A DNA stretch of 64,000 nucleotides, taken from the NCBI RefSeq assembly GCF_008728835.1, contig NZ_CP042582.1, forward strand, positions 4,881,001 through 4,945,000. The letters run 5' to 3'. This stretch comes from Hypericibacter adhaerens (GTDB lineage: Bacteria > Pseudomonadota > Alphaproteobacteria > Dongiales > Dongiaceae). Under the pieces are notes generated by a model that was not told the DNA's origin, made no database searches, and saw nothing but the letters and a program-made list of their open reading frames with translations. Both the position numbers and the translations under genes were made by a program. Shown here in pieces: positions 1 through 64,000 of the stretch. How positions within the stretch are numbered: position 1 is the first letter of the stretch; each line of letters begins with the position of its first letter.

Positions 1-510
1 ATCCGCGGCGCCGTCGACGCGGCCGGGGCAGACATGGACCGCATGCCCCGGCGCTTGCCGGCGTGCTCGTATCTTCCCGCGGCGATCGCGACGGCCCGCG
101 CTGCCTCGGGGGCAATTGCACGTCTCATGGACGCCTTTGCCGCCTTGGAGCCGCAGCTTTGCTGGTACTGCCGCACGACCACCGGCCCCCATGCGAGCGA
201 CAATTGGGCGGATGGCCATGCCAACGCGGTGATCATCGGGCCCAACGGTGTGAGAAGCCGCCCCGGGCTGCAGATCGGTATCTCGCTGTTGGCGCCGCAT
301 GTGCGCTATCCCGACCACAGTCATCCGCCGGAGGAAGTTTATCTCGCGCTGTCATCCGGGCGGTTCCAGCACGGCACCGCCCCCTGGTTCGAGCCCGGCA
401 TCGGCGGCACATTCCATAACGTCCCCAATATCACGCACGCGATGGCATCGGGGGCTGCGCCTTTCCTGGCGATATGGTGTCTCTGGTCGGCAGGCGCCTC
501 CCGGCATTGA
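1..510 (+). CDS. DMSP lyase-like cupin protein, 5' end outside window
   Basis: C-terminal part of a small cupin enzyme of the dimethylsulfoniopropionate lyase (DddQ/DddL-like) family, which cleaves DMSP to dimethyl sulfide and acrylate using a bound metal. Counted from the ATG at 34, the metal motif is H95-x-H97 followed by E101 and Y103, with further conserved-type His at 128 and 135 in the second half of the barrel. The reading frame stays open to base 1, so the N-terminus lies outside the window and the ATG at 34 need not be the start. Other cupin lyases or isomerases share this fold, so the substrate is inferred from motif spacing only. Confidence 0.68.
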   Translation: MRGAVDAAGADMDRMPRRLPACSYLPAAIATARAASGAIARLMDAFAALEPQLCWYCRTTTGPHASDNWADGHANAVIIGPNGVRSRPGLQIGISLLAPHVRYPDHSHPPEEVYLALSSGRFQHGTAPWFEPGIGGTFHNVPNITHAMASGAAPFLAIWCLWSAGASRH

Positions 511-636
511 CCGGCTCCTCTTCCTGACGCTGCCGGCAGGGCCTTCGGCCCACGGGCAACGCCTCGCCGAACCGCAACGTCCTTGGCGAGCGCTCAAACT
601 CGGGATGTGGAGAGGGGACGTCCTGGAATGTGGGAA

Positions 637-723
637 TGGTGCCCCCCGTCGGAATCGAACCGACATGCCATTGCTGGCGCGGGATTTTGAGTCCCGTGCG
701 TCTACCAGTTCCGCCAGAGGGGC
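637..723 (-). tRNA. tRNA-Leu (CAA)
   Basis: On the minus strand an 87-nt class II tRNA can be folded: a 7-bp acceptor stem, an anticodon stem CGGGA/TCCCG enclosing the loop CTCAAAA (anticodon CAA), a long variable arm typical of Leu, a T-arm with GGTTCGATTCC, and an encoded CCA end. It reads UUG codons. Confidence 0.96.
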
Positions 724-746
724 TTAGCCGCTGCCGAACGGCGCGC

Positions 747-774
747 ATCATAGCCGGGGCGCCAGCCAAGGCAA
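747..774 (-). promoter_or_regulatory. Likely sigma-70 promoter of tRNA-Leu
   Basis: On the minus strand TTGCCT (769-774) and TATGAT (747-752) are separated by 16 bases. The -10 lies about 24 bases upstream of the mature tRNA 5' end. Recognised by eye only. Confidence 0.5.
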
Positions 775-900
775 CCTCGGGCGTTTCCGGATCCCCTGGT
801 CGGCTGTGATCAAAAGGAGCGCCGCGTCCGCCCGGCTTGCCGGGATTCCGCGCCCCTGCTACAGGAGCGGGCACCTTCCTCTGGCCCGGAACTCCGCCCC

Positions 901-1482
901 ATGCTGCGCCGCCTTTACGACTGGACCATGGGGCTTGCCTCACGGCCCAACGCGCTGACCGCGCTGGGGGCCGTCTCCTTCGCCGAGAGCTCCTTCTTCC
1001 CGATCCCGCCCGACGCCATGATCATCCCGATGGTGCTGGCGCGTCCCGACCGCGCCTGGCGGATTGCGCTCGTCGCCACCGTCACCTCGGTGCTGGGCGG
1101 GATTCTCGGCTACGCCATCGGCTATTACCTGTTCGAGACGCTGGGCCAGTCGCTGATCAAGCTCTACGGCTATCAGGACAAGTTCGAGGCCTTCAAGCAG
1201 GCCTATGCGCAATGGGGCCTTTGGATCATCCTGATCAAGGGGCTGACGCCGATTCCCTACAAGATCGTCACCATCGCCAGCGGCGCCGCGTCCTTCGATT
1301 TTCCCGTTTTCGTGATGGCCTCGATCGCGACGCGCGGGCTTCGCTTCTTCATCGTGGCGGCCCTGCTGCGCCGCTTCGGCGAGCCGATCCGCGATTTCGT
1401 CGAGCGGCGCCTCACCCTGGTCGCCACGCTTTTCCTGCTGGCCGTGGTCGGCGGCTTCGTCATCATCCGCTATGTGATCTGA
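901..1482 (+). CDS. YqaA family (VTT/DedA-like) membrane protein
   Basis: A 193-residue inner-membrane protein of the YqaA branch of the DedA/SNARE-associated (VTT) superfamily, whose members are implicated in lipid transport and membrane homeostasis. Hydrophobic stretches lie at about residues 20-50, 55-80, 100-130 and 165-190. The family pattern is visible: F-A-E-S-S-F-F-P-I-P-P-D near residue 27 and a Gly-rich segment near 65, followed by a K-G-L-T-P-I-P-Y-K loop around 113-121. Length is normal for the family. It stands alone between the tRNA and an SRPBCC gene that starts 22 bases downstream, so the two may be cotranscribed. Confidence 0.85.
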   Translation: MLRRLYDWTMGLASRPNALTALGAVSFAESSFFPIPPDAMIIPMVLARPDRAWRIALVATVTSVLGGILGYAIGYYLFETLGQSLIKLYGYQDKFEAFKQAYAQWGLWIILIKGLTPIPYKIVTIASGAASFDFPVFVMASIATRGLRFFIVAALLRRFGEPIRDFVERRLTLVATLFLLAVVGGFVIIRYVI

Positions 1483-1504
1483 CGCGGCCCTTCCGGAGGC
1501 GCTC

Positions 1505-1933
1505 ATGTCCGCGAAGCCCAGCCTCACGCTCAAGCGCCGGCTCAAGGCGCCACCGGCCAAGGTCTTCGCCGCCTGGACCGATCCCAAGATGATGATCCAT
1601 TGGTGGTCGCCGGCCGAGTTCGAGACGCTGATCTGCGAATCGGATCCGACGGTGGGCGGGCGCTTCCGCGTGCTCATGCGCGGGCCCGACGGCACGGAGC
1701 ACGATGTGAGCGGCCGCTTCCGCGAGGTGGCGCGCAACGAGAGGCTGGTCTTCAGCTGGGCCTGGAAGACCGCACCCGAGCAGGTCTCGCAGGTGACGAT
1801 CACCTTGAGGCCCGACGGCGCGGGCACGCTCCTCACCCTGCTGCACGAGCAGCTCCCGGACGCGCCCACGCGCGACAGCCACAATACCGGCTGGAGCGGC
1901 GCCCTCGACAAGCTGGAGCGCCTCGTCGCCTGA
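1505..1933 (+). CDS. SRPBCC / AHSA1-type domain protein
   Basis: A single-domain START-like (SRPBCC) protein of 142 residues, of the Aha1-C-terminal-like (activator of Hsp90 ATPase homologue) group. It begins with the usual beta-strand carrying R-x-L-K-A-P-P-A-K-V-F-A-A-W-T-D-P, followed by W-W-S-P, V-G-G-R-F-R, and a C-terminal helix with G-W-S-G-A-L-D-K-L-E. Such domains bind hydrophobic ligands, and many accompany ArsR regulators, though none is present here. A GGAGG-like site precedes the ATG. The ligand is unknown. Confidence 0.85.
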   Translation: MSAKPSLTLKRRLKAPPAKVFAAWTDPKMMIHWWSPAEFETLICESDPTVGGRFRVLMRGPDGTEHDVSGRFREVARNERLVFSWAWKTAPEQVSQVTITLRPDGAGTLLTLLHEQLPDAPTRDSHNTGWSGALDKLERLVA

Positions 1934-2085
1934 CGATTCCGAAGGCCCCGCGTCGGCGCATCCGGCGCGAGTTTTCCACAGCAGGAGAATTCCACGGTTC
2001 CGTTCATGCGGGGCCGCTCGCCAAACGATCCTGCGCCCAATTGCCTCTAGGCGACCGGAACGGCAGCCGCTAGGCTCCCGGCCCG

Positions 2086-2577
2086 ATGATCAGTCTGCGC
2101 TCGTTGACCCCGGCCCGCGCCGCCACGCTCGTGCTTCTCGGAGCGCTGCTGCCGCTTCTGGTGGCCTTGGCCTCGCAATATTGGGGCGGGCTGGCGCCCT
2201 GCGAGCTCTGCCTCGATCAGCGCTGGGCGCTGGTCGCGGCGGGCGTTCTCGCCGTTCCCGGCATCTTCCTCGAGACCAAGCCCAAGGCCGCGCGCATCTT
2301 CCTGCTGCTCGCGGGCCTCGCGGCGCTCGTCGGCGCCGGCATCGCCGTCTTCCATGTCGGCGTCGAGCAGCATTGGTGGCAGGGCAGCGCCTCCTGCACC
2401 ACGCAGATCAAGGCCGGCATGAGCGCCGCCGAGTTCGAGGCCGCGATCCTGGCCGCACCCGTCGTGCGCTGCGACGATGTCGCCTGGTCGCTGTTCGGCA
2501 TCTCGATGGCGGGCTACAATATCCTCTATTCGGGCGCGCTCGGCGCCTTCTCCCTCTGGCAGTCGCGCCGTCACTGA
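2086..2577 (+). CDS. dsbB: Disulfide bond formation protein DsbB
   Basis: A 163-residue quinone-linked membrane oxidase that re-oxidises DsbA in the periplasm. Four hydrophobic helices are evident. The first periplasmic redox pair is C39-E-L-C42, immediately followed by L-D-Q-R, the quinone-binding region. The second pair is C104 and C129 in the larger periplasmic loop. All four catalytic cysteines are present and the length is normal. No DsbA homologue is adjacent. A ubiquinone-biosynthesis gene (coq7) follows 31 bases downstream, which fits the dependence on ubiquinone, but any functional link is inference. Confidence 0.92.
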   Translation: MISLRSLTPARAATLVLLGALLPLLVALASQYWGGLAPCELCLDQRWALVAAGVLAVPGIFLETKPKAARIFLLLAGLAALVGAGIAVFHVGVEQHWWQGSASCTTQIKAGMSAAEFEAAILAAPVVRCDDVAWSLFGISMAGYNILYSGALGAFSLWQSRRH

Positions 2578-2608
2578 GCGGCGACCCTCTCGCCATCGGA
2601 GGTCCATC

Positions 2609-3202
2609 ATGAGCAGCGACGATTTCGACCGGCCCGGCGATCAGGAAGCGAGCGAGAGCGCCGGCGAGCCGCGCCGCCAGCGCCTGCCCGGCGATCTCGA
2701 GCCCGAGGCTCTGCTCGACCGCATCATCCGCGTCGATCAGGCGGGCGAGTACGGTGCCAAGCGGATCTATGAGGGCCAGATGGCGGTGCTGGGGCCCGAT
2801 CCGAAGCTCAAGCACATGGCCGAGCAGGAGCGGCAGCATCTGCAGCGCTTCAACGAGCTGCTGATCGAGCGGCGCGCGCGGCCGACCCTGCTGCAGCCCT
2901 TCTGGCATGTGGCGGGCTTCGCCCTCGGCGCCGCCACCGCGATGCTCGGCCGCGAGGCGGCGATGGCCTGCACTGTCGCGGTCGAGGAAGTGATCGACGA
3001 GCATTACCGCCAGCAGATGGCGAAGCTGCCGCCCGAAGAGACCGCGCTCAAGGCCGAGATCGACGGCTTCCGCCAGGAGGAGCTCGAACATCGGGCGATC
3101 GGGCTCGCCGAGGGCGCCGAACGCGCGCCGGCCTATCCGGCGCTCACCGCCGCGGTGAAGGCGGGATCGCGACTGGCGATCTGGATCGCGGAGCGGGTTT
3201 AG
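2609..3202 (+). CDS. coq7: Coq7-type demethoxyubiquinone hydroxylase
   Basis: Carboxylate-bridged di-iron hydroxylase of 197 residues, performing the late hydroxylation in ubiquinone synthesis (2-polyprenyl-3-methyl-6-methoxy-benzoquinone to the hydroxylated form). The four-helix bundle carries the E and ExxH ligands: D-Q-A-G-E-Y-G-A-K-R near residue 48, E-Q-x-R-Q-H near 73, E-E-V-I-D-E-H near 128 and E-E-L-E-H near 155. The ATG at 2609 is preceded by CGGAGG about 7 bases upstream. A longer in-frame start exists but would overlap dsbB by 100 bases, so it was not chosen. The charged N-terminus of about 35 residues is poorly conserved. Confidence 0.93.
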   Translation: MSSDDFDRPGDQEASESAGEPRRQRLPGDLEPEALLDRIIRVDQAGEYGAKRIYEGQMAVLGPDPKLKHMAEQERQHLQRFNELLIERRARPTLLQPFWHVAGFALGAATAMLGREAAMACTVAVEEVIDEHYRQQMAKLPPEETALKAEIDGFRQEELEHRAIGLAEGAERAPAYPALTAAVKAGSRLAIWIAERV

Positions 3203-3253
3203 GGCGCGCACCGACGACGCGGCGACCGTCACTCTCAACGCCCTCGGCACTCC

Positions 3254-3345
3254 CCTCACGTCATCCCGCGAACGCGGGAGTCCATGTCGAAGCCGACGCG
3301 CTGGATCAAGATGGATCCCCGCGTTCGCGGGGATGACGTGAGGAG
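3254..3345. repeat. Inverted pair of REP-like elements (family A)
   Basis: Two copies of a palindromic repeat (core CGTCATCCC-GCGAACGCGGGA) face each other at 3259-3285 and 3311-3340, forming a BIME-like pair between coq7 and the zinc transporter operon. Each copy is itself a hairpin. The same family occurs near 23.17, 29.3 and 42.2 kb. Confidence 0.8.
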
Positions 3346-3398
3346 AGGGATCGCGCTCGGGCCTTGAGCGTCCTCGCGCTCCGAGAGGCCTTGACATC

Positions 3399-3413
3399 TG
3401 TTATGATATAACA
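3399..3413 (+). promoter_or_regulatory. Zur/Fur-type operator overlapping an extended -10
   Basis: A perfect palindrome TGTTAT-GAT-ATAACA lies 44 bases before the znuA start. It matches the alphaproteobacterial Zur box pattern (TGTTATNNNATAACA). Within it, TG-T-TATGAT reads as an extended -10 element, so a bound repressor would cover the promoter. TTGACA at 3391-3396 is too close to act as the -35 for that -10. The match to Zur is from memory of the consensus. Confidence 0.72.
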
Positions 3414-3457
3414 TTACCGTCCGCGCCTGCAGTTCATGGGCAACGGAGGGCGGACCG

Positions 3458-4333
3458 ATGCGGAAATTGGCGCTGACAGTGGCGGCGGGGCTGCTCTCGC
3501 TCCTTTCCGGCACCGCGCTCGCCGCGCCGCCGATCCAGGTCGTGGCGGCCGAGAACTTCTACGCCGACATCGCGCAGCAGATCGGCGGGCCCGAGGTCGA
3601 GGTCGCGAGCATCCTGAACAACCCGAACCAGGATCCCCATGATTTCGAGGCGAGCCCCTCGACGGCGCGCCAGGTCGCGGATGCGGCACTGGTGATCTAT
3701 AGCGGGGCCGACTATGACCCCTGGATGAAGTCGCTGCTCGACGCTTCCCCTTCCGACCGTCGCAAGGTCATCGTCGCGGCCAACCTGGTGCACCGCGTCT
3801 CGGGCGACAACCCGCATATCTGGTACGACCCCGCGACCATGCCGGCCGTCGCCGCGGCGCTCACGGCCGAGTTCTCGAGCCGCGATCCGGCCCACAAGGC
3901 CGATTTCGAGGCGCGGCTCGCCGCCTTCGAGGCCTCGCTCGAGCCGATGCTCAAGAAGATCGCCGAGATGAAGCAGAAGCATGCAGGCGAGGCCGTCACC
4001 GCGACCGAGCCGGTGTTCGGCTATATGATCGAGGCGCTGGGCTACGAGATGCGCAACCAGGATTTCCAGCTGGCGGTGATGAACGACACCGAGCCCAGCG
4101 CGTCGGATCTCGCGGCCTTCCAGGACGACCTCAAGAACCGCAAGGTCAAGGTGCTGATCTATAACAACCAGGTGACCGACGACATGACCGAGAAGCTGAA
4201 GGAGCTGGCGCAGCAATCGGAGATCGGCATCGTCGGCGTGACCGAGACCTTGCCCGCCGGCATGACCTACCAGAGCTGGATGATGGACGAGCTGACAAGG
4301 CTGGATAAGGCGATGTCGGGTCCCGGATCATGA
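3458..4333 (+). CDS. znuA: Zinc/manganese-type ABC transporter substrate-binding protein
   Basis: Periplasmic metal-binding receptor of the cluster A-I (ZnuA/TroA) family, 291 residues, with a signal peptide ending around ALA-APP at residues 21-26. The body starts I-Q-V-V-A-A-E-N-F-Y, the standard first strand. Candidate metal ligands are H67 in Q-D-P-H-D-F-E, the His in N-P-H-I-W-Y-D near 126, an Asp near the C-terminus, and E/D in the third-ligand region. The His-rich loop of classical ZnuA is absent, so manganese cannot be excluded. It is first gene of znuA-znuC-znuB, and the palindromic operator upstream favours zinc. Confidence 0.85.
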   Translation: MRKLALTVAAGLLSLLSGTALAAPPIQVVAAENFYADIAQQIGGPEVEVASILNNPNQDPHDFEASPSTARQVADAALVIYSGADYDPWMKSLLDASPSDRRKVIVAANLVHRVSGDNPHIWYDPATMPAVAAALTAEFSSRDPAHKADFEARLAAFEASLEPMLKKIAEMKQKHAGEAVTATEPVFGYMIEALGYEMRNQDFQLAVMNDTEPSASDLAAFQDDLKNRKVKVLIYNNQVTDDMTEKLKELAQQSEIGIVGVTETLPAGMTYQSWMMDELTRLDKAMSGPGS

Positions 4334-4346
4334 GTTTCGGGGCCTT

Positions 4347-5147
4347 GTGAACGCGGTCCGTCTCGATCGCGTCACGATCGGGCTCGGTGGCCGGACGATC
4401 CTCGCCGATATCAGCCTGACGATTGACCAGGGGGAATTCATCGGCTTGCTGGGCCCCAACGGGGCCGGCAAGACGACGTTGCTGCGCGCGATTCTGGGGC
4501 TGGTCCGGCCGCGCCAGGGCCGGCTCGATGTGCTGGGCGAGCCCGCCCGGCGCGGCAATCCCGCCATCGGCTACCTGCCGCAGATGCACCGCGCGGTCGC
4601 GGGGCTGAGGCTCAGCGGCTGGAACTTCGTGGCGAGCGCCTTCGACGGCCATCGCTGGGGCCTGCCGCGCGCGAGCGGCGCCCTGCAGCGCGAGGTGGAT
4701 TGGGCGCTGGACGCCGTGGGGGCCCGCGAGATCGCGCGCCGGGCGCTGGCCGACATCTCCGGCGGCGAGCGCCAGCGGCTCCTGCTGGCGCAGGCGCTGC
4801 TGGGACGCCCGCGCCTGCTGCTGCTGGACGAGCCCCTGATCAGCCTCGATCCGCATCACCAGCGCCATGTGCTGGAGCTGGTGCGCCGGCTGCAGCAGGA
4901 GATGAAGATCACCGTCCTCTTCAGCGCGCACGAGATCAACCCGCTCCTGGGCGTGATCGACCGCGTGCTCTATCTGGGCCATGGGCAGGCGGCACTGGGC
5001 AGCGTCGAGGATGTCATCACCGGGCCGGTGCTCTCCCGCCTCTATGGCTCGGAGATCGAGGTGATCCGCCTGGGCGGGCGCATCTTCGTCATGACCGACG
5101 GCCACGATCTCGAACATGCGGAGCATCGCCACGATGCTCACCTATGA
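4347..5147 (+). CDS. znuC: Zinc-type ABC transporter ATP-binding protein
   Basis: Cytoplasmic ATPase of the metal importer, 266 residues. Walker A is G-P-N-G-A-G-K-T-T near residue 36, the Q-loop Q near 77, the signature S-G-G-E-R-Q near 136, and Walker B L-L-L-L-D-E-P near 156, followed by a switch His in S-A-H-E. The start is GTG at 4347, 13 bases after the znuA stop. The C-terminus ends in a short His/Asp-rich tail (D-G-H-D-L-E-H-A-E-H-R-H-D-A-H), a plausible metal sensor or sink. Its last 32 bases overlap the permease gene. Confidence 0.87.
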   Translation: MNAVRLDRVTIGLGGRTILADISLTIDQGEFIGLLGPNGAGKTTLLRAILGLVRPRQGRLDVLGEPARRGNPAIGYLPQMHRAVAGLRLSGWNFVASAFDGHRWGLPRASGALQREVDWALDAVGAREIARRALADISGGERQRLLLAQALLGRPRLLLLDEPLISLDPHHQRHVLELVRRLQQEMKITVLFSAHEINPLLGVIDRVLYLGHGQAALGSVEDVITGPVLSRLYGSEIEVIRLGGRIFVMTDGHDLEHAEHRHDAHL

Positions 5148-5913
5148 TTTCATGCAGAACGCCTTCGCCGCCAGCGGCATCGTCGCCGTGGTGGCGGGGA
5201 CCGTGGGCTACTTCCTCGTGCTGCGCGGCCAGACCTTCGCCGGCCACGCGCTCTCGCATGTGGGCTTCGCCGGCGCCACCGGCGCCATCCTGATCGGCAT
5301 CCCGGCGCTCTGGGGCATGGTGGGCTTCACCGTCGCCGCCGGGCTTGCCATGGGGATGCTGGGCGAGCGCCTGAGCGCGCGGGACGTCGCCATCGGCATC
5401 GTGCTGTCGCTGTCGATGGGCCTCGGCCTCCTCTTCCTCCACTACTACACCGCCTATGCGACGCAGGTGACGAACCTGCTCTTCGGCAATGTGCTGGGCG
5501 TCAACCGCGACACGCTCTGGAGCCTCCTGGCGCTGGGGCTGGTGAGCCTGGCGGCGCTGGCCGCGATCGCGAGGCCGCTGCTCTTCGCCAGCCTGCAGCC
5601 CGAGATGGCCGAGGCCAAGGGCGTGTCGCTGCCGCTGGTCTCGCTGCTTTTCCTCGGCATCGTGGCGCTGACGGTCGCCGCCTGCACCCAGATCGTCGGC
5701 GTGCTGCTGGTCTTCACGCTGATGGTGGGGCCGGCCGCGGCCGCGATGCGCCTGACCTCCCGGCTCGGCCGCGGCGTCGCGCTCGCCGCCCTCCTCGCCC
5801 TGGCCGAGGCCTGGGGCGGCGTGACGCTCGCCTACTACTCCGATTGGCCGGTCAGTTTCTGCATCGCGGCCTTGAGCGCCGCGGCCTATTTCGCGAGCCT
5901 GCTGCGGCGCTGA
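5116..5913 (+). CDS. znuB: Zinc-type ABC transporter permease
   Basis: Inner-membrane permease of the ABC-3 (ZnuB/TroC) family, 265 residues, with about seven or eight hydrophobic helices. It carries the typical N-terminal segment F-M-Q-N-A-F and the G-H-A-L-S-H-V-G-F-A-G-A motif near residue 43. The ATG at 5116 overlaps znuC by 32 bases; an in-frame ATG at 5134 (second Met) would shorten the overlap. Coupling by overlap suggests stoichiometric production with the ATPase. Confidence 0.87.
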   Translation: MRSIATMLTYDFMQNAFAASGIVAVVAGTVGYFLVLRGQTFAGHALSHVGFAGATGAILIGIPALWGMVGFTVAAGLAMGMLGERLSARDVAIGIVLSLSMGLGLLFLHYYTAYATQVTNLLFGNVLGVNRDTLWSLLALGLVSLAALAAIARPLLFASLQPEMAEAKGVSLPLVSLLFLGIVALTVAACTQIVGVLLVFTLMVGPAAAAMRLTSRLGRGVALAALLALAEAWGGVTLAYYSDWPVSFCIAALSAAAYFASLLRR

Positions 5914-5925
5914 GCGCTGCCGCCG

Positions 5926-7290
5926 TCAGCCGCCGAGCTTGATCCGCCCGAAATAGTCGGGGGAGCCCATCTGCCCGCCCTTCAAGGCGATCTCGAGGGT
6001 CGCCTGTTCCGGATTCTCCGAATGGGCCTGGAACAGGGCGGCACCCGCCACCGTCGACGCCAGCGCCGTCAGTGCGTAGATGCCGAGCGCCGCCGTCGCA
6101 TAGCTCGAGGTATCGCCACCGGCAATGATGCCACGATTGAGCTTCGTCCGGCGCAGGACCCGGGACAGGATCTGCCCCAACCCTTCGCCGATACGCAGAT
6201 TCACGAGCGATGAGTCGGCACCGCTGGCCGTCAGCGCCTCGCGCAGGGCATCGATCGCGGAATCGTCGGGGCCGCAGGCGGTGACGACGAGCGGGTCCGC
6301 CCCTTCCGAAAGCGTCGCCAGGGCGGCGGTTACCGCCCGTTCCTGCTCCGCTTCCCACACCCGTGATCCCTCGACCGCCTTCGTCACATCGAGCCTGATG
6401 ACTCGAAAGCCGTGTGCTTGCGCCCACAGGATCTGCTCGGCCGTCACCGGCGAGCAGGAACCCGAGACCGCCGCCACGCGATCGGCCCGAGTGATGCGGG
6501 GAGGCTGCGAGGGTTCCGCGACCAATCCTGCCGCGTGCCAATGCGCCAGAAGCGCGTATTCCAAGCCCTGCGATCCGATGGCGAAGAGACGCTCGCTCCG
6601 GTTCTGCCAGACGAGACGCCCCGCCTCGCGCAGCGTGTCGTCGTCGGCGACGTCGAGCGAGATGATCCGGTCGCCGCGCGCGATGCTCTGCTCCAGCGCA
6701 GCCTGGGCCGTCCCTGCCTTCATCGCCACGACGTCGATCAACCCGATCCGCTCCCGGGTCTGCCGACCGAGATGAATGCGGAGATCGGCCTCCCTCATCG
6801 GCGTCACGGGATGGCGGCTCATCGTCGGATGCCGGTCGAGGCGGTAATAGGTGCCGGCGACACCGGCGAACAGATTGCCGAACATCTGATAGCGATGGAC
6901 TAGCGGGGCTGCGACCAGCAGCGGCGTCCACCGCCCACCCAGGATCGGAACGCCGATATCGTAGGCATGCCCGATCGAGCCGATCTCGGGCGAGGAATCG
7001 AATGTCGAGCAGACCTTGTACTGCGTAAGGGGAGCGCCCAGGCTCTTCAGGAACGAAAAGACGGGTGGCAGCGCTCGGTCCATCCATTCGGGGCTTTTCG
7101 AGCGGGCCACGCCGGCCACGCCGATGCCCCCGAAGCCTGCAAAACGATCGAGCTGGGCCCGGGTCGGAACGTCGAGGAAGAGGACAGCCGGCACGCCGCC
7201 GAAGGTGAGCGCCTCCATGACGGCCGCGGCACCGGTGAAATCGTCGCCATACCAGGCAAGAACAGGCCCCCGGGGCAGGGACTCCGTCAT
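5926..7290 (-). CDS. Four-carbon acid sugar kinase family protein (DUF1537), OiaK-like
   Basis: ATP-dependent kinase of the four-carbon acid sugar family, 454 residues, the usual length. The N-terminal domain starts W-Y-G-D-D-F-T-G-A with the conserved Asp pair at residues 15-16, and the C-terminal nucleotide domain contains G-G-D-T-S and a terminal G-S-P-D-Y-F. Family members phosphorylate threonate, erythronate, 3-oxo-tetronates or 3-oxo-isoapionate (OiaK). It is the last gene of the catabolic operon and overlaps the RuBisCO-like gene by 4 bases (ATGA), so coupled translation is expected. A kinase feeding a RuBisCO-like enzyme is the arrangement of D-apionate catabolism. The substrate is inferred from this context. 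Confidence 0.88.
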   Translation of the reverse strand: MTESLPRGPVLAWYGDDFTGAAAVMEALTFGGVPAVLFLDVPTRAQLDRFAGFGGIGVAGVARSKSPEWMDRALPPVFSFLKSLGAPLTQYKVCSTFDSSPEIGSIGHAYDIGVPILGGRWTPLLVAAPLVHRYQMFGNLFAGVAGTYYRLDRHPTMSRHPVTPMREADLRIHLGRQTRERIGLIDVVAMKAGTAQAALEQSIARGDRIISLDVADDDTLREAGRLVWQNRSERLFAIGSQGLEYALLAHWHAAGLVAEPSQPPRITRADRVAAVSGSCSPVTAEQILWAQAHGFRVIRLDVTKAVEGSRVWEAEQERAVTAALATLSEGADPLVVTACGPDDSAIDALREALTASGADSSLVNLRIGEGLGQILSRVLRRTKLNRGIIAGGDTSSYATAALGIYALTALASTVAGAALFQAHSENPEQATLEIALKGGQMGSPDYFGRIKLGG

Positions 7291-8552
7291 GACGGAAAGG
7301 TCTCCAGCGCCTGAGCCAGGGCAGTGTGGTCGCGGGAATAGACCTCAAGCGGAACGTTCGCGATGGCGGCCTCCCAGCTTTCGCGAATGCTGGCGAGCCC
7401 GCCGGCGGGCCCGCCCGGATGGGCCATGATACCGCCGCCCGCCAGATAGATCAGGTCCAGAGACCGCAGCCGGCGATAGGTATCGGGCGCCTGGCGCGCG
7501 GTCTGCCCGGAGGAGAACACCGGCATGACGATGCAGGGCTTGGCCGGGAACATCGGCGTCAGGCAGGCTTGCGCGGAGGCGATGACGCTGTCGTCCGATT
7601 CCGCGAATTTGTTGCGCAATCCGTTGACATGCATGTGGTCGGCACCGGCCAGGCGCCAGATCTTCTGCCAGGCGATATAGGACCATCCCAGCATGGGGTG
7701 GCGGGATAGATAGCCCCATCCATTGCGATGGGCATGGATCGGCAAGGCCGAATGCCGGCGCAGCTCGATCATGCCGACGAGACCGACCGAATTGAGGCCG
7801 GCCATGATGCAGGTCCCGCCCAGGCTCTGGACCAGGTCGTGACGATGCTTCATCTGGTCGAGATTGCCCGTCAGATTGAAGGCGAACATCGCCTTCTTGC
7901 CGGTGCGCTGGGCCACATCGTTGATGACGGCCATGACGGCACGAGCCCGCTCGTCGAAGGGGCAATGCGGCCCATCTGACTGCAGCTCGTCGTCCTTGAT
8001 GAAGTCGATGCCCGCCAGCGCCAGCCGTTCGACCAGGGCGGCGGTCTCCTCCGGCCCAAAGCCGACGCTCGGCTTGATGATCGTTCCCAGGATCGGCGCG
8101 CCCTCCACGCCGGCAAGACGGCGGGTTCCGTCGATCCCGAACTGCGGTCCCTGATAGGCGTCGGCGAAGGCCGCCGGCATGCGGATGTCGAGCAGGCGGA
8201 GGCCCGAGAACTGCTTCAGCTCGAAGAGGTTGCCGGCGACGGTGGCGACCAGGTTCGGCAGCGAAGGCCCGAGATTGCTGACCGGCCAGGAGAGCGTAAC
8301 GTTCGCCGTGACGCGTCTTGGCTCGCTGGCGCTGCGCGGCGAGCCCGAGCCGGGCAGCGACGGCGCCGCGGCGTCACCCAGCACCTCGAGGCGCTCGACG
8401 CGCGCGGCCGCCCGCGCCTTCAGCTCCGGCGTCTCGCCGGGAATCGCCAGGAATGTGCCGCTCGACTGCTCGCCCGCCATGCTCTCGGCAGCGGCCTCGG
8501 GCGGAAAACTCGTTTCGATAAGATAGTCGGCTTCGATGCGATCGATGGTCAT
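7287..8552 (-). CDS. RuBisCO-like protein (form IV), OiaX/OiaT-like
   Basis: RuBisCO large-subunit superfamily protein of 421 residues. The active-site lysine of T-I-I-K-P is K160, but the second Lys of the canonical K-P-K motif is Ser162. The carbamylation motif F-I-K-D-D-E is intact (K186, D188, E189). H275-R276, H308, K315 and the Gly372-374 phosphate loop are also present. This matches RuBisCO-like decarboxylases or hydrolases acting on 3-oxo-isoapionate-4-phosphate rather than true RuBisCO. There is no small subunit or phosphoribulokinase in the window. Decarboxylase versus transcarboxylase/hydrolase cannot be settled by eye. It overlaps the downstream kinase by 4 bases. Confidence 0.88.
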   Translation of the reverse strand: MTIDRIEADYLIETSFPPEAAAESMAGEQSSGTFLAIPGETPELKARAAARVERLEVLGDAAAPSLPGSGSPRSASEPRRVTANVTLSWPVSNLGPSLPNLVATVAGNLFELKQFSGLRLLDIRMPAAFADAYQGPQFGIDGTRRLAGVEGAPILGTIIKPSVGFGPEETAALVERLALAGIDFIKDDELQSDGPHCPFDERARAVMAVINDVAQRTGKKAMFAFNLTGNLDQMKHRHDLVQSLGGTCIMAGLNSVGLVGMIELRRHSALPIHAHRNGWGYLSRHPMLGWSYIAWQKIWRLAGADHMHVNGLRNKFAESDDSVIASAQACLTPMFPAKPCIVMPVFSSGQTARQAPDTYRRLRSLDLIYLAGGGIMAHPGGPAGGLASIRESWEAAIANVPLEVYSRDHTALAQALETFPS

Positions 8553-8564
8553 CGGCTTCGTTCC

Positions 8565-9359
8565 TCAGCCGACCTTGCAATGAACGCCGCCATCGACCGG
8601 CAGGCAGACGCCCGTAATATAGGCGGCCTCGTCGGATGCCAGGAAGAGCGCCGCATGGGCGATATCCCAGCCGGTACCCATCTTGCCGGTGGGACTCAGC
8701 GCGTCGCGGGCGGCGACCATCTCTTCGGCCGTCTTGTACTGGCCGGAGATCTGCTGGTGGATGAGCGGCGTGTTCATGTAGCCGGGCATGATCGCGTTCA
8801 CCCGGATGCCCTGGGCGGCATATTGCAGCGCCAGCCCCACCGTGAACTGGTTCACCGCGCCCTTGGCCGCGTAGTAGGCGGTATAGGGGTAGCCGGTATA
8901 GCGGATGGCGGCGAGCGACGAGATGTTGACGATCGCGCCCTTCTTCTGGCGCCGCATGATGGGCAGCACATGCTTGCAGGTGAGGAAGATGCTGGTCGTG
9001 TTGACATCCAGCGTCTTGTGCCAGTTCTCCTCGCTGAGCTCGGTCGGATCGCCCATGATGGTAGTGCCGACGTTATTGTGAAGGACGTCGATGCGGCCGT
9101 AGGTCTCGACCACGGTGTCGACCACCTTCTTCACTTGGTCGGACTGGGTGACGTCGGCCGCAAGCGCCTGGAACGCGCCGCCTTCCGAGCGAACGATGTC
9201 GCGCGTTTCCTCGACCGCGGCCAGATTGACGTCGACCCCGACGACGCGGGCGCCTTCGCGCGCGAACAATGTGGCGGTCGCTTTGCCGTTGCCCCAGCCG
9301 GGACCGACGGACCCGGCTCCGAATACCAAAGCGACCCTTCCCTCGAGGCGTCCAGACAT
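8565..9359 (-). CDS. SDR family oxidoreductase
   Basis: Classical short-chain dehydrogenase of 264 residues with NAD(P) binding. It has a variant nucleotide motif G14-A-G-S-V-G-P-G-W-G with an unusual Gly/Trp insertion, D43 after strand 2 favouring NAD, N-N-V-G at 95-98, Ser147/148 and the catalytic Y162-x-x-x-K166. The C-terminus has the usual D-G-G. Its position, 12 bases before the RuBisCO-like gene in the same operon, suggests that it oxidises the imported sugar or sugar acid before phosphorylation. The substrate is not identifiable from sequence. Confidence 0.9.
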   Translation of the reverse strand: MSGRLEGRVALVFGAGSVGPGWGNGKATATLFAREGARVVGVDVNLAAVEETRDIVRSEGGAFQALAADVTQSDQVKKVVDTVVETYGRIDVLHNNVGTTIMGDPTELSEENWHKTLDVNTTSIFLTCKHVLPIMRRQKKGAIVNISSLAAIRYTGYPYTAYYAAKGAVNQFTVGLALQYAAQGIRVNAIMPGYMNTPLIHQQISGQYKTAEEMVAARDALSPTGKMGTGWDIAHAALFLASDEAAYITGVCLPVDGGVHCKVG

Positions 9360-9419
9360 CGTCGTGACCTTTCCTTGTGCCGCCCGTATCGGGCGTAATT
9401 TCTGTTCCGCCGCGTCCGT

Positions 9420-10307
9420 TCATCCGACGCGGGACGGTTCTCCATCGGCGAGGCAGATTTCGGTGATGCGCAGCCCGTCGGGCCAGGTCTTCGACGGGAA
9501 CAGCTCGCAGAGGCGATCTTCATGTACCGGCACGATGCGGCGCAGCTCGCCGTCGGCCGCCTGGACGATCCTGTCGCTGGTGAGGATCAGGTTCGTCAGG
9601 CTGGCGATGGCGAAACCGACGGGGATGTAGGGTTTGCCCGTCTTTCGCGCGGCCGCATCGCCGCCGACATTCTCGTAGACATAGACCAGATCGCCCGAAA
9701 GGACCCATTTGTCGAGCGAGGCCCGAGCGCCGTCGTTGCGGATCACGACATACATGGAGCCGAAGGTGTGCGCGTCGAAGGCGGCATGGACGTCGATGCC
9801 GGGCAGGATGTCCTCGCGATCGCCGTCGATCAGCTCGAGCCTTCCTTCGCGCCCCAGCTCGACGCATTTCATTACGTCGCCCGGATCGGTTCCGTGCGAG
9901 ATGAAGGAAAGTTGGGGTGGCAGCGCCATGGCCCAGACGTTGCGGGTGATCTCCCGCTCCTGCACATAGACCCGCGCCTTCGGGAAGGCATCGAGATTGC
10001 CGGCATGGTCGAAATGGAGATGGGACAGCAGGATCGTGTCGACATCCGCCGGGCGGACGCCGATGCGGCCCAGAACCTCGTCCGGGCTCTTCCAGCCCTG
10101 GACGTTCAGGGTCTTTGCGAAACGCTTTCCCCAGCCGGCATCGTTGTAGCCCGCATCGACCATGCAGAGATGGCCGCGGCCCTTGATGACGACATAACCA
10201 TAGGGCAGCCGCTCCGAGCCCTGATTGTGCGCCCCATAGAGAATGGCGCTCTTGGCATAGTCGGGCACGTAGGAATATTCGAGGACCCAGATCGAGTAGT
10301 CGGCCAT
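9420..10307 (-). CDS. Metallo-beta-lactamase fold hydrolase (lactonase-like)
   Basis: A 295-residue MBL-fold enzyme resembling the N-acyl-homoserine lactonase group. The di-metal motif H96-x-H98-x-D100-H101 is complete, with later His and Asp ligands in A-F-D-A-H-T and a V-L-S-G-D segment. The ATG at 10307 was chosen because GGGGAGGG stands directly upstream and because it overlaps the stop of the preceding gene (TGATG). A longer in-frame start would sit inside that gene. In this operon the likely role is opening a sugar lactone made by the dehydrogenase, but acyl-homoserine lactone cleavage is a fair alternative. Confidence 0.84.
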   Translation of the reverse strand: MADYSIWVLEYSYVPDYAKSAILYGAHNQGSERLPYGYVVIKGRGHLCMVDAGYNDAGWGKRFAKTLNVQGWKSPDEVLGRIGVRPADVDTILLSHLHFDHAGNLDAFPKARVYVQEREITRNVWAMALPPQLSFISHGTDPGDVMKCVELGREGRLELIDGDREDILPGIDVHAAFDAHTFGSMYVVIRNDGARASLDKWVLSGDLVYVYENVGGDAAARKTGKPYIPVGFAIASLTNLILTSDRIVQAADGELRRIVPVHEDRLCELFPSKTWPDGLRITEICLADGEPSRVG

Positions 10308-10819
10308 CACACCCTCCCCGCGACTTTGGCGCCCGGCACACAGCAGCAGCAGCTGTCGAAGGCGATCATGGTGCAACCGTCGCGCTCGCTAGCTGCGGCC
10401 GCCAGCAGCGCGTAGGCGCGGCGCAGGCCGAGCAACGCGGTCTCGGCCTCGTGGAGCCCGCCGCCGCCCGCCCTCAAGCTGCCCGCGACGATGGCGGCGG
10501 CCCGGTCGAGGAGCGCCGCCGCGCCGAGGCAGGCGCGTGCGATGGGCGGGTTCGCCTGCAGGACTTTTCTGTCGATGACCGCCGCGAGGCCGTCTCTCGC
10601 CCGTTCCGCCGCGGAGGCGGCCAGCGCGGCGACAGCGTCGGCAGAAAAGGCGGACGCGTTGCGGTAGACCAGCAGGGCGCCGGAAAGCTGCGCGATAGCG
10701 CCCCGCAGCAACGAATACTGCTCCGACAGCAGGAGCTTGCCGTCGGATAACGCGGGCGCCGCCGCGGTCACGCCGGCAAGGTCGCCGGCATCGTCGAAGA
10801 GAATGGGTTCGTAGCGCAT
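10307..10819 (-). CDS. Unknown 170-residue helical protein with Cys4 tail
   Basis: Not recognised. It is Ala-rich (mostly predicted helix), without a signal peptide or clear membrane span. Near its C-terminus, at about residue 157, there are four consecutive cysteines in D-S-C-C-C-C-V-P-G. It lies between the permease and the hydrolase of the catabolic operon, 24 bases after the permease stop, and its own stop overlaps the hydrolase start (TGATG). That tight coupling argues for a real gene with a role in the pathway, perhaps as a metal donor or an enzyme partner. This role is speculation. Confidence 0.72.
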   Translation of the reverse strand: MRYEPILFDDAGDLAGVTAAAPALSDGKLLLSEQYSLLRGAIAQLSGALLVYRNASAFSADAVAALAASAAERARDGLAAVIDRKVLQANPPIARACLGAAALLDRAAAIVAGSLRAGGGGLHEAETALLGLRRAYALLAAAASERDGCTMIAFDSCCCCVPGAKVAGRV

Positions 10820-10843
10820 CGGGCTTTCTACCTCCCGAACCGG

Positions 10844-11914
10844 TCAATCGCGCCGCGCCGCGAGGCTTCGCTCGCGGTGGCGCTTGATCACCACGCCGGT
10901 CCCGACCGCGATGACGAGGAGGCATCCCTTGAAGATGTCCTGCGCGGTGTAGGGCATGTTGATCATCGTCAGCCCGTTCACCAGCACGGCAAGGATGAAG
11001 GCGCCGACAAGCGTTCCGAACACGCCGACCCGGTTGCGCCCGAAGAACGCCGCGCCCAGGAACACCGCCGTCACGGCTTGCAGCAGATAGGAAGCGCCCG
11101 CTTGCGTCTCGCCCGCATTGAGCAGCGCCGTCAGGAGGACGCCGCCGAAGCCCGCGACGGCGCCGGAAATGACATAAGCCATGATCCGGTAGCGCTTGAC
11201 GGGTACGCCCGCGACACGCGCGGCTTCCATATTGTCGCCGACCGCGTAGAACAGCCGTCCCCAGCGCGTCCAACGCATCAGGTAATAGAAGAGCCCTCCG
11301 ACGACGATGGTGATCAGGAGCGGCAGCGGGATGCCGAGGAGGTCGCCATTGATGAGATCGGTGAAGGCGGGGGAGATCTCGCCCGGCAGCATTTCGCCGG
11401 TGGCGAGTGTCATGTGCGAATAGATGTTCTGGCCATCGGAATAGACCTGCTGCACACCGCCGATGACGAACATCATGCCCAGCGTTGCCAGCAGGTCGGG
11501 CAGACCGATGCCGACGATGATGAATCCGTTGATGGCGCCGATCGCGGCGCCGACCAGCACCGGGCCGATGATGGCCAACGGATAGGGCCACTGATAGAGC
11601 ACCATCATGCCGGCGGCGAGCATCGACGCCATGCTCGCGACTGAGCCGATCGAGAGATCGAAGCCGCCGACGGTCAGCGACATCATCACGCCGAGCGAAA
11701 TGAAGAAGGTGATCGCCGTCGCCTCGATGATCCCGACGAAATTGCCGAACGAAAAGAAAGCCGCGCTGACCCAGCCGAAATAAGCCATGACCAGGATCAG
11801 GATGATGGTGCCGCTCCAGGCCTCGAGCAGGTCGAACACCCTCGGGTGGAGGCCCCGGCGCACCGCCGGACGACGCTCGGAAATCAGCTCCGAGGCCGGA
11901 CCGATCTTGTTCAT
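10844..11914 (-). CDS. Sugar ABC transporter permease (RbsC-like)
   Basis: Inner-membrane permease of the ribose/xylose branch (BPD_transp_2), 356 residues with about ten hydrophobic segments. The conserved cytoplasmic loop is present: G-D-N-M-E-A-A-R-V-A-G-V, about residue 227 onward. The N-terminus has S-L-T-V-G-G-F-D-L-S-I-G-S, characteristic of RbsC homologues. The ATG at 11914 overlaps the ATPase stop (ATGA). Longer in-frame starts fall inside the ATPase gene and were discarded. It works with the ATPase and binding protein upstream as one importer. Confidence 0.92.
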   Translation of the reverse strand: MNKIGPASELISERRPAVRRGLHPRVFDLLEAWSGTIILILVMAYFGWVSAAFFSFGNFVGIIEATAITFFISLGVMMSLTVGGFDLSIGSVASMASMLAAGMMVLYQWPYPLAIIGPVLVGAAIGAINGFIIVGIGLPDLLATLGMMFVIGGVQQVYSDGQNIYSHMTLATGEMLPGEISPAFTDLINGDLLGIPLPLLITIVVGGLFYYLMRWTRWGRLFYAVGDNMEAARVAGVPVKRYRIMAYVISGAVAGFGGVLLTALLNAGETQAGASYLLQAVTAVFLGAAFFGRNRVGVFGTLVGAFILAVLVNGLTMINMPYTAQDIFKGCLLVIAVGTGVVIKRHRERSLAARRD

Positions 11915-13437
11915 TGGACACCTCCCATCGCCAAGTCCATCAGGCTCTCCTCGGTCACTTCGCCGGCGCGCCGTTCGGCAACGATCTCGCCGCGCTTCAT
12001 GACGAGAATCCGGTCCGAGAGGTGGATGGCTTCGTTGAAATCGTAGGTCGAGCAAAGAACCGCGAGCCCCTCCTGCCGCGCCAGATCGCGCAGAAGACGA
12101 TAGATCTGCTGGCGGGTGCCGACATCGACGCCCCGCGTGGGCTCGTCGAGGAGCAGCAGCTTGCGCGGCGTGGTCAGCCATTTCGCGATCACGACCTTCT
12201 GCTGATTGCCGCCGCTGAGGGCGGCGACCGGCAGCGACAGCGCGCTGGCAACCAGGTTGACCCGCTTCGAGACGGCCTGGGTCGCGCGGATGAGGCGGCT
12301 TTCGGCGAGGAACCCGAACGGGCCGCTGAATCGCGACAGCACCGGCAGCGTGCTGTTCCACACGATACTATGCTGGAGATGGAGGCCGAGATGCTGGCGA
12401 TCGTCGGGCACCATGCCGATGCCCCGGTTCGCCATACGAGAAGGATCGCTCCAGGGCAGCATCTCGCCGTCCAGGCGAAGCCTGCCGCCCCCGGCCCGCC
12501 GGAGGCCGTAGATGCATTGCAGGACGGCACTCGTCCCGGAACCGACGAGGCCGGTCAGGGTTACCACCTGACCCGCTTCCACGGCGAAAGAGACGTTGAT
12601 GATCGAATCGGCAACCAGGTTCTCGACCTGCAGGCGCGCGCCGGCCGTCGCAGTGGACACCGGCGTGGCGCAGGCTTCGCCCGCGCGGGGCTCAGCGGCG
12701 CTGTTGCCCGTCATGCTCGCGATGATGCGCGGAAGAATTGCACCCGGCTCGCGTGCGGGCGGCATCTCGAAACGATCCGCAACCCTGCCTTCGCGCAGCA
12801 CCGTGACCCGGTCGGCGACCTCCACGATCTCCGGCAGATGGTGGGTGACCAGGATAATGGCGGCACCGTGGTCGCGGATCGAGCGGATCACCTCGAGCAA
12901 CCGCTTGGCGCTCTTGCGATCGAGTGCGGCAGTCGGCTCGTCCAGGATCAGCACGCGCGCCTGTTCGTCCAGCGCGGAGGCGAGTGCCACCTGCTGACGC
13001 TTGGCCAACGGCAAATCGCCCACGATCTTCCGCAAGGGAATGTCGCCGCCACCGACGAGGGCCAGCCGCTCTCTCGCGCGGGCCAGGTCGCCGTGGCGGA
13101 TCAACCGTCGGAAGCCCCCGCGATTGCGGGTGCGCAGCACGATGTTTTCGACGACGGTCAGGGAGGTGAAGAGGTTGACGTCAGTTTCCTGCTGCAGGGT
13201 GCGGATTCCGGCCGAATAGGCATCCTGCGGCGAGGCGAAGGCGGTCGCCCTGCCATCGAGGACGACCTTGCCAAAACTACCGGGCTGCAGCCCCGAGACG
13301 ATCTTGATCAGCGTCGACTTGCCGGCGCCGTTGGCACCGATCAGGCCGTGAATCGAGCCCGCCTGGAAATGTTCCGAGACGCCGTCCAGAACGGTGATCG
13401 GTCCAAAGGACTTGGTGAGGTCTTCGACGCGCAGCAT
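11911..13437 (-). CDS. Sugar ABC transporter ATP-binding protein (RbsA-like, two ATPase domains)
   Basis: A 508-residue duplicated ATPase of the ribose/galactose importer type. The N-terminal half has Walker A G-A-N-G-A-G-K-S-T near residue 36, and Walker B L-I-L-D-E-P-T near 168. The C-terminal half has a degenerate Walker A (L-V-G-S-G-T-S), signature L-S-G-G-N-Q-Q-K near 405 and Walker B L-L-L-D-E-P-T-R-G-V-D-V-G. This asymmetry is normal for the family. It starts 84 bases after the binding-protein gene and overlaps the permease by 4 bases. Confidence 0.93.
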   Translation of the reverse strand: MLRVEDLTKSFGPITVLDGVSEHFQAGSIHGLIGANGAGKSTLIKIVSGLQPGSFGKVVLDGRATAFASPQDAYSAGIRTLQQETDVNLFTSLTVVENIVLRTRNRGGFRRLIRHGDLARARERLALVGGGDIPLRKIVGDLPLAKRQQVALASALDEQARVLILDEPTAALDRKSAKRLLEVIRSIRDHGAAIILVTHHLPEIVEVADRVTVLREGRVADRFEMPPAREPGAILPRIIASMTGNSAAEPRAGEACATPVSTATAGARLQVENLVADSIINVSFAVEAGQVVTLTGLVGSGTSAVLQCIYGLRRAGGGRLRLDGEMLPWSDPSRMANRGIGMVPDDRQHLGLHLQHSIVWNSTLPVLSRFSGPFGFLAESRLIRATQAVSKRVNLVASALSLPVAALSGGNQQKVVIAKWLTTPRKLLLLDEPTRGVDVGTRQQIYRLLRDLARQEGLAVLCSTYDFNEAIHLSDRILVMKRGEIVAERRAGEVTEESLMDLAMGGVQ

Positions 13438-13521
13438 ATCGCTACATGCCCGCCAAGCGCGTATGAAATGCCGGCCGCGGAGCAGAGGCCCGGAAAGAAC
13501 CCCGCCCCGCGGAACCGGCTA

Positions 13522-14568
13522 TCAATCCAGCTTGGCTTCGTAGAGGCTCTTAAGGAACGGCGTGACGCTGAGCTCCTTCTGCGCCGGCAGCTGCTCCTCG
13601 AAGAACTCGGTGATCGGCTGGCCGGGTTTCGGCAAGTTGTCCTGAGTGATGAGGATGCCGGGCACGTTGATCGTCCCGGGCACCTCCTGGCCATAGATGG
13701 AGAGCACCAGCGCCCGCAGGCTGGTGGCGCCATAGGCGACGGCGTCCGCCGCCGCCGTGGCCCGCCAGGGCGAGTTGGGCTTGCGCATGATCTCGATATC
13801 CTCGTTGGAGACGTCGACGCTATAGATCGGGATATGCTTGCCGGTCTGCTCTTCCGCCTGGACCACGCCCTGGGCAAAGGCGTCCCACGTCACCCAGAAG
13901 GCATCGATCTTCGGATACTGATTGAGAACGGCCTTGGTCTTCGCGATCGTATCGGAAAGGGTCGTTCCCGATGCGTTGCCGTACTGGGTCAGCACCTTGA
14001 TCTTGGGATGCTGCTTGAGCCAGCCCTGGAGCACCTGGATGCGCTGCTGCTGAGGCGCCATGGCGCCGACCCAGATCACGACGATGTTGCCTTCGTCGTT
14101 CAGGTCCTTGGCCATCAGATCGAGGCCCTGGGTGGCCAGGTCGCTGTTGAACTGCTGGACATTGATCACGCCCGGAAAATCGAACTCGCCGAGCTCGGCG
14201 GTGACCATCTTGATTCCCTGCTCGGTCGCCTGCTTGATGATCGGCGCCAGCGCCGAGGCGTTCGGTGCATGATTGATGAGGATCCCGTCCGGCTTCTGCG
14301 CCACCAGCGCTTTGAGCTGGGAGACCTCCGTACCGGGCTCGAAGTTCGCCTGGGCCTCGACGAGCTTCAGACCCGGGATCTTCTTCGCTTCGGCCTGATA
14401 GCCGGCGACGAATTCGCTGAACCATTCGCCGCTCATGCCCATGTTCTCGACGGCGATGGTGATCTGGCGCGCCTTGACGGTATCCTGCGCGAGAGCGGGA
14501 AACACCGTCGCCGCGGCCATGCAAAGAAAGGCGAGGGCTGCGGAGAGGCAGTAAGGCACTTTCGACAT
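13522..14568 (-). CDS. Sugar ABC transporter substrate-binding protein (RbsB-like)
   Basis: Periplasmic binding protein of the Peripla_BP_4 family, 348 residues, with a signal peptide ending near A-L-A-Q at about residue 28. The mature protein starts with I-T-I-A-V-E-N-M-G-M-S, followed by an F-V-A-G-Y helix and a D-G-I-L-I-N-H hinge strand. It is first gene of the operon, and AGGAGG stands before the ATG on the minus strand. The family binds pentoses, hexoses, polyols or sugar acids. The other operon genes point to a branched or oxidised sugar. Confidence 0.9.
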   Translation of the reverse strand: MSKVPYCLSAALAFLCMAAATVFPALAQDTVKARQITIAVENMGMSGEWFSEFVAGYQAEAKKIPGLKLVEAQANFEPGTEVSQLKALVAQKPDGILINHAPNASALAPIIKQATEQGIKMVTAELGEFDFPGVINVQQFNSDLATQGLDLMAKDLNDEGNIVVIWVGAMAPQQQRIQVLQGWLKQHPKIKVLTQYGNASGTTLSDTIAKTKAVLNQYPKIDAFWVTWDAFAQGVVQAEEQTGKHIPIYSVDVSNEDIEIMRKPNSPWRATAAADAVAYGATSLRALVLSIYGQEVPGTINVPGILITQDNLPKPGQPITEFFEEQLPAQKELSVTPFLKSLYEAKLD

Positions 14569-14593
14569 CGTTTCCTCCTGGTATTTTCTTGTT

Positions 14594-14660
14594 TTGAACG
14601 GCCCGCCGCGGATGGGACCGCACCGGACCGGCTCGCTTCAGCCTGCTAGGTTGCGTTCAA
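14594..14660. promoter_or_regulatory. Inverted repeat between binding-protein and LysR genes
   Basis: The divergent intergenic region holds arms TTGAACG (14594-14600) and CGTTCAA (14654-14660). They are identical when read on opposite strands. The spacing (53 bases) is long for one LysR box, so these may be two half-sites bound by a tetramer. This is a candidate operator for the adjacent LysR protein. Confidence 0.4.
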
Positions 14661-14676
14661 GACCCATGGTGTTCCT

Positions 14677-15582
14677 GTGGAGATCAATGACCTTCGTTAC
14701 TTCATCCGGGCGGTAGAGCTCGAAAGCATCTCGCGCGCGGCCGACGCTCTGGGCATCACGCAACCCGCGCTCAGCCGCCAGATCCGGGAGCTGGAGAACG
14801 AGCTCAAGCAGCCCCTGCTTGTCCGCACCGGCAGAGGGGTTCAGCCTACCGACGCCGGTCGCCGCTTCGCCACCGAAGCCGCCCGAATCCTCGAGGAAGT
14901 GGATGCGCTGCCGCGGTCGCTGCGCAGCAGCAACAGCTCGCCGACCGGCGTCGTCTCGCTGGCGATGCCGGCGAGCATCGCCAACGGCCTGCTGCCGCGT
15001 CTTTATGCGGTGCTCGGCCGGGAGTTCCCCGGCATCCATCTCAAGGTGAGCGAGGCGGTGAGCAGCACCTCCGCCGAGTGGCTGCGCAACCGGACGGTCG
15101 ATCTCGCGATCCAGTACGAGAGAGCCGACATCGGCAATCTTCATGCCGACAAGCTGATCGACGAACCCCTGTGCCTCATCAGCGCGCCGGGTCGGGAACT
15201 GACGGCGGCACCCTGCATCGATTTCGCCACGATCGAACAGATCGAACTCATTCTGCCGAGCCGCGACAGCGGGCTTCGCCGCATGCTGGAATTCGATGCG
15301 GCCCGGCTCGGTCTCAAGCTCCACATCTCGGTGGAGATCGATTCCGTGAGCGCGATGAAGAATCTGGTCGCGGCGGGCCTGGGCCATACGATCCTGCCGC
15401 AGTTCTCCGTCCTGGCTGAGGTCGCCGCCGGACTGATGGTCGCGAAGATGATCGGCGCTCCCCGCCTGACCCGCGGGCTGGTTATCGCCCGACTGGCGCA
15501 CCGTACACCGAGCCTCGCCATGTTGACGGTGATCCAGGCCATCCGCGACGTGATGGACCAATATGTCTTCGGTCCCCGTTGA
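14677..15582 (+). CDS. LysR family transcriptional regulator
   Basis: A 301-residue LysR regulator divergent from the sugar-acid operon, hence the probable local regulator. The N-terminal winged helix is canonical (M-E-I-N-D-L-R-Y-F then S-R-A-A-D-A-L-G-I-T-Q-P-A-L-S-R-Q-I near residues 18-36). The effector domain follows from about residue 90. The start is GTG at 14677, chosen because it gives the standard LysR N-terminus; no strong ribosome-binding site is visible. The effector is likely a pathway intermediate. Confidence 0.92.
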   Translation: MEINDLRYFIRAVELESISRAADALGITQPALSRQIRELENELKQPLLVRTGRGVQPTDAGRRFATEAARILEEVDALPRSLRSSNSSPTGVVSLAMPASIANGLLPRLYAVLGREFPGIHLKVSEAVSSTSAEWLRNRTVDLAIQYERADIGNLHADKLIDEPLCLISAPGRELTAAPCIDFATIEQIELILPSRDSGLRRMLEFDAARLGLKLHISVEIDSVSAMKNLVAAGLGHTILPQFSVLAEVAAGLMVAKMIGAPRLTRGLVIARLAHRTPSLAMLTVIQAIRDVMDQYVFGPR

Positions 15583-15914
15583 GATCGAACGGTCGGGCAT
15601 ATCGCCGGGGAGAAGCCCCGGGGAGCTGACAATCGGCCGAGGCCGGAGTACGTTCGGATGGCGACGCCGCAATGCTTGTGCCCTTCCTTCCCGCTCGTCG
15701 GAAGACGAGCGATATCGCCAGCCCCTGACGGCGACACTCCCCTTCCCGGGGTTCACGGAGAGGCCGGGAGAGGCTACCAGCGGGGGCGACTGCGCGGCGA
15801 ACGTGGCGCAACATGCACCGGTGCGGAAGAAAGCTTGCCCATCTATCAGCTTTCAAAAAAAGTTATAGGACGACATAGTGACCCGGTACCCTTCCGCCAA
15901 AGGATGCCCGCTCG
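15583..15914. other. Intergenic region between two LysR genes
   Basis: There is no supported gene in these 332 bases. An AT-rich tract at about 15848-15880 (with seven consecutive A) is unlike the surrounding GC-rich DNA and probably holds the promoter of the second LysR gene. Nothing else was recognised. Confidence 0.6.
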
Positions 15915-16826
15915 ATGCCGAGCCTTCGCCAGCTGCGCAACTTCACGGCAATCGCGGAGGTTGAAAGCCTCAGCAAGGCCGCTACCCTGATCGGCGTGGT
16001 GCCATCGGCGCTGAGCACTCAGTTATCCGCCCTGGAGAAGGAGTTGGGCTGCACGCTCGCCCGGCGCGATGGCCGGGGCGTCCACCTCACCCAGGAAGGT
16101 CTGGAGCTGCTCTACCGGGCCCGGAAGATCCTACGCTCCGTGGCCCATCTGGAATCGGAGATGAGGAATTTCGACCGCACGGCCGATGGGGAAATCAGCG
16201 TCGGCCTGCTGCCGAGCCTGACCGGTTGCCTGAGCGCGCCGCTTCTCGCCGCCATCGGGAACCGGTTCCCGCGGGTCCGCCTGAAGCTTCGGGAGATATT
16301 GAGCGGCGATCTCGCGGCCGCGCTGGCAGCCGGCCATCTCGATCTCGCCACGCTCTACAAGCATCAGGTCCGCGCCGACTACCTGTCGATCCCCCTCTTC
16401 ACGGAACCGCTGCTCCTGGCGGGGCCGCACAACGATGCCATATTCAAGCGGAACCCAGTCGGCTTCCGGGACATCGCGATGCTTCCCCTGATCCTGCCTT
16501 CTCCGCAGCATGGCCTTCGTTTCATCGTCGATGCCGCCGCCGCAAGTGTCGGCCAGCCTCTGGATATCCGGGCCGAGGTAGATTCCTTCGCCAGCATGAA
16601 GAGTTTGCTGGCACAGGGTTTTGCGTTCGCCATTCTGCCGCAGCGCAGCGTCGACCACGGCTTCGCCGAGGCCGGTGTCAGCGTCGCGCCGATCGACAAT
16701 CCGCCTCTCAAGCGCGAGATCGTGCTGGCACAGCCCGCCCAGCACCTGAAGTCGGCGACGGTCTCCGTCGTCGCGAAGCTGATCGCCCAGCTCGCGCCGC
16801 TCGGCCAGCCCCAGGCGATCCGCTAA
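15915..16826 (+). CDS. LysR family transcriptional regulator
   Basis: A second LysR regulator of 303 residues, only distantly similar to the one upstream. It starts M-P-S-L-R-Q-L-R-N-F with helix-turn-helix S-K-A-A-T-L-I-G-V-V-P-S-A-L-S-T-Q. The turn carries V-V-P-S instead of the common V-T-Q-P/S. AAAGGA lies 11 bases before the ATG. Its stop overlaps the stop of the convergent NicO gene by 4 bases. It may also act on the sugar-acid operon, or its target may lie elsewhere. Confidence 0.9.
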   Translation: MPSLRQLRNFTAIAEVESLSKAATLIGVVPSALSTQLSALEKELGCTLARRDGRGVHLTQEGLELLYRARKILRSVAHLESEMRNFDRTADGEISVGLLPSLTGCLSAPLLAAIGNRFPRVRLKLREILSGDLAAALAAGHLDLATLYKHQVRADYLSIPLFTEPLLLAGPHNDAIFKRNPVGFRDIAMLPLILPSPQHGLRFIVDAAAASVGQPLDIRAEVDSFASMKSLLAQGFAFAILPQRSVDHGFAEAGVSVAPIDNPPLKREIVLAQPAQHLKSATVSVVAKLIAQLAPLGQPQAIR

Positions 16827-17887
16827 TAAGGCAGCGTCGGGTCGAGGATCGCGCCGGCGAGAAGCAGGCAGCCGATCAGCACGATCACCGAAGGCCCCAG
16901 CAGCGACAGTGCCATCGAGGCCGCGCCGCCGGGAGCGAGGCGCGCCGCGACCTGGCGATGGGCGATGACGCTGGCAATGCCCAGCGCCGCCAGCGTCAGC
17001 CCCATGCCGAGCGCGATGGCGAACGCCATCAGCACCCCCATCATCACGATGCCGTTGGTGAAGGCGAAGACCAGGATCAGGATCGCGCCCGAGCAGGGAA
17101 TGAAGCCCGCGGCGATCGCGAGCAGCCGCTGCTCGGCGCGGCGTACGGCGCCGGCCTTGGCCGCGGCCGCGTGGCCGTGCCCATGACCATGATCGTGACC
17201 CTCGCCATGATCATGGCCGTGCCCATGATCGTGATCGTGATCATGATGATGGCAATGGGCGTGGCCGCCGCGATGGCGGATGGCCGAAACCAGCATGGCG
17301 AGGCCGATCGCGAGGATCGCGGCGTAGCTGACGAAGCGCAGCCAGCTCACCTCCTCGACCGGCGTCACGGCGCTGTGGGAGAGGATGAGATGCACCACGA
17401 GCACGATCGCGACCGCGCCGATCACATGGCTCAAGGCGATCCAGGAGGCCATCGCCACGCCGCGCCCGATGCTCCCCCCGCGCCCCAGGAAATAGCCCAC
17501 GATCACGGTCTTGCCATGGCCCGGCCCCAGCGCGTGGAACACGCCGTACATGAAGGCGATCGAGAGCCCGGCCCAGATCACGCCCATGCCCTGGCCGTCG
17601 CGCACCGCCACCAGCCGGCGGTTGATCTCGCGGTTGATGTCGCGCTGGGTCTCGATGACGGCGCGCTCGATCCGGTGCAGCAGCCCTTCGCTTTCGGGCG
17701 CGGCGTCTTCCGGTGCCGATGGGGCGGTCACGGCGTCGTCGGGCGGCGCCGGCGCGTCGGAGGCGGCGGGTGCGCTGCCGCCCAGAAGCGAATTCTGCTG
17801 CGCCCCTGCGGGCGTGCCGCAGGCCAGGGTCATCGCCCCGAGCAGCAAGGCGAAAATACCGGCAAGGCGGCGTGGGGCCAGGTTCAT
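16823..17887 (-). CDS. NicO/RcnA-like nickel/cobalt transporter with His-rich loop
   Basis: A 354-residue membrane protein of the NiCoT/NicO (RcnA-like) family, usually exporting Ni2+ or Co2+. It has an N-terminal signal or first helix, a cluster of six or more hydrophobic helices, and the H-A-L-G-P-G-H-G-K-T motif near residue 122. A His/Asp-rich cytoplasmic loop at about residues 204-240 should bind metal. I-P-C-S-G-A precedes the next helix. The start overlaps the stop of the DUF1007 gene (ATGA), so the two are coupled. Direction of transport is inferred from family. Confidence 0.86.
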   Translation of the reverse strand: MNLAPRRLAGIFALLLGAMTLACGTPAGAQQNSLLGGSAPAASDAPAPPDDAVTAPSAPEDAAPESEGLLHRIERAVIETQRDINREINRRLVAVRDGQGMGVIWAGLSIAFMYGVFHALGPGHGKTVIVGYFLGRGGSIGRGVAMASWIALSHVIGAVAIVLVVHLILSHSAVTPVEEVSWLRFVSYAAILAIGLAMLVSAIRHRGGHAHCHHHDHDHDHGHGHDHGEGHDHGHGHGHAAAAKAGAVRRAEQRLLAIAAGFIPCSGAILILVFAFTNGIVMMGVLMAFAIALGMGLTLAALGIASVIAHRQVAARLAPGGAASMALSLLGPSVIVLIGCLLLAGAILDPTLPY

Positions 17888-18513
17888 TGGCAGGTCAGCT
17901 TGATCTGCTGAGGAATGACATAGCCGCCGTAATAGGCGTTCTTCTTGTCCATCGTCACGTTCGGCTGGCAGGTGAACTCCTTCAGCCCGTCGATCTTCAC
18001 CGGGTCGTTCTTCGCGAGCAGCACCTCGACGAAATAGGAGCGGTCGGCGATCTCGACCGCCAGCACCTGCTTCAGCGGATCGACCGGCTTGGGCAGCGCG
18101 ATCAGGAAATCGTAGCTGGCGAGCTTGTCCCTGGCGCTGGCATGGAAGTCGGTCGGCTTGATCTTGCCCAGATCCTTGCCGTCGACCCAGACATAGGTGA
18201 AGTAGTGATATTCTTCGAGCGCCGGCAGCGTGACGCCCGCCACCGCCTCGCTCTCGGCCTTGCTGAACCGGCCGTCGCCATCCTTGTCGAAATCCCCCAG
18301 CAGATCCTCGCTGAAGATCTCGTCGAACTGCCAGTTCTCGCGGAAACCGACGATCTTCCCTTCCTTGAAGAGGAAGGTGACGCGGTTGTCGATGAAGACA
18401 TGGGGATGCGCCGACGCGACCGAAGGCAGGCCGCCGGCCAGGCCGAAAGCGAAGAGGAAGATCAGCGCCGATGCCCTGCGGCGCCGAGGCCCGGCAGAGA
18501 GCGGGCGGCGCAA
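17884..18513 (-). CDS. DUF1007 family periplasmic protein with EF-hand-like loop
   Basis: Exported protein of the DUF1007 family, commonly encoded next to NicO-type transporters and probably a periplasmic metal-handling partner. After a signal peptide the mature part begins A-H-P-H-V-F-I-D-N-R-V, a family hallmark with likely metal-binding His. A canonical EF-hand loop, D-K-D-G-D-G-R-F-S-K-A-E, lies in the middle. The start is uncertain. TTG at 18513 follows the upstream stop by one base and gives a normal signal peptide, whereas the ATG at 18585 would overlap the upstream gene by 71 bases. Confidence 0.8.
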   Translation of the reverse strand: MRRPLSAGPRRRRASALIFLFAFGLAGGLPSVASAHPHVFIDNRVTFLFKEGKIVGFRENWQFDEIFSEDLLGDFDKDGDGRFSKAESEAVAGVTLPALEEYHYFTYVWVDGKDLGKIKPTDFHASARDKLASYDFLIALPKPVDPLKQVLAVEIADRSYFVEVLLAKNDPVKIDGLKEFTCQPNVTMDKKNAYYGGYVIPQQIKLTCQ

Positions 18514-18514
18514 C

Positions 18515-18835
18515 TCAGTTGCTGGCGTCGGCGGTGACGGTGATGGCGCAGCCGCAGAGCGGGCAGACCACGACCTCCTGCGCATTGGCGGGCTTGAGCC
18601 CGCTGGCGATCTCGCCTTTCAGCATCGCCTGCACGTCGGCGATGAGCTGCACATGGTCGGTGGCGCCGCTCGAAGCGGGCTGGCAGGCGAGGCCGTAGGC
18701 CTTGGAAACCGGCGCCGGCATCGGCTCGATCGAGAAGGCCTGGGCCGCCCGGCCGCCGAGGCCCGCCGCAACGCCGCCCCAGGCCGCTCCCATCAGGAGC
18801 TGGCGGCGCGTCAATGTCCCCTTCATGCGCTGCAT
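18515..18835 (-). CDS. Tat-exported small protein with C-x-x-C-x-C motif
   Basis: A 106-residue protein of no family I recognise. The N-terminus has a twin-arginine signal (T-R-R-Q-L-L-M-G) and a hydrophobic stretch ending A-Q-A at about residue 33. The mature part ends with V-V-C-P-L-C-G-C, a probable metal- or cofactor-binding cluster; Tat export suggests folding with a cofactor in the cytoplasm. Being first in line with DUF1007 and NicO, it may be a periplasmic metallochaperone of that system. The function is inferred from context only. Confidence 0.7.
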   Translation of the reverse strand: MQRMKGTLTRRQLLMGAAWGGVAAGLGGRAAQAFSIEPMPAPVSKAYGLACQPASSGATDHVQLIADVQAMLKGEIASGLKPANAQEVVVCPLCGCAITVTADASN

Positions 18836-18949
18836 CGGCGTCTCCGCAAGATAATTCCCGATTCTAGCGCCGCAGCAACGAAACGGCCAAGTGAACGGGG
18901 ATTAATTCGAGGCCTGGGGCGTTCCTGAGCCCTCGAGCCAGGCGACCGA

Positions 18950-19513
18950 TCAGGCCGGCTCCAGCTCGCTGTCCCAGTAGAGGAAGTCGCGCCAGCTATG
19001 GTGCAAATAATTGGGCGGGAAAGCCCGCCCATTTTCCTGCAGCTCGAAGGTCGTCGGCTGATAGGGTCTGGTGACGGGGAACATGTCCGCCTGGCTCGGC
19101 AGGCGGTTTCCCTTCAACAGGTTGCAGCACTGGCAGGCGGTGACGACATTGTCCCAGGTCGTGCGCCCGCCGCGCGAGCGCGGGATCACGTGATCGAAGG
19201 TCAGGTCGTGGGCCGGCTGGTGCTCGCCGCAATACTGGCAGCTGAAGCGGTCGCGCAGGAACACGTTGAACCGCGTGAAGGCGGGCCGGCGCGCGAGCGG
19301 GATGAATTCCTTGAGCGAGATGACGCTGGGCAGCCGCATCTCGAAGCTCGGGCTGCGCACCACCTGGTCATATTCGGAGATGATGTTGACGCGGTCGAGG
19401 AAGACCGCCTTGACCACTTCCTGCCAGGGCCAGAGCGACAAGGGGAAGTAGCTCAACGGACGGAAGTCGGCGTTGAGAACCAGGGCCGGGCAACTTTCAG
19501 GCGATGCAAACAC
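18950..19513 (-). CDS. HNH endonuclease family protein
   Basis: A 187-residue single-domain HNH protein of a group widespread in Alphaproteobacteria. Zinc-type pairs C-x-x-C frame the fold: C-Q-Y-C-G near residue 92 and C-Q-C-C-N-L-L-K-G-N near 127. The catalytic segment is D-H-V-I-P-R-S-R-G-G with the following W-D-N. The N-terminus (A-L-V-L-N-A-D-F-R-P-L) is the family's usual extension. It stands alone with no methyltransferase or mobile-element context. The physiological role is unknown for the group. Confidence 0.9.
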   Translation of the reverse strand: MFASPESCPALVLNADFRPLSYFPLSLWPWQEVVKAVFLDRVNIISEYDQVVRSPSFEMRLPSVISLKEFIPLARRPAFTRFNVFLRDRFSCQYCGEHQPAHDLTFDHVIPRSRGGRTTWDNVVTACQCCNLLKGNRLPSQADMFPVTRPYQPTTFELQENGRAFPPNYLHHSWRDFLYWDSELEPA

Positions 19514-19639
19514 GCTATACCCTTACCAAGCGGGCTCGACCAAGTCACCTACCAGCAGATGTAAGGGAGCAGCGCAAAAAACTCAAGATGTAGCGGGGCT
19601 TGGGTCGTAAAGCTGTCACGGCGCCGTCACGCGCGCGAC

Positions 19640-20326
19640 TTAAGCCTTGGCCGGCGCGGCCTCGTCCTGCGTCAACACCCGGGCCAGGAAAGCGCCGCCC
19701 TTGGCGAGCCCCGTGGGGTCGATCGCATGGGGCAGGCCCGGCCGGCGTTCGGTCTCGACCTTCAGGCCGAGTGCCGTCAGCGCCTGGGCCGCCTCCGCCA
19801 TCGCCGCGAAGGGCACGACCGGATCGGCATCGCCATGGACCAGCAGCACGGGCGGCCGCGACTGGATCTCGTTGGCCAGGAGCTGCGGCGCGATCAGCCG
19901 GCCGGAATAGCCGACGATGCCGCCGACCGCGGCCTCGCGGCGCGGGGCCACATGCAGCGACATCATCGTGCCTTGCGAGAATCCCATCAGCGCCAGGCGA
20001 TGGGCCGGCAGATTGAACTCCGCCAGCACCATGTCGAGGAAGCGGTCGAGGATGCCGGCCGCGGCCTGCACGCCGGCATAGATCGCGGCCTGGTCGCGAC
20101 CCTCGAAGCCGAACCATTGCCGCCCATAGGGTGCGGCCTCGCAGGGGAACGGCGCGTGCGGCGAGACGAAGGCCGCGTGCGGCAGAAGCTTCGCCCAATG
20201 CGGCGCCAGCTCGATCAGGTCGTTGCCGTCGGCGCCATAGCCATGCAGCAACACGACGAGCTGCTGCGCCGGCCCGCCCGCGACAGGGGCCACGACCGGA
20301 CCGTCGAGATCGAAGGGACTGCTCAT
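19640..20326 (-). CDS. Phospholipase/carboxylesterase family alpha/beta hydrolase
   Basis: A 228-residue serine hydrolase of the carboxylesterase/phospholipase (YpfH-like) family, cytoplasmic. The oxyanion strand is V-V-L-L-H-G-Y-G-A-D-G, the nucleophile is in G-F-S-Q-G-T near residue 119, and the Asp and His are in H-G-D-A-D-P-V-V and L-P-H-A-I. The ATG at 20326 gives a standard N-terminus; a start 54 bases further out is possible but lacks family-like sequence. The substrate is unknown. Confidence 0.87.
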   Translation of the reverse strand: MSSPFDLDGPVVAPVAGGPAQQLVVLLHGYGADGNDLIELAPHWAKLLPHAAFVSPHAPFPCEAAPYGRQWFGFEGRDQAAIYAGVQAAAGILDRFLDMVLAEFNLPAHRLALMGFSQGTMMSLHVAPRREAAVGGIVGYSGRLIAPQLLANEIQSRPPVLLVHGDADPVVPFAAMAEAAQALTALGLKVETERRPGLPHAIDPTGLAKGGAFLARVLTQDEAAPAKA

Positions 20327-20639
20327 GACGCGAGGATGCTCCGCTGAAGGAACTGAGGACAGGAAGCCTTGGTAGCGCAATCCCGCGCGCGGAGCCAGGG
20401 AGGCAGGGTTTCAGCAAAGCGGCATCGCGTCTGCGGCTCCCCTCCCCCTACCCCCTCCCGCAAGGGGAGGGGGCGAGAAGTTTCTTGTTCCAGATCTTTT
20501 GCAGGAGGGGGCGAGATATTCGTTGTTCCAGCTCCCTCCCCTTGCGGGAGGGGGTAGGGGGGAGGGGTCGCTTCAGAAGAGAGCGAGATCCCGATCATCG
20601 ATCTCGCCCAAAGCTTTGAAGCAGAGCGCCGCGATCGTG
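20327..20639. other. Intergenic region with inverted hairpin repeats (family C)
   Basis: There is no gene in these 313 bases. Two GC-rich hairpins of the same family lie in opposite orientation at 20439-20475 (stem CCCCTCCC-gcaa-GGGGAGGG) and 20532-20567. Between them a direct repeat of about 28 bases (GGAGGGGGCGAGA then a TTCTTGTTCCAG-like part) occurs twice. The structure resembles a decayed repeat-flanked element. Confidence 0.7.
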
Positions 20640-21266
20640 TCAGATCGGCGCCTTCCGGTAGTAGTGCCACAGGAACCGCGCCGCGACCGAGCGCCAGGGG
20701 CGCCAGGGTTCGGCCAGCGCCAGGAGCTCCTTCGGTGCCGGCCGCGCCTCCAGCCGCTTCAGGCGCTGGGCGGCGACCAGCAGGGCGAGGTCGCCCGCTG
20801 GCATCACGTCGGGGCGGCCCAGCGCGAACAGGAGATAGACCTCGGCGGTCCAGGGCCCGATCCCGTCGACCGCGGTGAGCGCCGCCAGCGCCTCGCCATC
20901 CTCCATCCCGGCCAGCGCCTCGAGATCGAGCTTCCTGCGCTTGACCGCGTCGGCCAGCGCCCGGGCGAAGCGCATCTTCTGCCGGCTGAGGCCAATCTTG
21001 GCCATATCCTCGTCGCTCAGCCGCAGCAGCCGGGCCGGGGTCGGTTCGACCAGCCGGGCCTCCAGCCGGTCCCAGATCGCGCGGGCCGAGGCCACCGAGA
21101 GCTGCTGCCCCATGATGATCCGCAGCAGCCCGGCAAAGCCCGGCTCGGCCGACCGGGAGGGCGGCGGCCCGATCTCGGCCAGGCTTTCGGCCAGATGGGC
21201 ATCGACCGAGGCCAGATGGGCGAGCGCCGCCTTGAGTTTTCGCCCCTTGATCTCGAATTCTGTCAT
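20640..21266 (-). CDS. DNA-3-methyladenine glycosylase 2 family protein
   Basis: Base-excision repair glycosylase of the HhH-GPD superfamily (AlkA-like, without the AlkA N-terminal domain), 208 residues. It carries I-I-M-G-Q-Q-L-S-V-A near residue 48, the helix-hairpin-helix A-V-D-G-I-G-P-W-T-A with the catalytic Asp a little downstream (G-R-P-D), and the C-terminal W-R-P-W-R-S-V-A. It removes alkylated purines. No ada or alkB gene is adjacent. It is divergent from gluQRS. Confidence 0.88.
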   Translation of the reverse strand: MTEFEIKGRKLKAALAHLASVDAHLAESLAEIGPPPSRSAEPGFAGLLRIIMGQQLSVASARAIWDRLEARLVEPTPARLLRLSDEDMAKIGLSRQKMRFARALADAVKRRKLDLEALAGMEDGEALAALTAVDGIGPWTAEVYLLFALGRPDVMPAGDLALLVAAQRLKRLEARPAPKELLALAEPWRPWRSVAARFLWHYYRKAPI

Positions 21267-21405
21267 GCCGATTTATGACCCTGTCGTGTAAATGGTCTAG
21301 GCGGAGCGTGGTTTAGTGGGGGCTAACCGTCGCGCGCGACACCCCCCTTTTCATCACGCCCTCCCTTACGCTTCCAGGTCTTCCCGGAACAAGCGCCCGC
21401 ATTGC

Positions 21406-22284
21406 ATGTCCGCCCCCTCCACGGTCACCCGTTTTGCGCCCAGCCCCACCGGGCGGCTGCATCTGGGCCATGCCTTCTCCGCGCTGACTGCCTTCGAGAT
21501 CGCCCGCGAGACCGGCGGCCGGTTCCTGCTCCGCATCGAGGATATCGACCGGGTGCGCTGCAAGCCCGAGTTCGAGCAGGCGATCTATGACGATCTGGCC
21601 TGGCTGGGTCTTCGCTGGGAAGAGCCCGTCCGGCGCCAGTCCGAGCATTTCGAGATCTACCGCAAGGCCCTCGGCCGGCTCGATAAGCTGGAGCTGGTCT
21701 ATCCCTGTTTCTGCAGCCGCGCCGAGATCGCGGCCGAGATTGCCGCGGCCGGCGCCGCACCGCAGGGACCTGACGGACCGCTCTATCCCGGGACCTGCCG
21801 CCATCTGTCGCCGGCCGAGCGCGAGCGGCGCCGGGCCAGCGGCCTGCCCTTCGCCCTGCGCCTCGATACCGCCGCGGCCGCCGACCGGGCCGGCCGGCTC
21901 CGCTGGACCGAGCAGGGTCGCGGCGAGATCGAGGTCGATCCGGCGCTTCACGGCGACGTGGTGATCGCGCGCAAGGACATCCCGACCAGCTACCACCTCG
22001 CCGTCACGGTCGACGACGCGATCCAGGGCGTGACGCTCGTCACGCGCGGCGAGGACCTTCTGCCGGCGACGCATATCCACCGGCTGCTGCAGGCGTTGCT
22101 GGGATTCCCGGTCCCCGCCTATCGCCACCACAAGCTTCTCACCGACGCCGGCGGCAAGCGCCTCGCCAAGCGCGACGGCGCCGAAAGCCTCGCCAGCCTG
22201 CGCGCCCAGGGCGCCGATCCCGCGGAAATCCGCGCCCGCCTCGGCTTCAGCGCCGCGGCGCCGGCCGTTCCAACACTTGCTTAA
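21406..22284 (+). CDS. gluQRS: Glutamyl-Q tRNA(Asp) synthetase
   Basis: Truncated glutamyl-tRNA synthetase paralogue (292 residues, no anticodon domain) that attaches glutamate to queuosine in tRNA-Asp. The HIGH-type motif is R-F-A-P-S-P-T-G-R-L-H-L-G-H and the KMSKS-type motif is K-R-L-A-K-R-D-G. The zinc-site cysteines C-F-C and Y-x-G-T-C are visible near residues 99-130. The ATG at 21406 fits the family; a longer in-frame start adds 30 unlikely residues. Confidence 0.92.
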   Translation: MSAPSTVTRFAPSPTGRLHLGHAFSALTAFEIARETGGRFLLRIEDIDRVRCKPEFEQAIYDDLAWLGLRWEEPVRRQSEHFEIYRKALGRLDKLELVYPCFCSRAEIAAEIAAAGAAPQGPDGPLYPGTCRHLSPAERERRRASGLPFALRLDTAAAADRAGRLRWTEQGRGEIEVDPALHGDVVIARKDIPTSYHLAVTVDDAIQGVTLVTRGEDLLPATHIHRLLQALLGFPVPAYRHHKLLTDAGGKRLAKRDGAESLASLRAQGADPAEIRARLGFSAAAPAVPTLA

Positions 22285-22357
22285 CCCCTAGGCCTCACAG
22301 TCCGGAGATTCCCATGCGCCGTGCCTCGCCCCCTGCAACCCTCCGGATGGCCCCGTG

Positions 22358-23074
22358 ATGGATCTCCCGGCGCTGGATTTCACGATCACGCTCTCGGAGA
22401 TCACGGCTTTTCTCCAGGTCATCATGGTCGACCTGGTGCTGGCGGGGGACAACGCCATCGTCGTGGGCGTGGTGGCGGCCTCGCTGCCCAAGCATCAGCG
22501 CGCCCGCGTGATCTTCCTCGGCATCGCCGCGGCGACCGTGATGCGGGTCGGCTTCGCCGTCATCACCACGCAGCTCCTGCAGATCATCGGCCTCACGCTC
22601 GCCGGCGGCCTGCTGCTGCTCTGGGTCTGCTGGAAGCTCTGGCGCGAGGTCGAGGCGCAGCGCCGGGAACGCAAGGCGGAGAAGGCGCTCCAGGAAGCCG
22701 CCGCGCGCGGCGGCGGATCGACGGCCGCCCTCCATGACGGCTCTCATGCGCATGGGCACGAGCACAAGAAGGCCCCGCCCAAGACGGTCGGCCAGGCGGT
22801 CATGCAGATCGTGCTGGCCGACCTTTCCATGTCGCTCGACAACGTGCTGGCGGTGGCCGGCATCGCACGCGACCATGCCTGGGTGCTGGTGTTCGGCCTG
22901 GTGCTGTCGGTGGCCCTGATGGGTGCCGCCGCGACCCTCATCGCCAACATGCTGCGCCGCTGGCCCTGGCTCGTCTATATCGGGCTCGCCATCATCTTCT
23001 ATGTGGCCTGCCACATGATCTATGACGGCACGATCAAGGTCTACAATGCGGCGCAGACGGCGGCGTTGTTCTGA
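22358..23074 (+). CDS. TerC/YjbE family integral membrane protein
   Basis: A 238-residue TerC family membrane protein with about seven hydrophobic segments in two homologous halves. Each half has the acidic motif: V-L-A-G-D-N-A-I near residue 28 and M-S-L-D-N-V-L near 154. A cytoplasmic loop rich in His (D-G-S-H-A-H-G-H-E-H) separates the halves. Members are linked to Mn2+ export or metal loading of exoenzymes. An adjacent GTG at 22355 could also start the protein, with one extra residue. Confidence 0.88.
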   Translation: MDLPALDFTITLSEITAFLQVIMVDLVLAGDNAIVVGVVAASLPKHQRARVIFLGIAAATVMRVGFAVITTQLLQIIGLTLAGGLLLLWVCWKLWREVEAQRRERKAEKALQEAAARGGGSTAALHDGSHAHGHEHKKAPPKTVGQAVMQIVLADLSMSLDNVLAVAGIARDHAWVLVFGLVLSVALMGAAATLIANMLRRWPWLVYIGLAIIFYVACHMIYDGTIKVYNAAQTAALF

Positions 23075-23160
23075 AGATTGAAGAGAGCCAACGCTTTCCC
23101 CAAGTCTCCAATCCCTCCTTCCTTCGACAGCAGGGACATCTCGACGCCGTCGCCCTTACC

Positions 23161-23188
23161 GTCGTCCCCGCGAAAGCGGGGATGACGA
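23161..23188. repeat. REP-like element (family A), single copy
   Basis: A hairpin CCCCGC-gaaa-GCGGGG flanked by GTCGT and GATGAC, between the convergent TerC and Nudix genes. Same family as at 3.3, 29.3 and 42.2 kb. Confidence 0.75.
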
Positions 23189-23205
23189 ATGAATGAACGC
23201 AGCCG

Positions 23206-24084
23206 CTACACCCCATCCCCGAAATGGTCCCTGATCCGCAGATTGAGGATCAGCTCCGGATAGCTCGGATCATCGGGCGCGATGAGGCCGTGGCGCACCA
23301 GGAAGTCGATGATCACCAGCCCGACATTGAATTTGAACTCGTCGGTCGTGGCCAGGGTCTCGATCACCTGGGCGATCGGCCAGAGATAGAATTCCTCGAT
23401 CTCGCCGTCCGTGTTGACCGGCCTGAAATCGGCAGGCAGGGCGATGTCGTAGCAGAACAGCACGTCGTTGCGGATGCCTTCGTAGTTCTGGATCAGGTAG
23501 GAGACGAAGCCCACGGGCCGCGAGCGGCGCGCGAGATCGGGGCTCATCGCCGCCTCCTCGCCGCATTCCTTGACCAGGTTCTCCGCCAGCGACAGCCCGA
23601 GCGGCTGTCCGCCCGCCACGATATGATCGAGCTTCAAGGGGCCGGTCGCCTTGTGCCGCGAGCGGCGGCCGATCCACATCTTCATGTCGCGGCCTTCGCC
23701 GACATGGCCGTTGAGATGGACGCCGTAGGCGAGCGTGCCGAAGGAAGGCACCGCGGAGCGCTCCAGCCCCATCAGCGGCTTGTCGTAGAAGGAGCGCGCC
23801 ACCGCATAGCGCTCGTGGCGCAGCTTGGGCAGCACGCCCTCGCGCGCCAGCGCCTCGACCACGCCCGCCACCGCGTCGCTGCGGCTCTCGTCGCTGTCAT
23901 AGCGATCCTTGAGCCGCACCGCGTCGGCGCCGACCTCGAACACCGCGGGAAACTTGGCCAGCCGCCCGGCGAAGCCGGGCAGGATCCAGCCCAGCCGCCG
24001 GCCTTGGATGAGGAAGGGCCGCAGGGCCGAAAGCTCGGGCGGATGGAACAGGCGGATGCGATCGACGAGGCTCATGCGCGGCAT
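23206..24084 (-). CDS. Nudix hydrolase with N-terminal DUF4743 domain
   Basis: A 292-residue two-domain protein: an N-terminal DUF4743-type region of about 120 residues and a C-terminal Nudix fold. The Nudix box is diverged but readable as G-G-Q-P-L-G-L-S-L-A-E-N-L-V-K-E-C-G-E-E-A near residues 157-177, with the essential R-E-x-x-E-E region as K-E-C-G-E-E. Relatives include eukaryotic thiamine-pyrophosphokinase-like Nudix enzymes acting on oxidised thiamine diphosphates. The start is ATG at 24084 or 24075. Confidence 0.87.
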   Translation of the reverse strand: MPRMSLVDRIRLFHPPELSALRPFLIQGRRLGWILPGFAGRLAKFPAVFEVGADAVRLKDRYDSDESRSDAVAGVVEALAREGVLPKLRHERYAVARSFYDKPLMGLERSAVPSFGTLAYGVHLNGHVGEGRDMKMWIGRRSRHKATGPLKLDHIVAGGQPLGLSLAENLVKECGEEAAMSPDLARRSRPVGFVSYLIQNYEGIRNDVLFCYDIALPADFRPVNTDGEIEEFYLWPIAQVIETLATTDEFKFNVGLVIIDFLVRHGLIAPDDPSYPELILNLRIRDHFGDGV

Positions 24085-24170
24085 CTCCGGCAGGACGGGC
24101 CCGCGATCTTACATCGCACGGGCCCCCGGCGAAGAGGCATCGGTGAGCCCGGACGAACGGGAATCCGGCG

Positions 24171-24545
24171 TCAGGCGATCCGCTCGAGCCGCTGCGGCTC
24201 GTCGGTGATGCAGGTCAGCACGCTCGTCACGAAGACGATCTGGCGCAGCGAACGCGCCACATGCTCCGCCTCCTCCGCGCCGAGGCCTGTGACCTGGAGA
24301 TCGATCAGCAGCTCGTCGTGCTCGGGCCCGTTCAGCACCGCGTGACAGCGGCTCGGCACCAGGTTGCGCTTGGCGAAGAGCTCCAGCACGCGCGGCAGCA
24401 GGCCCGGATCGGCTGCGGCCTGGACCGAGAAGCAATAGGTCGGCGCCGCCATGACCGTCGCAACGACGGGGCGCGCGGGCAGGCGCGGGGCGGCGGTTCG
24501 GTGACTGGAGGAGGAAGGGTTAGGCGAGGATCGAGGGGCGGACAT
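24171..24545 (-). CDS. ACT-domain protein
   Basis: A 124-residue protein with one ACT domain covering about residues 34-110 (Y-C-F-S-V-Q-A-A-A-D-P-G-L-L-P-R-V-L-E-L-F), preceded by a low-complexity Ser/Pro/Arg segment. The ACT part resembles small regulatory subunits such as IlvM, but no acetolactate synthase large subunit is nearby. The ATG at 24545 has GGGAG upstream; a later Met at 24452 would give only the ACT domain. A ligand-binding regulatory role is likely; the partner is unknown. Confidence 0.75.
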   Translation of the reverse strand: MSAPRSSPNPSSSSHRTAAPRLPARPVVATVMAAPTYCFSVQAAADPGLLPRVLELFAKRNLVPSRCHAVLNGPEHDELLIDLQVTGLGAEEAEHVARSLRQIVFVTSVLTCITDEPQRLERIA

Positions 24546-24924
24546 GGCAATGAGACTCCCAGCGGGCGGAAAAAACGGCAGGCGCGACAACGACCGAACG
24601 CCCGACGGGCGCCCGGAGGCTAATTCGCGCGGCCATAATTCGCCGGCTGGTGGGGAGCTCATTGCTCATGGTCCCGAGGCTATCGGCCCCTCAGCACCCG
24701 CGTCAACGCGAAACCGTCCTCAACGCCGCCTCTCTCCGGCTTGTTAACGGATGGCGTGATTTCATTGCGTGGAACGGCCGCGACGGGAACGATTGCTTTC
24801 ATGGGCGCCCGCGATTCATGATTCCGGCCGCGAGTCGTGGTTAAGGCGGCGCCCGGTCCCCCGCCGCCCTTTCGAGGCGCCGGCCGCGGCCGGCGCCCCA
24901 GGACACCAGCAAGACGGGTTACGG
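24546..24924. other. Intergenic region, no supported feature
   Basis: There are 379 bases between the divergent ACT-domain and protease genes. Short open frames exist but have no ribosome-binding site or recognisable protein. No terminator or repeat was identified. Confidence 0.5.
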
Positions 24925-25629
24925 ATGCGCAGACCCTGGCTGCTTTACCTGATCGGCGCTCTCGGGGTCGGGCTGCTCGTTTTCGGGCTGGCCCATCGCT
25001 TCCCCGGCGCGCTCGAGCAGGAAGGCAATCTTCCGGCCCTGGCCGGCATGCTGGGCTGGCTCGCTCTGCTCGGGGCCGGCTGCATCGCGATGTTCCGGCT
25101 CAAGCCGCGCAAGGCGATCGGGCAGATGGGCGCCTGGATTGCCATCCTTTTGCTTCTGGTGCTGGGCTACAGCTTCCGGCCTGAATTCTCCGCCATGATC
25201 GCCACCGTCAAGGCCCGGCTGACCGGCGAGCTCATCCCCGGCCAGGCGCAGCTCCAGACGGATGGCAGCGTCGTCTTCGCCCGCGCCAATGACGGCCATT
25301 TCCATGTCGAGGCGCAGGTGGACGGCACCCGGATCGACTTCCTGGTGGATACCGGCGCGTCCGGCATCATGCTCTCGCCCGCCGATGCGCAGCGCCTGGG
25401 ATTCAACCCCACGGGGCTCGACTACAACGTCCCGACCTCGACCGCGAACGGCAACGGACAGGCCGCGCGGGTGACCCTGGGCACGATCGAGGTCGGGCAG
25501 ATCCGCCGCGTCGATATGCCGGCGCTGGTCAACCAAGCCGATATGGGAGGCTCGCTGCTCGGCATGAAATTCCTCGACAGTCTCGGCGGGCTCAGCATCG
25601 AAGGCGACAAGCTGGTGCTGAGGCCATGA
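24925..25629 (+). CDS. TIGR02281 family clan AA aspartic protease
   Basis: A 234-residue retropepsin-like protease of the bacterial TIGR02281 family, membrane-anchored. Three hydrophobic segments occupy about residues 5-22, 35-52 and 65-82, then a periplasmic domain with the single catalytic motif F-L-V-D-T-G-A-S-G near residue 137. The family's terminal L-G-M-K-F-L-D-S-L is present. The enzyme is expected to dimerise. The next gene overlaps its stop (ATGA), suggesting a two-gene cell-envelope operon. Confidence 0.87.
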   Translation: MRRPWLLYLIGALGVGLLVFGLAHRFPGALEQEGNLPALAGMLGWLALLGAGCIAMFRLKPRKAIGQMGAWIAILLLLVLGYSFRPEFSAMIATVKARLTGELIPGQAQLQTDGSVVFARANDGHFHVEAQVDGTRIDFLVDTGASGIMLSPADAQRLGFNPTGLDYNVPTSTANGNGQAARVTLGTIEVGQIRRVDMPALVNQADMGGSLLGMKFLDSLGGLSIEGDKLVLRP

Positions 25630-26219
25630 CGCGCAGGGCCGGTTCGCGCGGCGCGGTGCTGTCGACCTTCGCGGGCGTCGCGCTCCTGGGCTCGTTCCTT
25701 GCCGCCTGCGAGCCCCCGCCCGTCCCCGTCGCCGTCTCGGCCCCGCCGCCGGCGCCCGCGATCGTGACGCCCGCCGTGAGCTACCAGCCGCCGGCACCGC
25801 CGCCCGACAACGCCCGGATGCAATGCGTCACCTATGCGCGCGCGGCAACCGGCCTCGATCTGCGCGGCGATGCCTGGAGCTGGTGGGATGCCGCCGGCGG
25901 CCGCTATGGCCGCGGGCCCGCCCCTTCCACCTATTCGGTCCTGGTGCTGGCGCAGGGCGTGCGGCTGTCGCGCGGTCATGTCGCCGTGGTGCGCGAGGTG
26001 CTCGATGCGCGGCGCATCCGCGTCGATCACGCCAACTGGAACAATGACGAGCGGATCGTGAAGGACATGCTGGTGATCGATGTCTCGGCCGCCAACGACT
26101 GGACCGAGGTCCGCTTCTGGAACGAGCGCGCCAACAGCTGGGGCAACGTCTATCTGGCCTACGGCTTCATCTATCCGCCCGGCACCGAGCCCGACCGGAC
26201 CGCGTTCGTCCTGCCCTGA
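25626..26219 (+). CDS. CHAP-domain lipoprotein
   Basis: A 197-residue lipoprotein with a lipobox L-A-A-C at about residue 28, a Pro-rich linker to about residue 62, and a CHAP amidase/peptidase domain. The catalytic Cys is in M-Q-C-V-T-Y-A-R near residue 66 and the His in G-H-V-A-V-V near 118, followed by an Asn in D-H-A-N-W. CHAP enzymes cut peptidoglycan peptides. It is translationally coupled to the upstream protease gene. The exact bond cleaved is unknown. Confidence 0.87.
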   Translation: MTRRAGSRGAVLSTFAGVALLGSFLAACEPPPVPVAVSAPPPAPAIVTPAVSYQPPAPPPDNARMQCVTYARAATGLDLRGDAWSWWDAAGGRYGRGPAPSTYSVLVLAQGVRLSRGHVAVVREVLDARRIRVDHANWNNDERIVKDMLVIDVSAANDWTEVRFWNERANSWGNVYLAYGFIYPPGTEPDRTAFVLP

Positions 26220-26551
26220 GAGCAGGCCCGGCCGTAATTTCCCCACCGCAGCGATGGTTTCCCGGCCGTAACAAGCCGCATTGTTTCAGTTCGGCATCGA
26301 TCGGCACTCGATTTTCCTATCGACCCTTGTCGAGCCCGGCGGCCGACCTTATCTGAAAGAAAATTCGGCATCGCCCGACCTCCAGGGACGGCCGGGCGCC
26401 CCACAAGAATCGACATGGACGCGGCATGACCGCCGATCCCATCCGGTCCACGCGATCGGCGGGCGAGCTCTCGCATCACGACAGATACGGGAGGCATGGA
26501 TTTCCGGGCTCGCGGGGTCTCCGCCAGCTCATCTCAAGGGAGAGGTTTTTG
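26220..26551. other. Intergenic region before molybdenum hydroxylase genes
   Basis: These 332 bases have no convincing gene. GGGAGAGG at 26539-26546 is the ribosome-binding site of the next gene. No clear operator was seen. Confidence 0.5.
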
Positions 26552-27007
26552 ATGATCACGCTGAAGGTCAATGGCGAGACGCGTAGCGTCAACGTCGACC
26601 CGCAGACGCCCCTGCTCTGGGTGCTGCGCGACACGATCGGTCTCACCGGCACGAAATATGGCTGCGGCATCGCCTTCTGCGGCGCCTGCACCGTCCATCT
26701 CGACGGCCAGCCGACGCGCTCCTGCTCGATCGCGGTGGGCGATGTCGGCGAGAGCGCCATCACCACGATCGAGGCGGTCGAGGGCAAGGCCGCGAAAGCG
26801 GTCCAGACCGCCTGGCAGAATCTCGACGTGGTCCAGTGCGGCTACTGCCAATCGGGCCAGGTCATGGCGGCGACGGCGCTGCTGGCCGGCAATGCCAAGC
26901 CGACCGACGCCGATATCGACGCGGCCATGACCAACATCTGTCGCTGCGCCACCTATCAACGCATTCGCGCCGCCATCCACGAGGCGGCCCGGCTGATGGA
27001 GATCTGA
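26552..27007 (+). CDS. (2Fe-2S)-binding small subunit of a molybdenum hydroxylase (IorA-like)
   Basis: A 151-residue iron-sulfur subunit of the xanthine oxidase family. The plant-ferredoxin-like cluster is held by C38, C43, C46 and C58, and the second cluster by C96, C99, C130 and C132. This is the full eight-cysteine set. It passes electrons from the molybdenum subunit encoded 3 bases downstream. The ATG at 26552 follows GGGAGAGG. No FAD subunit gene is present, as in isoquinoline oxidoreductase and periplasmic aldehyde dehydrogenases. Confidence 0.93.
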
Positions 27008-27010
27008 GCC

Positions 27011-29227
27011 ATGTTGCCGTTCGATCGCTTCGCGCTCCGTCCGCATCGCGCCGCGGGCGCCTTCGCCCCCGCCAGCCGGCGCGGCTTCCTCAAGGCGGGT
27101 GCCTTGGCCGGTGCCGGCCTCGTGATCGGCGCGGTGCTGCCCGGCGGGCGCATCACCGCCGCCCATGCGGCCGACGCCGCCAATCCGTTCCAGGGCTATA
27201 TCGTCGTCGCGCCCGACAACAGCGTGACCGTGCTTTCCGCCCATTTCGAGATGGGCCAGGGGGCCTATACCGGCATCGCCACCCTCGTCGCCGAGGAGCT
27301 CGGCGCCGACTGGTCGCAGATGCGGGCCGAGGGTGGCGCCGGCAACACCAAGCTCTATGGCAACCTCGCCTGGGGCGGGGTGATGCAGGGCACCGGCGGC
27401 TCGACCGCGATGGCGAGCTCCTTCGAGCGCTACCGCAAGGCCGGCGCCATGGCGCGGACCATGCTGGTCCAGGCCGCGGCGCAGAGCTGGAACGTTCCGG
27501 CGGGCGAGATCAAGGTCGAGAAGGGCGTGCTGTCGCACGCCAGCAGCAAGCAGGCCAGCTTCGGCGAGCTGGCCGAGAAGGCCGCGAGCCTGACGCCGCC
27601 GGGCGATGTCGCGCTCAAGGACCGCAAGGACTGGCAGCTCATCGGCGACGCGACGCTCCATCGCGTCGATCACGTCTCGAAGACCAACGGCACGGCGCAA
27701 TTCACGCTCGACGTGAAGCTGCCGAACATGCTCTATGCCGTGGTCCAGCATCCGCCGCTCTTCGGCGCCACGGTGAAGAGCGTCGACGCGGCCGCGGCCA
27801 AGGCGGTCAAGGGCGTGGTCGACGTGGTGCAGATTCCGCGCGGCGTCGCCGTGCTGGCGGACAGCACCTGGAACGCGATGAAGGGCCGCGAGGCGCTCAA
27901 GGTCGAGTGGGACAACAGCCAGGCCGAGACGCGCGGCACGGCCGAGATCATGGCCGACTACAAGAAGCTCGCCGGCGGCACCGACGCCAAGACCGCGCGC
28001 GCGGACGGCGACGCGGCCAAGGCGATGGCGGGCGCCGCGAAGACCGTCGAGGCGGCCTACGAGTTCCCCTACCTCGCCCATGCGGCGATGGAGCCGCTCG
28101 ATGCCGTCGCCTGGAAGCATGACGACGTGATCGAGGTCTGGGGCGGCCATCAGATGCCCGATCTCTATCAGGCGGTGACGGCGCAGATCGCCGAGCTGCC
28201 GCCGGAGAAGGTCAAGCTGCATGTGATGATGTCGGGCGGCAGCTTCGGCCGCCGCGCGGTGCCCGACGCCGACGTGATCGCCGAAGCGGTCTCGACCGCC
28301 AAGGCGATCGGCTGGAAGGCGCCGGTCAAGCTGGTCTGGACCCGCGAGGACGACATGACCGGCGGGCGTTATCGGCCGATGTATTACCACACGCTCAAGG
28401 CCGGCCTCGACGCGCAGGGCCAGATCGTCGCCTGGCAGCATCGCATCGTCGGCCAGTCGATCCTGGGCGGCACGCCCTTCGAGGGCATGGTCAAGGACGG
28501 CATCGACGCGACCTCGGTCGAGGGTGCCGCCAACCTGCCCTACGCGATCCCGAACCTGACGGTCGATCTGGTGACGACCAAGACCGGCGTGCCGGTGCTC
28601 TGGTGGCGCTCGGTCGGCAGCACCCACACCGCCTACTCCACCGAGGCCTTCCTCGACGAGCTGGCGCATGAGGCGGGCAAGGACCCGATCGAGTTCCGGC
28701 TCGGCCTGCTCGAGAACCATCCGCGCCATCGCGCCGTGCTGGAGAAGGTGCGCGACGCCTCGGGCTGGGGCGGCGAGCTCGCCAACGGCAGGGGCCGCGG
28801 CGTCGCGGTCGCCGAATCCTTCGGCAGCTTCGTGGCCCAGGTGGCGGAGATCTCGATCCAGAACGGCGCCATCAAGGTCGAGCGCGTGGTCTGCGCGGTC
28901 GATTGCGGCACGGCGATCAATCCCGACGTGATCAAGGCGCAGATGGAGGGCGGCATCGGCTACGGCCTCAGCGCCATCCTCAAGGGCGAGATCACGCTCG
29001 AGGGCGGCGCCGTGCAGCAGACCAACTTCGACGGCTACGAGGTGCTGCATATGGAGGACATGCCTCAGATCGAGGTGCATATCCTGCCCTCGACCGAGAA
29101 CCCCACCGGCGTGGGCGAACCGGGCGTGCCGCCGATCGGCCCCGCCATCGCCAACGCCGTCTTCTCCGTCACCGGCAAGCGCATCCGCACCCTGCCGATG
29201 AGCAAGACGGATTTGAGCGCGACGTGA
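27011..29227 (+). CDS. Molybdopterin-binding large subunit of a xanthine dehydrogenase-family enzyme (IorB-like)
   Basis: A 738-residue catalytic subunit with molybdenum-cytosine dinucleotide, of the isoquinoline 1-oxidoreductase beta / aldehyde oxidoreductase type. A Tat signal (S-R-R-G-F-L-K-A-G) at residues 18-27 indicates export of the folded heterodimer. Cofactor-site patterns include H-F-E-M-G-Q-G near 77 and S-G-G-S-F-G-R-R near 407. The terminal [11 protein letters not shown] contains the active-site Glu near 700. The electron acceptor is unknown. The substrate could be an aldehyde or an N-heterocycle. Confidence 0.9.
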
Positions 29228-29241
29228 GGAGAAGGCTGCAT

Positions 29242-29370
29242 CACCTCTCCCCACCCTGTGGGGAGAGGTGCCTCGTCATGACGTCTTCTCGTCATCCCCG
29301 CGAAAGCGGGGATCCATCCTGATCCAGCGATGCAAGCTTGACGTTGGATCCCCGCTTTCGCGGGGATGAC
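29242..29370. repeat. Hairpin of family C and inverted REP pair (family A)
   Basis: At 29242-29270 there is a hairpin CACCTCTCCCC / GGGGAGAGGTG. It is followed by two face-to-face family A copies at 29291-29316 and 29345-29370 (GTCATCCCCGCGAAAGCGGG and its reverse). They sit between convergent genes and could also act as transcription barriers. Confidence 0.8.
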
Positions 29371-29421
29371 GATGAGGACGCTGAGCGGATGGAGAGAAAA
29401 GGGTCGAAGCCGCGACGCCTC

Positions 29422-29832
29422 TCAAAACGCCGGATTGTCCTTCGGATGGCTCTCGAGCGGCAGGCCGAGCTTGACCCAGGGAAGCTTCACCGAGGCCCAG
29501 CCTTCGGCGGTGGGCACGAAACGCGCGGGCTCGTCGAGGCTGCCGATGAGGACGCCGTCGAGCTCGGCATTGCTGCCGCCCCGCATCATCAGCTGCGAGC
29601 CGCAGCGGCCACAGAAATAGCGGGTCGCGTCCTTCGAGGAGCGATAGGCGGCAGGCTCGCCCTTGGTCCAATGGAAGCCCGTATGCGGCACCGCGATCCA
29701 GGCGATGAAGGGCGCGCCCGCGCTCTTTCGGCACATGCTGCAATGGCAGATGTCGGCGAGCTTGGGCTCCGCGTCGATGCGATAGCGCACCGCGCCACAG
29801 AGGCAGCCACCCTCGGCCGGACGGAACGCCAT
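29422..29832 (-). CDS. GFA family (glutathione-dependent formaldehyde-activating-like) protein
   Basis: A 136-residue zinc-binding protein of the GFA/CENP-V family. Cysteines are in C10-L-C12, C-H-C-S-M-C-R-K-S near residue 29 and F-C-G-R-C-G-S near 91, the usual two-zinc pattern. Family members act on glutathione adducts or are uncharacterised. It lies 2 bases downstream of the mutase gene on the same strand, so it is probably cotranscribed. A link to the ethylmalonyl-CoA pathway is not established. Confidence 0.88.
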   Translation of the reverse strand: MAFRPAEGGCLCGAVRYRIDAEPKLADICHCSMCRKSAGAPFIAWIAVPHTGFHWTKGEPAAYRSSKDATRYFCGRCGSQLMMRGGSNAELDGVLIGSLDEPARFVPTAEGWASVKLPWVKLGLPLESHPKDNPAF

Positions 29833-29834
29833 CG

Positions 29835-31859
29835 CTAAGCCGCTTCCTTGAAGCTGCGATCCACCAGCTCGACGATGTCGGCCATGATCGCGTTCAGGTC
29901 ATAGTGCTTGGGAGTATAGACGCGCGCCACGCCGGCCGCCTTGAGCTTCGCCTCGTCCTCGGGCGGGATGATGCCGCCGACCACGACCGGCAGATCGCCG
30001 AGGCCCAGCGCCTGGAGCCGCGCCCTCACGTCGCTCACCAGCGCCACATGGCCGCCCGAGAGGATCGAGAGCCCCACCACATGCACGCCCTCCTCGAGCG
30101 CGGCATTGGCGATCTGGGCCGGCGTCAGGCGGATGCCCTCATAGACCACCTCGAAACCCGCGTCGCGCGCCCGGACCGCGATCTGCTCGGCGCCGTTGGA
30201 ATGGCCGTCGAGGCCGGGCTTGCCGACCAGCATCTTGAGCCGCCGGCCGAGCCGCGACGAGACCTGCTCGACACGGCCCCTCACCTGCTTGAGCGCCTCA
30301 CCGCCGGCGGCACTCATCGCGCGGCCGACGCCGGTGGGCGCGCGATACTCGCCATAGACCTCGCGCAGCGCCTGGCCCCATTCGCCCGTCGTGACGCCGG
30401 CATGGGCGCAGGCGATCGAGGGTTCCATCACATTGCGGCCCTCCTTGGCGGCGCGCTTGAGCTCCTCGAGCGCCGTCTGCGCCTGCTTCGCGTCGCGCGC
30501 CGCGCGCCAAGCCTTGAGCCGTTCGATCTGCTCCGCCTCGGCGCTGTCCTCGACCGCGAGGAAGCCGCCGCCCTCGCCCGCCACCAGCGGCGAGGGCGCG
30601 CTGTCGGCGAAGCGGTTGACGCCGACCACGGTCTGCTCGCCCGCCTCGATCGCGGCGAGCCGCCGGCTGTTCGATTCCACCAGCCGCTGCTTCATGTAGC
30701 TGGCCTCGACCGCGGCGATGGCGCCGCCCAGCGCATCGATGCGCGTGAGCTCGGCCAGCGCCTCGGCCTTGAGCGCCTCGACCTTGGCCTCGATCACGGG
30801 CGAGCCGTCGAAGATGTCGCCGAACTCGAGGATGTCGGTCTCGTAGGCCACGATCTGCTGCAGCCGGATCGACCATTGCTGGTCCCACGGCCGCGGCAGG
30901 CCCAAGGCCTCGTTCCAGGCCGGGAGCTGCACGGCGCGGGCGCGCGCCTTCTTCGAGAGCACCACCGCCAGCATCTCGATCAGGATGCGATAGACGTTGT
31001 TCTCGGGTTGCTGCTCGGTCAGGCCCAGCGAATTGACCTGCACGCCATAGCGGAAGCGGCGGAACTTCTCGTCCTCGACGCCGTAGCGCGCGCGGGTGAT
31101 CTCGTCCCAGAGATCGACGAAGGCCCGCATCTTGCATATCTCGGTGATCATGCGGATGCCGGCATTGACGAAGAAGGAAACGCGGCCCACCACCTGCGGG
31201 AACTCCGCCGCCGGCACCTGGCCCGAGGCCTTGACGGCATCCAGCACCGCGATGGCGGTCGCGAGCGCGAAGGCCAGCTCCTGCACCGGCGTCGCGCCTG
31301 CCTCCTGCAGATGGTAGGAGCAGACGTTGGTCGGGTTCCATTTCGGCACCTCGCGATAGGCGAAGCTGATCACGTCGGTCGCGAGCTTGAGGCTGGGGGC
31401 CGGCGGATAGATGTAGGTGCCGCGCGAGAGATATTCCTTGATGATGTCGTTCTGCACCGTGCCCTGGAGCTGCGCACGCGCCACCCCTTGGGTCTCGGCG
31501 AGCGCGATATAGAGCGCCAGCAGCCAGGGCGCCGTCGCGTTGATCGTCATGGAGGTGTTCATGCGATCGAGCGGCAGCCCCTCGAAGAGCGTGCGCATGT
31601 CGCCCAGATGGCCGACCGGCACGCCGACCTTGCCGACCTCGCCCTGGGCCAGCGCATGATCGCCGTCATAGCCCGTCTGGGTCGGCAGGTCGAAGGCGAC
31701 CGAGAGCCCGGTCTGGCCGCGCGCGAGGTTCTGGCGATAGAGCGCGTTCGAGGCCGCGGCCGAGCTATGGCCGGAATAGGTGCGGATCAGCCAGGGCTCG
31801 TCGCGGCCGCCCTTGGCGCCGTCGCCGCCTTTCCGCTTGTTCTCGCCGCCTTGGCTCAT
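29835..31859 (-). CDS. ecm: Ethylmalonyl-CoA mutase (MeaA-type)
   Basis: Adenosylcobalamin-dependent mutase of 674 residues converting (2R)-ethylmalonyl-CoA to (2S)-methylsuccinyl-CoA in the ethylmalonyl-CoA pathway. It has the N-terminal (beta/alpha)8 domain (Y-S-G-H-S-S-A, F-D-L-P-T-Q-T-G-Y-D) and the C-terminal cobalamin domain with K-P-G-L-D-G-H-S-N-G, the axial His near residue 552. Length and the Y-S-G-H segment match MeaA/Ecm rather than methylmalonyl-CoA mutase. The presence of ccr and mcd in the window supports this. Distinguishing Ecm from other B12 mutases is by similarity only. Confidence 0.88.
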   Translation of the reverse strand: MSQGGENKRKGGDGAKGGRDEPWLIRTYSGHSSAAASNALYRQNLARGQTGLSVAFDLPTQTGYDGDHALAQGEVGKVGVPVGHLGDMRTLFEGLPLDRMNTSMTINATAPWLLALYIALAETQGVARAQLQGTVQNDIIKEYLSRGTYIYPPAPSLKLATDVISFAYREVPKWNPTNVCSYHLQEAGATPVQELAFALATAIAVLDAVKASGQVPAAEFPQVVGRVSFFVNAGIRMITEICKMRAFVDLWDEITRARYGVEDEKFRRFRYGVQVNSLGLTEQQPENNVYRILIEMLAVVLSKKARARAVQLPAWNEALGLPRPWDQQWSIRLQQIVAYETDILEFGDIFDGSPVIEAKVEALKAEALAELTRIDALGGAIAAVEASYMKQRLVESNSRRLAAIEAGEQTVVGVNRFADSAPSPLVAGEGGGFLAVEDSAEAEQIERLKAWRAARDAKQAQTALEELKRAAKEGRNVMEPSIACAHAGVTTGEWGQALREVYGEYRAPTGVGRAMSAAGGEALKQVRGRVEQVSSRLGRRLKMLVGKPGLDGHSNGAEQIAVRARDAGFEVVYEGIRLTPAQIANAALEEGVHVVGLSILSGGHVALVSDVRARLQALGLGDLPVVVGGIIPPEDEAKLKAAGVARVYTPKHYDLNAIMADIVELVDRSFKEAA

Positions 31860-31911
31860 GGCTCCGTCCGGGGGGGTTCCAGTTCCGGGGGTGACGACCT
31901 TAAGGCCAGTT

Positions 31912-31928
31912 TATTGTGCAGTGCAATA
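31912..31928. promoter_or_regulatory. TGC-rich operator-like motif upstream of ecm
   Basis: TATTGTGCAGTGCAATA, nearly palindromic (TATTG...CAATA), lies 53 bases before the ecm start and 63 before the divergent membrane-protein gene. It closely resembles motifs before ccr (40644) and etfB (47612). A PhaR-like or acyl-CoA-sensing regulator is a candidate. Confidence 0.5.
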
Positions 31929-31990
31929 GAGCCCTGGACCGGTGCCGAGCAGGCCCTTAAAACGACTGGCCTGCCGAAATGGGGGGATCG

Positions 31991-32806
31991 ATGCCGAACG
32001 AAACCGAGACCGCGCCAGCCAAGCTGCCGGTCTTCAGAACGATCGAGGACGCGTTCCGCGCCCTGCGGCCCGGCTGGCGCCGGCTGATCCTGCTGATCCT
32101 CGTCATCCTCGCCATCGAGATCGCGCTCGACCTTCTTGGCGCCGCCGGCGCGCCCGGTCCGGCGCCGGATGCGGAAACAGCGGCAACGCCGGGCATGGGC
32201 ATCGTGTTGCTGCGGCTGGTCCGGTTGCTGGTCGAGCTTCTTCTCTCCGTCAACCTGCTGCTGCTCGTGGCCCGGCTGGTGCTGTTCGCGGAGATCCCGC
32301 CCCTGGGCGGCCTCTTCCGCTGGGGCCCGCGCCAGTGGCGCCTCTTGGGTCTTCTGCTTCTGATCGCGCTCGTGGCCGGCATGCCCGCCATCGTCGGCGG
32401 ATTTCTCTCGCCATTTCTCGGCGCGTTCCTGGCCTCGCCCGAAGCCGTGATCGCCTTCCTGGCGCTCTATGGGCTCTGCTGGGTCTGGGCCGCCGGATGG
32501 TTGGCCTCGATCGTTCCCATCGTGGCGAGCGACGGTCCCGCGGGCGTCCTCGACCGGGCCTGGCGGGTCGCCGAGGGCAACCGGTTCCGGCTGATGGGAA
32601 TCCCGCTCTGTATCCTCTTCGGCTGCATGATCGCGGTCGGCAGCGCCGAGATCGTCACGGCCTTCTTCAACACCGAGCTGCTGCCCTTCCGGATTCCCGG
32701 CGCGGTGTTCACGACCTTGCTGCTCGAGATCGTCTATGTCGCCTACGCCGCGATCGGGGCCGCGGCCTATCGGCGAATGACGGGTGCGGCGCCGGAGCAG
32801 GTGTGA
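31991..32806 (+). CDS. Hypothetical integral membrane protein
   Basis: A 271-residue protein of no family I can name with confidence, with six hydrophobic segments (about residues 29-50, 66-100, 112-135, 140-170, 190-215 and 225-250). This resembles the glycerophosphoryl diester phosphodiesterase-like membrane domain or DUF975-type families. Features include W-R-V-A-E-G-N-R-F-R-L near 187, typical of that repeat group. The ATG at 31991 follows GGGGGGA. It is divergent from ecm and sits directly upstream of the insertion sequence, whose repeat target begins about 30 bases after its stop. Confidence 0.7.
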   Translation: MPNETETAPAKLPVFRTIEDAFRALRPGWRRLILLILVILAIEIALDLLGAAGAPGPAPDAETAATPGMGIVLLRLVRLLVELLLSVNLLLLVARLVLFAEIPPLGGLFRWGPRQWRLLGLLLLIALVAGMPAIVGGFLSPFLGAFLASPEAVIAFLALYGLCWVWAAGWLASIVPIVASDGPAGVLDRAWRVAEGNRFRLMGIPLCILFGCMIAVGSAEIVTAFFNTELLPFRIPGAVFTTLLLEIVYVAYAAIGAAAYRRMTGAAPEQV

Positions 32807-32852
32807 GGAGGATGGCAGGAGCGCGCCTTCTTCTGTCATGCCCGGACTTGAT

Positions 32853-34127
32853 CCACGGCTGTCCGGTTGAGTTTTAGTGGACTGGGCGCACGGCGTTGAT
32901 TCTACTCGGTCCTGGACATCGCCAAATGTTCCGGGACATGAGAAAGGACCAACGCCGTGCCGCACGAGAATAGCGTATTTCATTCGCTTCTTAAGCTGAT
33001 TAACTGGGACGAGTTTGCGCGCCTGGTCGAGCGGCACGGCAGCGACGCACGGGTTCGCCAGTTGACGAGCAAGAGCCAGTTCATGGCGCTGCTCTACGGC
33101 CAACTCTCGGGTGCGAGCAGCCTGCGTGAGATCGTGACGGGACTGGAGAGCCACGAGAGACGGCTCTATCACCTGGGTGGGGACAAGGTCCGTCGTTCGA
33201 CCCTGGCCGACGCCAACGCGCTGCGGCCCAGCGCCTTGTTCACCGATCTGCTGGCCGCCCTGATGATGCAGGCCCATCGCGGGCTGCGCCGCCAGCTTGC
33301 CGAGGTCACCTACCTGATCGATTCGAGCGGCCTGCCGCTCAACAGCCTGAGCCGGGACTGGGCCCGCTTCAGCGCCGGCGTGTGTGGAGCCAAGCTGCAT
33401 GTGATCTACGATCCCGATGCCGACCGGCCGATCTACGCCGCCGTCACCCCGGCTCGGGTCAACGACATCACCGCCGCCCAGGCCATGCCGATCGAGCCCG
33501 GCGCCACCTATGTCTTCGATCTCGGCTATTACGACTACGCCTGGTGGGCCGCGATGGACGCCGCCGGCTGCCGGATCGTCACCCGCTTCAAATCCAACAC
33601 GCCGCTGGCTGTCGTTGCCCGGAACCCGCTGCCGGCAGACAGCACCATCCTTTCCGACCGCGTCGGCTATCTGCCCGCCCGGCAGGCGGCCAGCCAGCAC
33701 AACCCGTTCCAGGACCCGGTGCGCGAGGTCCGGGTCAAGACCGAGGCCGGCAAGGTCTTGCGCATCCTCTGCAACGATCTCGACGCATCCGCCCAGGAGA
33801 TCGCCGATCTCTACAAGCGCCGCTGGGCCATCGAGCTGTTCTTCCGATGGGTCAAGCAGACCCTGAAAATCCGCCACTTTCTCGGTACCTGCGAGAATGC
33901 CGTGCGCATTCAGATCGCCGTCGCGCTCATCGCCTTCCTGCTGTTGCGGCTGGCTCAGAAGGCCATCGAGAGCCCGCTCGGCACCTTGGCCTTCGCTCGC
34001 CTCGTGCGGGCCAACCTCATGCACCGCCGGCGCATCGACCGTCTGCTCGAGCCGGAGCCCATACCCCGGATCGAGCCGGGCCAAATGGTCCTCCCGTGGA
34101 CATGAAACCCGAACCGGACAGCCGTGG
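32853..34127 (+). mobile_element. IS4-family insertion sequence, complete
   Basis: A 1275-bp element with 16-bp perfect terminal inverted repeats CCACGGCTGTCCGGTT and a 7-bp target duplication ACTTGAT (32846-32852 and 34128-34134). It encodes one intact DDE transposase. Removing it and one duplication restores a palindrome GCCCGGACTTGATCCGGGC, a family B REP-like element. A second such element, inverted, lies at 34166-34196. The exact ends are ambiguous by a few bases, because the target and the ends share bases. Confidence 0.85.
32957..34105 (+). CDS. IS4 family transposase
   Basis: A 382-residue transposase with an N-terminal DUF4372-type domain and a DDE core. The first Asp is in Y-L-I-D-S-S-G, the second in Y-V-F-D-L-G-Y-Y-D, and the catalytic Glu in the IS4 signature Y-K-R-R-W-A-I-E-L-F-F-R-W-V-K near residue 296. 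The frame is intact and the terminal repeats are perfect, so the element is probably active or recently arrived. It should catalyse cut-and-paste movement. Confidence 0.93.
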   Translation: MPHENSVFHSLLKLINWDEFARLVERHGSDARVRQLTSKSQFMALLYGQLSGASSLREIVTGLESHERRLYHLGGDKVRRSTLADANALRPSALFTDLLAALMMQAHRGLRRQLAEVTYLIDSSGLPLNSLSRDWARFSAGVCGAKLHVIYDPDADRPIYAAVTPARVNDITAAQAMPIEPGATYVFDLGYYDYAWWAAMDAAGCRIVTRFKSNTPLAVVARNPLPADSTILSDRVGYLPARQAASQHNPFQDPVREVRVKTEAGKVLRILCNDLDASAQEIADLYKRRWAIELFFRWVKQTLKIRHFLGTCENAVRIQIAVALIAFLLLRLAQKAIESPLGTLAFARLVRANLMHRRRIDRLLEPEPIPRIEPGQMVLPWT

Positions 34128-34198
34128 ACTTGATCCGGGCATCCAGTGCCATCGCGTGCACCGCCCTGGATTGCCGGGTCAAGCCCGGCAATGACAGT
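34128..34198. repeat. REP-like pair (family B), one half split by the IS
   Basis: The right half of the interrupted element (34128-34144) and an intact inverted partner at 34166-34196 (TGGATTGCCGGG-tcaa-GCCCGGCAATGAC). The left remnant is at 32836-32852. Together they form a face-to-face pair before insertion. Confidence 0.75.
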
Positions 34199-34227
34199 AA
34201 AGCGAGGCTCTGGAGGAGCGGCCGCTT

Positions 34228-35517
34228 CTAGACCGCCTTCAGCGCCTGCGCCAGATCGGCCTCGAGATCCTCGGGCGCCTCGAGCCCGACCGAGAGACGC
34301 ACCATGCCGTCGCCGATGCCTTGCTGCCTGCGCAGCTCGGGGCCGAGGCGCTGGTGCGTCGTGGTCGCGGGATGCGTCGTCAGGCTTTTCGAATCGCCGA
34401 GATTGTTCGAGATCAGGATCAGCTTCAGCGCGTTGAGGAAGCGGAAGGCGCCCGCCTTGCCGCCCTTGAGATCGAAGCTGACGAGCGTGCCGCCGGCCTT
34501 CATCTGGCGCTTGGCCAGCGCGTGCTGCGGATGGCTCTTCAGGCCCGGATAGAGCACCGTCTCGATCTTCTTCTGGCTGGCGAGGAATTGGGCGACACGC
34601 AGCGCGCTGGCGCATTGCCGATCGAGCCGCAGCTCCAGCGTCTCGAGCCCCTTCAGCAGCAGCCAGGCATTCATCGGCGAGAGCGAGGGGCCGGTATGGC
34701 GCAGGAAGGGCTGGAGCTTGTCGTTGATGAAGCTGCGGCTGCCCAGCACGATGCCGCCGAGCGCCCGGCCCTGCCCGTCGATATGCTTGGTCGCGGAATA
34801 GACCACCACATCGGCGCCATATTCGAGCGGCTTCTGCAGGAGCGGCGTGGCGAAGACATTGTCCACGACCACCGAGGCGCCGGCCTTGTGCGCGAGGTCG
34901 CAGACCGCCTTGAGATCGACGATGCGCAGGCCCGGGTTGGAGGGCGTCTCCAGGAACACGGCGGCGGTCGGCTTCGACAGCGCCTTGCGCCAGGCGCCGA
35001 GGTCGCGCCCGTCGATCAGCACCGTCTCGATGCCGTATCTCGGCAGGATCTCGGCCAGGATGTACTGGCAGGAACCGAACAGGGCGTCGGCGGCGACGAC
35101 CCGGTCGCCGGCCTTGAGCTGGCAGGCGAGGCTCGCGAACACCGCCGCCATGCCGCTCGCGGTCGCGCGCGCATCCTCGGCCCCTTCGAGCAGCGTCATG
35201 CGGCTCTCGAACATCTGCACGGTCGGGTTCGAGAAGCGCGAATAGACGAAGCGCGGCTTGGTGTTGGCGAAGGCCGCTTCCGCCTCCTCGGCCGAGCTGT
35301 AGACGAAGCCCGAGGTCATGTAGATCGCCTCGGCCGTCTCCTTGAAATCGGAGCGCAGCACGCCGCCATGGATCATGCGCGTGTCGGGATGCCAGCCGGC
35401 CGGATCGGCGCTGTCGCCCGAGAGGCGGGGCGGCGGCGCGCTGTCGGCCGCCTTCGCCCGCGTTGCGGTTCTGCTGGCGTTCGAGCCCTTTGCTGACGGG
35501 CTCTTCTTCTTCGTCAT
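34228..35517 (-). CDS. metZ: O-succinylhomoserine sulfhydrylase
   Basis: PLP-dependent enzyme of the Cys/Met metabolism (gamma) family, 429 residues, forming homocysteine from O-succinylhomoserine and sulfide. The PLP lysine is K244 in Y-S-A-T-K-H-I-D-G-Q-G. Y-S-R-F-S-N-P-T near residue 90 and S-L-G-V-type C-terminal motif L-S-V-G-L-E are present. The first 30 residues are a basic, low-complexity extension. GGAG lies 7 bases before the ATG. Expression is under a SAM-II riboswitch and an intrinsic terminator upstream, consistent with methionine synthesis being switched off by S-adenosylmethionine. Confidence 0.92.
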   Translation of the reverse strand: MTKKKSPSAKGSNASRTATRAKAADSAPPPRLSGDSADPAGWHPDTRMIHGGVLRSDFKETAEAIYMTSGFVYSSAEEAEAAFANTKPRFVYSRFSNPTVQMFESRMTLLEGAEDARATASGMAAVFASLACQLKAGDRVVAADALFGSCQYILAEILPRYGIETVLIDGRDLGAWRKALSKPTAAVFLETPSNPGLRIVDLKAVCDLAHKAGASVVVDNVFATPLLQKPLEYGADVVVYSATKHIDGQGRALGGIVLGSRSFINDKLQPFLRHTGPSLSPMNAWLLLKGLETLELRLDRQCASALRVAQFLASQKKIETVLYPGLKSHPQHALAKRQMKAGGTLVSFDLKGGKAGAFRFLNALKLILISNNLGDSKSLTTHPATTTHQRLGPELRRQQGIGDGMVRLSVGLEAPEDLEADLAQALKAV

Positions 35518-35558
35518 GGACGTCTCCGAGGGCGGCCGGCCTCAAGACCGGCGCCCAC

Positions 35559-35589
35559 AAAAAAAACCTCGACCGAAAAGGCCGAGGTT
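35559..35589 (-). terminator. Intrinsic terminator in the metZ leader
   Basis: On the minus strand AACCTCGGCC and its partner GGTCGAGGTT form a 10-bp stem (one G-T pair) with a TTTTC loop, followed by a run of six to eight T. It stands between the SAM-II aptamer and the metZ start, so it can act as the expression platform. Confidence 0.85.
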
Positions 35590-35603
35590 CATAAGCGTCC
35601 CTG

Positions 35604-35652
35604 GGCCTTTTAGCTGCTTATTTAACGTGGCCGCAAGCCGGCACAAATGACC
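35604..35652 (-). ncRNA. SAM-II riboswitch aptamer
   Basis: On the minus strand the conserved SAM-II core is present in order: GGTCATTTG, then CCGGCTTGCGG, CCACGTTAAATAA, and GCAGCTAAAAGG, forming the H-type pseudoknot of the family. It precedes metZ, a typical target. Recognised from the consensus, without a covariance search. Confidence 0.92.
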
Positions 35653-35693
35653 ACGGACCCCGGCACCGCGAACGGCCATCAGGGTCGGCGGCA

Positions 35694-35721
35694 AGTATGG
35701 CCAGGGTCCGGGCAAAGTCAA
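35694..35721 (-). promoter_or_regulatory. Likely promoter of the SAM-II/metZ transcript
   Basis: On the minus strand TTGACT (35716-35721) and CATACT (35694-35699) are 16 bases apart, placing the transcription start about 35 bases before the aptamer. Confidence 0.5.
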
Positions 35722-35916
35722 CCCTGAGGGACCGCCGGCAAGACGAACGCCCTCGATGGCAGGAAGCTTCCCACGATCGTCATGGAGATTAACGCGCCGT
35801 CACTCTCGCCAGCGCGGGCCCGGCCGGGCATTCTGACGCCGGTGGAACCGGCGGCACGAAGGCGAGGGCCAGGACCCTGGCCCCATGACCCCGGTCGAAA
35901 GGTGGGAGTTCCCGCG

Positions 35917-36819
35917 ATGCTGCGATTGCCGGCCGGCGCCCTGCTGGCCCTGATGCTCATGATCGTCGGCGCGCCCGTCGCGCCGGCCGAGGCCGCCGGG
36001 GCCGGCAAGGCCGACGGCTCGCTCCGGCTCGACAAGGCGCAGACCGCGCTGACCAACGCCTATGCGATCGAGGTGGTCGAGGTTCCGGAAATGCGCATGG
36101 AAGGATCGCCCGAGCGCACCATCATGGTGCTGCTCACCGACCGGCCGATGCCGGAAGGCAGGCGCGTCGACGACATGGCGGCGATGGAGCTCGCCTATGA
36201 CGGAAAGATGCGCGGGCTCGTCCTCGACATCGATCCGGCGACCGGGAAGGTGCAGAGCGGCCGCACGCTGCTGCCGCAGGAGGAGCTGCCCCAGTTCTTC
36301 AGCGTCGCCGGCGATCCGCCGAGCGTGTCGCTCGCGGGCTTCGCCGAGGACAAGGCGAAGGGAACCGTCACCGGCAAGGTCAAGACGACCGAGCCGATGG
36401 AGATCGTCAATTTCGACAACCGGCCGGGGCCCAAGACCTTCACCTTCAACGTGCTCTTCACGGCCCCGCTCGTCGCCGCGCCGACGCTGACGGCGACCCT
36501 CGAGGGCGACCAGGCCAAGGACAGCGAGCAGGGCAGGCTCCTGAAGCAGTTCCTGCAGACGGTCGCCGACGGCGATGCGGAAAAGCTCAGGGCCATCGTG
36601 ACCAAGGATCATCCGGCGCTGTCGATGCTCAACCCCGAGGGCATGGCGCAGATCAAGGAGATGATGTTCGCCGACGGCAGCTCGGTCGATCAGCTCTTCG
36701 GACTGCTGACCAAGATCTATGTCTACGAGAACACCGCCATCGCGCTGCTCCGCCACAGCGACGGCTGGAGCAGCTTCCCCCTCGCGCGCGAGGACGGGCG
36801 ATGGAAGATGGGCTACTGA
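35917..36819 (+). CDS. Secreted protein of unknown function (tandem paralogue 1)
   Basis: A 300-residue exported protein I do not recognise. The signal peptide is followed by A-E-A-A near residue 25. The body has an all-beta look with I-M-V-L-L-T-D-R-P-M-P near 72, D-I-D-P-A-T-G-K near 100, N-F-D-N-R-P-G-P near 155, and ends with W-S-S-F-P-L-A-R-E-D-G-R-W-K-M-G-Y, like an NTF2/SnoaL-type C-terminal domain. The ATG at 35917 follows GGTGGGAG. The next gene, 10 bases downstream, encodes a clear paralogue. Confidence 0.8.
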   Translation: MLRLPAGALLALMLMIVGAPVAPAEAAGAGKADGSLRLDKAQTALTNAYAIEVVEVPEMRMEGSPERTIMVLLTDRPMPEGRRVDDMAAMELAYDGKMRGLVLDIDPATGKVQSGRTLLPQEELPQFFSVAGDPPSVSLAGFAEDKAKGTVTGKVKTTEPMEIVNFDNRPGPKTFTFNVLFTAPLVAAPTLTATLEGDQAKDSEQGRLLKQFLQTVADGDAEKLRAIVTKDHPALSMLNPEGMAQIKEMMFADGSSVDQLFGLLTKIYVYENTAIALLRHSDGWSSFPLAREDGRWKMGY

Positions 36820-36829
36820 GGGGCGGCGC

Positions 36830-37756
36830 ATGTCGCGGCGGCGGTTCGGTTTCATGCTGACGTTGCGCGCGGCCGCGGTGCTGGCGGCGGCACTCCTGCC
36901 CGGCGGCGCCCTGTCGCCGGCCTTCGCCGGCGATCCCGGCAAGGCCGAGGGCACGCTCACGCTCGACACGACGCCGACGATCCTGACTCACGCCTATGCG
37001 CGCGAGATCGTGGCGGTTCCGGAGCTGCGCGGGGAAGACACGCCGGAACGGACGATCATGCTGATCCTCACCGACCGGCCGATGCCGGCGGACGGGCGGA
37101 TCGACGATACGGCGGCGGCCCGGCTCGCCTATCTGCGCGAGCTGCGCGCGCTGGTCATCGAGATCGACCCCGCCACCGGCCGCGTGCCGGACGGCTGGAC
37201 CCTGCTGCCGGACGAGGAGTTGCCGCAATATTTCTCCGCCTTCGAGGAGGATTCGCCCGATCTCCGGCTCACGGACTTCGCGGAGGACCGGGCCCAGGGC
37301 ATCGTCACCGGCCGGATCGCGTCCGGCGGCCCGATCGAGGTGGTCAATTACGAGGAGCGGCCCGGCCCGCAGAGCTACAGCTTCGACGTCGCCTTCACCG
37401 CCACGGTCCTGCCAGCGGCCCAGGTGATCGGAACGATCGAGGCCGACAAGGCCCGCAGCAGCGAGCAGGGGCAGGCCTTCCGGCAATTCCTGGATGCGGT
37501 CGCCGCCGGCGACGCCGACGCCGTCAGGGCCACCCTGACCTCCGATCATCCCCTCCTGAGCGTCCTCGATTCCGGCGCGGTCGAAACGATCCAGCAGATG
37601 GTCTTCGCCGATGGCGGCAGCGCGGACGCGGTCTACGCCAAGCTGGAGAAGATCTACCTCTTCGACGGCACCGCCACCGCCCTGCTGCGCGACCCCGACG
37701 GCTGGAGCAGCTATTCGCTGGCGATGGAGGAGGGGCGGTGGAAGATGGGGTACTAG
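36830..37756 (+). CDS. Secreted protein of unknown function (tandem paralogue 2)
   Basis: A 308-residue exported protein, paralogous to its upstream neighbour along the whole length. Shared segments include I-M-L-I-L-T-D-R-P-M-P, E-I-D-P-A-T-G-R, N-Y-E-E-R-P-G-P and the C-terminal W-S-S-Y-S-L-A-M-E-E-G-R-W-K-M-G-Y. A signal peptide ends near A-F-A at residue 33. Starting 10 bases after the first paralogue, it is surely cotranscribed. The pair arose by tandem duplication and has since diverged. No function can be assigned. Confidence 0.8.
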   Translation: MSRRRFGFMLTLRAAAVLAAALLPGGALSPAFAGDPGKAEGTLTLDTTPTILTHAYAREIVAVPELRGEDTPERTIMLILTDRPMPADGRIDDTAAARLAYLRELRALVIEIDPATGRVPDGWTLLPDEELPQYFSAFEEDSPDLRLTDFAEDRAQGIVTGRIASGGPIEVVNYEERPGPQSYSFDVAFTATVLPAAQVIGTIEADKARSSEQGQAFRQFLDAVAAGDADAVRATLTSDHPLLSVLDSGAVETIQQMVFADGGSADAVYAKLEKIYLFDGTATALLRDPDGWSSYSLAMEEGRWKMGY

Positions 37757-37765
37757 CTCTCTTGT

Positions 37766-37898
37766 CCCCTCCCCCTCGAGGGGGAGGGTTAGGGTGGGGG
37801 CTGCGCGATGCCTGCTCATTCGAGAAAGCATGGCCGGTGTCCAGGATCGAACATCGAGTCATCCCCCACCCTGACCCTCCCCCGCAAGGGGGGAGGGA
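37766..37898. repeat. Inverted hairpin repeats (family C)
   Basis: Two copies in opposite orientation: 37766-37801 (CCCCTCCCCCTCGAGGGGG core) and 37861-37898 (CCCACCCTGACCCTCCCCC start). They lie downstream of the tandem secreted-protein genes and are related to those flanking the DUF559 gene at 50.4-50.8 kb. Confidence 0.75.
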
Positions 37899-38000
37899 AT
37901 TATTCTCCGATCGTTCTCGGATTCTTTTCTGCCCATTCTCCTGCGCCAGCCGATTTGATTTAATCGACAGCACCACAACCATCCGCTGCAGGGGGACGGC

Positions 38001-39167
38001 ATGGCGGCGATAACGACGGCAGGGGAACCGGCGCTGCCGGGGGCGGGGACCCAGCGTCTCGTCTATGACGGCGGCCTGATGGGGCTCTACGAGATCTATC
38101 TGCTCAATCTCGTGCTCACCGTCATCACCATCGGCATCTTCCGCTTCTGGGCCAAGACCCGGATCCGCCGCTATGTCTGGTCGCATGTGAGCTTCCAGGG
38201 CGACCGGCTCGAATATACCGGCACCGGCGGCGAGCTCTTCAAGGGCTTCCTGATCGTGCTGGGCTTCATCGTCCTCTATGGCATCCTGCAGAGCGTGCTG
38301 CAGTTCGCCCTGGGGCCGACCTCGGTGATCGCGGTCGTCGTGCAGTTCGCCTTCATGTTCTTCGTGGTCTATCTGGCGCTGGTGGCCCACTACACGGCGC
38401 AAAACTACCGGCTGACCCGCACCCTCTGGCGCGGCGTGCGCGGCGGCATGACGGGCTCGGGCTGGAGCTACGGCATCAAGGCGCTCCTGCTGTCGCTGCT
38501 GCTGCCGCTCAGCCTCGGCCTGGCGCAGCCCTGGGTGACCTCGAAGCTGGTGAACTGGCGCGCCAACGCGAGCTGGTTCGGCAGCGAGCGGCTGCAGCTC
38601 GATCTCCGCGCCGGGCCCCTCTATGGCGCCTTCATCCTGAGCGTCGTGCTGACCCTGGCGCTCGCGGCCCTTTTCATGGGAGCCATCGGCGGCTTCGCCT
38701 ATCTGCGCGGCTGGCTCGACCTCGATGGCTTCATGGATTACGTGCAGCAGCACCAGATGGAAGGCGGAGTACCCGACGACGCGCAAGCCCGGACCATCGT
38801 GCAGCTGGTCTTCGTCGCTTATGCGACGATCCTTCTCGGCTTCGGCCTCGCCTATATCCTGGGCTGGGCCTTCTATGCCGCGACCTTCTATCGCGTGACC
38901 GCCGGCTCGGCGCAGTTCGCCACTCTGCGCTTCCAGAGCCACGCCACGGCGGGAAGGCTGATCGGGCTCTGGGCCGGCAACGCCGTCATCTATGTGGTGA
39001 CGCTGGGCTTCGGTTATCCGATCCTGATCCAGCGTACGCTGCGCTTCATCGAGCGCAATCTCGAGATCCAGGGCGAGCTCGACGGCACGCGGCTGACGCA
39101 ATCGACGATCGCGCGGCCGCGTTTCGGCGAAGGGCTGCTGGAGGCGTTCGACCCGGGTATGTTCTGA
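38001..39167 (+). CDS. DUF898 (YjgN family) membrane protein
   Basis: A 388-residue inner-membrane protein of the YjgN/DUF898 family with about seven hydrophobic segments. The family signature is near the N-terminus: L-N-L-V-L-T-V-I-T-I-G-I-F-R-F-W-A-K-T-R-I-R-R, then L-E-Y-T-G-T-G-G-E-L-F-K-G near residue 75. A second similar motif with Y-N/F-A-A-T-F-Y-R is near 295. A gene for an M48 peptidase starts 4 bases after the stop, a conserved-looking pairing. Function unknown. Confidence 0.88.
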   Translation: MAAITTAGEPALPGAGTQRLVYDGGLMGLYEIYLLNLVLTVITIGIFRFWAKTRIRRYVWSHVSFQGDRLEYTGTGGELFKGFLIVLGFIVLYGILQSVLQFALGPTSVIAVVVQFAFMFFVVYLALVAHYTAQNYRLTRTLWRGVRGGMTGSGWSYGIKALLLSLLLPLSLGLAQPWVTSKLVNWRANASWFGSERLQLDLRAGPLYGAFILSVVLTLALAALFMGAIGGFAYLRGWLDLDGFMDYVQQHQMEGGVPDDAQARTIVQLVFVAYATILLGFGLAYILGWAFYAATFYRVTAGSAQFATLRFQSHATAGRLIGLWAGNAVIYVVTLGFGYPILIQRTLRFIERNLEIQGELDGTRLTQSTIARPRFGEGLLEAFDPGMF

Positions 39168-39171
39168 TCCG

Positions 39172-40440
39172 ATGGCCACGAAATCCGATCCCCGGGCGGC
39201 GAAGGAGCCGGCGAAAGAGGCGCCCAGCCGCTTCTATGACGGGCGCAACGCGGTCGCGCATGCCGTGCGGGTCGCCATGGCCGGCACCAAGCTCAAAATC
39301 GTCGCGACCGACGGCCGCCTCCTGGCCGAGTGGCCCCTGAGCGAGCTCGAGGTCGTGGACATGCCGGGCGCGGGAAGCGGTGGCGCCTACGCGCTCGCGG
39401 GCGATCTCGCCAAGGGCGGCGGCGCGCGGCTGATCCTGGCGGATGGCGGCACACGCAACATGCTGCTGGCGCTGCGTCCGGACCTGACGAAATGGCGCCG
39501 GCGGCGGAGCTATCGCGGCCTGAAGCGCGCCGCGATCTGGGGCGTCGTCGTGGCCGCGCTCCTGGGGGTGCTCTATGTCGCCTTCCCGATCCTCGCGGAG
39601 GAGGCGGCCCAGGCGACGCCGCGCCGCTGGGAGGCGCCGCTGGGGAATTCGATGCGCGAGGCCTTCCTCTCGCTCTCGCCCACCTGCCATGGCAGCGCGG
39701 GCCTCGCCGCCTTGACGGCGCTGATCTCGCGCCTCGCCCCCGACGAGATCGAGGACCCGCCCCTGACGCTCGACGTGATCGACGGCAGCATGGTCAATGC
39801 CTTCGCCCTGCCCGGCAATCACATCGTCGTCTTCCGCGGCCTGATCGACAAAGCGGAATCGGGCGACGAGGTGGCGGGCGTGCTGGCGCATGAGCTGGCG
39901 CACCTGGACCTTCGCCATCCTTTGCAGGGCGCCATCCAGCAGCTCGGCGTCGGCGCCGCGCTGACGCTGGCGCTCGGCGGCAGCGATGTCGGCAATGTCG
40001 GCCAGATCCTCGTGGGCTTCACCTATACGCGGCGCATGGAGGCCGCCGCCGATGCGCGCGGCGTGGCGCTGCTCGAGGCGGCGGGCCTGCGCGCCGACGG
40101 TCTCGCGAGCTTCTTCCGCAAGCTCAAGCCCGAAGAGAGCCAGGGCATCCTGCCCGACTGGCTTGCCAGCCATCCGGGCCTGGCCGAGCGCATTGCCGCC
40201 ACCGATCGTCCCGCCACCGGCATGCACGCCCTCGACACCGAAGAATGGCGCGCCCTCAAGGCCGTCTGCGCCAAGGACGCGACGGGTGCCTCGACCGGCG
40301 ACACCGACGAGGAAAGCACGGCCCCGGACGCTGGCGCCGGCACATCGACAACGACGGCGCCTTCGGGCAGCACGACCGAGAACGCGCCCGCCTCTGGCGG
40401 CAACGCCCAGCAGGGGAAGCCTCGGAAGTCGGTCCCCTGA
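39172..40440 (+). CDS. M48 family zinc metallopeptidase
   Basis: A 422-residue membrane-anchored peptidase. An N-terminal cytoplasmic domain of about 110 residues (F-Y-D-G-R-N-A-V) is followed by a membrane span near 121-142 and a periplasmic M48 domain with H240-E-L-A-H244 and the downstream Glu in R-R-M-E-A-A-A-D. The C-terminal 60 residues are Thr/Ser/Ala-rich and likely disordered. It is cotranscribed with the DUF898 gene. It is probably a protein quality-control peptidase of the envelope (BepA/LoiP-like in general type). Confidence 0.87.
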   Translation: MATKSDPRAAKEPAKEAPSRFYDGRNAVAHAVRVAMAGTKLKIVATDGRLLAEWPLSELEVVDMPGAGSGGAYALAGDLAKGGGARLILADGGTRNMLLALRPDLTKWRRRRSYRGLKRAAIWGVVVAALLGVLYVAFPILAEEAAQATPRRWEAPLGNSMREAFLSLSPTCHGSAGLAALTALISRLAPDEIEDPPLTLDVIDGSMVNAFALPGNHIVVFRGLIDKAESGDEVAGVLAHELAHLDLRHPLQGAIQQLGVGAALTLALGGSDVGNVGQILVGFTYTRRMEAAADARGVALLEAAGLRADGLASFFRKLKPEESQGILPDWLASHPGLAERIAATDRPATGMHALDTEEWRALKAVCAKDATGASTGDTDEESTAPDAGAGTSTTTAPSGSTTENAPASGGNAQQGKPRKSVP

Positions 40441-40537
40441 GCAACGCAGCCTGGCGAATCCCCTCTCCTGCTCGCGGGGAAAGGAATTAGAAGGGCGGAT
40501 GCTGCAACCGCGCTGTCGCGTTGCGATATCCGTGTAA

Positions 40538-40554
40538 TTTCCAGTCTCTGGAAA
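40538..40554. promoter_or_regulatory. Perfect palindrome, candidate operator
   Basis: TTTCCAG-TCT-CTGGAAA, followed 4 bases later by a third half-site CTGGAA (40557-40562). It lies in the ccr upstream region. The regulator is unknown. Confidence 0.5.
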
Positions 40555-40643
40555 CCCTGGAATTCTTTCTGATTATGACAATGCATGGCGCATGTGAGAA
40601 ATAAAATATCTTTTCAAGCGCCCGGACTGTAACAATCCGATCA

Positions 40644-40658
40644 TTTGTGCATTGCAAA
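40644..40658. promoter_or_regulatory. TGC-rich operator-like motif upstream of ccr
   Basis: TTTGTGCATTGCAAA, 118 bases before the ccr start, resembles the motifs before ecm (31912) and etfB (47612). The shared pattern is TTGTGC-NN-TGCRA. Confidence 0.5.
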
Positions 40659-40775
40659 AGGAACGGCGAGCCGATACATCCGTTATCCGAGCACCGCGCC
40701 ATCTTTTCGGGAAGCCGTCCTCAGAACCAGGCCGGCGGATGGGGTCGCGGGAGCCGCATCAAGGAGGACGGTGTC

Positions 40776-42065
40776 ATGAGCGAGCCAGCGAAGGTGGTGC
40801 CCCTGCGCAGCGAGCCGCCGCAGCAGCCGGTGAAGGATCTCTACGAGGTCGGCGAGATCCCGCCGCTCGGGCATGTGCCGGCGAAGATGTATGCCTGGGC
40901 GATCCGGCGCGAGCGCCATGGCGAGCCCGAGAAGGCCATGCAGGTGGAAGCCGTCCCGACACCGGCGCTCGACAGCCACGACGTGCTGGTCATGGTGATG
41001 GCCGCGGGCGTCAACTACAACGGCGTCTGGGCGGCGCTGGGCACGCCCATCTCCCCCTTCGACGTGCACAAGGCCGAGGTTCACATCGCCGGCTCCGACG
41101 CGGCCGGCATCGTCTGGGCCGTCGGCTCCAAGGTGAAGCGCTGGAAGGTCGGCGACGAGGTCGTGGTCCATTGCAACCAGGACGACGGCGACGACGAGGA
41201 ATGCAACGGCGGCGATCCGATGTTCTCGCCCTCGCAGCGCATCTGGGGCTACGAGACGCCGGACGGCTCCTTCGCGCAGTTCGCGCGCGTCCAGGACCGC
41301 CAGCTCATGCACCGGCCGAAGCATCTGACCTGGGAAGAGAGCGGCTGCTATGTGCTGACGCTCGCCACCGCCTATCGCATGCTGTTCGGGCATCGCCCGC
41401 ACATCCTCAGGCCCGGCCATAACGTGCTGGTCTGGGGTGCCTCAGGCGGCCTCGGCTCGATGGCGGTGCAGCTCATCTCGACGGCGGGCGCCAATGCGAT
41501 CGGCATCATCTCCGACGAGAGCAAGCGCGACTTCGTCATGCAGCTCGGCGCCAAGGGCCTCATCAACCGCAACGACTTCAAATGCTGGGGCCAGCTCCCC
41601 ACGGTCAATGGCCCCGAGTTCGGCAACTACATGAAGGAATGCCGGAAGTTCGGCGCCGCGATCTGGCAGATCACGGGCAAGGGCAACGACGTCGATTTCG
41701 TGTTCGAGCATCCGGGCGAGGCCACCTTCCCGGTCTCCTGCTTCGTGGTGAAGCGCGGCGGCATGGTGGTCTTCTGCGCCGGCACCACCGGCTACAACAT
41801 CACCTTCGACGCCCGCTTCGTCTGGATGCGCCAGAAGCGCATCCAGGGCAGCCATTTCGCGAACCTGCTGCAGGCGGCCCAGGCCAACCAGCTCGTGGTC
41901 GAGCGGCGCATCGATCCCTGCATGTCCGAGGTCTTCTCCTGGCACGACATCCCGCGCGCCCACACCAAGATGTGGAAGAACCAGCACAAGCCCGGCAACA
42001 TGGCCGTGCTGGTCCAGGCCAAGCGCCCGGGCCTGCGCACGCTGGAAGACGCGATCGAGGCATAG
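40776..42065 (+). CDS. ccr: Crotonyl-CoA carboxylase/reductase
   Basis: NADPH-dependent reductive carboxylase of 429 residues that makes (2S)-ethylmalonyl-CoA from crotonyl-CoA and CO2, the key step of the ethylmalonyl-CoA pathway. It is a medium-chain dehydrogenase/reductase: catalytic-domain N-Y-N-G-V-W near residue 82, I-W-G-Y-E-T-P-D-G-S-F-A-Q-F near 152, and the nucleotide motif W-G-A-S-G-G-L-G-S near 225. The family-specific insert and H-x-x-I-P-R-A-H C-terminal region are present. The ATG at 40776 follows AAGGAGG; a longer frame was rejected. The length matches known Ccr. Confidence 0.94.
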   Translation: MSEPAKVVPLRSEPPQQPVKDLYEVGEIPPLGHVPAKMYAWAIRRERHGEPEKAMQVEAVPTPALDSHDVLVMVMAAGVNYNGVWAALGTPISPFDVHKAEVHIAGSDAAGIVWAVGSKVKRWKVGDEVVVHCNQDDGDDEECNGGDPMFSPSQRIWGYETPDGSFAQFARVQDRQLMHRPKHLTWEESGCYVLTLATAYRMLFGHRPHILRPGHNVLVWGASGGLGSMAVQLISTAGANAIGIISDESKRDFVMQLGAKGLINRNDFKCWGQLPTVNGPEFGNYMKECRKFGAAIWQITGKGNDVDFVFEHPGEATFPVSCFVVKRGGMVVFCAGTTGYNITFDARFVWMRQKRIQGSHFANLLQAAQANQLVVERRIDPCMSEVFSWHDIPRAHTKMWKNQHKPGNMAVLVQAKRPGLRTLEDAIEA

Positions 42066-42151
42066 CGGCGGCGGCGCGGCTCGCTTAGAGTCGCGCCCGA
42101 CAGCCTTCCCGATCGCTGCCACCATCATCTCGCGTCGCATCGCGCCTCCGC

Positions 42152-42233
42152 CGTCACCCCCGCGAAAGCGGGGGCCCATGCCTGCCAAGGTCGGCGCTGC
42201 GGAAAGATGGATCCCCGCTTTCGCGGGGATGAC
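42152..42233. repeat. Inverted REP pair (family A)
   Basis: Face-to-face copies at 42152-42180 and 42208-42233, between ccr and mcd. Hairpin cores CCCCCGC-gaaa-GCGGGGG and CCCCGC-ttt-CGCGGGG. They could stabilise the ccr transcript end or limit read-through. Confidence 0.78.
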
Positions 42234-42313
42234 GCAAAGGATGATGTCGGCGAACGGAGGGCTCAGGACTAGCACTCACCACCCACGAATTCCTTTCTCC
42301 GGAGTCCCTCCCC

Positions 42314-43954
42314 TTGCTCCTTCCCGATCTCACCGAGACCTGCCGCTTCGCGCTGGCGCCGGCCGAACGGCTGGTGGAAGAGGCGCGCATGGCCTTGGCC
42401 CGCGACCTGGCGCCGGGAGGCCGCGTCGATGCGGCGGCGCTCGATCAGGCGCAATATGCCGCCCATGGCTTCGCCTGGTATGCGACCTATGCCGAAGCGC
42501 TGCGCCAGGCGCTGGCCTGGGCCGAGCGGCTCGAGGCTTCCGATAGGCTCGGCGAGCGCGAGGGGCTGATCCTCCAGATCGGTTTCGGCGAATATCTGGC
42601 GCAGATGGCAGGCGGCATCGCGATCTCGCAGGGCGAGGTGGTGCGGCCGGCCGATCTGGGACTGCCCGAGGGCGCGCAGGCGCTCTCCTCCGAGCCCGCG
42701 GTCCAGAGCCTGATCCGCGCCAACACCAGCAAGGCGCGCGAGCGTCTGGCCGAGCTCATCGCCGACGAGGATTTCGGCGAGCCCGCGCTCGACGACGAGA
42801 TCCTGCTCCTGACGCGCGAGCAGTTCCGCCGCTTCGCCGAGGACCATCGCGAGGACGCCCATCGCTGGCACCTCATGGACGAGTTGATCCCGCTCGACGT
42901 GGTCGAGGAGCTGGCGGGGCTGGGCGTGTTCGGCCTCACCATCCCGGAGGCCTTCGGCGGCTCGGGGCTCGGCAAGCTCGCCATGTGCGTCGTCACCGAG
43001 GAGCTCAGCCGCGGCTATATCGGCCTCGGCTCGCTCGGCACGCGCTCGGAAATCGCGGCCGAGCTGATCCGGCTCGGCGGCACCGAGGCGCAGAAGCAGA
43101 AATGGCTGCCCAAGCTCGCCTCGGGCGAGATCCTGCCCACGGCCGTCTTCACCGAGCCCGGCACCGGCTCGGATCTGGGCTCGCTCAAGACCCGCGCGGT
43201 GAAGGATGGCGACGTCTATCGCGTCACCGGCAACAAGACCTGGATCACCCACGCCTCGCGCTCGGACCTGATGACGCTGCTCGCGCGCACCGATCCTTCG
43301 AGCTCGGACTGGCGCGGGCTTTCGATGTTCCTCGCCGAGAAGCCGCGCGGCACCGAGCTCGAACCCTTCCCGGCCGAGGGCATGAGCGGCGGCGAGATCC
43401 CGGTGCTGGGCTATCGCGGCATGAAGGAATACGAGCTGGGCTTCGACGGCTTCGCGGTCAAGGCCGAGAATCTCCTCGGCGGCGTCGAGGGCCAGGGCTT
43501 CAAGCAGCTTATGGCGACCTTCGAATCCGCGCGCGTGCAGACGGCGGCGCGCGCCGTCGGGGTGGCGCAATGCGCGATGGAGCTGGGGCTCGACTACGCC
43601 AAGAACCGCATCCAGTTCGGCAAGCCGATCCTCGAGTTCCCGCGCGTGGCCACCAAGCTCGCCTGGATGGCGGTCGAGATCATGCTGGCGCGCCAGCTCA
43701 CCTGGTTCGCCGCGCGCCAGAAGGACAGCGACCGGCGCTGCGACATCGAGGCCGGCATGGCGAAGCTCCTGGCCGCCCGCGTCGCCTGGGGCAATGCCGA
43801 CAACGCGCTGCAGATCCATGGCGGCAACGGCTATGCCCAGGAATATGCGATCAGCCGCGTGCTCTGCGACGCGCGCATCCTCAACATCTTCGAGGGCGCC
43901 GCCGAGATCCAGGCCCAGGTGATCGCACGCGGATTGCTGAGCGGGCGGAACTGA
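42314..43954 (+). CDS. mcd: (2S)-Methylsuccinyl-CoA dehydrogenase
   Basis: FAD-dependent acyl-CoA dehydrogenase of 546 residues oxidising methylsuccinyl-CoA to mesaconyl-CoA. The N-terminal extension of about 150 residues before the dehydrogenase core (F-A-W-Y-A-T-Y-A-E-A-L) is typical of Mcd and absent from ordinary acyl-CoA dehydrogenases. Core motifs include T-E-P-G-T-G-S-D near residue 280, R-V-Q-T-A-A-R near 402, and G-G-N-G-Y-A-Q-E-Y near 505. The start is TTG at 42314 with GGAG upstream; there is no better ATG, the first being inside the conserved part. Electrons presumably go to the EtfAB encoded nearby. Confidence 0.9.
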   Translation: MLLPDLTETCRFALAPAERLVEEARMALARDLAPGGRVDAAALDQAQYAAHGFAWYATYAEALRQALAWAERLEASDRLGEREGLILQIGFGEYLAQMAGGIAISQGEVVRPADLGLPEGAQALSSEPAVQSLIRANTSKARERLAELIADEDFGEPALDDEILLLTREQFRRFAEDHREDAHRWHLMDELIPLDVVEELAGLGVFGLTIPEAFGGSGLGKLAMCVVTEELSRGYIGLGSLGTRSEIAAELIRLGGTEAQKQKWLPKLASGEILPTAVFTEPGTGSDLGSLKTRAVKDGDVYRVTGNKTWITHASRSDLMTLLARTDPSSSDWRGLSMFLAEKPRGTELEPFPAEGMSGGEIPVLGYRGMKEYELGFDGFAVKAENLLGGVEGQGFKQLMATFESARVQTAARAVGVAQCAMELGLDYAKNRIQFGKPILEFPRVATKLAWMAVEIMLARQLTWFAARQKDSDRRCDIEAGMAKLLAARVAWGNADNALQIHGGNGYAQEYAISRVLCDARILNIFEGAAEIQAQVIARGLLSGRN

Positions 43955-44035
43955 GACCCCTCACCCACACGCCGCGTCTGCAGCCCTCCTCGGGCGCGTG
44001 ATCGGGCTCGAGGGCAGCAGCCAAGACAAGTGGCG

Positions 44036-44428
44036 TCAGCGCGATTTGGCGCAGACCAGCGCGGGCTCGGCCGCCAGGTCCGATTGGCAGCGCTGGATCG
44101 TGCCGGTAGCCGTGTCGATCACCCAGAGGCTCGCCATCGGCGTTTCGCCATCGATCCCGTGCGCGGCGATGCGATAGCGCGGCTTGCTGTCCGGATCGGC
44201 CTGCGGCCACATGCCGGTCTCGGTCTTGCAACTCGCTTTCGCCGCCGTGCAGACCGACACGGCCCCACTGCCGGTATCGAGGCTCCAGAGAACGCTGCTT
44301 CGCTCGGCCGCATCGGCGGCGCGGGTGCGATCCTCCACCACCTCGAAACGCCCCAGCATGCCGGCCTGCGCCGGCAAGGCCGTCAGAAGGCTGAGCGCCA
44401 TCAGCAGGGCCATCGACCTCGTCTTCAT
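44036..44428 (-). CDS. Hypothetical secreted protein
   Basis: A 130-residue protein with a signal peptide ending near P-A-Q-A at about residue 22, then a small domain with three cysteines spaced for disulfides (S-V-C-T-A, A-S-C-K-T, R-C-Q-S) and a fourth near the end (L-V-C-A-K). It contains two similar segments of the kind L-W-S-L-D-T-G-S-G-A-V-S-V-C and L-W-V-I-D-T-A-T-G-T-I-Q-R-C, suggesting an internal repeat. No family recognised. It is convergent with mcd. Confidence 0.72.
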   Translation of the reverse strand: MKTRSMALLMALSLLTALPAQAGMLGRFEVVEDRTRAADAAERSSVLWSLDTGSGAVSVCTAAKASCKTETGMWPQADPDSKPRYRIAAHGIDGETPMASLWVIDTATGTIQRCQSDLAAEPALVCAKSR

Positions 44429-44586
44429 CGTCGTATGCTCCTATAAGTTGTATAAAATTAAATAAATACTATCCTAAAACAAACCCGACGCAAGCCCCTC
44501 GTCGCCCGGCGACGGCGTTCGATTGCCGTCCCGTCCGGTCCGGGCTAGGAATCGCCCGAAATCTTCCTCCTTCGAGACGGGCGCCC

Positions 44587-45192
44587 ATGCCACCGACCAT
44601 CGACTTCTATTTCTCGATCGACAGCCGCTACTCCTACCTGGCGGCGACGCAGATTCCGGTGCTGGAGCGCGAGTTCGGCGCCACCGTCAACTGGCGCCCG
44701 CTGGGACTGTCGGCGCTGCTGGCCGCGCGCGGCGCGACGCCCTTCAGCACCGGCCTTCGGGTTTCCGGCCAGTACGAGCATGACTATCGCGACATCGACA
44801 CGCGCCGCTGGGCCGAATTCTATGGCGTGAAGATCACGACGCCGGACTGGCGCCAGGGCGATTGGGATCGCATCAACCTGGCGGCCGTCGCCGCCGCCGT
44901 CGAAGGACGCTGCCGCGCCTTCGTGACGGCGCTCTATGATGCGGTCATGGTGCAGGGCGCGGTGCCCAAGGACGACGCGGCGCTCGCCCGCATCGCGGGC
45001 CAAGCGGGCCTCGACGGCACCCGCCTCGTCGCCGGCATCGACGCGCCGGCCACGGCGGCACTGCACCGCGCCACCATCGAGCAGGCCCGCCAAGCCGGCG
45101 TCTTCGGCGTGCCGAGCTTCGTCACCGGCGGCGAGATGTTCTGGGGGAATGACCGGATTCTACTGCTGAAACGCCGGCTTTGCGTCCACTGA
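44587..45192 (+). CDS. 2-hydroxychromene-2-carboxylate isomerase / DsbA-like (kappa GST) protein
   Basis: A 201-residue thioredoxin-fold protein of the DsbA/HCCA isomerase (GST kappa) family. The N-terminal I-D-F-Y-F-S-I-D-S-R-Y-S-Y-L-A contains the Ser used for glutathione activation instead of a CxxC pair. The C-terminal G-V-F-G-V-P-S-F-V has the cis-Pro, followed by F-W-G-N-D-R. It is probably a glutathione-dependent isomerase, but there are no aromatic-degradation genes near it, so the substrate is open. Confidence 0.88.
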   Translation: MPPTIDFYFSIDSRYSYLAATQIPVLEREFGATVNWRPLGLSALLAARGATPFSTGLRVSGQYEHDYRDIDTRRWAEFYGVKITTPDWRQGDWDRINLAAVAAAVEGRCRAFVTALYDAVMVQGAVPKDDAALARIAGQAGLDGTRLVAGIDAPATAALHRATIEQARQAGVFGVPSFVTGGEMFWGNDRILLLKRRLCVH

Positions 45193-45331
45193 GCCCGAGG
45201 GTTCAAAGCCTGGATTTGTCGATGCAGTCAACATAGATTTCCACTATTTTTCGTTGCGTGCATATATATAACAACTTACAACTTTGATATAGTCGCGGCG
45301 GCAATTGGAATAGCCATCAGGGGCCGATCCA

Positions 45332-46501
45332 ATGGCGTGGCCGCAAGTTCCGAATATCGTCTACTCCTCGACGCGTTCGTGGAACTGCGGCGACGACTTC
45401 ATTCTTTATGGCGTCCGACGGCTCGTCGAGGCGGTGCTCCCTGAACACAATGCGCTGATCTACAACAGAAACCCGGAGCTGATCATGGGGCGTATCGCTC
45501 ATGATCGCCCGGTAGTGCAGACCATTGAAGGAGACAAAGGACCCGTCACGGTTGCGTTCAACCCCTATGATCTGGCCAAACCCTTCCAAGGCCATTGGGA
45601 TAACTCGGTTCGAGCCGGCTTCGACGGAAGCGTCCTCAACGCCTGCATATTCGCCGGCACCCCGGAATGGATCGGCGACCCGGTGCTGCCGCTGATCGAC
45701 ATCGCTCTCGCACATAAGCTGCCGACCGCATATCTGGGATTGGGCAGTTTCGAAGGAACACGGTCGCTCTCTTTCAACGAGCTTTCGGCGAAAGACCGAC
45801 AACTGCTGGAGCGTGCACGTCTGATTACGGTGCGCGACGAATCGGCAGTGAAGCTATTGTCGCCATTGCCGGTCGAATCTCGTCCTTGTCCTTCTCTGCA
45901 TGCCGCACGGGCGCGCCTGCGGCGTTCGCGCCATCCGCTTCGGATCGCGCTCTGCCTCCAGGGCGCGAACGGCCGAAACAACCAGCGTGTCGAACTCGCT
46001 ATACGCGATGCAACCGTGGCATTGTTCCGGTCCCTGGCTTCCCATTGTGACTGCAGCTTGATCCTTCACTTCGTGGAAGAGCTTCCCGAGCTCACCGCGC
46101 TGCTCGGCGACGCGATGCCAATCCGCTATGCCTATGACCCACGCGATTACTTCGAGCTCTATGCGGATTTCGATCTGTCGGTCACAACCCGCGTCCATGG
46201 TGCCGGCATCTGCGCCGCCCTCGGCATCCCCTCCTATGTCGTGAGCCATTCGGCAAGATCCGACACCGCAAAAGGCTTTCTCTCGCGCCTCATCGATCCG
46301 ACGCAGGAAAGCATGGAAGATCTGGTTTCACGCATCACGAAGACCGACGTCGTCGGCTGGTCGCGCGCGATTCTGGACCATCAGCTGGCCGATTGGGTGG
46401 CAATGATCGAGCGGATGTCGCGGTTCTTCGCGTCGGTCGGCCTGACCCCGCCCGGTAACGCCCCCTACGGTTTCGCGGCCAACGGCGAGAACGCGCGCTG
46501 A
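45332..46501 (+). CDS. Polysaccharide pyruvyl transferase family protein
   Basis: A 389-residue cytoplasmic transferase of the polysaccharide pyruvyl transferase family, which adds ketal pyruvate to sugars of surface glycans. N-W/C-G-D-D-F near residue 18, V-R-D-E-S-A near 168 and the C-terminal T-R-V-H-G-A-G-I-C-A-A-L-G-I-P near 288 are family features. The 139 bases upstream are strikingly AT-rich. Codon use appears less GC-biased than its neighbours, and no other glycan genes surround it. This suggests acquisition by transfer. Confidence 0.85.
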   Translation: MAWPQVPNIVYSSTRSWNCGDDFILYGVRRLVEAVLPEHNALIYNRNPELIMGRIAHDRPVVQTIEGDKGPVTVAFNPYDLAKPFQGHWDNSVRAGFDGSVLNACIFAGTPEWIGDPVLPLIDIALAHKLPTAYLGLGSFEGTRSLSFNELSAKDRQLLERARLITVRDESAVKLLSPLPVESRPCPSLHAARARLRRSRHPLRIALCLQGANGRNNQRVELAIRDATVALFRSLASHCDCSLILHFVEELPELTALLGDAMPIRYAYDPRDYFELYADFDLSVTTRVHGAGICAALGIPSYVVSHSARSDTAKGFLSRLIDPTQESMEDLVSRITKTDVVGWSRAILDHQLADWVAMIERMSRFFASVGLTPPGNAPYGFAANGENAR

Positions 46502-46609
46502 CGAGCGACGATCCGGTCGGAAAAAGGGCCGCTCTTAGGAAGGCGGGAGCGGCAAGCTGCCCCACCGATCCCCCTCGCCCTTGATCGGCACGCCTCTTAT
46601 AGTCGCCCG

Positions 46610-46807
46610 ATGCGCAGCGTTCTCTTCGTCCTTCTCCTCATCGCCATGCTCGGCACGCTGGCCGTGCTGTTCGCGGGCCTTTTCACCATGGCGCGCGGCG
46701 GCGACTTCAACAAACGCCACGGCAACAAGCTGATGCGCCTGCGCGTGCTGATGCAGGGCATCGCGGTCCTGCTCTTCCTCGCCCTGATGCTGACGATGCG
46801 CAACTGA
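46610..46807 (+). CDS. Twin-transmembrane HIG1-domain small protein
   Basis: A 65-residue protein with two hydrophobic helices (about 4-25 and 45-62) joined by a basic loop containing N-K-R-H-G-N-K-L-M-R-L-R-V, the pattern of the HIG1/twin-transmembrane family. Relatives associate with respiratory complexes. It lies just upstream of the cobalamin adenosyltransferase gene on the same strand. Confidence 0.85.
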   Translation: MRSVLFVLLLIAMLGTLAVLFAGLFTMARGGDFNKRHGNKLMRLRVLMQGIAVLLFLALMLTMRN

Positions 46808-46883
46808 CCCCGGAACCGCGGCGTCGCGACGGCGGGGTTTGTCCCAGGAACAACGAGCCCTCACCCCCAGACGAAGGATCGCC

Positions 46884-47459
46884 ATGGTCAAGCTCACGCG
46901 CATCTACACCAAGGGCGGCGACAAGGGCGAGACCTCGCTGGGCTCGGGTGCCCGCGTCGCCAAGCATGACCGCCGCGTCGAGGCCTATGGCACGGTCGAC
47001 GAAGCCAACGCCACCATTGGCCTGGCGCGGCTCCATACCAGGGGCAAGGCCGACCAGATGCTGGCGCGCATCCAGAACGACCTGTTCGATCTGGGCGCCG
47101 ACCTCTGCATGCCGGAGACGAAGGCCGGTAAAGGAAAGAGCAGCGCCGGGGCGCTGCGCATCGACGAGGCCCAGACGCTGCGGCTCGAGCGCGAGATCGA
47201 CCTGATGAACGCGCATCTGGCACCGCTCAACTCCTTCATCCTGCCCGGCGGCAGCGCCGCCTCGGCCCATCTCCATCTCGCCCGCACCGTGGTGCGGCGC
47301 GCGGAACGGCTGATCACGGCGCTGGCCCAGCAGGAGCCCGTCAATCCGGAGGCGGTGCGCTATATCAACCGGCTCTCCGACCATCTCTTCGTGCTGGCCC
47401 GCTGGCTCAACCGCAAGGGCAAGTCCGACCTGCTCTGGGTGCCCGGCGCCAATCGTTAA
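46884..47459 (+). CDS. PduO-type cob(I)alamin adenosyltransferase
   Basis: A 191-residue ATP:corrinoid adenosyltransferase of the PduO family, producing adenosylcobalamin. N-terminal T-R-I-Y-T-K-G-G-D-K-G-E-T-S-L near residue 5 binds ATP, and R-x-x-x-R/A-E-R (R-T-V-V-R-R-A-E-R) near 140 and N-R-L-S-D-H-L-F-V near 160 complete the active site. The ATG at 46884 gives the standard N-terminus. The product is the cofactor of the ethylmalonyl-CoA mutase encoded at 29.8 kb. Confidence 0.92.
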   Translation: MVKLTRIYTKGGDKGETSLGSGARVAKHDRRVEAYGTVDEANATIGLARLHTRGKADQMLARIQNDLFDLGADLCMPETKAGKGKSSAGALRIDEAQTLRLEREIDLMNAHLAPLNSFILPGGSAASAHLHLARTVVRRAERLITALAQQEPVNPEAVRYINRLSDHLFVLARWLNRKGKSDLLWVPGANR

Positions 47460-47588
47460 GAGCCGGGCGCCCAGCGGTTCCGGCATTTCGGCCTGAAGCC
47501 CCGGCCGCCCTGGCGGCGCCTTGGAAATCCTGGCGGAACCGGCCTTTTTACGGCCCCGGAAGGTGACAGAAAGTTGCGGCCGGGCGCG

Positions 47589-47630
47589 TTGACAGGCCCC
47601 AACCCTGTCCCTATTGTGCGCTGCGAAATA
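47589..47630 (+). promoter_or_regulatory. etfBA promoter overlapping a TGC-rich operator-like motif
   Basis: TTGACA (47589-47594) and TATTGT (47612-47617) with 17-base spacing form a strong sigma-70 promoter. The -10 is inside TATTGTGCGCTGCGAAATA (47612-47630), which resembles the motifs before ecm and ccr. A bound regulator would block polymerase. Confidence 0.6.
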
Positions 47631-47712
47631 ACAAGCGGGGTCGGCCTCGCGGGCTGCTCGGGGGCGCCGCGGCCGGCCTTTTTCAACAGACAATTCGGAG
47701 CCAGATCCAGAG

Positions 47713-48462
47713 ATGAAGGTACTGGTCGCGGTCAAGCGCGTGATCGACGCCAATGTGAAGGTGCGGGTGAAAGCCGACGGCACCGGCGTGGAAACGGCCA
47801 ACGTCAAGATGGCCATGAACCCGTTCTGCGAGATCGCCGTCGAAGAGGCGGTGCGCATGAAGGAAGCGGGCACCGCCACCGAGGTGGTGGCCGTGGCCTG
47901 CGGGCCGGCCAGCTCGCAGGAGACGATCCGCACGGCGCTCGCCATGGGCGCCGACCGCGGCATCCATGTGCAGACCGACGTCGAGCTGCAGCCGCTGGCC
48001 GTGGCCAAGCTGCTCAAGGCCGTGATCGCGAAGGAGCAGCCGGGCCTCGTCATCACCGGCAAGCAGGCGATCGACGACGATTCCAACCAGACCGGCCAGA
48101 TGCTGGCGGGCCTGCTCGGCTGGCCGCAGGGCACCTTCGCCTCGAAGCTCACCATCGAGGGCGGCAAGTTGCGCGTGAAGCGCGAGGTGGATGGCGGCCT
48201 CGAGACCGAGATCCTGAACCTGCCGGCGCTGGTCACGACCGACCTGCGCCTCAACGAGCCGCGCTACGCCTCGCTGCCCAACATCATGAAGGCGAAGAAG
48301 AAGCCGATCGAGGCGGTGACGCCCGAGGCGCTCGGCGTCGATCCCAGCCCGCGCCTCAAGGTCCTCAAGGTGGTCGAGCCGGCCAAGCGCAAGGCCGGCG
48401 CCAAGGTCAAGTCCGTGGCGGAGCTGGTCGACAAGCTGCGCAACGAGGCCAAGGTCATCTGA
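47713..48462 (+). CDS. etfB: Electron transfer flavoprotein beta subunit
   Basis: A 249-residue ETF beta subunit, which with EtfA carries electrons from acyl-CoA dehydrogenases to ETF-ubiquinone oxidoreductase. It starts [12 protein letters not shown], has the AMP-binding [13 protein letters not shown] near residue 117 and the dehydrogenase-recognition loop around [12 protein letters not shown] near 192. It is the first gene of etfB-etfA-hbd. Confidence 0.95.
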
Positions 48463-48479
48463 GGGCGGGAGACGGGACA

Positions 48480-49415
48480 ATGACGATTCTGGTTCTGGCA
48501 GAGCATCACGACGGCGCCGTCCGCGACGGCTCGCTCCATGCCATCACCGCCGCGCAGAAGATCGGCGGCGACATCCATGTGCTGATCGCAGGTCAAAACG
48601 CCAAAGCGGCGGCGGACGCGGCGGCGAAGATCGCCGGTGTCGGCAAGGTGCTGCTGGCCGACGACGCGGTCTATGCCAACATGCTGGCCGAGAACGTCGC
48701 CAAGCTCCTGGCGGGCTTGGCGCCGAACTACAGCCACCTACTCGCCACCGCCACCAGCGTCGGCAAGAGCATCATGCCGCGCGTGGCGGCCCTGCTCGAC
48801 GTGGCGCAGGTCTCGGAGATCATCGCTGTCGAGAGCCCCGACACCTTCGTGCGGCCGATCTATGCCGGCAACGCGCTGGCGACGGTCCAGGCCACCGACA
48901 AGATCAAGGTCATCACCGTGCGCGCCACCGGCTTCGACGCGGCCCCCGCCACCGGCGGCAGCGCCGCGGTCGAGACCGTCGCCTCGGCCGGCGATGCCGG
49001 GCTTTCGAGCTTCGTCGGCTCCGAGCTCTCCAAGTCCGAGCGCCCCGAGCTCACCTCGGCCCGCGTCATCGTCTCGGGCGGCCGCGGCATGCAGTCGGGC
49101 GACAATTTCAAGCTGCTCGAGGCGCTGGCCGACAAGCTCAACGCCGCCGTCGGCGCCAGCCGCGCCGCGGTCGATGCGGGCTACGTGCCCAACGACTACC
49201 AGGTCGGCCAGACCGGCAAGATCGTCGCGCCGGAGCTCTATATCGCGGTCGGCATCTCGGGCGCGATCCAGCATCTGGCCGGCATGAAGGACAGCAAGGT
49301 CATCGTCGCCATCAACAAGGACGAGGATGCACCGATATTCCAGGTCGCGGATTACGGCCTGGTGGCGGATCTGTTCCAGGCCGTGCCGGAGCTGACCGCC
49401 GAGCTCAGCAAGTAA
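48480..49415 (+). CDS. etfA: Electron transfer flavoprotein alpha subunit
   Basis: A 311-residue ETF alpha subunit binding FAD. The C-terminal FAD domain has S-G-G-R-G-M-Q near residue 199, [20 protein letters not shown] near 240 and [10 protein letters not shown] near 279. It starts 17 bases after etfB with GGGAG upstream. It would serve the methylsuccinyl-CoA dehydrogenase encoded at 42.3 kb, among others. Confidence 0.95.
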
Positions 49416-49482
49416 CGACCGTCGGCGGCGCGGCCCATGAGGGGCCGCCCGGGGGCGCCGGCGCTGGATGAAGGATCAAGAG

Positions 49483-50367
49483 ATGATTCAGAAGATCGGC
49501 GTGATCGGCGCCGGGCAGATGGGCAACGGCATCGCTCATGTCTGCGCCCTCAACGGTTTCGATGTGGTTCTCTCCGACATCGATCAGGCCCAGCTCGACA
49601 AGGCGCTGAAGACGGTCGAGAAGAATCTCGACCGCCAGACCCATTCCAAACGCGAGGACACCCGCATCAGCGAGGCCGACAAGAAGGCGGCGCTGGCGCG
49701 GATCCATCCCGTGGTCGGGCTCGACCATTTCGGCGACTGCGACCTGGTGATCGAGGCCGCGACCGAGAAGGAAGAGGTCAAGGTCCAGATCCTGAAGGCG
49801 CTCTGCCCGCTGCTCAAGGCCGACGCGGTCATCGCCACCAACACCTCCTCGATCTCGATCACGCGGCTCGCCGCCGCGACCGACCGGCCGGCCAAGTTCA
49901 TGGGCATGCATTTCATGAACCCGGTGCCGCTGATGCAGCTGGTCGAGCTGATCCGGGGCCTCGCGACCGACGAGGAGACCTACCGCTCGATCAAGGAGCT
50001 GACGGAGAAGCTGCACAAGACGGCGGCGCCCGCCGAGGATTTCCCGGCCTTCATCGTCAACCGCATCCTGCTGCCGATGATCAACGAGGCGGTCTACACG
50101 CTCTATGAGGGCGTCGGCACGGTCGAGGCGATCGACACCGCGATGAAGCTCGGCGCCAACCATCCGATGGGCCCGCTCGAGCTCGCCGACTTCATCGGCC
50201 TCGATACCTGCCTCGCGGTGATGCAGGTGCTCTATGACGGCCTCGCCGACAGCAAATACCGCCCCTGCCCGCTGCTCGTGAAATATGTCGAGGCCGGCTG
50301 GGTCGGCAAGAAAGCCGGCCGCGGCTTCTACGACTATAGCGGCGAGAAGCCCATCCCGACGCGGTAA
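49483..50367 (+). CDS. hbd: 3-hydroxybutyryl-CoA dehydrogenase
   Basis: NAD(P)-dependent 3-hydroxyacyl-CoA dehydrogenase of 294 residues interconverting acetoacetyl-CoA and 3-hydroxybutyryl-CoA. The Rossmann motif is G-A-G-Q-M-G-N-G near residue 8. The catalytic His is in G-M-H-F-M-N-P-V near 140, and the C-terminal domain has N-R-I-L-L-P-M-I-N-E-A and G-P-L-E-L-A-D. The ATG at 49483 was preferred because AAGGA stands 7 bases upstream; an ATG five codons earlier is possible. Cotranscription with etfBA links beta-oxidation, PHB and the ethylmalonyl-CoA pathway. Confidence 0.92.
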   Translation: MIQKIGVIGAGQMGNGIAHVCALNGFDVVLSDIDQAQLDKALKTVEKNLDRQTHSKREDTRISEADKKAALARIHPVVGLDHFGDCDLVIEAATEKEEVKVQILKALCPLLKADAVIATNTSSISITRLAAATDRPAKFMGMHFMNPVPLMQLVELIRGLATDEETYRSIKELTEKLHKTAAPAEDFPAFIVNRILLPMINEAVYTLYEGVGTVEAIDTAMKLGANHPMGPLELADFIGLDTCLAVMQVLYDGLADSKYRPCPLLVKYVEAGWVGKKAGRGFYDYSGEKPIPTR

Positions 50368-50374
50368 TTCCCTA

Positions 50375-50425
50375 TTCCTTCCTCTCCACCCGCGCAGCGG
50401 GGGAGAGGGCAGGGTGAGGGGGGCC
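50375..50425. repeat. Left inverted hairpin repeat of the DUF559 unit (family C)
   Basis: About 51 bases (beginning TTCCTTCCTCTCCACCCGCG), nearly identical to the reverse complement of 50772-50823. It has an internal hairpin around the CCCGC/GCGGG core. Its other strand encodes the tail P-L-T-L-P-S-P-P of the DUF559 reading frame. Confidence 0.85.
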
Positions 50426-50757
50426 TCGGCCAACGCGAGCTCGACGATCCGGAGGACGCCCTCCAGATTCGTCGTCACGTCGTTATTCCAGAACCGAAGA
50501 ACGCGATAGCCCTGCGCCTCCAGATAGCGGGTGCGGGCTGCATCGGCGTCGATGGCGTCCCCATGCTGGCTGCCGTCCAGTTCGACGATCAATCGAGCCG
50601 AGATGCAGAGGAAATCGGCGACGTAGGGTCCAACGGGGACCTGCCGGCAGAACTTGGCGCCGGCGAGCTGGCGATTCTTGACGGCGTGCCAGAAGCGCCA
50701 TTCGAAGGGTGTCAGGTTGCGGCGAAGCTGCTTGGCAAAGTCTTCGCTCGTCGGCAT
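50422..50757 (-). CDS. DUF559 (Vsr-like) endonuclease-domain protein, no proper stop
   Basis: A 112-residue DUF559 domain of the PD-(D/E)xK nuclease superfamily, related to the very-short-patch repair nuclease. Motifs are L-T-P-F-E-W-R-F-W near residue 15, [15 protein letters not shown] near 37, and the catalytic I-V-E-L-D-G-S-Q-H near 57-65, then [10 protein letters not shown]. After residue 112 the frame enters the left repeat and continues without a stop to 49405, antisense to hbd, giving a 450-residue frame. The true end is therefore unclear. The gene sits tightly between two inverted repeats, starting 15 bases from the right one. Confidence 0.78.
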
Positions 50758-50771
50758 CGGCGCGGCTGCAA

Positions 50772-50823
50772 GGCCCCCTCACCCTACCCTCTCCCCCCGC
50801 TCCGCGGGTGGAGAGGAAGGATT
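50772..50823. repeat. Right inverted hairpin repeat of the DUF559 unit (family C)
   Basis: About 52 bases (beginning GGCCCCCTCACCCTACCCTC), the inverted counterpart of 50375-50425, with few mismatches. Together they bracket a single gene, like the ends of a small element. Confidence 0.85.
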
Positions 50824-50829
50824 AATCCT

Positions 50830-51459
<630 letters not shown>

Positions 51460-51471
51460 GCTTCAGCTCCG

Positions 51472-52917
51472 ATGTCAGTGAAATCCAACCGCGATAATCC
51501 CTCTGCTCCCCGCGGCGGCGAAACCGGCGCCAAGGGCGACAGCAACCGCATGTGGGGCGGCCGCTTCGCCGGCGGGCCGGCGGAGATCATGGAGCGCATC
51601 AACGCCTCCATCGACTTCGACCGCCGCCTCTATGCCGAAGATATCGAGGGCTCGCTGGCCCATGCCGCCATGCTGGTCCGCCAGGGCATCATCCGTCAAG
51701 AAGACGGCGCCGCGATCAAGGCCGGGCTGGAGCAGATCCGCGGGGAAATCGAGGCCGGGACCTTCACATTCTCGCGCGCGCTCGAGGACATCCACATGAA
51801 TGTCGAGGCGCGGCTCAAGGAGATCATCGGCGCGCCCGCCGGCCGGCTCCACACCGCGCGCTCGCGCAACGACCAGGTGGCGACCGATTTCCGCCTCTGG
51901 GTGCGCCGCGCCATCGACGGGCTCGAGGCGGGGCTCAAGGACCTGACGGCGGCCCTGCTCGACCTGGCCGAACCCCATGCCGGCACGATCATGCCGGGCT
52001 ATACCCATCTGCAGCCCGCCCAGCCCGTGACCTTCGGCCATCACCTGATGGCCTATGTCGAGATGATCCAGCGCGACCGCGGCCGGCTCGCCGACGCGCG
52101 CCGGCGCATGAACGAGAACCCATTGGGCGCCGCGGCGCTGGCCGGCACCTCCTTCCCGATCGACCGCGACCAGACCGCCAAGGCGCTGGGCTTCGACCGG
52201 CCGATGGCGAACTCGCTCGATGCCGTCTCCGACCGCGACTACGCGCTGGAATATCTGGCGGCGGGCTCGATCCTCGCGGTGCATCTCTCGCGCCTCGCCG
52301 AGGAGATCGTGCTCTGGACCTCCGACGGCTTCCGTTTCGTGCGGCTGTCCGATGCCTTCTCCACCGGCAGCTCGATCATGCCGCAGAAGCGCAATCCCGA
52401 CGCGGCCGAGCTGGTGCGCGGCAAAGCCGGCCGCGTCATCGGCGCGCTGCAGTCGCTCCTCATCATGATGAAGGGGCTGCCGCTGACCTACGGCAAGGAC
52501 ATGCAGGAGGACAAGGAGCCGACCTTCGAGGCGACCGACAGCCTCGCCCTCTGCGTCGCCGCCATGGCGGGCATGGTGCGCGACATGACGCCCGATCCCG
52601 CCGCCATGGCACGCGCGACGAAGAACGGCCATCTGACCGCGACCGATCTCGCCGACGGGCTGGTGCGGGTGCTGGGCCTGCCCTTCCGCGAGGCCCATGA
52701 GATCACGGGCCGCATCGTGCGGCTGGCCGACGAGCAGGGCAAAGCCCTTTGGGATCTGCCGCTGAAGGCACTCCAGAGCGTCGAGCCGCGCATCACGCCC
52801 GAGCTGCAGAAGGTGCTCAGCGTCGAGAACTCGGTCGCGAGCCGCACCAGCGTCGGCGGCACCGCACCGGAAACCGTGCGCAGGGCCATCGCCCAGGCGC
52901 GGGCGCGCTATCTCTAG
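51472..52917 (+). CDS. argH: Argininosuccinate lyase
   Basis: The last enzyme of arginine biosynthesis, 481 residues, splitting argininosuccinate into arginine and fumarate. The fumarase/aspartase superfamily signature [12 protein letters not shown] lies near residue 302, with the catalytic H in Y-T-H-L-Q-P-A-Q near 178 and N-R-M-W-G-G-R-F at the start of the conserved part (residue 25). A Ser/Asn/Gly-rich 24-residue leader precedes it. The ATG at 51472 is the closest reasonable start; a much longer open frame upstream lies over tlpA and was rejected. It heads argH-lptM-lysA-TIGR02302. Confidence 0.95.
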
Positions 52918-52921
52918 CCCG

Positions 52922-53164
52922 ATGAGAATGTTCTCGATGACACAGCCCCGCTCCTTCCGCTTCGCCCTGCTGCCGGCGCTGCTGGTCGCGCTTGCGCTGC
53001 CGCTCGCGGCCTGCGGCAAGAAGGGCGATCCGACCCTGCCGCCGGGCGTCACCGACCAATATCCCCGCAAGATGCCCGGGCCGAACTCCGATCTGCCGCC
53101 CGATCAGCCGCCGCCCAGCCAGAGCCAGCCCAGCTCGACCCAGCCCAGCACGACCCAGCCATGA
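52922..53164 (+). CDS. lptM: LptM-like small lipoprotein
   Basis: An 80-residue lipoprotein with signal sequence, lipobox L-A-A-C near residue 31 and the immediately following G-K-K-G-D-P-T-L-P-P, the conserved N-terminus of LptM (YifL), which assists maturation of the LptDE lipopolysaccharide translocon. The rest is Pro/Ser/Gln-rich. Its place between argH and lysA is a conserved one for this gene. Its stop overlaps the lysA start (ATGA). An internal ATG at 52937 is a possible alternative start. Confidence 0.85.
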   Translation: MRMFSMTQPRSFRFALLPALLVALALPLAACGKKGDPTLPPGVTDQYPRKMPGPNSDLPPDQPPPSQSQPSSTQPSTTQP

Positions 53165-54474
53165 GCGTCTTTGCCTATCGCCACGGCGAGCTCCACGCCG
53201 AAGCCCTCCCGGTGTCGCGCCTCGCGGCCGAGGTCGGCACGCCGTTCTTCTGCTACTCGCATGCCGCGATCGCGAGCGCCTATGACGAGTTCGCCACCGC
53301 GGTCAAAGGGCTGCCGGCGCTGGTCTGCTACGCGCTCAAGGCCAACTCCAATCTCGCGGTGATCGCGAGCCTGGCGCGGCGCGGCGCCGGCGCCGACGTG
53401 GTCTCCGAGGGCGAGCTCCGGCAGGCGCTCGCCGCCGGCATCCCGCCGGAGAAGATCATCTTCTCCGGCGTGGGCAAGACCGCGGCCGAGATGCGCTTCG
53501 CGCTCGAGACCGGCATCCGGCAGCTCAACATCGAATCGCTGCCCGAGCTGAGGCTGCTGGACCAGGTCGCGCGCGCGGTGGGCCGCAAGGCGCCGGTGGC
53601 GCTGCGCGTCAATCCCGATGTCGACGCCCGCACCCACGCCAAGATCTCGACCGGCAAGGCCGAGAACAAGTTCGGCATCGAGCTGGGGCTGATCCGGGAG
53701 GCCTATCGCGAGGCGGCCGGCCTCGCCGGCATCGAGGTCCGCGGCCTGGCGCTCCATATCGGCTCGCAGCTCACCGATCTCGAGCCCTATCGCGCGGCCT
53801 TCACCCGGCTCGCCGAGCTCACGGCCGAGCTGCGCCGCCAGGGCCTCGCCGTCGACCGGCTCGATCTCGGCGGCGGCATCGGCATCGCCTATCGCGGCGA
53901 GCAGCCGCCTTCGATCGCAGATTACGTCCGGGTGGTGCGCGAGACCGTGGCGCCGCTGGGCACCGAGCTCGTCTTCGAGCCGGGCCGGCGGCTGGTCGGC
54001 AATGCCGGCATCCTGGTTTCACGCGTGCTGTTCGTGAAACCCGGCGCCAGCCGCGACTTCGTCATCATCGACGCGGCGATGAACGACCTGCTCCGTCCCG
54101 CGCTTTACGACGCCTATCACGCGATCCTGCCGGTCGCGGAGCCCGCCTCCGACGCGCCGGTGAAGCGCTTCGACGTGGTGGGGCCGATCTGCGAGAGCGG
54201 CGACCGCATGGCCGAGCAGCGGCCGCTGCCGCCGCTCCAGCCGGGCGATCTCCTGGCGATCTGCCAGGCCGGCGCCTACAGCGCCGTGATGGGCTCGGGC
54301 TACAACACCCGGCTCCCGGCGCCCGAGATCCTGGTTCATGGCGACGCCTTTGACATCGTGCGGGCGCGGCCCGACTATCAAGCCATCCTGGCGCGCGATC
54401 ATGTCCCGGGCTGGCTCGAACCGGTCCCGGGTCCGCAAAGCCAGGCGAAGGGCGCGCGCGGCGCCGCGGAATAG
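53161..54474 (+). CDS. lysA: Diaminopimelate decarboxylase
   Basis: PLP enzyme of fold type III, 437 residues, making L-lysine from meso-diaminopimelate. The PLP lysine is in V-C-Y-A-L-K-A-N-S-N near residue 60. H-I-G-S-Q near 199, G-G-G-I-G-I near 238, E-P-G-R near 278 and the C-terminal catalytic C-E-S-G-D near 345 are all present. It is coupled to lptM by a 4-base overlap. Confidence 0.95.
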   Translation: MSVFAYRHGELHAEALPVSRLAAEVGTPFFCYSHAAIASAYDEFATAVKGLPALVCYALKANSNLAVIASLARRGAGADVVSEGELRQALAAGIPPEKIIFSGVGKTAAEMRFALETGIRQLNIESLPELRLLDQVARAVGRKAPVALRVNPDVDARTHAKISTGKAENKFGIELGLIREAYREAAGLAGIEVRGLALHIGSQLTDLEPYRAAFTRLAELTAELRRQGLAVDRLDLGGGIGIAYRGEQPPSIADYVRVVRETVAPLGTELVFEPGRRLVGNAGILVSRVLFVKPGASRDFVIIDAAMNDLLRPALYDAYHAILPVAEPASDAPVKRFDVVGPICESGDRMAEQRPLPPLQPGDLLAICQAGAYSAVMGSGYNTRLPAPEILVHGDAFDIVRARPDYQAILARDHVPGWLEPVPGPQSQAKGARGAAE

Positions 54475-54597
54475 CCGCAAAGAACTCACAGGCTCGGGGT
54501 TCCGGGCGGCGGGCCGGGGGACTTATCAAGGGTCCCTGCCGGGGCCATCTCCAGCGGCAGGCTGAAGCCCCTCGCGATTGCCAAGGAGGCAGCGGCG

Positions 54598-57144
54598 ATG
54601 GCCGAGCAGGTTGGCTCGACCCCGATGGCAGCAAGAACGATCGAGCGGCGGCTCAAGGCCCGGCTCGGCCCCTGGCTCCTGCTGGCGCGCCTCGGCCTCT
54701 TCTGGGAACGGCTCTGGCCGGCGATCTGGCCGGCCGTGGGCACCGTCGGCCTGTTCCTGGTGCTGGCGCTCCTCGATCTCCCGACCCGCCTGCCGCCCTG
54801 GCTCCATGCGCTGCTGCTCGCGGGCTTCGCCGGCACCGCCGGCATTCTGCTCTGGCGCGGCTTGCGCCGCTTCGCGACGCCGACCGATGCCGAGGCGCGG
54901 CGGCGTCTCGAGCTCGATAGCGGCCTCTCGCACCGTCCCCTGACGCTGCTGGTGGAGCCGCTCGCGGCGGGCTTGGGCCAGCCCGAAGCCGAGGCGCTCT
55001 GGTTCCTGCATCGCTCGCGCCTGCTGGCGGCGATCGGGCGGCTGCGGCTGAAGCTGCCGCAGCCGGGCTTGGCCGCGCGCGATCCCTGGGGCCTCAGGGC
55101 CGCTCTCGGCCTCTTCCTGGTGATCGGGCTGGTGGCCGCCGGTGGCGACAGCCTGAGCCGCATCGAGCAGTCGCTCCTGCCGGGCTTCGTGGCGGGCCCC
55201 CCGGCCGAGCCGCCGCGCTACGACATCTGGATCACGCCGCCGGCCTATACCGGCCTTGCCCCCATCCTGCTCTCCTCCAGCATGCCCGCGGCCGGCGAAG
55301 CCGCGACGGCCGCTTCGGACCAGGCCGCCGCCTCGCCGGCGGCCGAGGCCAGCGTGACCGCCACCGCCGCGAACGGGCCCGCGGTCAAGCCGCTCGCCAT
55401 CGCCGAGAACAGCGTGGTGCTGGCCCAGGTCGAGAACAGCCCGCGCCAGCCCAGCCTCACGCTGGGCGAGGAGACCCGGACGCTCGAGCCGCTGGCCGAG
55501 CGGAGCTGGCGGCTCGAGGATGGCCATCTCGTGACGGGCAACCAGCTTGTGCTCAAGGCCGGCAGCCACGAGCTCGCCCGCTGGCCCATCACCGTCATCC
55601 CCGACAACCCGCCCAGCGTGGCCCTCACCGCCGATCCCGCTCAGACCGAGCGCGGCGTGCTCAAGCTGAGCTACAGCGCCAGCGACGATTACGGCGTCGA
55701 GCATGTGACGGCGAAGATCACGCCCACGGGCGATGCGGCGGGAGCCGCCCCCATCGAGCTCGATCTGCCGATCCCGGGTGCCGGGCTGCGCCAGACGCGG
55801 GCCGAGAGCTATCACGACCTCACCGCCAATCCGCTGGCCGGCAGCCCGGTGATGCTGACGCTGACCGCGCGCGACGCCATCGACCAGGTCGGCCACAGCG
55901 AGACCCGGCCGCTGGTCCTGCCGGAACGCCCGTTCCGTCATCCGGTCGCGCGCGCCATCGTCGCCCTGCGCAAGGTGCTGGCGCTGCAGCCGGACAAGCG
56001 CAGCGCGGTCGGCAAGGCGCTCGACCTGGTCGCCTCCGATACCGAGGCCTACAGCAACGACGTGGTGGTCACGCTGGCGCTCGCCAGCGCCTCGGCGCGG
56101 CTGCGCTACGAGCGCGACATGGATGCCGCGATGCCCGACATCCTGAAGCTGCTTTGGGACACGGCGCTCCGGATCGAGGAGGGCGAGAGCGCGGTGGCGA
56201 TGCAGCGGCTGCGCGACGCCCAGGAGGCGCTCGAGCGCGCGCTCGAGCAGGGCGCCTCGGACGAGGAGCTGGCCAAGCTCATGAACGAGCTGCGCCAAGC
56301 GATGAACCAGTTCCTCGATTCGCTGATGGAGAAGATGAAGCGCGACCTCGCCGAAGGCCGCAACATGGAGCCGGTCGATCCCGACCGGATGACCCTCGAC
56401 CGCAGCGACCTGGAGAAGATGCTCGACCAGGCGCAGCAGATGGCCGAGGCGGGCGCCAAGGATGCGGCGCGCAACATGCTGCAGCGCCTGCGCGAGATGC
56501 TGGAGAACCTGCAGGCCAATCCCTTCGCCGGCCAGCCGCAGGAGGGCGAGAACGAAGCGCTGCAGATGATGCAGAAGCTGCAGGGACTGGCGCAGAAGCA
56601 GCAGGAGCTGCTCGACCGCAGCTTCCGCGACCAGCAGCGCATGGAGCAGGGCCAGTCGCCGCAGGAGATGGACGGCGCCTCGCAGGCCCAGGAGGCGCTG
56701 CGCCAGGGGCTGGGCGACGTGATGCGCAGCTTCGGCGACATGACCGGCAACATCCCCGAGCCGCTCGGCCGCGCCGAGCGCGCCATGAAGGACGCGGTGG
56801 GCGCCCTCGACCAGGGCGATCCGGCGGCGGCCAACCGGGCCCAGGCCGAAGCGCTCGACCAGATGATGCAAAGCCAGCAGCAGATGCTGAAAGCGCTCGC
56901 CGACCGCTTCGGCAGCCGGCCGGGGCAGGCGCCGCGCGATCAGCTTCTGAGCCAGCAGCCCGATCCCGGCCAGCGCTCGCAGGAAGGCCAGGGCCTCATC
57001 GACACCGGCGACGTCAAGATCCCCGAGGCCGCCGATCTGCAGCGCGCCCGCCAGATCCTCGACGAGCTGCGCCGGCGCGCCGGCGAACAGTTCCGCCCGA
57101 AGCTCGAGCGCGATTATCTGCAGCGCCTGCTCGAGCGGTTCTGA
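54598..57144 (+). CDS. TIGR02302 (DUF4175) family membrane protein
   Basis: An 848-residue protein of an alphaproteobacterial family of unknown function found next to lysA. There are two membrane spans in the first 85 residues and a third near 165-180. A periplasmic beta-rich region follows (V-T-A-K-I-T-P-T-G), then a long helical, Gln/Met/Glu-rich part from about residue 490 to the end with repeated Q-Q-M/L-x-x-x patterns that likely form coiled coils. The ATG at 54598 gives the expected N-terminus. A role in the cell envelope is inferred from topology only. Confidence 0.9.
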   Translation: MAEQVGSTPMAARTIERRLKARLGPWLLLARLGLFWERLWPAIWPAVGTVGLFLVLALLDLPTRLPPWLHALLLAGFAGTAGILLWRGLRRFATPTDAEARRRLELDSGLSHRPLTLLVEPLAAGLGQPEAEALWFLHRSRLLAAIGRLRLKLPQPGLAARDPWGLRAALGLFLVIGLVAAGGDSLSRIEQSLLPGFVAGPPAEPPRYDIWITPPAYTGLAPILLSSSMPAAGEAATAASDQAAASPAAEASVTATAANGPAVKPLAIAENSVVLAQVENSPRQPSLTLGEETRTLEPLAERSWRLEDGHLVTGNQLVLKAGSHELARWPITVIPDNPPSVALTADPAQTERGVLKLSYSASDDYGVEHVTAKITPTGDAAGAAPIELDLPIPGAGLRQTRAESYHDLTANPLAGSPVMLTLTARDAIDQVGHSETRPLVLPERPFRHPVARAIVALRKVLALQPDKRSAVGKALDLVASDTEAYSNDVVVTLALASASARLRYERDMDAAMPDILKLLWDTALRIEEGESAVAMQRLRDAQEALERALEQGASDEELAKLMNELRQAMNQFLDSLMEKMKRDLAEGRNMEPVDPDRMTLDRSDLEKMLDQAQQMAEAGAKDAARNMLQRLREMLENLQANPFAGQPQEGENEALQMMQKLQGLAQKQQELLDRSFRDQQRMEQGQSPQEMDGASQAQEALRQGLGDVMRSFGDMTGNIPEPLGRAERAMKDAVGALDQGDPAAANRAQAEALDQMMQSQQQMLKALADRFGSRPGQAPRDQLLSQQPDPGQRSQEGQGLIDTGDVKIPEAADLQRARQILDELRRRAGEQFRPKLERDYLQRLLERF

Positions 57145-57310
57145 GCGCCCCCGACCGTCTCCTGGCGAAGGCCAGGATCCATGAACACCCACCCCCACAA
57201 GATTGAGCGCAGTCCCGTATTCATGCATGGATGCCGGCCTAGAGTCGGCATGACAAATGGGGACAAGTGCGCGGCCTCCGGTCGTCCGATATCGCAAATC
57301 GTCGAAACGC

Positions 57311-58222
57311 CTAGCGGTCTGCCGCGGCCTGCTCCAGCAGCCAGTCGGCGAAGCTGCCGAGCGCACGGGATGGCCGGGTATCGCGGTGCGTCACCAGATA
57401 GAGGCCGCCATCGACATCGATCGGGTCCGGCAGGGCCTCAACCAGCTGGCGCTTACGCACGAAGTCTCCCGCGGTGCCCTTCCAGCCCAGCGCCACGCCG
57501 CTGCCGGTAAGGGCTGCCTGCATCATCAGCACATGGTTGTCGAAGCCGGGGCCCGGCAGGCGTGACGGGCAGGCGACGCCGAAATGGTCGAACCACTGAT
57601 TCCAGTCGAACCAGGAACGGTCGATGGCGTGGGCGTGCAGCAGCGTATGTTTCAGCAGGTCCTTCGGGTGCCGGATCCGCGCCTCCTGCTCGACATAGGC
57701 GACGCTCGCCACTGGCACGATGCGCTCCCGATAGAGCGGCTGCGAGCGGCAATCGGGCCAATCGCCCTTGCCGAAACGAATGGCGACGTCGATCCCGTCA
57801 GTGAGCTCCGGCAGGCCCTGATAGGTCGTGACCATGTTCACGGTGATGGCCGGGTGGCGTTCGTGGAAGTGCCTCAGCTTCGGCAGCAGCCAGAAATTCC
57901 CGTAACCCAGATTGCAGGAGACGATCAATGTGCTCTGGGCCTTCTTGCGCTCCTGCAGATGCTGGCCTTCCGCCTTCAGGATGTTGAGCCCGGAAACGAC
58001 CCCGCTCACATAGCGCTGGCCCTCACGCGTGAGCCGCATGGGACGGCTCGCGCGATCGAACAACCTCGCCCCCAGATAGGCCTCGGCCTGCCCAACCAGA
58101 TGGCTGACCGCCGACTGGGTCACGTTCAGCTCGGCGGCGGCCTTGGAGAAGCTGCCGAACCGTGCCGCCGCCTCGATCGCCAGCAGCGACTTCAGGGGCG
58201 GGATCGCACGCCCATATCTCAT
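57311..58222 (-). CDS. GcvA-like LysR family transcriptional regulator
   Basis: A 303-residue LysR regulator of the GcvA/AmpR subgroup: N-terminal P-P-L-K-S-L-L-A-I-E-A-A-A-R-F-G-S-F-S-K-A-A with H-T-H helix T-Q-S-A-V-S-H, and the effector part with D-V-A-I-R-F-G-K-G. It is divergent from the caiD-like gene (163 bases apart) and is probably its regulator. Repeated CTCATACTG sites in the intergenic region may be its operators. Confidence 0.92.
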   Translation of the reverse strand: MRYGRAIPPLKSLLAIEAAARFGSFSKAAAELNVTQSAVSHLVGQAEAYLGARLFDRASRPMRLTREGQRYVSGVVSGLNILKAEGQHLQERKKAQSTLIVSCNLGYGNFWLLPKLRHFHERHPAITVNMVTTYQGLPELTDGIDVAIRFGKGDWPDCRSQPLYRERIVPVASVAYVEQEARIRHPKDLLKHTLLHAHAIDRSWFDWNQWFDHFGVACPSRLPGPGFDNHVLMMQAALTGSGVALGWKGTAGDFVRKRQLVEALPDPIDVDGGLYLVTHRDTRPSRALGSFADWLLEQAAADR

Positions 58223-58233
58223 AATGAGAATTC

Positions 58234-58351
58234 CTCATACTGGAATGAGATTTAAGCGCCTTACCCTAGCAGGATTTTTAGCACAATAACGTCATTACCT
58301 GCAGTCGCTGGCTCCGGCCCAGCCTCTTTCTCAGTTCAATTTCTCATACTG
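58234..58351. promoter_or_regulatory. Repeated CTCATACTG sites between gcvA-like and caiD-like genes
   Basis: Two identical copies of CTCATACTG lie at 58234-58242 and 58343-58351. The first sits in an inverted context (AATGAGAATTCCTCAT and GGAATGAGA). The sites flank the divergent promoter area and suit binding by a LysR tetramer with DNA looping. Confidence 0.5.
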
Positions 58352-58385
58352 TGCCACGGGATATCCCGGGCGAAGGAGCTTTCTC

Positions 58386-59204
58386 ATGTCCGACCAGGTG
58401 CTTGTCGAGTGCGACGGACCGGTCATGACCGTCACCATCAACCGCCCGCCGGCCAACGCCATCGATCTGGCCCTGAGCCGGGAGCTCTATCAGGCGTTCC
58501 GTCGACTGAATGACGAGGCCGAACTGCGGGTCGGCGTGCTGACCGGGGCGCCCAACCCGAAGAACATCTTCTCGGCCGGGTGGGACCTCAAGGCCGTAGC
58601 CCGCGGCGAAGGCCGCGACGAGGCGCAGGGATTCGATCTCGGCCCCGGCGGCATCGGCGGATTGCCGGAATTTTTCGATCTCTACAAGCCGGTCATCGCC
58701 GCCGTGAACGGTGCCGCGGTCGGCGGCGGCTTCGAGCTGGCGCTGGGCGCCGACATCATCCTCGCCGCCGAAGAAGCCTATTTCGCCTTGCCCGAGATGC
58801 AGCGCGGCTTCCTGCCAGACGGCGGCGCGATCCAGAAACTACACCACCGGGTGCCCTACAACGTCGCCATCGACCTGATGCTGACCGGGCGGCGCCTGAG
58901 CGCGCCGGAGGCGAAGCATTGGGGCCTGGTGCGCGACGTGGTACCGCGCGCGCAGCTCCTGACGAAGGCACAGGAGATCGCGCATGGCATCGCCCAGGGC
59001 GCGCCGCTCGTGACCAAGGCCCTCAAGGAATATATGCGGTTCAATGCCGCCGCCTCGCCGGAGCAGGCCCATGGCGCGACGCGCAAGGCCTGGATCGGGC
59101 AGAGCGGCCTCGCCCACTACGAAAGCATGCTGCGATCGGAGGATTTCAACGAAGGCGCCGCCGCATTCGCGGAAAAGCGCACACCCAGCTTCAAGGGCGG
59201 TTGA
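58386..59204 (+). CDS. CaiD-like enoyl-CoA hydratase/isomerase
   Basis: Crotonase-superfamily enzyme of 272 residues, closest in motif to carnitinyl-CoA dehydratase CaiD. F-S-A-G-W-D-L-K-A near residue 62 and G-P-G-G-I-G-G-L-P-E-F-F-D-L-Y-K-P-V near 84 are CaiD-type. N-G-A-A-V-G-G-G-F-E-L-A-L forms the oxyanion hole. L-P-E-M-Q-R-G-F-L-P-D-G-G has the catalytic acid region, and the protein ends with A-E-K-R-T-P-S-F-K-G. An NDP-forming CoA ligase gene follows by 2 bases, so the substrate is probably a beta-hydroxy or unsaturated acyl-CoA made by it. CaiB and CaiT are absent here. Confidence 0.87.
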   Translation: MSDQVLVECDGPVMTVTINRPPANAIDLALSRELYQAFRRLNDEAELRVGVLTGAPNPKNIFSAGWDLKAVARGEGRDEAQGFDLGPGGIGGLPEFFDLYKPVIAAVNGAAVGGGFELALGADIILAAEEAYFALPEMQRGFLPDGGAIQKLHHRVPYNVAIDLMLTGRRLSAPEAKHWGLVRDVVPRAQLLTKAQEIAHGIAQGAPLVTKALKEYMRFNAAASPEQAHGATRKAWIGQSGLAHYESMLRSEDFNEGAAAFAEKRTPSFKGG

Positions 59205-59206
59205 GC

Positions 59207-61318
59207 ATGTCGGATCCGGTCGGCTCGGGGCGGGCGGCGCATCGTCTGGCGCCCCTGCTGGACGCGCGGTCGATCGCCGTCGTCGGCGCCTCCGAGCGCG
59301 CCAATTCCTTCGGCCTGCGCCTGTCCCAGGCGGTTCTGAGTGCCGGCTATGAAGGACAGATCAGCTTCGTCAATCCGAAGCAGGACAGCATCCTGGGCCG
59401 GCGCTGCCATCGCAGCATCGCCGAGCTGGAACATGCGCCGGACCTCGCCATTCTTGGCGTGGGGGCGGTCAATCTCGAAGCAGCGCTGCTGGCGGCAATC
59501 GAGCGGGGCGCGCGCAGCGCCGTCATCTTCGATGCCTGCCATGGCGAGGCGGCGGCAGGCGGGCCGCTGCTCGCGCGCCTACGGGATATCGCGCACGAAG
59601 CCCGGATCCCCGTCTGCGGCGGCGCCGGCATGGGCTTGGTCAATCTCCCGACGCGCTGCGTCGCCAGCTTCTATCCAGCGGGCCATCTGAAGCCCGGCGG
59701 CATCACGCTGATCGCCCATTCGGGATCGGTCTTCACCGTGCTGGCAATGAACGATCCGAGATACCGCTTCGATCTGATGGTCTCGCCCGGCCAGGAGATC
59801 GGCGCCACGGCGGACGAATATATCGATTATGCGATCGGTCGGCCGACGACCAAGGTCATCGCGCTGTTCCTCGAGACGGCGCGCAACCCGCAAGGCTTCC
59901 TCGAAAGCCTGCGCCGTGCCCAGGCGGCCCATATCCCAGTCGTCATCTGCAAGGTCGGACGCTGCGAGCAAAGCGCCCGCATGGCACGCTCGCATACCGG
60001 CGCGCTGGCCGGATCTTCCGCGGCCTATGTGGCGGCGATCGAGGAATGCGGGGCGATCGCTGTGGAGGATGTCGACCAGTTGATGAATGTCGCCCAGCTT
60101 TGCGCGGGCGGGCGCCTGCCGGGGCCCGGCGGTGTCGGGCTGGTGACGGATTCCGGCGGCTTGCGCGAGCTCGTCACCGACCGCGCCACGGAGATCGGCG
60201 CGCCACTCGCAGAACTGGGCCCGCCGACCATCGCCGCCCTGCGTGGGATGCTGCCGCCGTCGCTCGAGCCCTCCAATCCGCTGGATTGCGCCGCCGAGCT
60301 TACCGATGAGTTTGCGGCGATGTTCGAACGCGGCCTCGTTTCCATGGCAGACGCGCCGGAAGTTTCGATGATCGGCTTCGAAGCCGATCTGCGCGACGAC
60401 TACGTCTATATGGAGGAGTTGCGGCAGTTGGCGCTGCGGCTGCCGGCCCTGACCACCAAGCCCTGCTTCTTCTATTCGAGCTTTTCGCGCGCCAACAATC
60501 GGTCGCTCGCCGACGCGCTGGCCGACCACGGCGTGCCTTGCCTCAACGGCGCCGGCGAGATGCTGCTGGCGGCGAAGAAAGTCCAGGAATGGGCGGACCG
60601 CCGCCGCGAGCAGCCTCGCCCATCGGCACAATCCCCCGCCGCGAGTGAAGCGGTCGAAAGCTGGCGAACCGCGCTGCGGTCGGATCACCTCTGGGACGAG
60701 CGGAGATCGCTCGATCTACTCTCCGCTTTCGGCATAAAAACCATTCGCAGCGAGATCGCCGAGAACTGGGAAGGGCTGGCTGCCGCGGGCAGACGGATCG
60801 GCTATCCGCTCGTCCTCAAGACGGCGGCGATCGGCATCGATCACAAGAGCGATCGCGACGGTGTCCACCTCGGCCTGACGGATCAGGATGCGCTGCGGTG
60901 CGCCTATGACGATCTGAGCGGCCGGCTGGGCCCGCGGGTCATCGTTCAAGCCATGGCCGGCAAGGGCGTGGAGCTGGGGCTGGGTTGTGTTCTCGATCCG
61001 GATTTCGGGCCGCTGGTCATGGTGTCAGCGGGGGGTACGCTCATCGAGCTCTTCTGCGACCGGCAGTTCGCCCTGGCTCCCTTCGACGAGCACCGGGCGT
61101 TGCGCATGATCGAGCGCCTGGCGGTCGCAAGAACCTTAAACGGCGTGCGCGGTGCGCCGGCAAAGGACAAACGCAGCGCCGCAAGGGCCCTTGCCGATTT
61201 TTCCATCATGTGCGCATCGTTGGGCAGCGCCATCGCGGAAGCGGATGTCAATCCGCTCATCGTTTCCGAAACGGGCGCGGTTGCCGTCGATGCGCTTCTG
61301 GTGCCGGCCGCACGGTAG
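59207..61318 (+). CDS. NDP-forming acyl-CoA ligase (acetate--CoA ligase family)
   Basis: A 703-residue fused alpha-beta acyl-CoA synthetase (NDP-forming). The CoA-binding domain starts D-A-R-S-I-A-V-V-G-A-S-E near residue 19. The succinyl-CoA-ligase-like middle follows, with the phosphorylated His in R-S-H-T-G-A-L-A-G near 264. The C-terminal ATP-grasp part has G-I-K-T-I-R-S-E, P-L-V-L-K-T near 535 and E-A-D-V-N-P-L near 685. The ATG at 59207 was chosen; a longer frame would overlap the caiD-like gene. It activates an organic acid for the neighbour's hydratase, but the acid is unknown. Confidence 0.9.
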   Translation: MSDPVGSGRAAHRLAPLLDARSIAVVGASERANSFGLRLSQAVLSAGYEGQISFVNPKQDSILGRRCHRSIAELEHAPDLAILGVGAVNLEAALLAAIERGARSAVIFDACHGEAAAGGPLLARLRDIAHEARIPVCGGAGMGLVNLPTRCVASFYPAGHLKPGGITLIAHSGSVFTVLAMNDPRYRFDLMVSPGQEIGATADEYIDYAIGRPTTKVIALFLETARNPQGFLESLRRAQAAHIPVVICKVGRCEQSARMARSHTGALAGSSAAYVAAIEECGAIAVEDVDQLMNVAQLCAGGRLPGPGGVGLVTDSGGLRELVTDRATEIGAPLAELGPPTIAALRGMLPPSLEPSNPLDCAAELTDEFAAMFERGLVSMADAPEVSMIGFEADLRDDYVYMEELRQLALRLPALTTKPCFFYSSFSRANNRSLADALADHGVPCLNGAGEMLLAAKKVQEWADRRREQPRPSAQSPAASEAVESWRTALRSDHLWDERRSLDLLSAFGIKTIRSEIAENWEGLAAAGRRIGYPLVLKTAAIGIDHKSDRDGVHLGLTDQDALRCAYDDLSGRLGPRVIVQAMAGKGVELGLGCVLDPDFGPLVMVSAGGTLIELFCDRQFALAPFDEHRALRMIERLAVARTLNGVRGAPAKDKRSAARALADFSIMCASLGSAIAEADVNPLIVSETGAVAVDALLVPAAR

Positions 61319-61378
61319 CGGTGCGACTGAACCCACCTGCCGTGGCGGCAAGGCCGCGGTGCCGCCAATGAGCGGCGC

Positions 61379-61774
61379 TTACGCCCAGCCGGCGGCGCGG
61401 GTCGGTTCCGTCTCGCTGCCGGTGAGCGCGTCGCGCAGCGCGGTGCGGAACTGGTCGACCGTGAAGGGCTTGGTCAGCACGCGATGGACCAGCACCTCGA
61501 GATCATGGGCACGCTGACGCTCATGCGCGTAGCCGGTCATCATCAGGATCGGCAGGTCGGGCCTCGACTTGGCGAGCTTGAGCGCGAGCGCGATGCCATC
61601 GAGCCGCGGCATGACGATGTCCGTCAGCAGCAGATCGAAATCGTCCATCTGCAGCGCCTCGAGCGCGAAGGCGCCGTCCGTGACCGCCTGGACCTGATGG
61701 CCCATCGTCTGGATCACGCGCGTCACCAGCTCGCGTACCGAAGGATCGTCTTCTGCAACCAGAATCCGGGCCAT
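61379..61774 (-). CDS. cpdR: CpdR-like single-domain response regulator
   Basis: A 131-residue receiver-only protein resembling CpdR, which when unphosphorylated directs ClpXP to its targets in the alphaproteobacterial cell cycle. M-A-R-I-L-V-A-E-D-D-P-S-V-R-E-L-V opens the domain. The phosphorylated Asp is in L-L-L-T-D-I-V-M-P near residue 52, Thr in M-M-T-G-Y-A near 80 and Lys in L-T-K-P-F near 103. The ATG at 61774 fits; a longer open frame is out of family. A CtrA-like site lies 156 bases upstream. Confidence 0.88.
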   Translation of the reverse strand: MARILVAEDDPSVRELVTRVIQTMGHQVQAVTDGAFALEALQMDDFDLLLTDIVMPRLDGIALALKLAKSRPDLPILMMTGYAHERQRAHDLEVLVHRVLTKPFTVDQFRTALRDALTGSETEPTRAAGWA

Positions 61775-61929
61775 CGTCTGCTCGTTCCGTTCCTGCTCTT
61801 GATTCGATCCGGCACCCATCGCCGCCTCGGAAAGGAAACTGGCGCCAAGCGCCGCGGAGTCAAGAGAACCGCCAGTTTTCCGGCCGAAAAGCGAGGGTCT
61901 GCCTGGGACAGAGCCTGAACCTTTCGTGC

Positions 61930-61944
61930 TTAACATCCGGTTAA
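61930..61944. promoter_or_regulatory. CtrA-like binding site
   Basis: TTAACATCCGGTTAA, an exact TTAA-N7-TTAA match to the CtrA box, upstream of cpdR. Confidence 0.65.
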
Positions 61945-62054
61945 AGTGAATCGCGCGCGCGCCGGATTCACGGTCCCTCAATCATAGGAAATAAAGCAGC
62001 CTCCCGCCGCGCGCGCCTCGCGGCCTTGACGCATCCGATTGATCGAACGTGGAG

Positions 62055-62087
62055 AAAAAGCCTGTCGGCAAATTCATGCGACAGGCT
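62055..62087 (-). terminator. Intrinsic terminator downstream of the DUF3426 gene
   Basis: On the minus strand AGCCTGTCG / CGACAGGCT form a perfect 9-bp stem with an 11-base loop, followed by T4. It lies about 110 bases beyond the stop of the DUF3426 gene. Confidence 0.75.
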
Positions 62088-62194
62088 GCCGCATCGAGCC
62101 GGCGCGGTTGCCCTCAATCGAACACAGCGGGGTGATGGCTGGCCTTAAGAAAGAAGAACGCCGACGCGGTAGGAAGGCTGCCCCGAATCGGCGA

Positions 62195-62941
62195 TCAGCT
62201 GCCGACCGCCTTCTCGGTGAAGGTCACCTCGAGCAGCTTGGCTTCCTTGGGCGGATTCTTCGCGGTCGTGGTGAAGGTCACGGTCTCGCCCGGCGCCAGT
62301 TGCGGCTTCTCGATCTTGAAGACCCAGTCGAACAGCCATTGCCGCTGCTGGGTGCGCAAGGTGGCGAGAAGATTCGGCACGGCGATGCCGGCTTGGCCCT
62401 TGTTGAAGATCTCGCCATGCACGACCAGGACCGGCTGGCCGTCGATCGTCTGGCTGACCATGGTGATGTTGCTGATCTCGAGGCCCTTGCCGAGCACGGG
62501 ATTGGCGATCCCGAGCGCGGCATAGATCTCGCGCGCGTCCGGCCAGGAGGCCACGACCTGCTTCTGGAAGAAATAGCCGGCCGCGGCGGCGAGCCCGATG
62601 ATCACCAGCAGCAGGATGAGAATGCCCAGTCCGGCGCTCATGCCCTTGCGCGTCGCGGGGCGCGGACGCGGCGGAATCGCCACGCGTTCCTCGGGCGGCG
62701 AGGCGGCAGCCGATGCCGCGGCGACGACGCTTGCGTCGGGCGCGGCCGCTGCGCTGCTGGCCGTGGGCGGAGGCGGTGCCGGCTCCGGCTCGGTCAGATC
62801 CACCCGGCGGGGCATGTCGTCGGGCGGCGTCTGCAGCCAGACATTCTTGCACTTGGTACACCGCACGCGCCGACCCTGGGGCCCGAGCGAAAGCGGGTCC
62901 ATCGAGTATCGCGTCGAGCAGGCCGGGCAGGTGATGATCAT
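62195..62941 (-). CDS. Zinc-ribbon (MJ0042) and DUF3426 protein
   Basis: A 248-residue protein beginning with an MJ0042-type zinc ribbon (C-P-A-C near residue 5 and C-T-K-C near 28), a Pro/Ala-rich linker, a membrane span at about 119-140 and a periplasmic DUF3426 immunoglobulin-like domain containing G-E-I-F-N-K-G and L-A-P-G-E-T-V-T-F. The ATG at 62941 starts directly before the ribbon. It is divergent from ftsE, a frequent alphaproteobacterial neighbourhood. Function unknown; a cell-envelope role is likely. Confidence 0.88.
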   Translation of the reverse strand: MIITCPACSTRYSMDPLSLGPQGRRVRCTKCKNVWLQTPPDDMPRRVDLTEPEPAPPPPTASSAAAAPDASVVAAASAAASPPEERVAIPPRPRPATRKGMSAGLGILILLLVIIGLAAAAGYFFQKQVVASWPDAREIYAALGIANPVLGKGLEISNITMVSQTIDGQPVLVVHGEIFNKGQAGIAVPNLLATLRTQQRQWLFDWVFKIEKPQLAPGETVTFTTTAKNPPKEAKLLEVTFTEKAVGS

Positions 62942-63214
62942 GAAAGGCGGCGGTTGACGTCCCTGTTGCCTTATAGGTTCTCGGCGCCGATTTGGAAAGT
63001 CCCGATACGGCACTGGGAATAGGCGTGGAGGCCCCATCGACGGGCTGAAGCACGGCTTCACGGAATCCGCGTCGAACGGGGCGGCAACGGAGTCGCCGCC
63101 GATTCGAAATACGGGTTTCGTGGCCGTCGAGCCGGGCCGACTCGGAGGCGGCGTGAGCCGGTCCGGAAGCGGTCGCGGGGTCGGGCGGCTCGGCTGGACG
63201 CCACACCGGACCCC

Positions 63215-63943
63215 ATGTCATGTTCCTGCGCGTCATTCGCAGCCGACAAGGACCGGGCGCCGTTGGTTTTGCTCGAACAAGTGGCCGTGCGTTACGGCGA
63301 CGGGCCGGAGATCCTGCGCGACATCTCCTTCGCGCTGGCGCCCGGCACGCTGCATTTCCTGGTCGGCCCCAGCGGCGCCGGCAAATCCACCCTGCTGCGC
63401 CTGCTTTATCTGGCGCTCAAGCCCAGCGAGGGCCGCTTCAGCCTGTTCGGCCGCGACGTCGCGGGGCTCGCGCGGCGCGACCTGCCGCCTTTGCGCCGGC
63501 GCATCGGCGTCGTGTTCCAGGAATTCCGGCTGCTCGATCACCTGACCGCCTTCGACAATGTGGCGCTGCCGCTCCGGCTCGCCGGCGTGCGCGAGGCGGA
63601 GATCAAGAAGCATGTGAGCGAGCTGCTCGACTGGGTCGGCCTCGGCGACCGGCTGTCCTCGCTGCCCGCGACGCTCTCCGGCGGCCAGCAGCAGCGCGTC
63701 GCCATCGCGCGCGCGGTGATCGCGCGGCCCTCGCTGCTGCTCGCCGACGAGCCCACCGGCAATGTCGACGACCGTATCGCGCTCCGGCTCATGTATCTCT
63801 TCGAGGAGCTCTACAAGCTCGGCACCACGGTGCTGATCGCGACCCACAACGAGAGCCTCGTGGCGCGCTTCCCGCACCACCAGCTCCATCTCGAGGGAGG
63901 TCGATTGGCGCTGCACCCGCGCCTGTCGACGGCGGCGCGATGA
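63215..63943 (+). CDS. ftsE: Cell division ATP-binding protein FtsE
   Basis: A 242-residue ATPase that with FtsX governs peptidoglycan hydrolase activation at the septum. Walker A is G-P-S-G-A-G-K-S-T near residue 50. F-Q-E-F-R-L-L-D near 100 is typical of FtsE. Signature L-S-G-G-Q-Q-Q-R near 152 and Walker [13 protein letters not shown] near 172 follow. The first 14 residues (with two Cys) are not conserved; the ATG at 63215 is the likely start. Its stop overlaps the ftsX start. Confidence 0.92.
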
Positions 63944-64000
63944 GCCTGGCGACGACGATGCTGCGCAGCGACCTGCCGCTGGGCAAGGACGGTTCCTCGC
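63940..64000 (+). CDS. ftsX: FtsX permease, N-terminal fragment cut by window end
   Basis: Only the first 20 codons are inside the window ([14 protein letters not shown]). The ATG overlaps the ftsE stop by 4 bases (ATGA). The identity is inferred from position directly after ftsE. Confidence 0.7.
   Translation, partial: MSLATTMLRSDLPLGKDGSS

Follow-up and report, generated by a model that had tools for sequence, protein, structure and literature searches.

A DUF559 nuclease gene between inverted triplex-type repeats as a probable minimal mobile element

A small nuclease gene standing alone between two inverted hairpin repeats raises the question of whether gene and repeats form one mobile unit. 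Such an arrangement occupies positions ~50373–50824 of the window, the 64,000-nucleotide stretch of the Hypericibacter adhaerens genome analysed here, where a DUF559 (PF04480) gene lies between inverted copies of a repeat composed of a head and a hairpin. The sequence-only reading had described a nuclease gene between inverted hairpin repeats at 50375–50823, and our analysis bears this out: the gene, on the minus strand, matches the PF04480 profile with E=7.5e-38 (129 bits against a cut-off of 20.6), and the arms are inverted and 94% complementary in their outer segments (50373–50403 and 50794–50824) and 96% in their inner segments (50399–50422 and 50774–50797). The unit comprises the following features.

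50419..50757, minus strand: gene for a DUF559 Vsr-like PD-(D/E)xK nuclease, domain part, with its ATG at 50757; assigned from the profile match and the invariant residues
50373..50423, minus strand: left arm, 3' of the gene; outer hairpin CCTCTCCACCCGC-GCA-GCGGGGGAGAGG, then head GGGTGAGGGGGG facing the gene
50773..50824, plus strand: right arm, 5' of the gene; head CCCCCTCACCCTA facing the gene, then outer hairpin CCTCTCCCCCCGC-TCC-GCGGGTGGAGAGG
50382-50420 (minus strand) and 50781-50815 (plus strand): the unit's two finder elements, each a head with a pyrimidine/purine (Y/R) hairpin

The hairpin, CCTCTCCmCCCGC...GCGGG..GGAGAGG, thus lies outside, and the C-rich head CCCCTCACCCT lies on the gene side. 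The DUF559 frame meets no stop within the unit and extends over 450 codons, from 50757 to 49405, entering the antisense of a neighbouring dehydrogenase gene. The frame reads through the entire 3' repeat in 73 of 93 DUF559 units, so that the tail of the protein would be repeat-encoded; since about two-thirds are expected from three frames with one TAA, and this is not clearly exceeded, the read-through was dropped as evidence.

The element finder, a scripted search for a C-rich head with a Y/R hairpin, returned six elements in the window, forming three inverted pairs, and zero in five shuffles. All six follow the order Y arm, loop, R arm, short loop and reverse-Hoogsteen arm on one strand. Outside the unit, the window contains the following repeats.

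37767..37897, unstranded: gene-less inverted pair, hairpins out and heads in, with a 62-bp spacer; L002/L007/L009-type arms, one with TTA and one with TCA
37767-37800 (minus strand) and 37863-37897 (plus strand): finder elements of this pair, in the same layout as the DUF559 unit
20440..20565, unstranded: gene-less inverted pair with heads outward, opposite to the layout of the DUF559 unit; L005-type arms
20440-20473 (plus strand) and 20532-20565 (minus strand): finder elements of this pair, head with Y/R hairpin
29242-29270: headless hairpin adjoining an unrelated inverted repeat
29291-29369, inverted pair: the unrelated inverted repeat GTCATCCCCGCGAAAGCGGGGATCCA, next to the headless hairpin

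Gene-less relatives of the unit had been proposed at all three of these places. The inverted pairs at 20.44 kb and 37.77 kb are indeed related copies, but the 29.24-kb hairpin lacks a head and stands beside an unrelated repeat. Moreover, the two pairs belong to the repeat family of the window unit but to other subfamilies (L005 and L002/L007, respectively), and a gene-less pair with the unit's own idiosyncratic arms is located 121 kb away (G000:4810338-4810465, G000 being the window's genome). This genome of 5.87 Mb carries five DUF559 genes, all five with such arms, one side being degenerate at L002 and the gene frameshifted at L005. The arm type varies between these units and matches inside each unit.

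Knowledge of BoxC/PIT triplex repeats in E. coli dates back to the 1990s. On its G strand, the present repeat reads CCCTCTCCCC - loop - GGGGAGAGGG - TTA - GGGTGAGGGG and, at the sequence level, matches BoxC, also termed PIT element or TM_ECO, which is a class II intrastrand triplex motif (PMC4666352). The two share the pyrimidine arm, loop, purine arm, second loop and reverse-Hoogsteen arm GGGTGAGGGG, the division into type A (second loop TTA) and type B (another 3-nt loop), the inverted pairing of A with B, and a copy at the 3' end of E. coli ycjD. Holder et al. (2015, PMC4666352) found the motif in over 260 genomes; E. coli K-12 has five inverted BoxC pairs, type A with type B every time, and an actual triplex has been demonstrated in vitro only for the sequence from E. 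coli (PMC4666352). The sequence-only reading knew of no established mobile system of this kind, which has to be divided: the repeat itself is known, but PMC4666352, the most extensive study of it located, associates no mobility gene with it, whereas in the present unit it constitutes both ends and encloses a nuclease gene. An Rfam search gave no match. In a literature search whose coverage excluded preprints and most subscription journals, no paper joined BoxC with a nuclease, and none of the DUF559 papers listed was, by title, about repeats.

The fit to a purine arm is closer for the third arm of its own element than for third arms from other loci (7.49 vs 6.36, p=3e-28, a value inflated by shared ancestry), and a long second loop tends to be itself a hairpin (stem of 4.97 bp vs 3.22 bp when shuffled, p=1.5e-6). 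Both the covariation between third arm and stem and the second-loop hairpin fit the view that the three-arm fold would be what is recognised. The extra second-loop hairpin was seen in many arms (L208, L243, L253, L257, L258, L228 and L215), with a unit-specific, self-pairing sequence. Arms of this kind might instead serve a stand-alone repair nuclease by terminating its transcript or stabilising its mRNA, and be retained for gene function rather than for movement, as the terminator-like look of the C-rich hairpins and the frequent position of units between convergent genes would allow. However, earlier assays of PIT elements, as related in PMC4666352, showed no function as promoter or terminator. 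Together with the many gene-less copies, the conserved third arm outside the hairpin and the location of units at different sites, this makes a regulatory role highly improbable.

The association of DUF559 genes with such arms was observed in two samples. Matched inverted arms, defined as left and right flanks that are inverted copies with a score of at least 30, flank 74 of 100 DUF559 genes in a first sample that combined named genomes from many phyla with members of the window's family; the proportion is 1% for 600 random places within these loci, and 23% when flanks of different loci are paired. In an independent class-wide draw, the figures are 46/61 (75%) against 1.3% at random places (Fisher p=1e-45), with 14% for mispaired flanks of different loci. 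DUF559 genes lacking the repeats elsewhere had been named as the outcome that would speak against the proposal; we found arms of any sort, one-sided ones included, at 152 of 161 genes (94%). The head of the nearest arm points toward the gene in 167 of 190 cases and away from it in 23; in Deinococcus units the heads face outward, and the layout is therefore not universal. A DUF559 gene on a P. aeruginosa plasmid (L193) has no arms.

Repeat and gene also co-occur at the genome level. Among 144 genomes, the canonical repeat is present in 23 of the 38 with a full-length DUF559 gene and in 8 of the 106 without (Fisher p=1.6e-10, with kinship ignored), the reversed control pattern giving ~2 hits in total. 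One genome of the class sample (G049) has 34 canonical repeats and no DUF559 match, and may represent a lineage from which the gene, but not the repeats, has been lost; another genome of this genus, G156, carries repeat and gene alike. Related arrangements occur in viral contigs, cyanobacterial plasmids, Deinococcus plasmids, Neisseria and E. coli, where the DUF559 gene ycjD has a BoxC at its 3' end. In Neisseria gonorrhoeae (L196, ~1880-2500), two triplex-type repeats that end in GAGAGAGGGCAACAAGC and stand in direct, not inverted, orientation flank a DUF559 gene. On the 3' side of ycjD in E. coli K-12 (L110:5205-5420), the coding sequence for the DUF559 C-terminus is partially repeated ahead of a second BoxC, perhaps as the remains of a second unit. 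The BoxC at the ycjD end is intact in strain KE47 and damaged in K-12 (L110, L198).

The gene-less pairs carry the ends of a DUF559 unit. The window's genome and its congener G001 share a homogeneous gene-less family of 27 pairs with a spacer of mostly 70–76 bp, giving an element of ~136 bp in dozens of copies. Nearly all pairs (with one exception) combine one TTA arm with one CTG/TTG arm, which is the polarity reported for E. coli BoxC pairs. Compared with unit L007, the family consensus agrees at 52/57 positions of the left end, including ~20 bp inside the head, and is identical at the right end (43/43). These shared ends support the relation of autonomous to non-autonomous elements that had been suggested from the window, and such gene-less copies are best explained as high-copy, MITE-like non-autonomous elements, as judged from their sequences. 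Furthermore, gene and ends are cognate: within genomes, DUF559 protein similarity tracks arm similarity (rho 0.61, 57 pairs, permutation p=0.002), and the two arms of a unit match each other with a score of 49.5, as compared with 23 for arms of other units of the same genome (p=4e-10).

Short GIY-YIG genes of the window's family provide a control for the DUF559 result, since no BoxC-type arms bracket any of them. A different palindrome, CGTCATnCCCGGGCTTGaCCCGGGnATCCA and relatives, stands in inverted copies on both sides of 17 of 33 GIY-YIG genes (UvrC-length ones included) against 2 of 173 random places (cited loci L266, L275, L280, L285, L289, L290 and L293-L298), in what looks like a second nuclease-plus-repeat system. 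The pair GTCATCCCCGCGAAAGCGGGGATCCA at 29291-29369 of the window belongs to this palindrome class. These comparisons bear on the idea that the repeats are spread by something else and that DUF559 is only a cargo or scavenging nuclease, which either persists in intergenic islands rich in repeats or was picked up on a single occasion and carried along. Repeats in genomes without DUF559, such as G049, and the possible repair role of a DUF559 protein (PMC12907096) are consistent with such hitchhiking. Against it, gene and arms co-vary inside one genome, GIY-YIG genes of the same genomes use a different repeat, and DUF559 occupies 59 of the 64 hairpin-out pairs with a gene-sized interior, with no other recurrent gene (most of these loci having been picked around DUF559). 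We regard passive hitchhiking as quite unlikely.

Presence and absence at orthologous sites were observed in several lineages. In Deinococcus NW-56, a unit lies between two genes of the hpa operon; D. proteolyticus has the exact empty site, where the flanking hpa genes overlap and the flanks therefore join exactly, together with a 79% identical unit at another junction of the same operon. A Sinorhizobium unit is cleanly absent in Shinella, in which the flanking genes are ~ten bases apart. Three units of ~80% identity (L002, L007 and L009) occupy three different sites, and the homology between L002 and L007 stops near the outer hairpin end. In the sister species G001, the window site holds a different unit with other arms, the L003 site holds a gene-less pair and the 37.77-kb site holds another gene-less subfamily; several gene-less pairs of the window's genome are absent there. 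A unit kept at one place in all relatives, with no empty site, had been named as the opposite outcome; the loci of Deinococcus, Shinella and G001 show empty sites or different occupants. On these comparisons of orthologous sites and of related units at different loci, the units move. This movement appears slow, because Azospirillum units are fixed at one site in seven records and E. coli units are likewise fixed at one site. The ycjD locus of E. coli offers no clean empty site, as strains without ycjD have the eef efflux operon between fabI and sapF (PMC12817139), and the excess over chance of occupied sites shared between the two congeners is not significant (p=0.2). Target duplications, which would be expected of a DDE-type insertion sequence and which the sequence-only reading had put forward for comparison along with empty sites, were not seen on inspection of the flanks of 28 gene-less copies and of the Deinococcus empty site.

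The enzyme itself constrains how such units could spread. Residues E19, D48, E59, D61, H65 and W90 are invariant in 56 aligned DUF559 sequences, and the first five are catalytic residues that are intact in the window protein. With the predicted structure of this protein (pLDDT 88), Foldseek gave Neisseria NGO0050 (3hrl) as the best match and the homing endonuclease I-Bth0305I (PDB 3r3p; E=3e-4, TM 0.66/0.76) as the nearest characterised structure, and a profile comparison with the EDxHD homing endonuclease gave E=1.3e-3. The structural match to the mismatch endonuclease Vsr (1cw0) is weaker (E=0.04); the two belong to one superfamily, but Vsr has an FxH half-site whereas DUF559 has an invariant ExD...H (ExDG..H), and no flanking repeats are described for Vsr, as opposed to the repeat-flanked DUF559 units. 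A profile search of the element matched only DUF559 and the related MTES_1575 family and found no HuH/Y1 transposase domain; DUF559 alone contains no strand-joining domain. Caulobacter lacking a methyltransferase shows a DNA damage response that depends on the DUF559 protein VsrA, for which a role in mismatch repair has been proposed (PMC12907096), indicating that the family acts on DNA in vivo and that some members may be domesticated. A defence system was also considered and is unsupported, the best PADLOC result being a weak DpdF match (E=0.011).

The analogy with REP elements and their RAYT transposases, drawn from the window alone, holds for the architecture but not for the parts. As in REP/REPIN–RAYT systems, a gene lies between inverted structured repeats, many gene-less inverted pairs have near-fixed spacing, and the repeat type is cognate to the gene. 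RAYT, however, is a HuH Y1 transposase whereas the present enzyme is a PD-(D/E)xK nuclease, the conserved head is CCCCTCACCC with no GTAG foot of the REP palindrome, and the repeat has a third (triplex) arm. By comparison with I-Bth0305I, which has the nearest characterised fold and probably the same catalytic layout on the predicted model, the DUF559 protein is a free-standing 110-aa domain bounded by repeats, outside any intron or intein, and, in contrast to the EDxHD homing endonuclease, it has no specific or fixed target gene, its units lying in varied intergenic sites. The unit is neither a REP/RAYT member nor a typical homing endonuclease, and works like both.

Two routes of spread can be weighed on this basis. 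PD-(D/E)xK nucleases cleave DNA by hydrolysis and lack the covalent intermediate through which HuH enzymes can rejoin ends. If transposition were RAYT-like, the nuclease would, possibly together with a host factor, excise the single-stranded element at its folded ends during replication and insert it elsewhere, as thought for TnpA_REP. The inverted structured ends with polar type A and type B pairs, the near-fixed gene-less spacer of 70–76 bp and the cognate ends of each paralogue are shared with that model, which nevertheless seems unlikely given hydrolysis without a rejoining intermediate, the missing HuH domain and the recurrence of different elements at the same sites. A homing-like cut-and-repair is favoured, as the chemistry of PD-(D/E)xK enzymes is confined to hydrolysis, the closest characterised fold belongs to a homing endonuclease, target duplications were not seen and the same place is repeatedly occupied by different elements. 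In such a route, the nuclease would recognise the folded end (hairpin and third arm) while the DNA is single-stranded and would cut at or beside it, or at the target intergenic site; host repair would then copy the element into the break, with joining by the host and no strand transfer by the enzyme, and gene-less copies would be served in trans.

Taken together, the association, the identity of the ends, the cognate pairing of gene and ends, and the presence or absence at orthologous sites are best explained by a minimal mobile genetic element consisting of one DUF559 gene between two inverted, putatively triplex-forming (BoxC/PIT-type) ends and spreading by homing-like cut-and-repair, a reading to which, as a whole, we assign a probability of about 0.7. 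For its parts, we consider it very likely that the element is mobile and that its nuclease acts on the repeats, and place cut-and-repair as the route of spread at roughly even odds. A broader proposal is more tentative, and we put it at somewhat under even: a new mobile-element class in which a stand-alone PD-(D/E)xK nuclease recognises triplex ends and, through cut-and-repair, propagates both itself and gene-less copies in their hundreds. BoxC of E. coli and the TM repeats found in Neisseria and cyanobacteria would then be its non-autonomous remnants, and a parallel GIY-YIG class would use another palindrome.

The results tie a nuclease family to triplex repeats from Proteobacteria to Deinococcus and Cyanobacteria, E. 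coli ycjD included, so that the origin of the repeat becomes directly testable. The association gives DUF559 a likely function and points to it as the enzyme that spreads a repeat of hitherto unexplained mobility. The principle of REP and RAYT would thereby extend to an unrelated enzyme and, if this enzyme proves to mobilise triplex ends, the units would represent a new class of element.
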